From: Acidimicrobiia bacterium
Lineage (GTDB): Bacteria; Actinomycetota; Acidimicrobiia; Acidimicrobiales; CATQHL01
Assembly: GCA_021296415.1 (NCBI GenBank)
Contig: JAGWAL010000028.1
Coordinates: 1 to 39,933, forward strand
Reading direction: 5' to 3'
DNA: 39,933 nucleotides
Shown: positions 1 through 39,933 of the stretch, piece after piece
Position numbering within the stretch: the first letter of the stretch is position 1
How the letters are laid out: each line of letters starts with the position of its first letter
Notes under the pieces: model-generated
Told to the model about the DNA's origin: nothing
Seen by the model: only the letters and a program-made list of their open reading frames with translations
The model's database searches: none
Program-made: the position numbers and the translations under genes

Positions 1-1
1 C

Positions 2-790
2 GGTGACATCGGCGCCGCCGAGGCGAACCGGGAGCAGCGCATCCGGGTGGCGTCGGCCAACGCCACAGCCACCGAGGGTGAGAACGAGGCCAAGGTCACC
101 GTGGCCCGCTCCGACAGCGAGCGGCGTCAGAAGGAAGCCGAGGCCGAGCGTGCGGCCAGCGCATCCGAGCGGGTCACCCAGGCGCGCGCCGAGCAAGAGT
201 CCTTCGCCGCCGAGGCCGCCGCCGAGGTCGCCCGCGCCGAGCGGGAGAAGGCCTCCCAGCAAGCCGACATCGTTGTCCCCGCCGAGGTGGAGCGCGAACG
301 GGTGCGCGTCCTCGCCGAGGCAGAGGCCGACCGCATCCGCCTGGTCCAGGGCGGCGAGGCCGACGGGCAGCGCCTCCGCATGGAGGCCGAGGCGATGGGT
401 CTGCTGGCCCTGCTGACACGCCGCGCCGAGGGTCTGGGTGAGTTGGTGGACCGCACCGGGGGCGAGGCGCAGCTGGCCGCCCTTATGCTCATCGCCGAGC
501 AACTCCCGGCGCTGGTGGCCGAGCAGGTCAAGGCCATCTCCAACCTGAAGATCGACCAGGTCACGGTGTGGGACTCCGGCGGCGGGAACGGGGGCAACGG
601 CGGTAGCACCGCCAACTTCCTCTCCGGCCTCATCGGCGCCCTGCCCCCGCTGCAGGACCTGGCCGGCCAGGTGGGCGTGAAGCTCCCCGCCTACCTCGGC
701 GAGATGGACGCCACAGCCACGCCGGAGAGTCTCCGCAGGCTGGCGGACACCATCGAGACCGACACCGAGGACGCCGACGGCGACCAGTAG
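2..790 (+). CDS. Flotillin/SPFH-family membrane scaffold protein (3' part)
   Basis: The window opens inside this gene. The frame is open from base 2 to a TAG at 788-790, giving about 262 C-terminal residues. What is visible is the flotillin tail: a long, charged, Ala/Glu/Arg-rich coiled coil with repeated EAEA and ERE runs (about residues 1-140), then a short hydrophobic stretch (LLALLTRRAEGLGELV) and a globular end. A Gly/Asn-rich linker (GGGNGGNGG) follows the conserved NLKIDQVTVWDSG stretch seen in flotillins. Family members line the inner membrane face and organise ordered lipid domains. The N-terminal SPFH domain and any membrane hairpin lie outside the window. The next gene is convergent, so this gene probably belongs to a unit reaching in from the left. 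Confidence 0.85.
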   Translation, partial: GDIGAAEANREQRIRVASANATATEGENEAKVTVARSDSERRQKEAEAERAASASERVTQARAEQESFAAEAAAEVARAEREKASQQADIVVPAEVERERVRVLAEAEADRIRLVQGGEADGQRLRMEAEAMGLLALLTRRAEGLGELVDRTGGEAQLAALMLIAEQLPALVAEQVKAISNLKIDQVTVWDSGGGNGGNGGSTANFLSGLIGALPPLQDLAGQVGVKLPAYLGEMDATATPESLRRLADTIETDTEDADGDQ

Positions 791-804
791 GGCTCTGCCG
801 GATG

Positions 805-828
805 GTCCGCCGGCGGCGCCGGCCGGAC
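805..828. terminator. GC-rich hairpin between convergent genes
   Basis: The arms GTCCGCCGGC and GCCGGCCGGAC pair apart from one bulged base, with a very small loop. The hairpin lies 15 bases past the flotillin stop and before the convergent exchanger gene. There is no T-tract on either side, so it is at best a non-canonical or bidirectional terminator. The rest of 829-954 is GC-rich and shows no open gene or other motif I can support. Confidence 0.4.
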
Positions 829-954
829 TACGAACAACCGAGGGAGGGGGCCGGGGGGCCGCTTTGCGACGCCTTGCGCCCGCGCCGAAGGAGCAAACGG
901 CACCCCGGCCCCGACCGGACCGAGCAGACTGGATTCCGGGCTGGCCCCGGTTCG

Positions 955-1959
955 TCAGGAGACGAGAATGAGCGGCAGCGCCGTGGCGTAGGCCACGAGC
1001 AGGACACCGCCCTCCCAGCGTTCCAGGCGCCGCTTGCGGCGGTTGGTGGCCAGCAACACCATTGCCAGCAGGATCATGCCGAACATGGCGGCTGCGGCGA
1101 CCCAGGGCACACCCTCGCCGCCGAGCCCGCCCGGGCGGACCAGCGCGATGACGCCCCCGATGGCCAGGCTGTTGAAGATGTTGCTGCCCAGCAGGTTGCC
1201 GAGCGTCAACAGGGGCTGGCGCCGGCGGATCCCGGCGAGCGCGGTGGCGAGTTCGGGAAGCGAGGTACCGATCGCCACGAGGCTGAGGCCGACGAGGCCG
1301 GTGGCGAGCCCGATGCGCGCGGCGATGCCCGTGAAGCCGTCGACGGTGAGTTGCGCACCCGCCACGATGGCCACCAGACCCAGCAGCAGCCGCCAGAACT
1401 CACCGCGGCTGCGGGGGGACAGTCGCCGCACCGCGTCATCGATCCGCCGGTCCATCCTGTTCGGTTCGGGAACGTCCGAGCCGTGGGCGTCACCGTGCTG
1501 CCCCTCGCCTGCGTGCGGGTCGCGCAACAGCCACCACGTTGCCCCCACCATCGCCGCCAGGAGCACACCGCCCTCCCAGCGCTCGATGACGCCACCCCCG
1601 GTGACGAGGAACGCCGCCAGCAGCGCGACCGCGCCGATGGCGAGCGGGACCCGGCGCCAGGCGGCCCGGTCGGCGGCGATGGGGACGGCGAGGGCGGCCA
1701 CGCCGAGGACGAGACCCATGTTGGCGGCGTTGGACCCCACGATGCCGCCCAGGCCGAGGGATGAGTCGCCCCCGGCGGCGGCAGCGAGACCCACGACCAA
1801 CTCCGGCAGGCTCGTTCCGAACCCCAGAATCACCGCGCCCACCACGACCGGGGGGATCCCCCGGCGCGCCGCCAGCCGCGAACCCCCGGCAACCAGCCAG
1901 TCGGATCCGATCAGCAGCAGCAACAACCCGGCGAGAGCCAGCACGACGTCGATTGCCAT
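955..1959 (-). CDS. CaCA-family sodium/calcium exchanger-like membrane protein
   Basis: This 334-residue protein is almost wholly hydrophobic, with about ten predicted membrane segments. It carries the two inverted alpha repeats of the Ca2+:cation antiporter family. The first has GFGTSLPELVVGL followed by GIVGSNAANMGLVLG; the second has AIGTSLPELATALAG followed by GNLLGSNIFNSLAIGG. The paired GTSLPEL and GSN motifs form the ion-binding core in NCX-type structures, so exchange of Ca2+ (or K+) against Na+ or H+ is the family role. Length matches bacterial YrbG-type members. A cytoplasmic charged loop (about residues 165-185) separates the halves. It lies 60 bases after proB on the same strand and may be the last gene of that long unit. 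The ion specificity cannot be read from sequence. Confidence 0.9.
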   Translation of the reverse strand: MAIDVVLALAGLLLLLIGSDWLVAGGSRLAARRGIPPVVVGAVILGFGTSLPELVVGLAAAAGGDSSLGLGGIVGSNAANMGLVLGVAALAVPIAADRAAWRRVPLAIGAVALLAAFLVTGGGVIERWEGGVLLAAMVGATWWLLRDPHAGEGQHGDAHGSDVPEPNRMDRRIDDAVRRLSPRSRGEFWRLLLGLVAIVAGAQLTVDGFTGIAARIGLATGLVGLSLVAIGTSLPELATALAGIRRRQPLLTLGNLLGSNIFNSLAIGGVIALVRPGGLGGEGVPWVAAAAMFGMILLAMVLLATNRRKRRLERWEGGVLLVAYATALPLILVS

Positions 1960-2019
1960 CCTCAGCCACTTCCTCTCGCCGGAGGGCGCGATCCTGGGCG
2001 ACTCACCGGCAAGGGTCCG

Positions 2020-3108
2020 TCACGGCGCCAGCAGCACCATGTCGTCGCGGTGGATCAACTCCTCGGGTGTTCCGGCCTCGTGTTCGTCGGTGCGGCGGCC
2101 GATGACGGCGTCGAGACGTGCGGACGGCAGCCGTACCAGGCCCTTGGCGAACACCTCCCCGTCGGGCCCGGCAACCTCCACCGCGTCGCCCGCCACGAAC
2201 TCGCCGCTCACCGATCGCACACCCACCGCCAGCAGGGACTTCCCCCGGTGCACCAGGGCGCGGCGCGCCCCCTCGTCCACCCCGAGCGTCCCGACGGAGC
2301 GGACGGCGAAGGCGATCCAGAGCTTGCGGGCACCCAGCCGCTGCGCTCGCGGGCGAGCCACGGTGCCCACGTTCTCCCCAGCCACCGCCCCGCGCAGCAC
2401 GCCCGGACGGCGGGATGAGGCGATGACGGTTGGGACCCCGGCCCAGCTGGCGATCTTGGCGGCCGACAGTTTCGACGCCATGCCGCCGCGGGCGTCCTCG
2501 TTGCCGATACCGCCCGCTGCAGCCTCCAGCTCGCGGTCGATCTCGCGGATCTCTGCGATGAGCGACGCCTCGGCGGAGATACGCGGGTCCGCCGTGTGCA
2601 GCCCCTCGGTGTCGGTGAGGATCACCAGCAGGTCGGCCTTCACCAGTTGCGCCACCAGCGCGGCGATCCGGTCGTTGTCGCCGAACTGGATCTCGTCGTC
2701 GGCGACCGCGTCGTTCTCGTTGATGACCGGGATCACGCCCAGCGACAGCAGGCGCTGCAGCGTGTCGCGGACGCGCAGGTAGCGGGTCCGCTCGAAGAAG
2801 TCCAGGGGCGTCAGCAGAATCTGACCCGCCACGAGGCCACGCGCCGCGAAGGTGTCGTTGTAGATCGCCATGAGGTGTCCCTGGCCGACCGCCGAGGCGG
2901 CCTGCAGGAGCACCGGATCGCTGGGGCGCGTGTCGAACCCGAGCAGCCAGCGACCCGCGGTGATGGCGGCCGAGGTGACCAGGAGCACCTGGTGCCCGTC
3001 GGCCCGCAACTCGGCCAGCAGCCCGCAGAGTCGCCCGATCTCCGCGGTGTCGACGTGACCCGAGTCGTCGGTCAGGGACGACGTGCCGATCTTGACGACG
3101 ACGATCAT
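2020..3108 (-). CDS. proB: Glutamate 5-kinase
   Basis: A 362-residue protein that phosphorylates the gamma-carboxyl of L-glutamate, the first step of proline synthesis. The amino-acid kinase fold is complete: VVVKIGTSSLT at the N-terminus (ATP site), the NENDAVADDEIQFGDNDRIAALVA stretch near residues 140-160 (glutamate and Mg2+ site), VILTDTEGL, and the GGMASKLSAAKIAS segment. The last 100 residues, starting near ARKLWIAF, fit the PUA domain found in long ProB forms, so this is the full two-domain type. The ATG lies 6 bases after the obg stop, so the two are surely co-transcribed. The obg-proB order is common in bacteria. proA is not in the window. Confidence 0.95.
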   Translation of the reverse strand: MIVVVKIGTSSLTDDSGHVDTAEIGRLCGLLAELRADGHQVLLVTSAAITAGRWLLGFDTRPSDPVLLQAASAVGQGHLMAIYNDTFAARGLVAGQILLTPLDFFERTRYLRVRDTLQRLLSLGVIPVINENDAVADDEIQFGDNDRIAALVAQLVKADLLVILTDTEGLHTADPRISAEASLIAEIREIDRELEAAAGGIGNEDARGGMASKLSAAKIASWAGVPTVIASSRRPGVLRGAVAGENVGTVARPRAQRLGARKLWIAFAVRSVGTLGVDEGARRALVHRGKSLLAVGVRSVSGEFVAGDAVEVAGPDGEVFAKGLVRLPSARLDAVIGRRTDEHEAGTPEELIHRDDMVLLAP

Positions 3109-3114
3109 GACCCG

Positions 3115-4404
3115 CTAGTACCGGGCGGCGCGGCGCGCCACGCCCGCCTCGTCGGGCTCGTAGTCGAAGATCAGCGCCCCGATGCGCACCTCGTCGCCGG
3201 CGCGAGCGCCGGCGCGCGCCAGCGCCCGGTCGACGCCCAGCGCCCGAAGCCGCTCGGCCACGTAGTCCTGCGCCTGCGGATCTGTGAGGTCGGAGAGGGC
3301 AACCGCCCGCGCGGCGGGGCGCCCGAGCACACGCCAGGCACTGCCCTCGCGGCGCACGCTGACCGCGTCGGCTCCACGGCCGGCCGCGGGGCGGTGCACC
3401 ACCGGTGCCCGATCTGCGGCGGGCGGGGTGTCGTCCCGCCGTGCCTCCCGCACGAGGTCCGCCAGCCGGCCGGAGAGCCGGGGAATGCCGACCCCGGTCA
3501 CCGACGAGACGACCATGTCCGCCTCGGGAAGGTCGGCGGTCGCCACGTCTGCCTTCGACCCGATGACGAGGCGCCGGCGGTCGAGCAGCTCGGGTCGGTA
3601 GGCGCCCAATTCCTCCATCAGGATCCGCAACTGCGACGCAGGCGCCGCCTCGGCACCCGGCCCGAGATCGATCAGCAACACCAGGGCGCGGGCACGCTCG
3701 ATGTGACGCAGGAAGCGGTGACCGAGACCCCGTCCCTCGCTGGCTCCCTCGATCAGGCCGGGAACGTCCGCGACCACGAATTCCTCGCCGTCATCGGTGA
3801 CCACGACACCGAGGTTCGGGACGAGGGTGGTGAAGGGGTAGTCGGCGATCTTCGGCTTGGCGGCCGAGAGCCGGGAGATCAGCGTGCTCTTGCCCACGTT
3901 CGGGAAGCCGACGAGCGCCACATCGGCCAGCAGCTTCAACTCCAGGCGCAACCAGCGCTCCTCCATCGATTCCCCCTGCTCGGCGAAGCGCGGCGCACGG
4001 CGCCTGTTGGAACCGAAGCGGGCGTTGCCCCGCCCGCCGGCACCCCCCGGCGCCGCCAGCCACCGCTCGCCGTGAGCGGCGAGATCGGCCAGGCGCTCAC
4101 CGTCGGCGGACAGCACGACCGTGCCCTCGGGCACCTTCACCAGCAGGTCGGCGCCCGAGGCGCCGTGACGCCCCTTACCGGATCCGTGCGTTCCGGCGGC
4201 GGCGCGGCGATGCGGGTGATCGCGGAACGCCAGAAGCGAGGCCATGTTGCGGTCGGCCACGAGCCAGACGTCTCCACCCCGGCCGCCGTCACCCCCGTCG
4301 GGTCCCCCGCGATCCACGTGGGCTTCGCGCCGGAAGGACACGCACCCGGCACCACCGTCACCGCCGCGCGCACACAGCGAGCACTCGTCGACGAACTCCG
4401 ACAC
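3115..4404 (-). CDS. obg: Obg-family ribosome-assembly GTPase (ObgE/CgtA)
   Basis: I place the start at the GTG 4402-4404 because the Obg fold begins at once there (VSEFVDECSLCARGGDGG); the open frame extends 51 codons upstream but that part is not conserved. The 429-residue protein has the Gly-rich Obg domain (FRREAHVDRGGPDGGDGG), a G domain with P-loop GFPNVGKST, switch segments FTTLVPNLG and DVPGLIEGA, and the specificity motif IGSKAD. A C-terminal OCT domain (about residues 340-420) ends in IGALIFDYEPD. Obg proteins act in late 50S assembly and stress responses. The GTG has no clear Shine-Dalgarno, and an RNA hairpin lies just upstream, after rpmA. Order rplU-rpmA-obg-proB is conserved. 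Confidence 0.95.
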   Translation of the reverse strand: MSEFVDECSLCARGGDGGAGCVSFRREAHVDRGGPDGGDGGRGGDVWLVADRNMASLLAFRDHPHRRAAAGTHGSGKGRHGASGADLLVKVPEGTVVLSADGERLADLAAHGERWLAAPGGAGGRGNARFGSNRRRAPRFAEQGESMEERWLRLELKLLADVALVGFPNVGKSTLISRLSAAKPKIADYPFTTLVPNLGVVVTDDGEEFVVADVPGLIEGASEGRGLGHRFLRHIERARALVLLIDLGPGAEAAPASQLRILMEELGAYRPELLDRRRLVIGSKADVATADLPEADMVVSSVTGVGIPRLSGRLADLVREARRDDTPPAADRAPVVHRPAAGRGADAVSVRREGSAWRVLGRPAARAVALSDLTDPQAQDYVAERLRALGVDRALARAGARAGDEVRIGALIFDYEPDEAGVARRAARY

Positions 4405-4420
4405 GAGCCAAGGATAGGAC

Positions 4421-4439
4421 GATGCCCCAACGGGGCATC
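4421..4439 (-). other. Perfect RNA hairpin between rpmA and obg
   Basis: GATGCCCC and GGGGCATC form a perfect 8-base-pair stem with a 3-base loop. The hairpin sits between the rpmA stop and the obg GTG and would form in the shared transcript. No U-tract follows, so it looks like an intercistronic processing or partial attenuation element, not a full terminator. Confidence 0.5.
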
Positions 4440-4462
4440 GGTGCCCGACAGGTTGGAGGACG

Positions 4463-4714
4463 TCAGTCGGTGAGAACGTCCACCAGTCGCCGGCGGCCGC
4501 GGGAGCCGAACGACACCCGGCCGTCCGCCGTGGCGAACAGCGTGTCGTCCCCACCACGACCGACGTTGTGGCCCGGATGGAACTTGGTGCCGCGCTGGCG
4601 CACGATGATGGAGCCGGCCGTGATCCAGGTGCCGTCGTACACCTTCACGCCGAGCCGCTTGGCGTGGGAATCCCTGCCGTTGCGGGTGGATCCCCCGCCC
4701 TTGGTCTTGGACAT
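4463..4714 (-). CDS. rpmA: 50S ribosomal protein L27
   Basis: An 83-residue protein with the classic L27 opening ([20 protein letters not shown]) and core ([21 protein letters not shown], then [15 protein letters not shown]). L27 sits at the peptidyl-transferase centre, where its N-terminal tail reaches tRNA. There is no Firmicutes-type cleavable leader before the Gly-rich N-terminus. The gene follows rplU by 2 bases and precedes obg, the usual order. Confidence 0.98.
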
Positions 4715-4716
4715 GA

Positions 4717-5025
4717 CTAAGCCATCCCGATCTCGGTAATCTCGACCAGCGAGTGCCGCTGGCGGTGCCCCCAGCGGCGCCGCTGGTTGCTCTTCGACTT
4801 GTAGGTGAAGCCCCTGATCTTGGGGCCCTTGGTCTCGTCGATGATCCGGCCCTTGACGGCGACCGCCGACAACTCCGCGGGTGTGGCCAGCACGCGGTCG
4901 CCCTCCACGTACAGGACGGGGCGCAACTCCACCACCGAGCCGGTCTCGCCGAGCAACTCGGTGGTGATCACCTCGCCCTCGCTGACGCGGTACTGCTTCC
5001 CACCGGTCGCCACGACTGCGTACAT
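4717..5025 (-). CDS. rplU: 50S ribosomal protein L21
   Basis: A 102-residue protein matching L21 from end to end: [20 protein letters not shown] at the N-terminus, [16 protein letters not shown] in the middle, and the rRNA-binding basic C-terminus [21 protein letters not shown]21 binds 23S rRNA in the large subunit. The ATG follows the RNase E/G stop by 5 bases, and rpmA follows 2 bases after its own stop. Confidence 0.98.
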
Positions 5026-5030
5026 AGCCT

Positions 5031-6734
5031 CTACACGCTATCGCCGCGGCCTGAGCCGCCCAACAGCGACTCGTCGAGCTCCAGCCCCCAGCCGCTACAC
5101 ACCTCGCACGTGCCGGACAGGGACTCCAGCAGGCCCTCGCCGATCCGCTTCCGGCTCATCTCCACCAGCCCCAGATTGGAGATGTCGCTGACGCGTGTGT
5201 GCGTCTTGCTCTGGCCCAGAGCGTCGCGCAGCGCACCCATGACCTTCTGGCGATTGGCCTTGCTCTCCATGTCGACGAAGTCCACGACGATGATTCCGCC
5301 GATGTCCCGCAGCCGCAGTTGGCGGGGAATCTCCGCAGCCGCCTCCAGGTTGTTCTCCAGAATGGTCTGCTCGAGGCTTGTTGAACCCACGTTGCGGCCG
5401 GTATTCACGTCGATGACGGTCATCGCCTCGGTGTGCTCGATCACCAGAGAGCCACCGGACGGCAGCCACACGGTGCGGTCCACGGCCTTGCGGAGCTGGC
5501 TGTACACGTGATGCCGCTCGAACAGGTCGAGGTTCTCCTCCGAGCGGTCGTAGAAGGAGACGCGCTCGGCCAGCGCGGGGGCGACACCCTCGACGTACCT
5601 CGAGACCGACCCGTAGAGTTCGGCGTCGTCGATGAGCACGCTCCGGTAGTCGGTGGTGAACTCCTCGCGGATGACCCGCAGCGCCACGTCGGGCTCGCGG
5701 TACAGCAGCGACGGCGCCTTGGATCGCTTGGCGAGCGAGTCGATCTGGTCCCACTGCGACACCAGCCGCAGGACGTCCTGGCGGATCTCGGCGGAGGTGA
5801 CCCCGTCGGCGGCGGTCCGCACGATCACGCCGTGCTCGGCGGGCTTGATGTTGTCCAGGATGCGCCGGAGGCGTCTCCGCTCCTTGTCGGCGAGGCGTTT
5901 GGAGATGCCGTAGGCGTCGCTGTTGGGGACGAGGACGACATAGCGGCCCGCCAGGGACACCTGCTGCGTGAGCCGGGCGCCCTTGTGGGCGATCGGGTTC
6001 TTGGTGACCTGGCAGAGGACCCGCTGGCCGACCTTCAGGGCCTGGGAGATCTGGGGCCGGCTGGAGCGTTCCAGATCCTCGGCGTCGAACTGGACGTCGC
6101 CGCGGTACATGATGGCGTTCTTGGGCGTCCCGATGTCGACGAACGCCGCCTCCATGCCGGGCAGCACGTTCTGGACTCGACCGAGGTAGATGTTCCCGTA
6201 GATCTCCGTGGTGTCGTTGGCGGGGCGGGACACGTAGTACTCCACCAGCGCCCGACCCTCCAGGACCGCCACGTGGGTGGCGTCGGCGGTGACGTGGATG
6301 GCCATGAGGTAGCGGCCGACCGGGCGACCCTTGCGAGCCCGCCCGCGCCGCTTGGCGAGCGTCTCGGCGTCGAGCTCCACCGGATCACCGGCCGTGAGGG
6401 CCTCGACAGGCTTGTGCTTCTGCCCGCCGCGCGACCCCGAACCGCGGCCACCGCGGCGGCGACGACGACCGGACCGCGACCCGCTCCGGTTGCCGCCGTC
6501 ACGGCTGGAGCCCTGGGATCCCGAGCCCGGCTTCCGCTCGCTCTGCGCCGCGGGCGCCGGGCGGCTGTCGCCGATACGGGGCTTGCGAGCGGGTGCAGTG
6601 TTGGCATCCGCCGGAGCGCCGACCTTGTCTCCGCCGGCGGGGGGATCGGGGGTGGCCGATCGACCCTTCCCCGATTTCGGTGACTCAGTACGGCGTTTGG
6701 AGGACTCGGCGTCCGTCTTGGGGGACGAGGACAT
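5031..6734 (-). CDS. rne: Ribonuclease E/G family endoribonuclease
   Basis: A 567-residue endoribonuclease for mRNA decay and rRNA processing. The first 125 residues are a low-complexity, basic, Arg/Gly/Ser-rich extension ([18 protein letters not shown]), probably disordered and RNA-binding. An S1-like domain follows ([20 protein letters not shown]), then the DNase I-like catalytic core with the two metal-binding Asp in VIDVNTGRN and IVVDFVDM. The zinc-link CxxC is present as CEVCSGWG. The protein then ends after about 20 residues, so it lacks a long C-terminal degradosome scaffold; the disordered part is at the N-terminus instead, as in several actinobacterial homologues. The leader has AAGGGAA before the ATG. 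rng would be an alternative name. Confidence 0.93.
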
Positions 6735-6749
6735 GAAGTGATTCCCTTC

Positions 6750-7513
6750 TCATCGCGCGCAGACCTCAGGCTGCGCAGCGGGAGCGGCCCGGCAGCCGGC
6801 CGCGACAGGTGCTCCGCCGGCCGGCTCCAGAACGCCGGCTTGGGGAGCAAGCGGCTCGTACCGTTCGCCGTCCCGCATGATCCATTGGTGCAGCCGCCGG
6901 ACCCGTCCGGCAGGCAGCGGGGGGGCGGTCAGGCGCAGGAACTCTGCGGGCCTCACCGCCCGGGGTTTCGTGCCGAGTTCGGCAACGAGGACGCTCTCGG
7001 AGGAGGCGTCGGTCAGTCGGAGGCCCCCGACGGCCGGTCGCACATCGGAGGTGATGCTTCGGCCCTTGCGCTCGCGCTGCAGCGGGAGACTCTCCGCAGC
7101 GCGCACCCGTTCAACCCAGTCGGCGGCCAAGCCACGATCCGCGCCGGCCAGCGCGAATTCCCAGGTGCAACTCGTGACCGCCTCCTGCAGCGAGGCGGCC
7201 CCGGAGACCAGCGGCCTCGCAGCCGTGACGGCCATGCCGTCGGGCAGCGCGGCCGTGAGCCGCGCGGGCAGGTCGGGGACCAGACCGGCAGTCTCCTCGG
7301 GCGACAACCGCAGGTCCACATCGAGGTACTCGGCGTCCGACTCCTGCCCGGTCGCCAGCGCCAGTCCGAAGGAGATCCGCGGCCGCGGGGTGAAGCCCTG
7401 CGAGTAGGACACGGGGAGCTCGGCGCGCCGCACGGCCCGTTCCCAGATTCGAGCCGAGTCGCGATGACCGCAGAAGCGGATCCTCCCCTGCTTGGTCCAG
7501 CGCAGGCGCACTC

Positions 7514-7517
<4 letters not shown>
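6750..7517 (-). CDS. TIGR03936-family protein (DUF2344), partner of the radical SAM gene
   Basis: I choose the GTG at 7515-7517, which overlaps the upstream TGA in a GTGA 4-base junction; this implies translational coupling with the radical SAM gene. The 255-residue product begins VRVRLRWTKQGRIRFCGHRD, the hallmark of the family, followed by LPVSYSQGFTPRPRISFGLAL and YLDVDL. In many bacteria it is encoded beside, or fused to, the TIGR03960 radical SAM protein and next to RNase E/G, as here. Its biochemical role is not established. I infer a shared task with the radical SAM enzyme, perhaps in RNA or ribosome modification given the neighbours, but the sequence does not prove this. The last 35 residues are Ala/Pro-rich and poorly conserved. 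Confidence 0.88.
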
Positions 7518-9496
<1,979 letters not shown>

Positions 9497-9512
9497 GGCC
9501 GATGTCGACCGC

Positions 9513-10673
9513 TCAGGTGGCGCGCACGAGGTGGCGCCGCATCGAGACGTTCAGCACGATGCCCAGCGACATCATCGTGGTGAGCAGCGAGGAGCCGCCG
9601 TAGGACAGCAGCGGCAGCGGGATGCCGATCACCGGCATGATGCCGGCGGCCATTCCCACCGTCTGGAAAATCTGGAACAGGATCATACAGAGCACCCCAG
9701 TGGACAGGAGTGAGCCGAAGAGGTCGCCGGCGACGCGGGCCGATCGCCAGATCCGCCAGAGCAGCACGGCCAGGAGCCCGAGAATCACCACGCTGCCCAG
9801 GAAACCCAGCTCCTCGCCCAGGACGGTGAAGATGAAGTCGGTCTCCTGTGCCGGCACCAGCCCGCTGCGGGTCTGCGTCCCCTGACCGTACCCCTGGCCC
9901 GTCAGACCCCCGTTCCCGATGGCGATCTGGGCCTGCTCGAGATTGAACGTGTCGCCAGGGTCGCCGCCCGGGTTCACGATCGACTCGATGCGCTCCCGCT
10001 GGTATTCCTGCACCAGGTCCGAACTGAGGACGAACCCCAGACCGATCAGCCCGAGGGCGGTCGCCAGCAGAATGTGGCGCACCTGGGCCCCGGCCACCAG
10101 CAGGACTCCCATCGCGATGATCGCGAACACCACGGCGGTCCCGGCGTCCGGCTCGGCGAGGATCAGCAACGCGGGGCCGGCCACCAGCACCAGGGCCGTC
10201 AGGAATTGGCGCAGGCTCATCCGCCCCCCGCAGCGTGCCGCGTAGTGGGCAAGCACCACGATGATCGCGAGCTTGGCGAACTCCGACGGCTGCACCTGGT
10301 AGCCGCCGAACACGAACCAGGCGCGCGCTCCCTGGCGCACCGAGCCGAGCGGCGTCAGGACGAGAGCGAGGGCAAGCAGTGTGATCCCGTAGAGGGGCCA
10401 GACCAGTGGTCGCAGCCGCCGGTAGTCGACGACGGCGGCGACCGTTCCCAGCAACGCACCGACGACGGCGAACAGCGCCTGGCGCTCCAGGTGGAAGCGG
10501 CTGAAGGCGGCCGGATCGATGCCCCGCGTGGCGCTGTAGATCAGCGCGATCCCACACAGCGTCAGTGCTGCCGTCGCCGCCAGCAGGATCACGTCGACGT
10601 GAACCCACGAGGCCAGCGGAGCGACCCGCGGGAGCAGGCGCCGCTTGGGTCGTGCGCCGTCTGCGACGCTCAC
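9513..10673 (-). CDS. rodA: RodA-type SEDS peptidoglycan glycosyltransferase
   Basis: The frame is open further upstream, but the GTG at 10671-10673 overlaps the mrdA TGA as GTGA, and the conserved part starts shortly after it. The 386-residue protein has about ten membrane segments and SEDS family landmarks: WFVFGGYQVQPSEFAKLAII, LLILAEPDAGTAVVF, FILSSD-like FVLSSD, the extracytoplasmic loop TFNLEQAQIAIGNGGLTGQG, and FTVLGEELGFLG, ending with GIPLPLLSYGGSSLL. The Asp in EPDAGTA is the expected catalytic residue. RodA polymerises lipid II in the elongasome with PBP2, encoded just upstream. The mre context makes RodA much likelier than FtsW. Confidence 0.95.
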   Translation of the reverse strand: MSVADGARPKRRLLPRVAPLASWVHVDVILLAATAALTLCGIALIYSATRGIDPAAFSRFHLERQALFAVVGALLGTVAAVVDYRRLRPLVWPLYGITLLALALVLTPLGSVRQGARAWFVFGGYQVQPSEFAKLAIIVVLAHYAARCGGRMSLRQFLTALVLVAGPALLILAEPDAGTAVVFAIIAMGVLLVAGAQVRHILLATALGLIGLGFVLSSDLVQEYQRERIESIVNPGGDPGDTFNLEQAQIAIGNGGLTGQGYGQGTQTRSGLVPAQETDFIFTVLGEELGFLGSVVILGLLAVLLWRIWRSARVAGDLFGSLLSTGVLCMILFQIFQTVGMAAGIMPVIGIPLPLLSYGGSSLLTTMMSLGIVLNVSMRRHLVRAT

Positions 10674-12784
10674 AGCGTCTCGGGCGGGAACACGGCGCGG
10701 AGGTCCTGGCGCGGGATTTCCGTAGGCGCCTCCGGCACCCGATCCAGGGCGACGGCCTCGAGCACTCGACGAACCACCGGTGCCGCCGACTCGCCGCCGA
10801 AACCGGCCTCCTCGAGCAGGACCGCCACCACGTACTCCGCCTGGGGAAGGGGCCCGAACCCCACGAACACCGCCGAGTCCGACTTGCCCAGCACCTCGGC
10901 CGTGCCGGTCTTGCCCGCCACCGGCCACTGATTGTGGGGGAAGCCCTCGAATGCGTTGTAGGCGGTGCCGAGGCGCTCGTTGGAGCGAAGCGTCGTGGCC
11001 CCCCGCATACCGTCCAGGATCGGCGCCAGCACATCCGGCGGCGCATAGATCCGGGAGGACTCCCGCGGTGCGATCTCGTTGACCACCTCGCCGCTGATGG
11101 GATCGATCGTCGCGACCGCGATGTTGGGCAGGTAGAGCCGGCCGCCGTTGGCGAACGGTGTGAACGAGTTCGCCAGTTGCAGCGGCGTCACACCCAGGTC
11201 GCCCTGGCCGATGGACACGTTGATGGTGTCACCGGTCCGCCAACCGGGGTCGGGGAAGGCCTCCGGATTGCTCTCGTGGCGGGCGCGTTTGATCTCGGCG
11301 TCCGGCACGATGCCGGCGTGCTCGAACGGCAGGGCGACACCGGTCGTCTGGCCGAAGCCGAAGTCCCGAGCAGTGTGCTGGATCTGGTCGTCGGGGTAGC
11401 CGAGGCGGTGCGCGAACTGCTCGGCCAGCTTGTAGAAGTACACGTCGCTGGAGACCGTGATCGCCATGCGAAGGTCGACGTCGCCATTGGGCGCGCGGTC
11501 GGGATTCTCGAACTCGCACTCTCCGACGCAGTCCGCCAGGACGTGGAAACCCGGGTCCTGCGTGGTCTGGTTGACCCCGAGGAACCCGCTGGGCCCGATC
11601 AGGCCCGTGGACAGGGCGGCGTAGGAGGTGATGGGCTTCATGGTCGATCCGGGCGAGTAGACGCCCTGGATGGCCCGGTTGTTGAGCGGTGCGTGGCTCG
11701 CCGGGTGCAGGAACGCGGCGAACTCGTCCTCGCTGATGCCGCCGATGAAGACGCGGGGGTCGTACGTCGGGTAGCTGGCCAGGGCCAGGACGTTGCCGGT
11801 GCGCGGGTCCAGCACGACCGCGGCGCCCGCAGGTGCCGAGAAGGTCGTGAATGACTCCTCTACCGACTCGTCCTGGCGTTGGCGTGCCGCTCGGAGCCCC
11901 CGCAGGAGTTCGTCCTCCAGGAGTCTCTGCAGGTCCGCATCGATCGTGAGCACCACGTCGGTGCCTGGCTGGGGTGGCCTGTAGCCGCGCTCGCGAACCA
12001 CGTTGCCGACGTTGTCGACCTCGATCTCCCGCCATCCGGGACTGCCGCGCAGGATGTCCTCGAACGCCAACTCCACACCCGACTTGCCGATCTCGTCCAC
12101 CGTGCTGTACCGCTTCGGATGGTTCGGGCGCGCCTCGAGCTCCTCGGCGGTGATGGTGTCGATGTAGCCCAGTACGTGGGACGCCAGGTCACCGTAGGGA
12201 TAGACCCGCTGCGTCCGCTGCACGACCTCGACCCCGGGGAACTCCTCGTTCCGCTCCGCCAGGAAGACCTTGATGGCGTCGGAGACGCCGACGGCGAGGG
12301 GGATCCGGTCGAACGGACCGTAGCTGGGGTCGGCCATGGCCTCGGTCAATTGCAGGGACTTGGTGAGCACACCCGAGCGGGAGAGCTGCCGCGCCAACTC
12401 GAGCGCCAGGCGCTCCCGCTGAGACCGGCCGATCTGATCCCGCAGGACGAAGGCGTCCATGGTCACCACGTTGACGGTGCGGTTGCCGACCAGTTCCCTT
12501 CCCCACACGTCGAAGATGCGGCCGCGGGGTGCGGGCTCGGGGACAGTGCGGATGACGTTCCCCACCGCCTGTGCCACGAATTGCTCCGACGCCACCACCT
12601 GCAGGTACCAGAGGCGCACCACCAGCGTGGTGAGCAGGGCTATGGCGATGACGCCCATGATGCTGAGCCGCAGCGGGCGCGAGTCGGCACGGCTGAAGCG
12701 TCCCCGCCTGCTGCGGGGCTCCTCCCGGTCCGAGTCGCCGCGCCCGAAGGAGGGACCGCCGGCGCCGGGCGGGAAGGTGCTCAT
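10670..12784 (-). CDS. mrdA: Penicillin-binding protein 2 (elongasome transpeptidase)
   Basis: The ATG at 12782-12784 overlaps the mreD TGA as ATGA. The 704-residue class B PBP has a basic, Pro/Gly-rich cytoplasmic tail (about 1-45), one membrane anchor (IMGVIAIALLTTLVVRLWYL), a pedestal domain, and a transpeptidase domain. Active-site motifs are YSPGSTMKPITS (STMK, acylated Ser), SSDVYFYKL in the SxN/SxD position, and VAGKTGTAE (KTG). It cross-links peptidoglycan during side-wall growth and pairs with RodA, whose gene overlaps its 3' end. The family name is mrdA or pbpA. Asp in place of Asn in the SxN motif is normal for PBP2 proteins. Confidence 0.95.
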   Translation of the reverse strand: MSTFPPGAGGPSFGRGDSDREEPRSRRGRFSRADSRPLRLSIMGVIAIALLTTLVVRLWYLQVVASEQFVAQAVGNVIRTVPEPAPRGRIFDVWGRELVGNRTVNVVTMDAFVLRDQIGRSQRERLALELARQLSRSGVLTKSLQLTEAMADPSYGPFDRIPLAVGVSDAIKVFLAERNEEFPGVEVVQRTQRVYPYGDLASHVLGYIDTITAEELEARPNHPKRYSTVDEIGKSGVELAFEDILRGSPGWREIEVDNVGNVVRERGYRPPQPGTDVVLTIDADLQRLLEDELLRGLRAARQRQDESVEESFTTFSAPAGAAVVLDPRTGNVLALASYPTYDPRVFIGGISEDEFAAFLHPASHAPLNNRAIQGVYSPGSTMKPITSYAALSTGLIGPSGFLGVNQTTQDPGFHVLADCVGECEFENPDRAPNGDVDLRMAITVSSDVYFYKLAEQFAHRLGYPDDQIQHTARDFGFGQTTGVALPFEHAGIVPDAEIKRARHESNPEAFPDPGWRTGDTINVSIGQGDLGVTPLQLANSFTPFANGGRLYLPNIAVATIDPISGEVVNEIAPRESSRIYAPPDVLAPILDGMRGATTLRSNERLGTAYNAFEGFPHNQWPVAGKTGTAEVLGKSDSAVFVGFGPLPQAEYVVAVLLEEAGFGGESAAPVVRRVLEAVALDRVPEAPTEIPRQDLRAVFPPETL

Positions 12785-13320
12785 CGACCCGCTTCGGCTT
12801 CCATGGCTCGCGGCGGAGGCAGCGCCGGCAGCGCCGTCACCGTCTCGCCCCAGGCCCATCGCACGAGTCGCAGCGTCAATGGCGCCAGGATGACCGCCCA
12901 GAGTTCGACGACACCGAGGGTCAGCCAGAACCGATCGTTGAAGAGATGATCCTGGCCGACCACTTCACCGGCGAGAACGTAGAGGCACAGACCCAGGGCG
13001 CTGAACGGTGGCACCAGCCACCACATCCTGACCATGTAGCCCTGCAGGAGCCCGGACGCCGCAGCCACGAGGGCGTAGGCGAAGGCGGCGAGACCGACCG
13101 GGGTGCCGGCGACGAGGTCGTAGAGCAGGCCGGCCGCGAAGCCGAGTTGCAGGCCCCGCCACCAGCCTCCCACCAGACCGCCGGCCACTGCCAGCACCAG
13201 CAGCGGCTCCGAGGCTCGATCGTAGATCCGCAGACCGTCGAGGATCCCCACCTGCAGGACGAACACGGAGAACAGCGCCAGAGCCGACCGGAAGGCCGAA
13301 CGCACCGTCCGGGCCGTCAC
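12781..13320 (-). CDS. mreD: Rod shape-determining protein MreD
   Basis: A 179-residue, very hydrophobic protein with about five membrane segments, starting at a GTG (13318-13320). It carries family features in the middle (LGFAAGLLYDLVAGTPVGLAAFAYAL). MreD is an integral membrane part of the elongasome and links MreC and MreB to PBP2/RodA. It sits between mreC (29-base gap) and mrdA (4-base overlap). The sequence is weakly conserved across the family, so the name rests on hydropathy, length and gene order together. Confidence 0.9.
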   Translation of the reverse strand: MTARTVRSAFRSALALFSVFVLQVGILDGLRIYDRASEPLLVLAVAGGLVGGWWRGLQLGFAAGLLYDLVAGTPVGLAAFAYALVAAASGLLQGYMVRMWWLVPPFSALGLCLYVLAGEVVGQDHLFNDRFWLTLGVVELWAVILAPLTLRLVRWAWGETVTALPALPPPRAMEAEAGR

Positions 13321-13348
13321 CGCGAACCCCCACCGTCACCGCGCATCG

Positions 13349-14173
13349 TCACAGGGCATTGTCGTAGAGCAGGATCGTCACGAAGGTCAGCGACTCCAGC
13401 GACGCCGCCGGCTGCACGGAGAGGACCTGATTGAGCCCCGGATCCACCTCCACCTCGGCCACGAGGCCGACCGGTATGTCGGGGGGATAGACGCTGCGGT
13501 CGATCCCACTGGTCGTCATGAGCATCCCGACGGCGACCGGCGTCGTGATGTCGATACCCTCGCTGACCACCAGCGGCTGGCCGCGACCCGTCCCCCGGGC
13601 GATGGCCACCGCCTCGCCCCCCACCAGGCGGACCCCCAACTCGAACTCCGGATCGCTGATCAACCGGATGCGTGAGCGGCCCGGGGCGACATCGACGACA
13701 CGGCCCACGAGTCCGGCACTGGTGACGGCGGGCATGCCCACCTTCACCCCCGCCGAGGAGCCCTTGTCGACATCCACCGTGAACCCGGGAAAGTTGCCGA
13801 GCTGGCGAACGACCCGCGCCGCCGTCGAGGGAATGTCGGTCACGTACTGAATCTGGGCTTGGGCCAGATACTCCTGCAGGACCACGGTGGCGTTGGCGTT
13901 GGCGAGGTCCCGGCCGCGTTCGATCTCCAGCTCTGTACGCAGCCGCTCGTTCTCGCGCTTGAGGTCGTCGTATCCCGTTACGGAGTCCCAGGCGTCACCC
14001 AGCGGACCTCCGGCCCGCCGCGCGCCCGACACCACGGGGTCCAGGGCGGCTTCGGCGGCGCTCTTCACCCGCTCGAACGGGCCGACGTTGCGGACGTCGA
14101 GGGTGACGAGTGTGACCGTGACGAGGACGAGGATGACGAGCGTCAGGCGGGAGCGGCCTGTGCGGCTGGCCAC
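13349..14173 (-). CDS. mreC: Rod shape-determining protein MreC
   Basis: A 274-residue protein with a GTG start at 14171-14173. It has a short basic N-terminus, one membrane anchor (LTLVILVLVTVTLVTLDV), then a coiled coil (YDDLKRENERLRTELEIERGRD, about residues 68-90), and a beta-rich C-terminal half typical of MreC (VDKGSSAGVKVGMPAVTSAGLVGRV, then RIRLISDPEF). MreC lies in the periplasmic or wall space, dimerises through the coiled coil and activates PBP2. It follows mreB by about 40 bases. The final stretch (LTFVTILLYDNAL) is a fitting end for the family. Confidence 0.95.
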   Translation of the reverse strand: MASRTGRSRLTLVILVLVTVTLVTLDVRNVGPFERVKSAAEAALDPVVSGARRAGGPLGDAWDSVTGYDDLKRENERLRTELEIERGRDLANANATVVLQEYLAQAQIQYVTDIPSTAARVVRQLGNFPGFTVDVDKGSSAGVKVGMPAVTSAGLVGRVVDVAPGRSRIRLISDPEFELGVRLVGGEAVAIARGTGRGQPLVVSEGIDITTPVAVGMLMTTSGIDRSVYPPDIPVGLVAEVEVDPGLNQVLSVQPAASLESLTFVTILLYDNAL

Positions 14174-14212
14174 GACTGCGGGGACCGCTCCCCTATGCGA
14201 TCGGCCGGCTAC

Positions 14213-15235
14213 TCAGCGACCGGCGAATGCAGCACGCCTCTCAGTGGAATACCCCGACCCGTACGCCACGACGTACTGAGGGTTCTTCACGCGGTTGACC
14301 TTGATTGCGGTCTCCGCCGCCAAACGTTCTGCGAGGCCGAGCAGACGGGAGCCGCCACCGGCGAGGTGTATCCCGCTCTCCATGATGTCGGCCGTCAGCT
14401 CCGGCGGTGCGGCGTCGAGAGTCGCCTGGACCCCTGCGATGACCTCGTTGAGCGGCTCGTCCACGGCCTCGCGCAGTTCGATCGTGTTGATGCTGACACT
14501 CTTGGGCAGCCCGGTCACCAGATCCCGCCCGGGGATCTGAATGAGCATCTCCTCGGCCAGGGGCCATGCCGAGGTGTACTTCACCTTGATCTGCTCGGTG
14601 GTCTGCTCGCCCACGCCGAGGCTGTACTCCTTACGGATGTAGTCGCTGATGGTCTGATCGAAGTCGTCACCGGCGACCCGCACCGAGCGGCTCACGACGA
14701 TGCCGCCGAGCGAGATGACGGCGACTTCGGTCGTCCCCCCGCCGACGTCCACGATCATGCTCCCGGAGGGTTCCTGCACGGCGACACCGGCGCCGATCGC
14801 CGCCGCCATGGGCTCCTCGATGATGAAGACCGGCCGGCGCGCCCCGGCGAATTCGGCGACCTCCTGGACCGCCCGCTGCTCCACCGGGGTGATCCCGGAG
14901 GGCACGCAGATGACCATCCGCGGCTTGGCGAAGCGGTTGCTGTGCACCTGCTGGATGAAGTAGCGCAGCATCTTCTCGCAGACACCGAAGTCGGCGATGA
15001 CGCCTTCCTTCAGCGGGCGCACGGTGCGGATGTTGGCGGGCGTCCGGCCGATCATCTCCTTGGCATTGCGACCGACCGCCAGGAGCCGATCCGTGCGCGC
15101 GTCGAGGGCGGCAACGCTGGGTTCCTCCAGCACGACGCCCTCGCCACGGACGTACACGATCGTCGTGGCGGTCCCCAGATCCACCGCGATACCCCGGCCG
15201 ACGGCGCTGCTGATGTTGTTACGCACTCGTGGCAT
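14213..15235 (-). CDS. mreB: Actin-like rod shape-determining protein MreB
   Basis: A 340-residue bacterial actin. The ATP-binding motifs are clear: phosphate 1 (GRGIAVDLGTATTIVYVRG), connect 1 and phosphate 2 (GSMIVDVGGGTTEVAVISLGG), and the adenosine motif (IHLAGGGSRLLGLAERLA). PEEP-like IIEEPMAAAIGAG is also typical. MreB polymers guide the elongasome along the inner membrane. It heads the mreBCD-mrdA-rodA run and has a good sigma-70-type promoter about 60 bases upstream. The ATG (15233-15235) has no obvious Shine-Dalgarno; the bases before it read TAGCCACC. Confidence 0.97.
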   Translation of the reverse strand: MPRVRNNISSAVGRGIAVDLGTATTIVYVRGEGVVLEEPSVAALDARTDRLLAVGRNAKEMIGRTPANIRTVRPLKEGVIADFGVCEKMLRYFIQQVHSNRFAKPRMVICVPSGITPVEQRAVQEVAEFAGARRPVFIIEEPMAAAIGAGVAVQEPSGSMIVDVGGGTTEVAVISLGGIVVSRSVRVAGDDFDQTISDYIRKEYSLGVGEQTTEQIKVKYTSAWPLAEEMLIQIPGRDLVTGLPKSVSINTIELREAVDEPLNEVIAGVQATLDAAPPELTADIMESGIHLAGGGSRLLGLAERLAAETAIKVNRVKNPQYVVAYGSGYSTERRAAFAGR

Positions 15236-15257
15236 GGTGGCTAGTCAGAATCCATTC

Positions 15258-15282
15258 GGAGCTTTTCGGAGCATACTGGAGC
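15258..15282 (-). repeat. Three GCTCC repeats at exact 10-base spacing, mreB leader
   Basis: GGAGC on the + strand (GCTCC in the mRNA) occurs at 15258-15262, 15268-15272 and 15278-15282, exactly one helical turn apart. The repeats lie between the proposed mreB promoter and the start codon. On DNA this could seat a cooperative regulator; in RNA the GCUCC units resemble anti-Shine-Dalgarno sequence. Confidence 0.6.
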
Positions 15283-15296
15283 GGCCCCGGCCTGGC

Positions 15297-15325
15297 AGGA
15301 TATTGCAAAGGCGAGCAGTAGCCAA
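15297..15325 (-). promoter_or_regulatory. Predicted sigma-70-type promoter of mreB
   Basis: Read on the - strand, a TTGGCT -35 box (15320-15325) is followed by a 17-base spacer and a TATCCT -10 box (15297-15302). The start point would fall near 15290, giving a leader of about 55 bases that contains the phased GCTCC repeats. The region is AT-richer than the coding surroundings. Confidence 0.5.
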
Positions 15326-15370
15326 ATGCCACCGCCTTCCTGCATCGTTTGCCCCCTGCGTCGTTTCGGG

Positions 15371-15444
15371 TGGGCCGTGAGGGACTTGAACCCCCGACCC
15401 CTTGCGCGTCATGCAAGTGCTCTTGCCAACTGAGCTAACGGCCC
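15371..15444 (-). tRNA. tRNA-Val (GAC)
   Basis: The 74-base cloverleaf folds cleanly: acceptor GGGCCGT/ACGGCCC, D stem GCTC/GAGC, anticodon stem CTTGC/GCAAG with loop ATGACGC (anticodon GAC, reading GUC and GUU), and T arm with TTCAAGT and one G-T pair. The discriminator is A. No CCA is encoded. It is the last (3'-most) of three tRNA genes on this strand. Confidence 0.93.
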
Positions 15445-15503
15445 CGCCGGCAGACTATCGCGGTGCCGCCACGGCTCGTCGACTCGTCGCCGGGAGGCTT
15501 GTG

Positions 15504-15578
15504 AGCATCGGGCGGGATTCGAACCCGCGATAAGACGGCTTTGCAGGCCGCTCCCTTCGTCCGCTCGGGCACCGATGC
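15504..15578 (-). tRNA. tRNA-Cys (GCA)
   Basis: The acceptor GCATCGG/CCGATGC pairs perfectly. The D stem is CCC/GGG, the anticodon stem GCGGC/GCCGT with loop CTGCAAA (anticodon GCA), and the T arm GCGGG-TTCGAAT-CCCGC is perfect. The discriminator base is U, the known identity element for cysteinyl-tRNA synthetase. No CCA is encoded. Confidence 0.93.
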
Positions 15579-15644
15579 AGATTGTGGCTTCGGAGGCACG
15601 TGCTGCGGTACGAGGTTTGCCCGCCCTGCCTCCGCGAGCCTGCG

Positions 15645-15717
15645 AGCGGGCGACCGGGCTCGAACCGGCGACCTTCACCTTGGCAAGGTGGCGCTCTACC
15701 AACTGAGCTACGGGGAC
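15645..15717 (-). tRNA. tRNA-Gly (GCC) with a mismatched acceptor stem
   Basis: The body is a standard glycine tRNA: D arm GCTC/GAGC, anticodon loop TTGCCAA (anticodon GCC), T arm GCCGG-TTCGAGC-CCGGT, and 3' acceptor strand CGCCCGC with discriminator U. The 5' acceptor strand reads GTCCCCG, where GCGGGCG is needed; this gives three C:C mismatches (3:70, 4:69, 5:68) and one U:G. The 5' end plus D loop look borrowed from another tRNA type. It may be a non-functional chimera, a real but unusual tRNA, or an assembly artefact. The anticodon stem also has an outer C:A pair. Confidence 0.75.
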
Positions 15718-15740
15718 AGTGTAGCCGGGCGCCATCTGGA

Positions 15741-16952
15741 TCATCCGAGCGTCGCGGGCGAACGGGCCTTCTCCACGTCCTCGAGGAATTCCGCCAGGAC
15801 GGCCGAGGTGGCCTCGGTCTCGACGAGGAAACCGTCGTGGCCGTGGGGACTCTCCACCAGCACGTACCGGCAGTCCCCGTCCGCCGCCACGACGAGATCG
15901 CGCAGCTCGGTCTGCTGGCGCGGCGGGTAGAGCGCGTCCGAACTGATCGACAGGGTCAGCACGGGGACGGCGATCCGCGCCACCGCCCGCTGCAGGCCGC
16001 CTCGACCGCGGCCGAGGTCGTGGGTGTCCATGGACTTGTTCAGGAGGAGGTACGAGTTGGCGTCGAAGCGCCGCACCAGCTTCTCACCGTGGTAGTCGAG
16101 GTAGCCCTCGACCCCGAAGCGATCCCACAGCCCGAACTGCTCGTTGGGACGGACGAGCGAGCGACCGAAGCGCTCGGCGAAGAGCTCGTCGCTGCGGTAG
16201 GTGATCTGCGCCACGGCCCGGGCGAGCGCCAGGCCCTCGTGGGGCCCCTCGCCCGGCGGTGCTTCGTAGTACTCGCCGCCGCGCCAGCGGGGATCCAGAG
16301 CGATGGCAGCGCGACCCACGGCACTCCAGCCGATCTGCCACGGGCTCGCCGTGCACCCCACGGCGAGGGGAGCGATGGATCGCACCCGCGCCGGGTACAT
16401 CGCGCCCCACTCGAGCGCCTGCATCCCCCCCATGGAGCCGCCGACCACGCAGAGCCACTGCTTCACCTCCAGATGGTCCGCCAGGCGCGCCTGCACCCGC
16501 ACCATGTCCCTGATCGTGACAGGGGGGAACGTCGCCGCCCAGCGGCGTCCGGTCGCCGGATTCGGCGAGGCCGGACCCGTGGTTCCCTGACACCCTCCCA
16601 GCACGTTGGCGCACACCACGAAGTAGCGCCTCACGTCGATGGCCTCGCCGGGGCCCACGACGCCCTGCCACCAGCCGCGCTTGGATTGGTGGGGGTCATA
16701 GGCGTGGGCATCGCCGGTCAGCGCATGACAGATCAGGACGGCGTTGGAGCCGTCGTCGTCCAGGGTCCCCCATGTCTCGTAGGCCACCGTCACGCTGTCG
16801 AGCGAGTCGCCGCTCTCCAGGACGAACGGCCGGCTCGTCCGCAGGGTGAAGAAGCGTCGATCCTCCGGCGGGTCGCCTTCCTGCCAGGCCCCCGAGACGG
16901 GCAGTCCGGCCGCCAGGCGCGGCGGGCGCGGCGCGGCGCGATCCTCAGACAT
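15741..16952 (-). CDS. metX: Homoserine O-acyltransferase (MetX)
   Basis: A 403-residue alpha/beta hydrolase that acylates the hydroxyl of homoserine, normally from acetyl-CoA, to feed methionine synthesis. Family landmarks: VAYETWGTL, CHALTGDAHA, FVVCANVLGGCQGTTGPASPN, the nucleophile elbow VVGGSMGGMQALEW (Ser173), SISSDALYPPRQQ (catalytic Asp) and VESPHGHDGFLVE (catalytic His). The product could be acetyl- or succinyl-homoserine; MetX sequences cannot always be told apart by eye. The ATG overlaps the 3' end of the cyclase-like gene by 8 bases, so the two are probably co-translated. No metY or metB partner lies in the window. The tRNA cluster follows 23 bases downstream. Confidence 0.93.
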   Translation of the reverse strand: MSEDRAAPRPPRLAAGLPVSGAWQEGDPPEDRRFFTLRTSRPFVLESGDSLDSVTVAYETWGTLDDDGSNAVLICHALTGDAHAYDPHQSKRGWWQGVVGPGEAIDVRRYFVVCANVLGGCQGTTGPASPNPATGRRWAATFPPVTIRDMVRVQARLADHLEVKQWLCVVGGSMGGMQALEWGAMYPARVRSIAPLAVGCTASPWQIGWSAVGRAAIALDPRWRGGEYYEAPPGEGPHEGLALARAVAQITYRSDELFAERFGRSLVRPNEQFGLWDRFGVEGYLDYHGEKLVRRFDANSYLLLNKSMDTHDLGRGRGGLQRAVARIAVPVLTLSISSDALYPPRQQTELRDLVVAADGDCRYVLVESPHGHDGFLVETEATSAVLAEFLEDVEKARSPATLG

Positions 16953-17553
16953 CAGCCCACGACTCCGGTTCAGCCTCGCGCAGCAGCACCACGTCCACCC
17001 GATCAGTGAACCCGGGAATCTCCAGAAGTCCCACCGAATCGGCCCTGGTGTTCACCATCAGGTCCGAGAGAAACTCCGCTGGGGCCAGCAACTGTCCCGC
17101 CTGCGCCAGATCGCAGAGATGCGCGGCCAGGTTCACCGCATTGCCGATGTAGTCGTCCCCCTCGAAGAGGATGACCGGCCCGGCGGCGATTCCCGCCCGC
17201 AGCGGGAGGACCCCCTGGGCCACCACGACCTTCTTGAGATGCACGACGGCTTCCACGAGCGGCTCGTTCTCGACGCCGACGAGCATGGCACCGTCGCCGA
17301 GCCACTTGGCGATCCGAACGCCGTGGCTCGCAACGACCGCACGCACACCGGCGCGGAACTCGACGAGGAGCGCCACCGCGTTGCGGTCGCCGTGATCGTC
17401 GGTGTAACGCGTGAAGTTGCAGAGGTCCACGAAGGCGAAGCCTCGCTCCACCCGCGCGGGGCTGATGTCCGCCACGAGTGTCGAATCGCCCACGGGATCA
17501 AGCCGGATGGCTTCCGGCGGTCGACTCGTCTGCGCTGCTCGGCCTTTGCTCAT
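16945..17553 (-). CDS. Class III adenylate/guanylate cyclase-like domain protein
   Basis: Numbered from the ATG at 17551-17553, the product is 202 residues with one cyclase homology domain (about 38-165). The metal-binding Asp are present (FVDLCNFT, D43; WLGDGAM, D87), with substrate Lys83 and Asn141 in GDDYIGNAVNLAAHL. The transition-state Arg expected in the AARL motif is His145 here, so catalysis is doubtful or altered. There is no membrane segment or sensor domain. The start is uncertain: the ATG overlaps the lgt 3' end by 56 bases, and a GTG at 17491-17493 just past the lgt stop would give 182 residues without losing the domain. It overlaps metX by 8 bases. The role is unknown; a stand-alone cNMP synthase or a degenerate regulator are both possible. 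Confidence 0.8.
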   Translation of the reverse strand: MSKGRAAQTSRPPEAIRLDPVGDSTLVADISPARVERGFAFVDLCNFTRYTDDHGDRNAVALLVEFRAGVRAVVASHGVRIAKWLGDGAMLVGVENEPLVEAVVHLKKVVVAQGVLPLRAGIAAGPVILFEGDDYIGNAVNLAAHLCDLAQAGQLLAPAEFLSDLMVNTRADSVGLLEIPGFTDRVDVVLLREAEPESWADV

Positions 17554-18433
17554 CGAGGTCCGGGGAATCCGGAGCCTCGCCGGTCTCCTCGGCATGTGAG
17601 CCGATCCCATCGGCCGGCTCGGACTCCTCGGCCAGCGCCGCCTCGGCGCGCCGGCGCCGCGGCGTCACCAGCAGCAGGAACAGCCCCGACAGCACGAGGA
17701 CGCCACCCATCACCCAGATGTTCACCCGGACGCCGAGGAGCAGGCTCGCAGGATCGACCCGCAGGGCTTCGATCCACAGGCGACCCGCGCTGTACAGGAA
17801 CAGGTAGAGAACCAGCAGATGACCCCGTGGCAGCCTGTCTCGCCGCTCGGTCCGCCACACGAGTGCGAACACGAGCATGCTCCACACCATCTCGTAGGCG
17901 AACGTGGGATGGAAGACCTCCGCGTCGAGGTGTTCCCGTGGGCGGTGTTCGGGGTCGATCTCGAGGCCCCAGGGCAGGTCGGTCGGCCGACCGAAGAGTT
18001 CCTGGTTGAACCAGTTGCCGAGGCGCCCGACGAACTGCCCGGCCGGGAATCCCACGGCGACGGTGTCCAGCATGGAACGCAGCGGCAACCGGCGCAGCCG
18101 GATGACGATGAGACCGCCGACCACTCCCCCCACGATCCCTCCCGGGATGCCGAGGCCACCTTCCCAGATCTTGACGACGTCCACCCAGCGGCCCTGGTAG
18201 TTCTTCCAGTCGGTCAGCACGTGATAGCCGCGGGCGCCGATGAGGGCCAGCGGGACGCCGACGGTGCACACCTGCACGGCCCATTCCGGATTGAGCCCGC
18301 GACGCTGCAGCAGGCGCGCGGCCGCATAGGCGCCGGCAATCACGCCGAGCGCGACCATGAGCCCGTAGAGGCGAAGGTTCAGTGGCCCCAGGGAGAGCGT
18401 GCCCACGTCGGGGCTGGGTATGGAAGCAATCAA
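17498..18433 (-). CDS. lgt: Prolipoprotein diacylglyceryl transferase
   Basis: I choose a TTG start (18431-18433), because GGAGAG lies 6 bases before it and the conserved Lgt N-terminus (IASIPSPDVGTLSLGPLNLRLYGLM) begins right there; the open frame runs 35 codons further up without family similarity. The 311-residue protein has about seven membrane segments and the Lgt signature GRLGNWFNQELFG, plus GGIVGG and HPTFAYEM. It moves diacylglycerol from phosphatidylglycerol to the lipobox Cys of prelipoproteins. The last 50 residues are a charged cytoplasmic tail (Glu/Asp/Ser-rich) and may be partly shared with the next gene's reading frame. The upstream region is divergent with gpgS. Confidence 0.94.
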   Translation of the reverse strand: MIASIPSPDVGTLSLGPLNLRLYGLMVALGVIAGAYAAARLLQRRGLNPEWAVQVCTVGVPLALIGARGYHVLTDWKNYQGRWVDVVKIWEGGLGIPGGIVGGVVGGLIVIRLRRLPLRSMLDTVAVGFPAGQFVGRLGNWFNQELFGRPTDLPWGLEIDPEHRPREHLDAEVFHPTFAYEMVWSMLVFALVWRTERRDRLPRGHLLVLYLFLYSAGRLWIEALRVDPASLLLGVRVNIWVMGGVLVLSGLFLLLVTPRRRRAEAALAEESEPADGIGSHAEETGEAPDSPDLDEQRPSSADESTAGSHPA

Positions 18434-18518
18434 CTGGGACTCTCCGATGCAGGACTCCGAGCAGGACTCTGAGGCGGCGGGGTCCCGCCAGGAATGCTCA
18501 CCGCCTCGACTCAGTTTA

Positions 18519-18530
18519 GCGGCGCGCCGC
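18519..18530. promoter_or_regulatory. Perfect 12-base palindrome between lgt and gpgS
   Basis: GCGGCGCGCCGC is its own reverse complement. It abuts a TAAACT hexamer (18513-18518 read on the - strand), a candidate -10 box for lgt. It could be an operator, but GC-rich palindromes of this size arise by chance in such DNA. The lgt leader also repeats GGACTC (+ strand) three times around 18436, 18452 and 18464. Confidence 0.25.
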
Positions 18531-18561
18531 TGCGCCACCGGGCACGATTATCGTCTGCGCG

Positions 18562-19443
18562 GTGTCCCCGGGCACCACGGCCGACCGGCTCGCCGACCTC
18601 AAGGGGCGTCGGACCGTCGCCGTCTGCCTCCCCGCCCTGAACGAGGACGCGACCGTCGGGGGGATCTGCGCCGAGGTGCGCCGGACACTGATGGCTCCCG
18701 CCGCCGGGCTCGTGGACGACCTCCTGGTGCTCGACGACAGATCCACGGACCGGACCCGTGCGGTGGCCGAGGCCGCGGGTGCTCGGGTCGTGGGCACCGA
18801 GGAGGTGCTGCCCGAGGCAGGAGCCGGCTTCGGCAAGGGAAACGCCCTGTGGAAGAGCCTCGCCGCCACCGACGCCGACCTGATCGTGTGGTGCGATGCC
18901 GACCTCGAGAGCTTCGAGGCCAACTATGTCACCGCTCTGCTGGAGCCGTTGCTGACCGACGAGCGGATCGTCCTCGTCAAGGGGTACTACGAACGACTCC
19001 TGCACGGGCGGCCCGGGGGAGGTCGCACCACCGAGCTGATGGCGCGCCCCCTGCTGGCACAGTTCTTCCCCGAGCTGGCACACCTCCGCCAGCCGCTCGG
19101 CGGCGAGTACGCGGTGCGGCGCGACGCCGCCGTGCAGGTTCCGTTCGTCCAGGGCTGGGGGGTGGAGGTCGGTCTGCTGATCGACCTCTCGCGGCGCTTC
19201 GGGGCGGACCGCATCGCCGAGGCCGACCTGCGGATTCGCCGGCACCGGAACCGCACACCCCAGGAGTTGTCCCCGCAGGCGCTGGCGATCCTGCAGACGG
19301 TGCTGCAGCGCGCCGGCGTGCAACCCCCGCCGTCCGGCACCGGCTGGAGCGCCGAACTGCGGGCTCCCGGCACCGAACCGCGCACCGTGTCGTTGCGCGA
19401 GCGTCCCCCGCTCAGCGATTTCGGCGCGCCGCCGTCCTCCTAG
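18562..19443 (+). CDS. gpgS: Glucosyl-3-phosphoglycerate synthase
   Basis: A 293-residue GT-A-fold glycosyltransferase (family GT81) that joins NDP-glucose to 3-phosphoglycerate, the first step towards glucosylglycerate and, in mycobacteria, methylglucose lipopolysaccharide. Landmarks: CLPALNEDATVGG (nucleotide site), LDDRSTDRT, FGKGNALWKSL, WCDADLESF (metal DxD), VKGYYER, and GGRTTELMARPLLAQFFPEL with RQPLGGEYAVRR. It starts at GTG 18562 with no clear Shine-Dalgarno and could be leaderless or start a little later. The phosphatase gpgP is not in the window. It ends 15 bases from the convergent adh stop. Glucosylglycerate also serves as a compatible solute, a likely use here (inference). Confidence 0.9.
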   Translation: MSPGTTADRLADLKGRRTVAVCLPALNEDATVGGICAEVRRTLMAPAAGLVDDLLVLDDRSTDRTRAVAEAAGARVVGTEEVLPEAGAGFGKGNALWKSLAATDADLIVWCDADLESFEANYVTALLEPLLTDERIVLVKGYYERLLHGRPGGGRTTELMARPLLAQFFPELAHLRQPLGGEYAVRRDAAVQVPFVQGWGVEVGLLIDLSRRFGADRIAEADLRIRRHRNRTPQELSPQALAILQTVLQRAGVQPPPSGTGWSAELRAPGTEPRTVSLRERPPLSDFGAPPSS

Positions 19444-19458
19444 GGGACCGGCCGCAGC

Positions 19459-20562
19459 TCAGGCGAACTCGACGATCGAGCGGACGACCTCACCGGCGAG
19501 CATCGCCTCATAGCCCTCGTTGATCCGGTCGAGGTCCAGGCGCAGCGAGATCATCTCGTCGAGGCGCAGCCTGCCGTCGAGGGAGAGATCCACCAGCTGC
19601 GGCAGGTCGCGCCGGAAGACGTTCGATCCCATGAGCGATCCCTGTAGTCGCTTCTCCTGCATGAACAGATCGGGCCCGTCGATCTCCACGCGCGATCCCT
19701 GCGGCAGCATCCCGACGACGGTGGCGATGCCTCCCCGACCGGCCATGGCGAAGCTCTGCTCGACCGTGCGCGGCGAGCCGATCGCCTCGAACGTGAATTC
19801 GGCGCCGCCGCCGGTGAGCGCCCGCACCTGCTCGACGGGATCGCCGTCGGCCGGATCCACGGTGTGCGTGGCGCCGAGTTCCCGAGCCCAGGCGAGCTTC
19901 CGGGGCTCCGTGTCCACAGCGATCACGACGGTGGCACCGGCGATGCGAGCCGCTTGGACCGCGGCCATGCCGACACCACCGCATCCCACGACCGCAACCG
20001 ACGACCCCGGCCGGACGCCGGCCGTGCGGAAGACCGCCCCGGTTCCGGTCAGCACACCACAGCCCAGCAGGGCCGCCCGGTCGAGAGGCATCTCGGAACG
20101 GATCCCGACCAGCGCCCGCCGATGCACGAGCATCCTCTCGGCGAACGTCGCCAGGCCGACGAACTGGTGCAACTCGTCGCCGTCGAGGGCGAGCCGCGGC
20201 GGCTGCCCCGCGGGTCGGATGCGGGAGGCCCGACCGTCGGCGCAAAGATAGGAGCGACCCCCGAGGCAGATGTTGCACTCCCCGCAGCCGACCGAGAGGC
20301 ACGTCACCACGTGATCGCCCGGTGCGAACTCCCGCACCTCGCCACCGACGGCCTCGACCACGCCCGCCGCCTCGTGCCCCAGGACGCAGGGGGTCGGAAC
20401 CGGCCAGGAACCGTCGATGAAGTGGAGGTCGCTGTGGCACAGGCCCGTGGCGACCGTCCTCACGAGGACCTCCTGTGGATCGGGCGCATCGATCGCGACG
20501 TCCTCGACGCTCAGGCGGCTCGAGCCGGTGCGGAACACGGCCGCCGCCATGGTCGCACTCAT
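19459..20562 (-). CDS. Zinc-dependent alcohol dehydrogenase, NDMA-type/AdhD-like
   Basis: A 367-residue medium-chain dehydrogenase. I use the ATG at 20560-20562; a second ATG 12 bases later is equally possible, and the longer open frame upstream has no conserved residues. Catalytic zinc ligands are in GLCHSDLH, LGHEAAGVVEAVGG and LLGCGVLTGTGAVF. The structural zinc loop is complete (C-GE-C-NI-C-x7-C). The Rossmann motif is VVGCGGVGMAAVQ, followed by VIAVDTEPRKLAWARELGATHTV. The C-terminal GSNVFRRDLPQLVDLSLDGRL resembles the class III and NDMA-dependent group common in actinobacteria, which oxidises alcohols or thiol-aldehyde adducts with bound NAD. Exact substrate is unknown. It follows nrdJ by 67 bases. 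Confidence 0.9.
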   Translation of the reverse strand: MSATMAAAVFRTGSSRLSVEDVAIDAPDPQEVLVRTVATGLCHSDLHFIDGSWPVPTPCVLGHEAAGVVEAVGGEVREFAPGDHVVTCLSVGCGECNICLGGRSYLCADGRASRIRPAGQPPRLALDGDELHQFVGLATFAERMLVHRRALVGIRSEMPLDRAALLGCGVLTGTGAVFRTAGVRPGSSVAVVGCGGVGMAAVQAARIAGATVVIAVDTEPRKLAWARELGATHTVDPADGDPVEQVRALTGGGAEFTFEAIGSPRTVEQSFAMAGRGGIATVVGMLPQGSRVEIDGPDLFMQEKRLQGSLMGSNVFRRDLPQLVDLSLDGRLRLDEMISLRLDLDRINEGYEAMLAGEVVRSIVEFA

Positions 20563-20629
20563 CGTGGGGCCCGCCGTGCGCCGGCCGCTCAGCAGGGGGC
20601 TGGCGGCGGGGGGTCGCCGCCGGCAGGGA

Positions 20630-23392
20630 TCAACTGCAGCCGCTGGTGGCGCCGCACGTCGCGCACGCGTAGCACGACCCGGCTCGCACCATGCGCGTCC
20701 CGCACGACATGCACAGCGGCGAGGCGGAGTCCGTGAAGCCGCCGTGCGCACCGCCGCCGGCGGGCTCGTCGGGCGTCCCGGCATCGGATCGACGCAGCAC
20801 CGAAGGCGGATCCGGAGCGACGTCGATTCCCTGGGTTGCGCCGACGGCCGCCTCGGCGACGCCCGGCAGCGTCGGCTCGAGTCGCTCGGAGGTTGCGAAG
20901 ATGCTCATCTCGGCCCGTTCCTCCGGCGACAGGTACGTGAGCGCCAGCCGCCGGAACAGGTAGTCCATGAGGCTGGTTGCGATCCGTATGTCGGGATCGT
21001 CGGTCACACCGGCGGGCTCGAATCGCATACCGCAATAGGCATCCACGTAGGCGCGCAGCGGGACGCCGTACTGGAGCCCGTGCGAGACCGCCACCGCGAA
21101 GGCGTCCATGATCCCCGCAAGGGTCGAACCCTGCTTGGAGACCCGGACGAAGATCTCCCCGGGCCGACCGTCGTCGTACTCGCCGACGGTCACGAACCCC
21201 TTGCAATCTGCCACCCGGAACTCCATGGTGCGCGAGGTGCGGTGGCGCGGCAGCCGGCGGCGCACCGGCTCGGGCACAGGCGGCGCGACCTCCGCGCCGG
21301 CGGCCTCGGCGGCACCGCCGCCCGCCGCCAGCGGTTGCTGCCACTTCGAGTTGTCGCGGTAGACGGCCAGGGCCTTGACGCCGCTGCGCCAGGCCGACAC
21401 GAACAGATCGCGCACCTCGGCGGCGGTGGCGTCGGCGCCCAGGTTGACCGTCTTCGAGATTCCCCCGCTGAGGAAGGGCTGCACCGCCGCCATCATCTGC
21501 ACGTGGCCGTCGGGTCTCACGGTGTTGTCACCGATAGAGCAGGCGAACACCGGGTAGTGCTCGCGCGCCAGGCCGGGGGCACCCAGAATCGAGCCATGAC
21601 GCTCCACGTGCGCCACGATTCCGGGGATCTCGGCGGCGCCGTAGCCCAGCCGCTCCAGGGCCGCCGGCACCGAACGGTTCACGAGCACCAGTGAGCCCCC
21701 ACCGACCAGCGATTTCGACTTGCGCAGGGCCAGGTCGGGCTCGATGCCGGTGGTGTCGCAATCCATCATGAAGCTGATGGTTCCGGTCGGCGCCAGCACC
21801 GTGGCCTGGGCGTTGCGCACGCCGGTGGCCTCCGCCAGTTCGCAGGCCTCGTCCCAGACCTCGGCCGCGGTGGCCAGTTCCTCCGGCACGCGGCCGACTT
21901 CGATGCCGTCGACAGCGCGGCGATGCATCTTCAGCACCCGCAGCACGTCGGCGCGGTTGGCGGCGTACTCCTCGAAGGGCCCCATGCGTGCCGCGATGTG
22001 CGCCGAGGTGCGGTATGCCTCGCCGCACATCACCGCGGTGACCGCCGCGGCCACCGCCCGCCCGGCGGGCGAGTCGTACGGCAGACCCATGGTCATCAGC
22101 AGGGCACCGAGGTTGGCGTAACCCAGACCGAGCTGCCGGAAGGCGAGGGCGTTGCGGCCGATCGCCGGCGTGGGATAGTGCGAGCGGCCCACCAGGATCT
22201 CCTGCGCGCAGAACACCACGCGGACCGCCGCCCGGAAGCCCGCCACGTCGAAGCGCCCGTCGGCGTCCAGGAACGCCAGCAGGTTCAGGCTGGCAAGGTT
22301 GCAGGCCGAGTTGTCGAGGTGCAGGTACTCCGAACAGGGATTGGAGGCGGTGATGCGGCCGGCCGCCGGCGTGGTGTGCCAGCGGTTGATGGTGGTGTCG
22401 AACTGCAGACCCGGATCGGCGCACTGCCACGCCGCCTCGGCCATCTGGTCGAGCAGTTCGGCGGCGTCGATGGTCTCCAGGACCTCGCCGGTGGTGCGCG
22501 CCGTGAGCTCCCACTTGCGACCCTTCAGTGCGGCCTCCATGAACTCGTCGCTGACCCGGACGGAGTTGTTGGCGTTCTGGTACAGCAGCGACGTGCTGTC
22601 GATCCCGTCGAAGCTCAGGTCGAACCCGGCCTCACTCAGCGCCCGCGCCTTGCGCTCCTCGCGTTCCTTGCACCACACGAACTCCACGATGTCGGGGTGG
22701 TCGGCGTCCAGCACCACCATCTTGGCGGCGCGCCGGGTGGTGCCTCCCGAGCGGATCGCCCCGGCGGAGGCGTCGGCACCCCGCATGAAGCTGACCGGCC
22801 CGCTGGGGCGGCCACCGCCGGAGAGGTGCTCCGACGCCGAGCGGAGGCGGCTGAGGTTCACGCCGGCCCCCGAGCCGCGTTTGAAGATGAGTCCCTCCTC
22901 GGTGTACCAGTTGAGGATCGACTCCATGGAGTCCTCGACGGCCAGGATGAAGCAGGCCGAGGACTGCGGCAGGGCGCCCGGAACGCCGATGTTGAACCAC
23001 ACCGGCGAGTTGAACGAGGCCCTCTGGGTGACCAGCAGATGGGTCAACTCGTCGCCGAAGGCGGCCGCCTCGCCGGTGTCGCAGAAGTAGCCGTCCTCGG
23101 CGCCCCAGCGGCCGATCGTTCCGGCCACCCGGTCGATCACCTGGCGCAGCGACCACTCGCGATCCTCGCCGCCGAGCCGGCCGCGGAAGTACTTCTGGGA
23201 GACGATGTTGACGGCGTTCTGCGACCAGGAGGCCGGGAACTCCACGCCGTCCTGTTCGAAGACGACTTCGCCGCCGGCATCGGTGATGAGGGCGCGCCGC
23301 CTGCTCCACTCCACCGTGTCGTACGGATGCACGCCCTCGACGGTGAACCGGCGCTGGATGCCAATGCGGGTCTGCTCGGACAGAACGGTCAC
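20630..23392 (-). CDS. nrdJ: Vitamin B12-dependent (class II) ribonucleotide reductase
   Basis: A 920-residue adenosylcobalamin-dependent reductase making dNTPs from ribonucleotides. It starts at GTG 23390-23392 with GAGGTGA a few bases upstream. The catalytic barrel is recognisable: NSPVWFNIG, QSSACFIL (redox Cys), IFKRGSGAGVNLSRLR, NPCSEYLHLDNSACNLASLNL (radical Cys in N-x-C-x-E plus the second redox Cys), and LAPTGTISFMMDCDTTGIEPD. After a linker, a TSCPD-like segment (CKGFVTVGEYDDGRPGEIFV) and a C-terminal CxxC cluster (LCMSCGTRMVRAGSCYACATCG) fit the zinc-bearing, disulphide-relay tail of long NrdJ proteins. Its place near lexA is conserved in actinobacteria. I see no cobalamin riboswitch or paired NrdR boxes upstream. 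Confidence 0.96.
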   Translation of the reverse strand: MTVLSEQTRIGIQRRFTVEGVHPYDTVEWSRRRALITDAGGEVVFEQDGVEFPASWSQNAVNIVSQKYFRGRLGGEDREWSLRQVIDRVAGTIGRWGAEDGYFCDTGEAAAFGDELTHLLVTQRASFNSPVWFNIGVPGALPQSSACFILAVEDSMESILNWYTEEGLIFKRGSGAGVNLSRLRSASEHLSGGGRPSGPVSFMRGADASAGAIRSGGTTRRAAKMVVLDADHPDIVEFVWCKEREERKARALSEAGFDLSFDGIDSTSLLYQNANNSVRVSDEFMEAALKGRKWELTARTTGEVLETIDAAELLDQMAEAAWQCADPGLQFDTTINRWHTTPAAGRITASNPCSEYLHLDNSACNLASLNLLAFLDADGRFDVAGFRAAVRVVFCAQEILVGRSHYPTPAIGRNALAFRQLGLGYANLGALLMTMGLPYDSPAGRAVAAAVTAVMCGEAYRTSAHIAARMGPFEEYAANRADVLRVLKMHRRAVDGIEVGRVPEELATAAEVWDEACELAEATGVRNAQATVLAPTGTISFMMDCDTTGIEPDLALRKSKSLVGGGSLVLVNRSVPAALERLGYGAAEIPGIVAHVERHGSILGAPGLAREHYPVFACSIGDNTVRPDGHVQMMAAVQPFLSGGISKTVNLGADATAAEVRDLFVSAWRSGVKALAVYRDNSKWQQPLAAGGGAAEAAGAEVAPPVPEPVRRRLPRHRTSRTMEFRVADCKGFVTVGEYDDGRPGEIFVRVSKQGSTLAGIMDAFAVAVSHGLQYGVPLRAYVDAYCGMRFEPAGVTDDPDIRIATSLMDYLFRRLALTYLSPEERAEMSIFATSERLEPTLPGVAEAAVGATQGIDVAPDPPSVLRRSDAGTPDEPAGGGAHGGFTDSASPLCMSCGTRMVRAGSCYACATCGATSGCS

Positions 23393-23660
23393 GTGCTCAC
23401 CTCGCCTTTCGGCGCGCTACCGAGGCTCGCAGCAGCAGCCTCGTCGCCTCAACTCTAGATCGGAGTGGGCTGAAGCTACTCATCGGCCGCTGCCGGCCGC
23501 GGCATCCCGCCGGGCAGTCGGGCAATTCCCGGACATATCCCTTCGGCCGACGGACGTTTCCACGGCCAAGGCAGAGATTTCCCCCAGAGCCATCCGCAGC
23601 CGTTCTGTGGATACCTTGTGGAGAGACGACGCAAGCACCGCCGACGGCGCCGGAGGACCC

Positions 23661-24424
23661 ATGGTCGCGATGCAACAGGTCTGGCCCCGGTTCGTCCCGG
23701 CGGTGGATCACTTCGAGGTCTACGAGCAGGCGTCGCGCCCGCACTCGCCCGAACGACCGTGGGTGATGCTCTGCATGATCACCAGCGTGGACGGCTCGGT
23801 GAGCGTGCAGGGCCGCTCGGGCCCGCTGGGCGGGCCGGTGGACTGGGCGGTACTCAGCGCCCTGCGCGGCTGCGCCGATGCCATCGTGGTGGGCGCCGGT
23901 ACCGCCCGCAGCGAGGACTACGGGCCGCCGTCGGTGACGGCCGAGGTTCGCGAGCGCCGGCTGGCGCGGGGCCAGGAGGCAGTGCCGCTGCTGGCCGTCG
24001 TGAGCGGCCGGGGCGACCTGGACCCTGCGGCCCGGCTGTTCGCGGGTCCCGAACGCGTGCGGCTCTACCTGGCCGCGGCCGCGCCGGCGAGCCGGCGGGA
24101 GTCCCTCGCCGGGGTGGCCGACGTGCGCACCGCAGGTGACCGGACGGCCGAGGCGGCCGAGGCGGCCGCCATCATCGCCGACCTCGCCGCCGGGGGTCGC
24201 TCTCTCATCCTGCTGGAGGGCGGGCCGCGCCTGAACGCCGCCTTCGCCGCCGCCGACCTGATCGACGAGTTCTGCATCACCCGGTGGCTCCCGGCGGGCC
24301 CGGCATGATCGAAGGCGCCGCGCCGGGGGCCGGGCGTGGCGTTCAACTGGATCGCCTGCTGGTCGCCGACGGCATGACGTTCGCCCGCTACCTGCGACGC
24401 CGCGATCCTCACAAATCGGCCTGA
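23661..24424 (-). other. Note: strand label of the next entry is +; this span holds the frameshifted reductase
   Basis: On the - strand of this span I see no gene except the last 16 bases (24409-24424), where the 3' end of the small membrane protein gene enters tail-to-tail. The other - strand open frames here are shadows of the + strand reductase. The 268 bases 23393-23660 between this gene and nrdJ hold the divergent promoters; no strong motif stands out. Confidence 0.3.
23661..24424 (+). pseudogene. RibD C-terminal-domain (pyrimidine reductase-type) protein, frameshifted
   Basis: GGAGGA lies 5 bases before the ATG at 23661. The first frame (to TGA 24306-24308, 215 residues) shows the RibD reductase or DHFR-like fold: RPWVMLCMITSVDGSVSVQGRSG, DAIVVGAGTARSEDYGPP, and ILLEGGPRLNAAFAAADLIDEFCIT. 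The family's end is missing there but continues in another frame: PVAPGGPGMIEG and then LDRLLVADGMTFARYLRR, closing at TGA 24422-24424. Restoring one base near 24279-24284 (the ACCCGG stretch) joins the two. Relatives are annotated as pyrimidine or dihydrofolate reductase family proteins, sometimes linked to riboflavin synthesis. The lesion is a true mutation, a sequencing error or, less likely, programmed shifting. The 3' end overlaps the next gene tail-to-tail. Confidence 0.8.
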
Positions 24425-24669
24425 GCCGCGTCGACGACGGGGACCGGCGCCGTCCCCAGTGCCGGGGCCACCAGGCGCGTACCGACGAAGTCTCCGAGCT
24501 GGAAGACTCCCCACAGTGCCCCCCAGACGAGGCACACCAGCGCAGCCAGCACGATGGCGCGCCGCCACAGGTAGACCCAGCCCGGGCGGCGCCTGCCGGC
24601 GACGATCGGGATCGCCGGCGACAGGGTGCCGGCATGGGACGACGGCGCGAGAGCTGTTGCGTATTCCAT
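24409..24669 (-). CDS. Small single-pass membrane protein of unknown function beside lexA
   Basis: An 86-residue product starting at ATG 24667-24669. It has a mixed N-terminal 30 residues, a basic patch (GRRRPGWVYLWRR), one membrane span (AIVLAALVCLVWGALWGVF, about 39-57) and a short acidic outer tail. By the positive-inside rule the N-terminus is cytoplasmic. It is divergent from lexA. In many actinobacteria this spot holds a small LysM-domain wall protein next to lexA; the layout of basic patch plus one span is similar, but no LysM domain follows here. It may be a shortened relative or an unrelated protein. It has no typical Shine-Dalgarno that I can defend. Confidence 0.6.
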   Translation of the reverse strand: MEYATALAPSSHAGTLSPAIPIVAGRRRPGWVYLWRRAIVLAALVCLVWGALWGVFQLGDFVGTRLVAPALGTAPVPVVDAAQADL

Positions 24670-24741
24670 ACCCGACAGCCTGATCGGAGGGTGTGACACA
24701 GCAAGGTCGGCGGGCGGCAACCAGCGGCGCGGGAAAGATCC

Positions 24742-24774
24742 TTGACATGCGTGCCTCGATCTGACAACATGCGT
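24742..24774 (+). promoter_or_regulatory. Candidate lexA-side promoter with a 22-base-spaced direct repeat
   Basis: A perfect TTGACA (24742-24747) is followed after 17 bases by CAACAT (24765-24770), a possible -10 box. ACATGCGT occurs at 24745-24752 and again at 24767-24774 (with GCC and ACC following), so the repeats overlap both promoter boxes and lie 22 bases apart, about two helical turns. The leader to the lexA ATG would be about 160 bases long. A 12-base near-palindrome CGAATATGTTCG follows further down, at about 24807-24818. Confidence 0.4.
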
Positions 24775-24939
24775 ACCGTCTATGTATGAGCCTGCAGCAG
24801 ACGTACACGAATATGTTCGATCGGGCGATCCTGTCGTGCTTCCGGCAACTGCTCCGCGGTGCATGACAACATTGTAACTCGAAACACCTGTACATATCAA
24901 GTCCGGATCTCCCGATCCGATCGCGCAAGGAAGGGCACC

Positions 24940-25623
24940 ATGAGCAGCGAGACACCGACCTACACGACCGAGGACGCCGAGCCGCAGCCCGCGACGGTGG
25001 CCAAGCTCTCCGAGCGCCGGCAGGCGATCATCCAGTTCGTGGCCGAGTACACCCGCGAGCGCGGCTACCCGCCTTCGGTGCGCGAGATCTGCAAGGCCGT
25101 GGGGCTCATCTCCCCGGCGTCGGTCCAGCGCCATCTGGTGATCCTGGAGCAGCAGGGTTTCCTGCGACGCGACCCCACCAAGCCCCGAGCGCTCGAGGTG
25201 CACTACGACCCGGTCTCGGGCCACGCCGTGGATCGCCACCCGGTGAGCTACGTGCCGCTCGTGGGCGATGTGGCGGCCGGCGCGGGCGTCCTGGCACACG
25301 AGAACATCGAGGAGACCCTCCCCCTGCCGACGGAGTTCGTCGGCCACCAGGACGCCTTCGTTCTGCGCGTGCGCGGCGACTCGATGATCGGCGACGGCAT
25401 CTTCGACGGCGATCTGCTGGTGGTGCGGATGCAGCACCTCGCCGGGGAGGGCGACATCGTCGTGGCCGGCCTGCCCGGCGACGAGGCCGCCGTCAAGCGG
25501 TTCCGCCGCGACGGCGACGAGGTGGTGCTGGTCTCCTCCAACCCCGACTACCCGCCGCGGCGCTATCCGGCGAAAGACCTGCGCATCTACGGCCGGGCCG
25601 TCTCGGTACTGCGCACCCTCTGA
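24940..25623 (+). CDS. lexA: SOS repressor LexA
   Basis: A 227-residue protein. The ATG at 24940 is chosen because AAGGAAGGG lies just upstream; the frame is open to 24859 but that part is promoter-like. The N-terminal winged helix (LSERRQAIIQFVAEY, then SVREICKAVGLISPASVQRHL) binds DNA. The C-terminal S24 peptidase-like domain has the Ala113-Gly114 self-cleavage site (GDVAAGAGVLA), nucleophile Ser148 (RGDSMIGDGIFDGD) and Lys186 (EAAVKRFRR). All residues for RecA-stimulated autocleavage are present, although the recA gene in this window is out of frame. LexA normally represses itself and recA. It ends 3 bases from the convergent dapE stop, leaving no room for a terminator. Confidence 0.97.
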   Translation: MSSETPTYTTEDAEPQPATVAKLSERRQAIIQFVAEYTRERGYPPSVREICKAVGLISPASVQRHLVILEQQGFLRRDPTKPRALEVHYDPVSGHAVDRHPVSYVPLVGDVAAGAGVLAHENIEETLPLPTEFVGHQDAFVLRVRGDSMIGDGIFDGDLLVVRMQHLAGEGDIVVAGLPGDEAAVKRFRRDGDEVVLVSSNPDYPPRRYPAKDLRIYGRAVSVLRTL

Positions 25624-25626
25624 GCC

Positions 25627-26715
25627 CTAGCGGTCCGCGCCGATGACGGCGGCCAGCGCGCCGTAGACCGCCTCCAGGGAGTCGCGGCTCACGTACTCCC
25701 CCGCCGTATGGGCCAACTCGCTGCGTCCCGGCCCGAAGTTCAACGCCGGGACGCCGCGCGCCGCGAAGAACGCCGCATCGGTCCACCCGAGCTTGGCGCG
25801 CACCGCCTCCGGCCCGCCGGTGGCGTCGATGATCGCCGCCAGCAGCGGATGGTCGAGATGCGGCGCCGCGGCCGGGGCCTCCTCGGTCACCTCCAGGCTG
25901 TCACCGTCGCCCAGATGCGCCGCCAACATCGCCCCGACGGACTCGCCGGCCTCCCGGGGCGTGCGATCCGGGGCGAAGCGATGGTTGAGGGTCAGCACCG
26001 CCTCGTCGGGCACGACGTTGCCCGCCACCCCACCGGACACCGCGGTCGCCTGCAAAGCCTCGGAGTAGGTACAGCCGTGGATAACGGGGCGGCGGGGCTC
26101 GTACGCCCGCACGAGCGCCAGTAGGTCCGCCAGGCGATGGATGGCGTTGCGCCCCATCCAGGGCCGGGCCGTGTGCGCCCGCTCACCGCGCAGCGTGACC
26201 CGGAGGTGCATCGTGCCCTGGCAACCCGCCTCGGGCACCGCTCCGGTCGGCTCCCCGAGCACCGCCGCGTCGGCTTCCAGCAGGTCGGGGCGCGCCGCGG
26301 CCACCTCCAGCAGGCCGCTGTGCTCCCGGGCGATCTCCTCGGCGGCGTACCACACGTAGGTCACATCGGTGGCGGGGCCGGCGTGCGCCGCGGCGAGCGC
26401 CATCATGACCGCCAGCCCGCCCTTCATGTCGGCCGCGCCCAGACCGGTGACGCGGTCGTCGCTGAGAACCGGCTCGCTGTTGCCGTTGGGAGGGACGGTG
26501 TCGAGGTGCCCCGCCAGCAGCAGCCGCCGGGGACGGCCGCCCGTGGTCCGGGCCACGACGTTGTCACCGATGCGATGGGTCTCCAGCCAGGGGCGCCCGC
26601 GGCACCATGCCTCGGTGTGGTCGGCGAGGCGGCGCTCGGCTCGGCTGACCGACGGGATGCCGATCAACTCGGCGGTCAGCGCCAGCAGATCGACGGGTGG
26701 GGCGACGGCGTTCAC
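25627..26715 (-). CDS. dapE: Succinyl-diaminopimelate desuccinylase
   Basis: A 362-residue M20-family zinc peptidase relative, starting at GTG 26713-26715. Metal and catalytic residues are visible in LLLAGHLDTVPPNGN (His, Asp), GLGAADMKGGLAVM (bridging Asp) and YAAEEIAREHSGL (Glu-Glu), with GEPTG further on. It hydrolyses N-succinyl-LL-2,6-diaminopimelate to LL-diaminopimelate. A lid or dimerisation domain spans about residues 170-280 (RGERAHTARPWMGRNAIHR). It is the third of a dapC-dapD-dapE run and lies 11 bases after dapD, which supports DapE over a generic M20 deacylase. It could also accept acetylated substrate, but the succinyl-specific DapD nearby argues against that. Confidence 0.92.
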   Translation of the reverse strand: MNAVAPPVDLLALTAELIGIPSVSRAERRLADHTEAWCRGRPWLETHRIGDNVVARTTGGRPRRLLLAGHLDTVPPNGNSEPVLSDDRVTGLGAADMKGGLAVMMALAAAHAGPATDVTYVWYAAEEIAREHSGLLEVAAARPDLLEADAAVLGEPTGAVPEAGCQGTMHLRVTLRGERAHTARPWMGRNAIHRLADLLALVRAYEPRRPVIHGCTYSEALQATAVSGGVAGNVVPDEAVLTLNHRFAPDRTPREAGESVGAMLAAHLGDGDSLEVTEEAPAAAPHLDHPLLAAIIDATGGPEAVRAKLGWTDAAFFAARGVPALNFGPGRSELAHTAGEYVSRDSLEAVYGALAAVIGADR

Positions 26716-26726
26716 GGCCGACCCGC

Positions 26727-27560
26727 TCAGGTGGCCGCCCCGTGGTCGCGCAGGACGTCGTTCAGCACCGACTTGTCGTGCCGCTCACCGGGGTTCAGGC
26801 GCTTCACCACCAGGACGCAGGGCAGGCCGAACTCCCCGCCGGTGAACGTGCGCGGCCGGGTGCCGGACACGGCCACGCACCACGGCGGCACGACGCCGCG
26901 CCCCAGTTCCTCGCCGGTGGCGGCGTCGATGACCGGGATGGACCCGGTGAGGATGCAGCCCGCTCCCAGGACGGTGCCCTCGCCGACCCGCGCCCCGTCG
27001 GCCACGATGCAGCGGCTGCCGATGAGGCACTCGTCGCCCACCATGACCGGCACCGCCTGCGGCGGCTCCAGCACGCCGCCGATGCCGACCCCTCCGGAGA
27101 GGTGCACGTTGCGGCCGATCTGGGCGCACGACCCCACCGTCGCCCAGGTGTCGACCATCGTGTTGGCCCCCACGTAGGCCCCGATGTTCACGTAGCTGGG
27201 CATCATCACGACGCCGGGCGCCTGGTAGCTGCCCCATCGGGCCGAGGCCCCCGGCACCACCCGCACGCCGCGTTCCTGGTAGCGGGTCTTCAGTGGGATC
27301 TTGTCGGCGAACTCGAACGGGCCCAGCTCGGTGGTCGACATCTCCGACAGCTTGAAGAGCAGCAGGATGGCCTGCTTCAACCACTCGTGGACGACGACGT
27401 CGCCGCCGGGGGAGACTTCGGCCACCCGCGCCTCGCCGGTATCGAGGAGATCGATCGCCTCGTGCACGGCGAGGCGAGCGTCGTCATCGCCGGCGGAGAG
27501 TCCGGCGCGAGCCCTCCACAACTCACCGATCCGAGCCTTGAGATCAGCGCGGTAGATCAT
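26727..27560 (-). CDS. dapD: Tetrahydrodipicolinate N-succinyltransferase
   Basis: A 277-residue protein that transfers succinyl from succinyl-CoA to tetrahydrodipicolinate. The N-terminal helical part (about 1-95) precedes left-handed beta-helix hexapeptide repeats (PSYVNIGAYVGANTMVDTWATVGSCAQIG, shown here only in outline, then IGRNVHLSGGVGIGGVLEP and IGSRCIVADGARVGEG). The conserved EPPQAVPVMVGDECLIG segment is typical of DapD. The size and the TWATVGSCAQIG motif fit the proteobacterial-type DapD, not the longer mycobacterial form (about 320 residues). It sits between dapC (9-base gap) and dapE. It commits this organism to the succinylase branch of lysine/meso-DAP synthesis. Confidence 0.95.
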   Translation of the reverse strand: MIYRADLKARIGELWRARAGLSAGDDDARLAVHEAIDLLDTGEARVAEVSPGGDVVVHEWLKQAILLLFKLSEMSTTELGPFEFADKIPLKTRYQERGVRVVPGASARWGSYQAPGVVMMPSYVNIGAYVGANTMVDTWATVGSCAQIGRNVHLSGGVGIGGVLEPPQAVPVMVGDECLIGSRCIVADGARVGEGTVLGAGCILTGSIPVIDAATGEELGRGVVPPWCVAVSGTRPRTFTGGEFGLPCVLVVKRLNPGERHDKSVLNDVLRDHGAAT

Positions 27561-27569
27561 GGGCGCAGG

Positions 27570-28724
27570 CTAGCGGGGCCCGCTGGGCCTCCCCGGCGTC
27601 GCCAACCGGGCGGCCAGCAACTCCAGGCGCTCGTCCGGCACGGTCGCAGCAAGCCGCACGTGGCCGGCGCCGGCGGATCCGTAGAACTCGCCCGGGCTGA
27701 CCAGCACCCCCGCGGTGGCGGCAAGCCGCTGTGCCAGACCCCAGGCGTCACCGCCCGGCGCGGCAACCCACAGGTAGAAGGCGCCCTCGGGCAACGGCGC
27801 CCGGAGGTCAAGGTGCTCCAGCAACCCCGCCAGCGTCGCCAGCCGGTCCCGGTAGCGCCGCCGCTGGGTCTCCACGTGGTCGTCGTCGTTCAGCGCCGCG
27901 GTCGCCGCGGCCTGGACCGGACCGGGGACCATGCACCCGAGGTGTCGGCGCGCCTGCGCGCAGAAGTCCACCACATCGGCGTCGCCGGTGTAGAAGCCGG
28001 CGCGCACGCCGGCAAGGTTGGAGCGCTTCGACAGCGAGTGGACGGCCACCACCCCGTCGGATCCCTGCGCCAGGATCGTGCGTCCCGCCAGCGGGGGCCC
28101 CTCGCGGGCTCGGTCCCAGGTGAACTCCACATAGCACTCGTCGCTGCACACGACGACACCGCGCTCCCGCCCCCAGGCCGCGGCAGCCGCCAGGTCCTCG
28201 ACGGCGCCGGTGGGGTTGGCCGGCGAGTTCACCCACAGGCACAGGGCGCGGTCGGCGTCACGGGTCCGGATGGCGCCCAGGTCGAGCCGCCCGTTCCCCT
28301 CCAGCGGGACCGGCACCGCCCGCAGCCCGGCCAGCTTCGCGCCCGCGGCGTACGTGGGATACGCCACGGCCGGGTACAGGACGGTGTCCCCCTCGTCGCC
28401 GCGGAGTTGCAGCAGGCGCGGCAGCGAGGCGATCAACTCCTTGGTCCCCACGCAGGCGGCAATGCGCTCCGGGGGCACCTGGACACCGAACCGCCGCGCC
28501 AGCCAACCCGCGGCGGCTCGCAGGAACGCCGCTGAGCCCACCGAGGCGGGATACGAGCGCTCGGCACCGGATCCCGCCAGCGCCTCGACCGCGGCCGGCG
28601 GCGGCGGATCGCACGGATCGCCGATCGAGAGGTCGACGCAACCTCCGGCGTGCGCATCGGCGATCGCCCGCAGGTGCCCCAGGCGGTCGTACGGGTAAGG
28701 CTCCAGAATCAGTGGCGCGCTCAT
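27570..28724 (-). CDS. dapC: Succinyl-diaminopimelate aminotransferase (class I/II)
   Basis: The ATG at 28722-28724 overlaps the hflX TGA as ATGA, so I start here and not at the upstream in-frame codon. The 384-residue fold-type I PLP enzyme has DLSIGDPCDPPPP near the N-terminus, ERIAACVGTKELIASLP, LWVNSPANPTGAV (substrate Asn), VVCSDECYVEF (Asp on the pyridine N), and VHSLSKRSNLAGVRAGF with the PLP Lys. The C-terminal EGAFYLWV and GHVRLAATV (Arg for carboxylate) are typical. In actinobacteria this subgroup is DapC; position directly before dapD and dapE supports that role. It would make N-succinyl-LL-DAP from the keto precursor using glutamate. Confidence 0.92.
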   Translation of the reverse strand: MSAPLILEPYPYDRLGHLRAIADAHAGGCVDLSIGDPCDPPPPAAVEALAGSGAERSYPASVGSAAFLRAAAGWLARRFGVQVPPERIAACVGTKELIASLPRLLQLRGDEGDTVLYPAVAYPTYAAGAKLAGLRAVPVPLEGNGRLDLGAIRTRDADRALCLWVNSPANPTGAVEDLAAAAAWGRERGVVVCSDECYVEFTWDRAREGPPLAGRTILAQGSDGVVAVHSLSKRSNLAGVRAGFYTGDADVVDFCAQARRHLGCMVPGPVQAAATAALNDDDHVETQRRRYRDRLATLAGLLEHLDLRAPLPEGAFYLWVAAPGGDAWGLAQRLAATAGVLVSPGEFYGSAGAGHVRLAATVPDERLELLAARLATPGRPSGPR

Positions 28725-30088
28725 TGCCCGGACCCGGTGCGGCGCGCGTTGCCTGCTCCGGGACACCGGAAGTCGGCGAAGCGGGCCGCCGAGGCGTCGT
28801 CGATGCGCACCAGGAATCGCATCCCGTCGCCGGTCGCCGTCTGCGACAGCACCTGCGACGAGCGGTGCAGCCCGGCCATCACCTCGCCGCGCGAGAACGG
28901 CACCACGAACTCCGCCGTCGACGCTGCGGCTCGTAGCCGGTCACCGATCACGGCGGCCAGATGCTCCGAGCCGGCGCCCGTGGCGGCCGAGACGGCGACA
29001 CTTCCCGGGTTGGCGGCAAGCAAGTACTCGACGCCGCCGGCGATGTCGAGCTTGTTGAACACCAGCAACTCGGGCACCTTGGACGCCCCGATCTCCTGGA
29101 GTACACCCCGCACGGCCTCCACCTGGCCACCGCAGTCCGGTGCCGAGGCGTCGACGACGTGCAGCAGGAGATCGGCGTCGACGACCACCTCCAGCGTGCT
29201 CATGAACGCCTCCACGAACTCGTGCGGCAGCTTGCGCACGAACCCCACCGTGTCGACGAGGAGCACGATCTCGCCTCCGGGCAGGTCGAGGCGCCGGGTG
29301 AGTGCGTCGAGCGTGGCGAACAGCCGATCCTCCACGTGGGCCTCGGCGCCGCAGAGCGCGTTGAGGAGGCTGGACTTGCCGGCGTTGGTGTATCCGACGA
29401 TGGCGACCGTGGGTTGCGCCGAACGCTGCCGCCGCCGCGCCTGGACGCCGCGGTGGCGCCGGATGTCCCGCAACCTGCGCTCGAGGGTGTTGATGCGCCG
29501 CAGCAACCGCCGCCTGTCCACCTCCAGCTGGGTCTCACCGGGTCCTCGGGTGCCGATCCCGCCCGCCTGCTGGCTGAGCCGGTAGCCGGAGCCGCGCAGG
29601 CGCGGCAGCCGGTAGCGCAACTGGGCCAGTTCCACCTGCACCTTGCCCTCCATGCTGGAGGCGTTCCGGGCGAAGATGTCCAGGATCACCGTGGTGCGGT
29701 CAATGGCCGTGCGACCCAGGATGCCCTCGAGGTTGTACTGCTGCGCCGGGCTCAACTCGTCGTCGAACACCACGGTGTCGGCGTCGTGCTCCTCGGCGAT
29801 GTCGCGGATCTCCTGTGCCTTGCCGCGGCCCACGTAGGTGGCGGGATCGATGCGGTCCCTACGTTGCAGGACTCGGTGAACCGGATCCGCACCGGCGGTG
29901 TCGACCAGCCGGGCCAACTCCTCGAGGGACTCCTCCACTGCTGCCGCCGGCTGGGCCGGCGTGGCCACGCCCACCAGCACGATCTGCTCCCGGAAGGCCC
30001 GGTCGATGAAGCCGCCGGCCTCGCCGCCGAACTCACCGAACGCCCCCCGGTGGCTGCCGGCGCGCCCGTCGCCGGTCGGGTCGGTCAC
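28721..30088 (-). CDS. hflX: Ribosome-associated GTPase HflX
   Basis: The GTG at 30086-30088 overlaps the dapF TGA as GTGA and is my start; the frame is open further but has no conserved content. The 455-residue protein has the HflX N-terminal domain (IDPATYVGRGKAQEI, VVFDDELSPAQQYNLE), the helical linker (GPGETQLEVDRRRLLRRI) and a G domain with P-loop GYTNAGKSSLLN, FATLDALTRRL, DTVGFVRKLPHEFVEAF and NKLD. HflX splits or rescues stalled 70S ribosomes, especially under heat and antibiotic stress. It is the middle of a chain of 4-base overlaps, dapF-hflX-dapC. Confidence 0.95.
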   Translation of the reverse strand: MTDPTGDGRAGSHRGAFGEFGGEAGGFIDRAFREQIVLVGVATPAQPAAAVEESLEELARLVDTAGADPVHRVLQRRDRIDPATYVGRGKAQEIRDIAEEHDADTVVFDDELSPAQQYNLEGILGRTAIDRTTVILDIFARNASSMEGKVQVELAQLRYRLPRLRGSGYRLSQQAGGIGTRGPGETQLEVDRRRLLRRINTLERRLRDIRRHRGVQARRRQRSAQPTVAIVGYTNAGKSSLLNALCGAEAHVEDRLFATLDALTRRLDLPGGEIVLLVDTVGFVRKLPHEFVEAFMSTLEVVVDADLLLHVVDASAPDCGGQVEAVRGVLQEIGASKVPELLVFNKLDIAGGVEYLLAANPGSVAVSAATGAGSEHLAAVIGDRLRAAASTAEFVVPFSRGEVMAGLHRSSQVLSQTATGDGMRFLVRIDDASAARFADFRCPGAGNARRTGSGQ

Positions 30089-30990
30089 GAAGTACCGCCG
30101 GCGGTGGCCACGGCCGGCTCCGGCGCCTCGACATCGGCCACGTAGATCACCGGGACGCGCAGCTCGACACCGGAGCCGACGCTCACCTCGGCGACCCCGC
30201 CCGGCATCTCCACCTCGACGGTCCCGGAGACCAGCCCCCAGTGGTGCAGCTGCCAGGCCACCGCCGCCGCCCCGCTGCCGCAGGCCGACGTGGTGCCCAC
30301 GCCGCGCTCCCACACGCGCATGCGCACCCGTGAGCGGTCGAGAACCGCCACGGCTTCGACGTTCACCGGGTCGAAGCGCTGCTGCATGGCGGCGCCGACC
30401 GACTCCAGCGGTAGCGTCTGCAGGACGCCTTCGTCCTCGAGCAGCGCCACGATGTGCGGGTTGCCGATCGACACCCAGCCGGCGCGTAACGGCATCAACG
30501 TCTCCTCGCTCAGGACCGCCGCGGCGCGCCCGGTCTGCGCCTCGTCGGTGGTCGGCTGCCCCAGATGGATCCCGGCGCGGCTGCGGATGCGCCCGAAACC
30601 TGTGCCGGTGTCGTCGGCGTCGGCGAAGCGTGAGGTCCCGATGACGACCCTGCGCTCGCCGGCGATCGTGGCGATGACAACCTCGGACTCGACCCGGCCG
30701 GACCGCAGGGTCAGCGCCTGGGCCAGGCAGGCCAGACCGTTGCCGCTCACCTCCGCCTCGCCCCCGTCGGCGTTGTAGAGGCGCATCGCGGCGCGCAGCG
30801 GCCGCGTCCCGGCGGGGCCGGCGGGGGCACCGGGGTCATCCTCGGGCCGCACCCACATGACTCCGTCGGCGCCCACCCCGCTGGTGCGGTTGCAGACCGC
30901 CCGCACCCATCCGGGCGGGCAGGGGCTGCCGCCGGTCTCGAGCCCAACGAGAAAGTCGTTGCCGAAGACGTGGTGCTTGGTCAGGTGCAT
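30085..30990 (-). CDS. dapF: Diaminopimelate epimerase with Ser in the first catalytic Cys position
   Basis: The start is ATG 30988-30990 (MHLTKHHVFGNDFLV, the usual DapF opening); the long open frame above it is a shadow of miaA. The 301-residue protein has CNRTSGVGADGVMWV, LYNADGGEAEVSGNGLACLAQ, VSIGNPHIV and RVWERGVGTTSACGSGAAA. The second catalytic residue, Cys237, is present. The first, normally the Cys of the CGNG motif, is Ser82 (codon 30745-30747), with a Cys six residues later (Cys88). DapF interconverts LL- and meso-diaminopimelate using two thiols, so this change matters. It may be a lineage variant or reduce activity. The enzyme would supply meso-DAP for peptidoglycan and lysine. 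Confidence 0.92.
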   Translation of the reverse strand: MHLTKHHVFGNDFLVGLETGGSPCPPGWVRAVCNRTSGVGADGVMWVRPEDDPGAPAGPAGTRPLRAAMRLYNADGGEAEVSGNGLACLAQALTLRSGRVESEVVIATIAGERRVVIGTSRFADADDTGTGFGRIRSRAGIHLGQPTTDEAQTGRAAAVLSEETLMPLRAGWVSIGNPHIVALLEDEGVLQTLPLESVGAAMQQRFDPVNVEAVAVLDRSRVRMRVWERGVGTTSACGSGAAAVAWQLHHWGLVSGTVEVEMPGGVAEVSVGSGVELRVPVIYVADVEAPEPAVATAGGTS

Positions 30991-31048
30991 CGGTCGAATG
31001 TCTCCCCGGGGGCCGGGAACAACTCCACCTGTGGTGGTCGAGCTGGTT

Positions 31049-31987
31049 TCAAATCCGGGATTGCTCGAATATCTCCAGGAGGGCCGGGAACACCTCCCAC
31101 GGGTCCTCCCGGACATCCAGCCACCGTATGCGTGGGTCACGGCGGAACCAGCGTTCCTGGCGTCGGGCGAAGCGGCGCGTGCGCTGCACCGCCTCCTCGA
31201 TCGCTTCGGCCAGGCTACAGCGACCGTCGAGATGGTCAAGCAGTTCCCGGTAGCCGAGTGCCTGGCGGGCGGTTCGCGACAGCGGCACCGGGGCACCCCG
31301 CAGCCGGCGCACCTCGTCGAGGAAGCCGGCGTCGAGTTGCTCGCGAAAGCGCTCTGCGATGCGCTCATCCAGCCGCGGGCGGGACAGCCGCAGCCCGACC
31401 TGGGTGAAGAGGGTGGGCCCGTAGCACGTGAGGCCCTGCCCGTAGGACGAGAACCGCCGGCCGCCGCCGACTGTGACTTCCAGAGCGCGGATGATGCGGC
31501 GGCGATTCGCCGCACCGGTCCGCTCGGCCGCGAGGGGATCGCAGCGCTGTAGCCGCTCGTAGAGAACCGTCGTGTCGGGCTCCGCCTCCAGTTCGGCACG
31601 TACGTCGGGATACACCCCCGGGATCTCCAGATCGTCCACGACGGCGCGGGCGTAGAGCCCCGTCCCGCCCACCGCAACCAGCGACACGCCGCGGACGACG
31701 TGCGTCTGGACCAGCGGGCGCACGGCCGCCAGGTACTCCCCCACGGAATAGTCGCTCGCCGCGCCCACCAGGTCGATGCCGTGATAACGCACCCCGACCC
31801 TCTCCTCGTCGGTGGGTGTGCCGGTACCGATGTCCATGTCCCGGTAGACGGCCATGGCGTCCATCGACAGCAGTTCGGCGGGTGGGCGCCTGCGGACCAG
31901 CTCCTGCGCCAGCATCGACTTGCCCGAGGCCGTCGGGCCGACGATGGCGAGTCGGGCCCAGCACCCGTCGTTCTTCCCGTTCACCAT
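31049..31987 (-). CDS. miaA: tRNA dimethylallyltransferase
   Basis: A 312-residue enzyme adding the dimethylallyl group to N6 of A37 in tRNAs that read codons starting with U. The P-loop is AIVGPTASGKSMLA, followed by LLSMDAMAVYRDMDIGT (general base Asp), YHGIDLV and LVAVGGTGLYARAVV. RRIIRALEV and the C-terminal TRRFARRQERWFRRD are family signatures. It starts at ATG 31985-31987. MiaB, which then adds the methylthio group, is encoded 16 bases upstream. The order miaB-miaA-dapF-hflX is the conserved actinobacterial one. Confidence 0.96.
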   Translation of the reverse strand: MVNGKNDGCWARLAIVGPTASGKSMLAQELVRRRPPAELLSMDAMAVYRDMDIGTGTPTDEERVGVRYHGIDLVGAASDYSVGEYLAAVRPLVQTHVVRGVSLVAVGGTGLYARAVVDDLEIPGVYPDVRAELEAEPDTTVLYERLQRCDPLAAERTGAANRRRIIRALEVTVGGGRRFSSYGQGLTCYGPTLFTQVGLRLSRPRLDERIAERFREQLDAGFLDEVRRLRGAPVPLSRTARQALGYRELLDHLDGRCSLAEAIEEAVQRTRRFARRQERWFRRDPRIRWLDVREDPWEVFPALLEIFEQSRI

Positions 31988-32003
31988 CCGCTGTTGGCGC
32001 CGC

Positions 32004-33440
32004 TCAGGCGGCGACCACCGGGATGCGCTCGCGGCGCGCCGGGCCGGCGTGCACCGCCACGAGGTCGCCGAGCAGGTAGTGCGCCCCGGCGCCGCCGATG
32101 TCCACGTCCACGAAGGAGCCCGGGCGCAGCGGCGCGGGCGCCGAGAAGTGCACCAGCTTGTTCTGGCGGGTCCGCCCGCTGGTCAGGTCGGGGCGCGTCT
32201 TGCTGGGCCCCTCCACCAGCACCTCCTCCCGGCGACCGATGCGCGCCTCGTGGCGGCGCCGGGCGGACCGCTCCACGACGGCGCGGAGCCGCTCGTAGCG
32301 CTCGGTCACCACGGCGGGACTCACGAAGTCCTCGGTCCGGTCTGCGGCCTCGGTCCCCGGACGCGGCGAGAACACGAACGTGAAGGCGCTGTCGAATTCC
32401 GCTTCGGCGACCACGGCGAGCGTGGCGGCGAAGTCCTCCTCGGTCTCGCCGGGGAAGCCCACGATGATGTCGGTGCTGACGGCGAGGTCGGGAATCGAGC
32501 GCCGCGCGGCCGCCAGGCGCTCCAGGTAGCGCCCCGCCGTGTAGCCGCGGTGCATGGCGGCGAGGACGGTGTCGCTTCCCGACTGCAGCGGCAGGTGCAG
32601 GTGCTCGCACACGGCAGGCGTCTCGGCCATCGCCGCGATCGTCTCGGCCCGCAGGTCCTTGGGGTGCGGGCTGGTGTAGCGGACCCGGCGGATCCCCTCG
32701 ACCGTGCCGACGGCGCGCAGCAACTCGGCGAACATCGGGCGGACGGGGACCTTCTCGCCGGCGCGGCGGCGGGCCAGCGCCAGGTCGCGGCCGTAGGAGT
32801 TGACGTTCTGGCCGAGCAGCGTGATCTCCACCACGCCGTTGCCGGCCAACTCACCGACCTCCTCCCGCAGCGTCTCGAAGGGGCGGCTGATCTCCGGGCC
32901 GCGCACGGCGGGAACGATGCAGAAGGCGCAGGAATTGTCGCAGCCCACCTGGATCGTCACCCACGCCGAGTGCGGCAGGTCCCTGCGCACGCCGAGCGCC
33001 GAGGGGAAGGCCTCGGCCTCGGCGCGTACGGCTTCGGTGAGGATCTCGGTGATCGGGCCGACCGCCGCGGCGCGGGCCAGCAATTCGGCCGCACGGTGCA
33101 CGTTGTGGGTGCCGAACACCACGTCCACGTGCGGTGCCCGGTCGCGGACGAGATCCTGGTCCTTCTGCGCCAGGCAGCCGCCGACGGCGATCTGCATGCC
33201 CGGGCGCGAGCGCTTGAGACCCTTCAGCCTGCCCAGGTAGGCGTACAGCTTCTGGTCCGCCTTCTCGCGGATGCAGCACGTGTTCACCACCACCACGTCG
33301 GCATCGGCGGGGTCGGCGGCGGCCAGCATGCCGCCGGCCTCGAGCTGGCCGGCGACGCGCTCCGAGTCGTGCTCGTTCATCTGGCAGCCGAACGTGCGGA
33401 TGTAGTACCGCCCCGCGCCGGTCACGCTGTCGCCGCTCAC
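32004..33440 (-). CDS. miaB: tRNA-2-methylthio-N6-dimethylallyladenosine synthase
   Basis: A 478-residue methylthiotransferase starting at GTG 33438-33440. The N-terminal MTTase domain holds three Cys for the auxiliary cluster (RTFGCQMNEHDSE, VNTCCIREKA, AVGGCLAQKD). The radical SAM domain has the CDNSCAFCIVP motif, ITLLGQNVNSYGRD and VSTDIIVGFPGETEEDF. A C-terminal TRAM domain (about 405-465) binds tRNA (GPSKTRPDLTSGRTRQNKL). The enzyme turns i6A37 into ms2i6A37 after MiaA. It follows the recA gene by 81 bases, in which an imperfectly explained palindromic repeat lies. All expected Cys residues are present. Confidence 0.96.
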   Translation of the reverse strand: MSGDSVTGAGRYYIRTFGCQMNEHDSERVAGQLEAGGMLAAADPADADVVVVNTCCIREKADQKLYAYLGRLKGLKRSRPGMQIAVGGCLAQKDQDLVRDRAPHVDVVFGTHNVHRAAELLARAAAVGPITEILTEAVRAEAEAFPSALGVRRDLPHSAWVTIQVGCDNSCAFCIVPAVRGPEISRPFETLREEVGELAGNGVVEITLLGQNVNSYGRDLALARRRAGEKVPVRPMFAELLRAVGTVEGIRRVRYTSPHPKDLRAETIAAMAETPAVCEHLHLPLQSGSDTVLAAMHRGYTAGRYLERLAAARRSIPDLAVSTDIIVGFPGETEEDFAATLAVVAEAEFDSAFTFVFSPRPGTEAADRTEDFVSPAVVTERYERLRAVVERSARRRHEARIGRREEVLVEGPSKTRPDLTSGRTRQNKLVHFSAPAPLRPGSFVDVDIGGAGAHYLLGDLVAVHAGPARRERIPVVAA

Positions 33441-33479
33441 GTATCCAAGCGTAGAGGCAGCCGCCCGCCCGCTGCCGCG

Positions 33480-33508
33480 TGGATTCCGGCCTTCGCCGGA
33501 ATGACGAA
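33480..33508. repeat. REP-like palindromic repeat (ATTCCGGC-CTTC-GCCGGAAT)
   Basis: Perfect 8-base arms at 33483-33490 and 33495-33502 enclose CTTC and continue into GACGA. This matches the widespread intergenic repeat whose translations read WIPAFAGMT or FRRRPES; both appear in the open frames crossing it. It lies between the recA stop and the miaB start. Such repeats are usually present in many copies per genome. I found no second copy in this window. Confidence 0.7.
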
Positions 33509-33521
33509 GCGGCGGTGAGCC

Positions 33522-34576
33522 CTACCGGGTCGCGGCGACCTCCGCCTCGTCCGGTTCGGGCGTCTCGGCGACCTGTGGCAGCAGGCGCTCGGTGACCTTG
33601 CCGGCGATCTCCAGCACCAGGGCGGGGTTCTCCCGCAGGAAGGCCTTGACGTTCTCGCGCCCCTGGCCGATCTGGTCGCCCTCGTAGGTGTACCAGGCCC
33701 CCGACTTCTTCACGATATCGAGCCCCACCGCCAGGTCCAGCACCGAGCCCTCCCGGCTGATGCCCTGGGAGTACATGATGTCGAACTCGGCGGTGCGGAA
33801 CGGCGGCGCCGTCTTGTTCTTCACCACGCGGACGCGGGTGCGGTTGCCGACCACCTCGGCGCCGTTCTTGATGGACTCGATCCGGCGGATGTCGAGGCGC
33901 ACCGAGGAGTAGAACTTCAGCGCCCGGCCGCCGGGGGTGGTCTCCGGCGAGCCGAACATGACCCCGATCTTCTCGCGCAGCTGGTTGATGAAGACGCACA
34001 CGGCGTGGCTCTTGTGCAGGTTGGCGGTGAGCTTCCGCAGGGCCTGGGACATGAGCCGGGCCTGCAGCCCCACGTGGGTGTCGCCCATCTCCCCCTCGAT
34101 CTCGGCCCGCGGCGTGAGCGCGGCCACCGAGTCCACGACCACCACGTCGATGGCCCCCGAGCGGATGAGCACGTCGGCGATCTCCAGGGCCTGCTCGCCG
34201 GTGTCGGGCTGGGAGATGAGCATCTCGTCCACGTCCACCCCGATGGCGGGTCGAGGGCGTGCTCGGCGTCGATGTAGGCACACACCCCGCCGGTGCGCTG
34301 CGCCTCGGCCACGACGTGCAGGGCCAGCGTGGTCTTGCCGGAGGACTCGGGCCCGAAGATCTCCGTGACCCTGCCGCGTGGCAGACCGCCGATACCCAGC
34401 GCCACGTCGAGCGCCAGTGCCCCCGTGGACACGGACTCGATCTGGAGGGCGGTCTTCTCCCCCATCTTCATGACCGCGCCCTTGCCGAAGTTCTTCTCGA
34501 TCTGGCGCAGAGCCAGGTCCAGCGCCTGCTCGCGCACCCTGCCGTTGCCGTTGGTGGCTGCGGTGTCCCTCGTCAT
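33522..34576 (-). pseudogene. recA: Recombinase RecA, disrupted by a frameshifting deletion
   Basis: The ATG at 34574-34576 has GGAGGT 9 bases upstream. The first frame gives 110 residues of good RecA, including [37 protein letters not shown] (Walker A) and [10 protein letters not shown]. RecA then needs five residues (xYAxx) before IGVDVDEML, but only two bases (34245-34246) lie between the Pro codon and that Ile. So about 13 bases are missing and the frame shifts. The other frame carries the rest: [35 protein letters not shown], loop L2 region [22 protein letters not shown], and the C-terminal domain to TGA at 33522. Without correction the protein ends early and is inactive. It is either a real lesion or an assembly error. 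No recX follows. Confidence 0.9.
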
Positions 34577-34658
34577 CGGTCCGTTACCTCCTGGGTGGGT
34601 TGAGTCCCCGGCCCCCGCGGGCGCCGGTTCCGTCGATCGTTCGGGGGAAGTCCGTCTG

Positions 34659-34664
34659 TGAATA
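34659..34664 (-). promoter_or_regulatory. Candidate recA -10 box
   Basis: Read on the - strand, TATTCA lies about 85 bases before the recA ATG, with GTGTCA 16 bases upstream as a modest -35 box. That -35 box falls in the 23-base palindrome at 34678-34700, which is where a repressor or activator would act. Confidence 0.3.
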
Positions 34665-34677
34665 TTCTGGGGAGGGG

Positions 34678-34700
34678 GTGTGACACACTATGTGTCGCAC
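34678..34700. promoter_or_regulatory. 23-base palindrome between recA and msrB
   Basis: Arms GTGTGACACA and TGTGTCGCAC match in 9 of 10 positions around a CTA centre. The element overlaps the proposed recA -35 region and lies 68 bases before msrB. It does not fit the CGAAC-N4-GTTCG SOS box of mycobacteria and Bacillus. It is a strong candidate operator for recA, for msrB or for both. Confidence 0.55.
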
Positions 34701-34713
34701 CTGTGGCAACCCC

Positions 34714-34733
34714 GGATTACAGCAGTGTAATCC
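34714..34733. promoter_or_regulatory. Perfect palindrome GGATTACA-GCAG-TGTAATCC
   Basis: Eight-base arms match perfectly around GCAG, 35 bases before the msrB ATG. The TTACA/TGTAA half-sites recall operators of BlaI/CopY-type repressors, but the spacing differs. It could instead form a hairpin in the msrB leader RNA. It is clearly AT-richer than the flanks. Confidence 0.55.
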
Positions 34734-34768
34734 AAACGCCCGTTCGCTGCACGTCTTTTGGAGGCGCC

Positions 34769-35191
34769 ATGACCACCGAACAGCCCGACCGGCGGGAACT
34801 CAGCCAACGCCTGTCCCCCCTCCAGTACCACGTCACGCAGGAGGCCGGCACGGAGCGGGCGTTCACCGGCGAGTACTGGGACTGCAAGGACGAGGGCACC
34901 TACCACTGCGTGGTCTGCGACACGCCGCTGTTCTCCAGCGACACGAAGTACGACTCCGGCACCGGCTGGCCCAGCTTCCACTCCGAGATGGGCGATGACC
35001 GCGTGGGGCGCCGCCGCGACCGCAGCTTCGGGCGAACCCGCACCGAGGCCGTGTGCAACAACTGCGGGGCGCACCTGGGGCACATCTTCGATGACGGCCC
35101 CGCCCCCACCGGCGAGCGCTACTGCATGAACTCCGCATCACTGAACCTGCGTCCCGGCGGCGACGAATCCATCGAGATGGGTTCACAGTAG
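34769..35191 (+). CDS. msrB: Peptide-methionine (R)-S-oxide reductase
   Basis: A 140-residue protein from ATG 34769, with TGGAGG 6 bases upstream; the frame is open before this but runs through the palindromes. The fold is complete: LSPLQYHVTQEAGTERAFTGEYWD, the zinc CxxC pairs (HCVVCDTPL and VCNNCGAHLGH), YDSGTGWPSFH, FDDGPAPTGERYCMNSASL with the catalytic Cys. It repairs methionine-R-sulphoxide in proteins. It is divergent from recA, with two palindromes between, so a link to oxidative or DNA-damage stress is plausible. There is no MsrA in the window. The next gene starts 10 bases after its stop. Confidence 0.96.
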   Translation: MTTEQPDRRELSQRLSPLQYHVTQEAGTERAFTGEYWDCKDEGTYHCVVCDTPLFSSDTKYDSGTGWPSFHSEMGDDRVGRRRDRSFGRTRTEAVCNNCGAHLGHIFDDGPAPTGERYCMNSASLNLRPGGDESIEMGSQ

Positions 35192-35201
35192 CTTTCAGTA
35201 T

Positions 35202-36254
35202 ATGTCCATGATCCACAGATGCCTCGCCGGAGCGGAGAAGCCACGCACCGCCGGCAGCGGGAGCAGGGCGGCGACCGTGGACTCCCCGGTTCCGATCATC
35301 GACATCTCCCCCGCCGCTGCGGGGGGCGAGGCGCTCGCCGCGGTCGGTCGAGCCGTGGACGAGGCCTGCCGGGACATCGGCTTCTTCGTCATCGTGGGCC
35401 ACGGCGTCCCCGAGGCCACGACCGAGGCGGTCTGGACGGCGGCGCGGGAGTTCTTCGACCTGCCGCTGGCCACCAAGCGCCGCAGCCCGGCCCCGTCGGA
35501 GGACTACGCCTACGGCTACTCGCCTGTCCGGGGCGAGACCCTGGCCCGCTCCCTCGGCGACACCACGCCGCCGGACCTGAAGGAGAGCCTCAACATGGGT
35601 CCGCTCGAGTTGCCCGGGGTCATCTCCCCGGGCGCCGAGGCGATCCTGGCCGAGCCCCGCTGGCCCGAGCGCCCGCCGACGCTGCGCCCCGCCTGGGAGG
35701 CGTATTTCCGCACCATGTCCGACCTGGCCGCCCGGCTACTGTCGATCATGGCCGTGGGCCTGGGCCTGCCCGAGGACCACTTCGAGCCGTTCCTCTCTCA
35801 CCACTCCAGCGCCATGCGGGCCATCAACTACCCCCACCTGGACGCCCGCCGGCTTCCGGGCCAGCTGCGCGCCGGCGCCCACACCGACTACGGCACGCTC
35901 TCCATCCTCTGCTACGAGGAGGCGCCCGGCGGGTTGGAGGTGATGGGTCCCGACGGGTGGGCGGCCGTGCCGGTGGTTCCGGGCGGATTCGTCGTCAACC
36001 TGGGCGACATGATGGCCCGCTGGACCAACGACCGCTGGGTGTCCACGCTGCACCGCGTCGGCCTGCCGCCCCCCGACGCCGCAGGCCCCACACGCCGCCA
36101 GAGCATCGTGTTCTTCCACAACGTGCGCTGGGACGCCGAGGTCCGCTGCCTGCCGACGTGCCTCGCACCCGGCGAGTCACCCCGCTACGAGCCTGTGCTG
36201 GCCGGCCCTCACCTGCTGAGCAAGTTCGCCAGCACCGTGGAGAGCACCTACTAG
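35202..36254 (+). CDS. 2-oxoglutarate/Fe(II)-dependent oxygenase, isopenicillin N synthase-like
   Basis: A 350-residue double-stranded beta-helix oxygenase. The N-terminal DIOX_N part begins VPIIDISPAAAG and GFFVIVGHGVPEA. Fe(II) ligands are His227 and Asp229 (AHTDYGTLSIL) and His284 (STLHRVG); Arg299 and Ser301 (RQS) would bind the 2-oxoglutarate C5 carboxylate. So the site is complete. The start is unsure: ATG 35202 has no Shine-Dalgarno, while a GTG at 35277 just before the conserved part would drop 25 poorly conserved residues. Codon use is GC3-rich in both. The substrate is unknown; relatives oxidise small molecules, including flavonoids, gibberellins and peptides. It lies just after msrB and may share its transcript. 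Confidence 0.88.
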   Translation: MSMIHRCLAGAEKPRTAGSGSRAATVDSPVPIIDISPAAAGGEALAAVGRAVDEACRDIGFFVIVGHGVPEATTEAVWTAAREFFDLPLATKRRSPAPSEDYAYGYSPVRGETLARSLGDTTPPDLKESLNMGPLELPGVISPGAEAILAEPRWPERPPTLRPAWEAYFRTMSDLAARLLSIMAVGLGLPEDHFEPFLSHHSSAMRAINYPHLDARRLPGQLRAGAHTDYGTLSILCYEEAPGGLEVMGPDGWAAVPVVPGGFVVNLGDMMARWTNDRWVSTLHRVGLPPPDAAGPTRRQSIVFFHNVRWDAEVRCLPTCLAPGESPRYEPVLAGPHLLSKFASTVESTY

Positions 36255-36276
36255 GACGGCGACAACCGGCGGTGGC

Positions 36277-36684
36277 TCAGGCCTCGCGGGCGATCTCCGG
36301 GACCGAGACGTAGCCGGCCACGTCCATCGAGGGCGCGCCCCCCAGGATCCAGAGGACGACCATGTCCTCCTCACCGGTGGAACCGCCCGAGTGCGCCGTG
36401 TTCATCGGCACGAAAACCACGTCGCCGGGCGCCAGGTCGTGGAAGTCGTCGCCCACTCGGTACCAGCCGCGCCCGCTGAGGACGATCACGATCTCCTCGG
36501 CGTCGGGGTGCAGATGGTGCTCGTGGGTGGCGCCGCCGCCCCAGTAGACGGTCCGCCCCACCATGGTGCGCTGCGAGCCCTGCCGCTGCGCGGAGACGAG
36601 CGTGCGCACGTCGAGGTGCGAGAACGGGGTTCCGCTGACGTCGTCGGGAGGCGTGGTGTCGGCACGCACGACGTACTCGGTCAC
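36277..36684 (-). CDS. Small cupin-domain protein
   Basis: A 135-residue single-domain cupin from GTG 36682-36684 (VTEYVVRADTT). Metal ligands fit cupin motif 1 (THEHHLHPDAEEIVIVLSG: His57, His59, Glu63) and motif 2 (LAPGDVVFVPMNTAHSG: His98). Such proteins act as small isomerases, dioxygenases or ligand sensors, and the exact role is not readable. A -10-like TATACG ends about 9 bases before the GTG, so the mRNA may be leaderless. It is divergent from the aminotransferase, with an inverted repeat between, and convergent with the oxygenase (22-base gap). A paired function with the aminotransferase is inferred from this layout alone. Confidence 0.85.
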   Translation of the reverse strand: MTEYVVRADTTPPDDVSGTPFSHLDVRTLVSAQRQGSQRTMVGRTVYWGGGATHEHHLHPDAEEIVIVLSGRGWYRVGDDFHDLAPGDVVFVPMNTAHSGGSTGEEDMVVLWILGGAPSMDVAGYVSVPEIAREA

Positions 36685-36699
36685 ACCCCGAGCGTATAT

Positions 36700-36719
36700 T
36701 GAACCGCCGGCCCGGTTCA
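36700..36719. promoter_or_regulatory. Inverted repeat TGAACCG-N6-CGGTTCA in divergent promoter
   Basis: Perfect 7-base arms flank CCGGCC in the 72-base gap between the cupin and aminotransferase genes. On the - strand the repeat spans the -35 and spacer of the candidate cupin promoter (-10 TATACG, 36693-36698). This is the classic position for an operator controlling both genes. No regulator gene is encoded nearby. Confidence 0.6.
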
Positions 36720-36756
36720 GCCGGGCGGCTCCGCACAACGCCACGGGGGACGGCAC

Positions 36757-38094
36757 ATGGAAGCTCGGGACATTCGCCGGAGCCTCGAGGTGGCCCGCCG
36801 CGACGGCGCCGCCATCACCCGGTCGCAGAAGTACCGGCTCTACCCGCTCGTGGTGGATCGGGCCGGCGGCGTGCGGCTCTGGGACCCCGACGGCAACGAG
36901 TACCTGGACTGGATGGGTTGCGGCGGAGCGGTCCCCGTCGGCTACGGCCACCCCGAGGTGCGCGACGCCGCCGTCGCCGCCATCGACAAGGAGTACGCCC
37001 ACCCCTTGGTGTGCTACATCCACGAACCCGCCGTGGAGTTGGCGGAGCGGCTCATCGAACTCGTGCCGGGCGACTTCGTCAAGAAGGTCTGGTTCGGGAA
37101 TTCCGGGTCGGACGCCATGGACTTCCTGGCCAAGGTGGTCCCCCTGGCCGCCGGTCGGCCGCGGATCATCTCCTTCATCGGCGCGTTCCACGGCATGACG
37201 ATCGGCTCCGGCGCGGTCTCCGGGCACGGTGCGCTCGCCAGGCCGATCCCCGGCGGCCACATCACCAAGGCGCCCTACCCGAACCCGTACCGGTGCGCCT
37301 GGGGGCCGTGCGACCCGGAGGAATGCTCGCTCCGCTGCCTGGACTACCTCCGCAACGAGCTGCTGACCAACGTGTCCCCGGCTGACGAGACGGCCGCGGT
37401 GTTCGCCGAGAGCATCCAGTCCGACAGCGGTGAGATCGTCCCGCCCGGCAACTACTTCCCGGCGCTGCGGGAGTTGTGCGACGAGCTGGGCATCTGGCTG
37501 ATCTTCGACGAGATCAAGACCGGGTTCGGCCGGACGGGCCGCATGTTCGGGTTCGAACACTTCGACATACAGGCCGACGCCATGGGCCTGGCCAAGCCGC
37601 TGGGCGGTGGCTTCCCGCTCTCCGCCGTGGTGGGGCGCGTCGAGATCGTCGAGGTCGAGGACCTCTACACGGCGTACACGCTCGGCGGGCACCCCGTGTC
37701 GTGTAGTGCATCGCTCGCCTTCATCGACGTGCTGGAACGCGACGATCTGGCGGCCAACGCGGCCGACGTCGGTGGCTACCTCAAGGAGCAGCTGCGGGAG
37801 ATGCAGGCCCGGCACCCGCTCATCGGCGACGTCCGCGGCAAGGGTCTGCTGCTGGGGGTGGAGTTGGTCGCCGACCGGCGGACCCGCGAACCGGCCACCC
37901 GGGACGCCCTCCGGCTCGCCTACCGCTGCTTCGAACTGGGGCTGATCATGGTGGCCTTCGGGAACGTCATGGAGATCACGCCGCCCCTGACGATCACCCG
38001 CAGCGATGCCGACGAGGCGCTGGCCATCTTCGAGCGCGCCCTCGCCGACGTGGAGGCCGGGCGCTTCGACGACGCCAAGCTGGACGGCTTCTAG
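36757..38094 (+). CDS. Class III pyridoxal-phosphate aminotransferase
   Basis: A 445-residue fold-type I, class III enzyme; GGGGGA lies about 7 bases before the ATG. Landmarks: LWDPDGNEYLDWMGCGGAVPVGYGHP, GNSGSDAMDFLAK (PLP phosphate, normally GTEA), ISFIGAFHGMTIGSGAVSGH, ESIQSDSGEIVPP, LIFDEIKTGFGRTGRMFGFEH (Asp251) and AMGLAKPLGGGFPLSAVVG with PLP Lys280. The end VRGKGLLLGVELV and NVMEITPPLTI is typical of omega-amino acid and GABA-type transaminases. The Lys in DEIKTG replaces the common Gln of DEVQTG. A short Cys-rich patch (RCAWGPCDPEECSLRC, 179-194) is seen in some subgroups, such as those near dialkylglycine decarboxylase. Substrate is unknown. It is convergent with the permease (7-base gap). 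Confidence 0.92.
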   Translation: MEARDIRRSLEVARRDGAAITRSQKYRLYPLVVDRAGGVRLWDPDGNEYLDWMGCGGAVPVGYGHPEVRDAAVAAIDKEYAHPLVCYIHEPAVELAERLIELVPGDFVKKVWFGNSGSDAMDFLAKVVPLAAGRPRIISFIGAFHGMTIGSGAVSGHGALARPIPGGHITKAPYPNPYRCAWGPCDPEECSLRCLDYLRNELLTNVSPADETAAVFAESIQSDSGEIVPPGNYFPALRELCDELGIWLIFDEIKTGFGRTGRMFGFEHFDIQADAMGLAKPLGGGFPLSAVVGRVEIVEVEDLYTAYTLGGHPVSCSASLAFIDVLERDDLAANAADVGGYLKEQLREMQARHPLIGDVRGKGLLLGVELVADRRTREPATRDALRLAYRCFELGLIMVAFGNVMEITPPLTITRSDADEALAIFERALADVEAGRFDDAKLDGF

Positions 38095-38101
38095 CGGCGC
38101 C

Positions 38102-39169
38102 TCACTCGCCGGCCTCTTGGCCCGCTCGCCGGCGCGCACGGCTGCGGGCCGTCCTCAGCAACGATCGGATCGAGTCGGCCTGCACGATCATGGCCAGGAG
38201 GATGGCGATGCCGAGCGCCAACTCCCGGGCGAAGGAGGTGTAGCCGGCGAAGACGAGGGCGCTGTTGATCTCCGAGATGAGCACCATGCCGAGGAACGCC
38301 CCGAACAGCGTCCCCGCCCCGCCGGTCACCGCCACACCCCCGATGATGGGACCGGCGAGCGTCGACAGGAGCCAGGTCTGGCCGCCGCTGGGCTGACCCG
38401 ACCCGAGCTCGGTTGTCAGCAGGATCCCCCCCACGGCCGCCAGGAGGCCGCTGATGACGTAGGTGAGCATGACGGTCTGCGTCGTCGGCACACCGGAGGT
38501 GCGCGCCGCCTCCACGTTGGCGCCCAGCAGGTAGGTGCGCACCCCCCAGACGGTCATGTGCAGGAACACCCCGAACAGCAGCAGCACGCCGATGTAGACG
38601 AACACCGACGGGTGGATCCCCAGATGCTTGGTCACCAGGAACAGCAGGCCCTCGCGCGGGTACACCTGCGGCACGCCCTTGGTGGCGAGCACCGCCGCGC
38701 CGTAGAAGACGCTCCCCGTGCCCAGCGTGCCGATGATGGGGTTGATGCGGATGATGCCCACGACGAGGGCGTTCACCAGCCCGAGGCCCATGCCGATGAG
38801 CAATACCAGCACGATCGCCTCCGGGGCGCCCAGGCCGTTGTGCAGGAACACCGCCGTCAGGAGCCCGGTGAGGCCCGCGATCGAACCGATCGAGAGATCG
38901 AAGTTCCCGCCGATCAGCACGATCGTCTGGCCGACGGCGGCCACGCCCACGGGCGCGGCGGCCCGCAGGATGTTGGTGACGTTCAACCACGACGCGAATC
39001 GCGTGTCGATGATCACGGTGATCACGCCGACGACGATGACGGCAGCGAGGATGATCTTGGGGAACCGCTGCGCGCCGAAGAGCAGGTTGCGGTACTCGGT
39101 GTACCTCCCCGCGCCCCATCCGCCCCGCGCGGTCATCGCCGGAGTCTCACGCGGGCCGGGGGAGTCCAC
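38102..39169 (-). CDS. Sugar-type ABC transporter permease (RbsC/BPD_transp_2 family)
   Basis: A 355-residue membrane protein with eight to ten spans, starting at GTG 39167-39169, one base after the ATPase stop; an ATG 11 codons later is a possible start. The family signature of RbsC/XylH-type permeases is clear: GQTIVLIGGNFDLSIGSIAGLTGLL, INPIIGTLGTGSVFYGAAV, LGANVEAARTSGVPTTQTVMLTYVISGLLAAVGGILL and GGVAVTGGAGTLFGAFLGMVLISEINSALV. The EAA-like loop (GANVEAARTSG) contacts the ATPase. It would import a pentose, polyol or similar solute. The C-terminus is Arg-rich (RTARSRARRRAG). The binding protein is not in the window. Confidence 0.92.
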   Translation of the reverse strand: MDSPGPRETPAMTARGGWGAGRYTEYRNLLFGAQRFPKIILAAVIVVGVITVIIDTRFASWLNVTNILRAAAPVGVAAVGQTIVLIGGNFDLSIGSIAGLTGLLTAVFLHNGLGAPEAIVLVLLIGMGLGLVNALVVGIIRINPIIGTLGTGSVFYGAAVLATKGVPQVYPREGLLFLVTKHLGIHPSVFVYIGVLLLFGVFLHMTVWGVRTYLLGANVEAARTSGVPTTQTVMLTYVISGLLAAVGGILLTTELGSGQPSGGQTWLLSTLAGPIIGGVAVTGGAGTLFGAFLGMVLISEINSALVFAGYTSFARELALGIAILLAMIVQADSIRSLLRTARSRARRRAGQEAGE

Positions 39170-39170
39170 G

Positions 39171-39933
39171 TCAGGAGTTCCCCGCTGCCGCCGCGTTTCC
39201 CGACGCGCCGGTGATCATGGCGACGAGATCGCCGGCGTCGACGTCTCCGGCCGGCACAGTGCCCACCCGCTCGCCGCGGCGCAGCACGGTGATCCGATCG
39301 GCGACCTCGAACACGTCGGGCAGGTTGTGACTGATGATGAGGATGCCGATGCCGGCGTCGCGCAGGCTCTTGATGAGTTCGAGCACGTTCCTGCGCTCCG
39401 CCACCCCCAGCGCGGCCGTGGGTTCGTCCAGCAGCAGCACCCGGCTGCCGCCGCTGACCGCCCTCGAGATGGCGCATCCCTGACGCTGACCGCCCGAGAG
39501 CGAGGAGATCTGGGCGAAGACGCTCGGGATCTTGACGCGGAATTCCTCCAGGAGACTCTCCGTCTGCTTCGTCATCTCGACGCGCCGGAGGAAGCCGTGG
39601 CGGGTCAGTTCCCTCCCCGAGAACACGTTCTGCACCACCTCGAGAGTGTCCGCGAGTGCCAGATCCTGGTACACGGTCTCGATCCCGAGTGCCCGAGCCG
39701 CCCGCGGGCCGGCCAGCCGGACGTGCTCGCCGTCGAGCGCGATGGAGCCGGCGTCGGGCCGGAGCGAACCCGCCAGCATCTTCAGGGCGGTCGACTTGCC
39801 GGCCCCGTTGTCGCCGACGAGGGCCAGGACCTGCCCGGCGAACAACTCCAGTGAGAGGTCGTGGACGGCCCGCAGGCCGCCGAACCACTTCGTGAGCCCG
39901 TAGCCGGCGTAGAGCGGATCGCCGTTGCCGTTC
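39171..39933 (-). CDS. Sugar-type ABC transporter ATPase (5' end beyond the window)
   Basis: The frame is open to the window edge (YAGYGLTKWFGGLRAVHDLSLEL precedes the core, outlined here), so the N-terminus is cut off; about 253 residues are visible. Walker A is ALVGDNGAGKSTALKMLAG, the Q-loop is IETVYQDLALAD, the signature is SSLSGGQRQGCAISRAV, Walker B is SRVLLLDEPTAAL and the H-loop is ILIISHNLPDVFEVADRI. The single domain (not the duplicated RbsA type) resembles FrcA-like fructose/ribose importers, which pair with the permease encoded one base downstream. The C-terminus is Ala/Gly-rich. The binding protein and any regulator are probably upstream of the window. Confidence 0.93.
   Translation of the reverse strand, partial: NGNGDPLYAGYGLTKWFGGLRAVHDLSLELFAGQVLALVGDNGAGKSTALKMLAGSLRPDAGSIALDGEHVRLAGPRAARALGIETVYQDLALADTLEVVQNVFSGRELTRHGFLRRVEMTKQTESLLEEFRVKIPSVFAQISSLSGGQRQGCAISRAVSGGSRVLLLDEPTAALGVAERRNVLELIKSLRDAGIGILIISHNLPDVFEVADRITVLRRGERVGTVPAGDVDAGDLVAMITGASGNAAAAGNS

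Follow-up and report, generated by a model that had tools for sequence, protein, structure and literature searches.

Repeat-induced misassembly is known at conserved loci in short-read metagenome assemblies. The closest intact counterparts of the gene described here are the tRNA-Gly(GCC) genes that lie in a Gly-Cys-Val tRNA cluster in members of the same genus. The genomes in this comparison set are uncultured MAGs, one of them labeled Acidimicrobiia. Their tRNA-Gly genes share with our locus the gene order, the neighbors, and every letter from base 7 onward. However, the relatives have GCGGGCG as the 5′ acceptor strand and 11 nt of spacer following a TACACT motif, and the window is shorter by 11 bp. 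By "the window" we mean the whole stretch of 39,933 nucleotides that was analyzed, which is part of contig C47 of a draft genome (termed G000) of 1.69 Mb in 63 contigs, estimated at 77.5% complete.

The tRNA-Gly(GCC) gene and its intact relatives

In the window, tRNA-Gly(GCC) is the first gene of a Gly-Cys-Val tRNA cluster on the minus strand, with an open reading frame (ORF) on either side of the cluster. The features are as follows.

15644..15717, minus strand, tRNA-Gly(GCC) as assembled; bases 1-6 read as leader sequence after an 11-bp loss
15503..15578, minus strand, tRNA-Cys(GCA) of the cluster, intact (ARAGORN and comparison with relatives)
15369..15444, minus strand, tRNA-Val(GAC) of the cluster, intact (ARAGORN and comparison with relatives)
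15741-16952, homoserine acetyltransferase-like ORF on one flank of the cluster (named from its translation)
14213..15235, minus strand, mreB-like ORF on the other flank of the cluster (named from its translation)

The deposited letters of the tRNA-Gly gene, read on the minus strand from 15717 to 15644, are GTCCCCGTAGCTCAGTTGGTAGAGCGCCACCTTGCCAAGGTGAAGGTCGCCGGTTCGAGCCCGGTCGCCCGCTC. Measured against a functional tRNA-Gly (RF00005), the D, anticodon, and T arms are present with the anticodon GCC, and the seven-base-pair acceptor stem is not. The 5′ strand GTCCCCG faces the 3′ strand CGCCCGC, which places three C:C mismatches at positions 3-5 versus 68-70. Rfam RF00005 matched the gene with 47 bits over model positions 6-65 only, and ARAGORN did not report a tRNA-Gly(GCC) at 15717-15644. 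The folding energy of the assembled tRNA was −23.2 kcal/mol (z = −0.22), which is not better than that of shuffled sequences; the copy from one relative gave −34.7 kcal/mol (z = −2.17). An earlier note on this DNA had described an unpaired acceptor stem with three C:C mismatches. Given the mismatched letters, the ARAGORN miss, the partial Rfam score, and the poor fold, that observation therefore stands, with the exception of its claim that the D loop is longer than usual. The D loop is ordinary, because the gene from base 7 on is letter for letter the same in seven relatives.

These seven relatives carry the whole tRNA cluster (six belong to the same genus and one to the same family), and all of them have an intact 5′ strand, GCGGGCG. 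When the upstream flank was included in the alignment, we found that TACACTGTCCCC in the window runs directly into GTAGC where three relatives read TACACTGTCGCCGACTTGCGGGCGTAGC, leaving an 11-bp gap.

15712..15713, minus strand, deletion junction; the relatives have 11 additional bp here, comprising part of the leader and the acceptor 5′ strand (alignment)

Across this gap, the window flank TACACTGTC...CGTAGC aligns to the relatives' own tRNA-Gly leader, so GTCCCC is the promoter-proximal leader of the gene itself, drawn up against tRNA base 7, and not part of another tRNA. The suggestion that the 5′ end is the start of a different tRNA also found no match: the 25-mer at the gene start, GTCCCCGTAGCTCAGTTGGTAGAGC, occurs once in its own genome and is absent from every other genome among 397 of the order. 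A scan of GTDB contigs for the intact leader and stem returned three relatives (GenBank MAGs, one labeled Acidimicrobiia); a separate scan for the broken form gave no match in this collection, which may omit the window's own record.

Identity runs of 79 nt and losses across the draft genome

We compared the draft genome with its relatives over selected stretches, with 184 kb aligned to one relative, G007. Over these 184 kb, well-flanked losses of 7 to 60 bp numbered 15 in G000 versus 2 in G007. The lengths of the perfect-identity runs between the two genomes peaked sharply at one value: nine runs were exactly 79 nt long, and any neighboring length from 74 to 86 nt had at most three. Six of the nine 79-nt runs stopped where G000 has lost 7 bp or more, compared with 6 of 146 among the other runs of at least 40 nt (Fisher p = 4e-6). 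The remaining three ended in tRNA-Ser(TGA), in tRNA-Ser(CGA) (both damaged), and at the physical end of contig C27, which thus stops exactly 79 nt into shared sequence. The run at tRNA-Gly is one of the six, with the 11-bp loss directly after it.

15634..15712, no strand assigned, 79-nt run identical to G003, G005, and G007 that stops precisely where the deletion junction lies (identity runs)

Of the losses that border runs of at least 40 nt, 10 lay to the right of the run as the contig is oriented and two to its left. In G007, none of the losses in the aligned 184 kb borders an identity run of at least 40 nt. A shared run of 78 nt, which lies inside tRNA-Ala, forms the beginning of contig C36. 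Shared sequence of fixed length next to the losses is the pattern of a k-mer artifact, and a run length that stays the same irrespective of gene type points to a de Bruijn assembly whose k-mer or overlap length was about 79. We know of no mutation process that gives a fixed 79-nt distance. This length is meaningless to a biological process and natural for an assembler's k-mer.

Similar losses were seen at other tRNA genes of the draft. In tRNA-Thr(GGT) (8439-8517 of the stretch G000:C6:22000-41999, and G000:C6:30753-30808), about 21 bp of the leader and 5′ acceptor strand are gone. This loss adjoins a 79-nt run identical to relatives. According to the tRNA inventory of the draft, tRNA-Asp(GTC) is missing 20 bp on the 3′ side, and tRNA-Ser(TGA) no longer has its 5′ stem. 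The 5′ part is lost from tRNA-Leu(CAG) and probably also from tRNA-Ser(GCT), while tRNA-Ser(CGA) has lost about 15 bp internally, and the 3′ end of tRNA-Tyr(GTA) is altered after an 80-nt identical run.

Two tRNA genes of the draft have irregular second copies. In a duplicated tRNA-Arg(CCG), a scaffold gap of 5 Ns (1060-1064 of G000:C61:8000-10200) leaves two overlapping contig ends side by side, and the duplication at this scaffold joint is false. A degenerate second tRNA-Lys(TTT) with several substitutions lies beside the intact gene (about 1128-1200 of G000:C58:29500-31900); it is possibly a pseudogene or another assembly product.

Protein-coding genes carry losses as well. A 17-bp loss breaks the rho gene (named from its translation) into two frames, which correspond to residues 1-551 and 558-649 of the relative's open frame. 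The loss lies around 6419 of G000:C61:12001-30244, after a 79-nt identical run, and the 92 C-terminal residues that are left match the relative at 100% identity. Losses therefore fall in genes that are not normally dispensable, namely rho and several damaged tRNAs that occur only once in G007. In the mreB-like ORF of the window, a 17-bp loss at ~14246 shifts the frame of the last residues (the relatives end SLEEFESLRGVLHSPVAE), which is probably the same artifact as in tRNA-Gly. A further loss in the window probably has this origin, too.

24285..24286, no strand assigned, 10 bp lost in comparison with G003 and G007, following 61 nt of identity (alignment)

The losses at mreB, at C47:24285, and in parts of C38 do not have a clean 79-nt run to the compared relatives; at mreB, the second mismatch comes at 80 nt. 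Positions 14165-14245 of the window, which take in the last part of the mreB-like ORF (3′) and ~40 bp beyond it, have one mismatch in ~80 nt to several genus members, compared with ~83% identity around them. This stretch may represent a conserved element, or else sequence that was exchanged during assembly. The draft has silent losses of ~10-21 bp at several tRNA genes, and frameshifts in rho and at the mreB 3′ end. A mutation confined to tRNA genes was considered and ruled out by the like losses in rho, the mreB end, and other coding stretches.

Origin of the broken acceptor stem

From these sequence comparisons, we believe that the broken acceptor stem of tRNA-Gly is almost certainly an assembly artifact, in which the joining of contigs within stretches common to co-occurring species led to a loss of bases. 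Mis-assembly at repeated tRNA sequence, which the earlier note had listed among its possibilities, is strongly supported by the intact relatives, the losses at other tRNAs and rho, and the 79-nt signature. In the living organism, the Gly-Cys-Val cluster very probably contains a normal tRNA-Gly(GCC). The mechanism that we propose draws on general knowledge of de Bruijn assembly. Where related species in the same sample have every letter of the tRNA and the adjoining flank in common, the de Bruijn graph would branch, as at tRNA-Gly. Contigs would stop roughly one k-mer (79 nt) inside this shared sequence, and each flanking contig would carry k bases of it. If the join kept the first contig whole and trimmed the overlap from the second, the bases past k would vanish. 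At tRNA-Gly, 11 bp (part of the leader and the acceptor 5′ strand) would be dropped, and the leader GTCCCC would take the place of GCGGGC. The shared stretch would then be 79 + 11 = 90 nt and would end in the leader, near the point where the window and the relatives diverge. We infer the k of 79, the co-occurrence of related species in the sample, and the exact joining step.

A real 11-bp deletion at a CG microhomology could have inactivated tRNA-Gly(GCC), and its function would then fall to a second copy in the ~22% of the genome that the draft lacks or to tRNA-Gly(TCC) through wobble. A 2-bp microhomology can be placed at the junction, tRNA-Gly(TCC) is present in the draft genome, and the draft is incomplete. 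However, G007, which is 96% complete with a full inventory, has one Gly(GCC) gene among 45 tRNAs, and independent losses at several other tRNAs and rho would need to have arisen alongside it, with their junctions linked to the 79-nt length. We consider a real deletion very improbable. The idea of a decayed copy is very unlikely, since several tRNA genes and rho show like losses and most of these go with the 79-nt shared length. It is highly improbable, too, that the losses are real and that several tRNA genes of this lineage, each without one side of the acceptor stem, are completed or bypassed by a novel mechanism.

There is hardly any chance that tRNA-Gly is expressed without its 5′ strand and repaired after transcription by a Thg1-like 3′-5′ polymerase or other tRNA editing. 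In the assembled sequence, the −10-like TACACT is so near that a transcript would start at about tRNA base 7, and 5′ losses are common to several tRNA genes. However, what is missing from Asp and Ser(CGA) is on the 3′ side or internal, protein genes are also affected, and the Thg1 family (PF04446) had no match in 20 genomes, comprising G000 (77.5% complete) and 19 others of the order, while the control, Methanosarcina acetivorans, was matched. A chimera formed by recombination with another tRNA gene starting GTCCCCG, as the earlier note proposed, would fit with GTCCCCGTAGCTC being superficially like a tRNA 5′ end. It is contradicted by the odd 5′ bases aligning to tRNA-Gly's own leader and by the change being an 11-bp loss, and we regard it as extremely unlikely. 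No tRNA with this start turned up when 397 genomes of the order were searched for the pattern, or in the inventories of tRNAs for G000 and G007, and the idea of a donor was rejected.

Comparison with known misassembly

As an assembly artifact, the broken tRNA-Gly stem would not be a real feature and would have no bearing on tRNA biology. The draft genome is instead a warning of silent losses of 10-21 bp at conserved stretches, so its missing tRNAs and frameshifts should not be taken as gene loss. An excess of one exact identity-run length at losses can serve as a simple test for similar damage in other drafts and requires no reads. Our literature search listed no paper that seemed to address this exact artifact. 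As in known repeat-induced misassembly, breaks or wrong joins fall at sequence common to co-occurring genomes, and run lengths pile up at one k-mer. In contrast to the known cases, the joins here drop 10-21 bp silently, with neither Ns nor a contig end, so the gene looks mutated.
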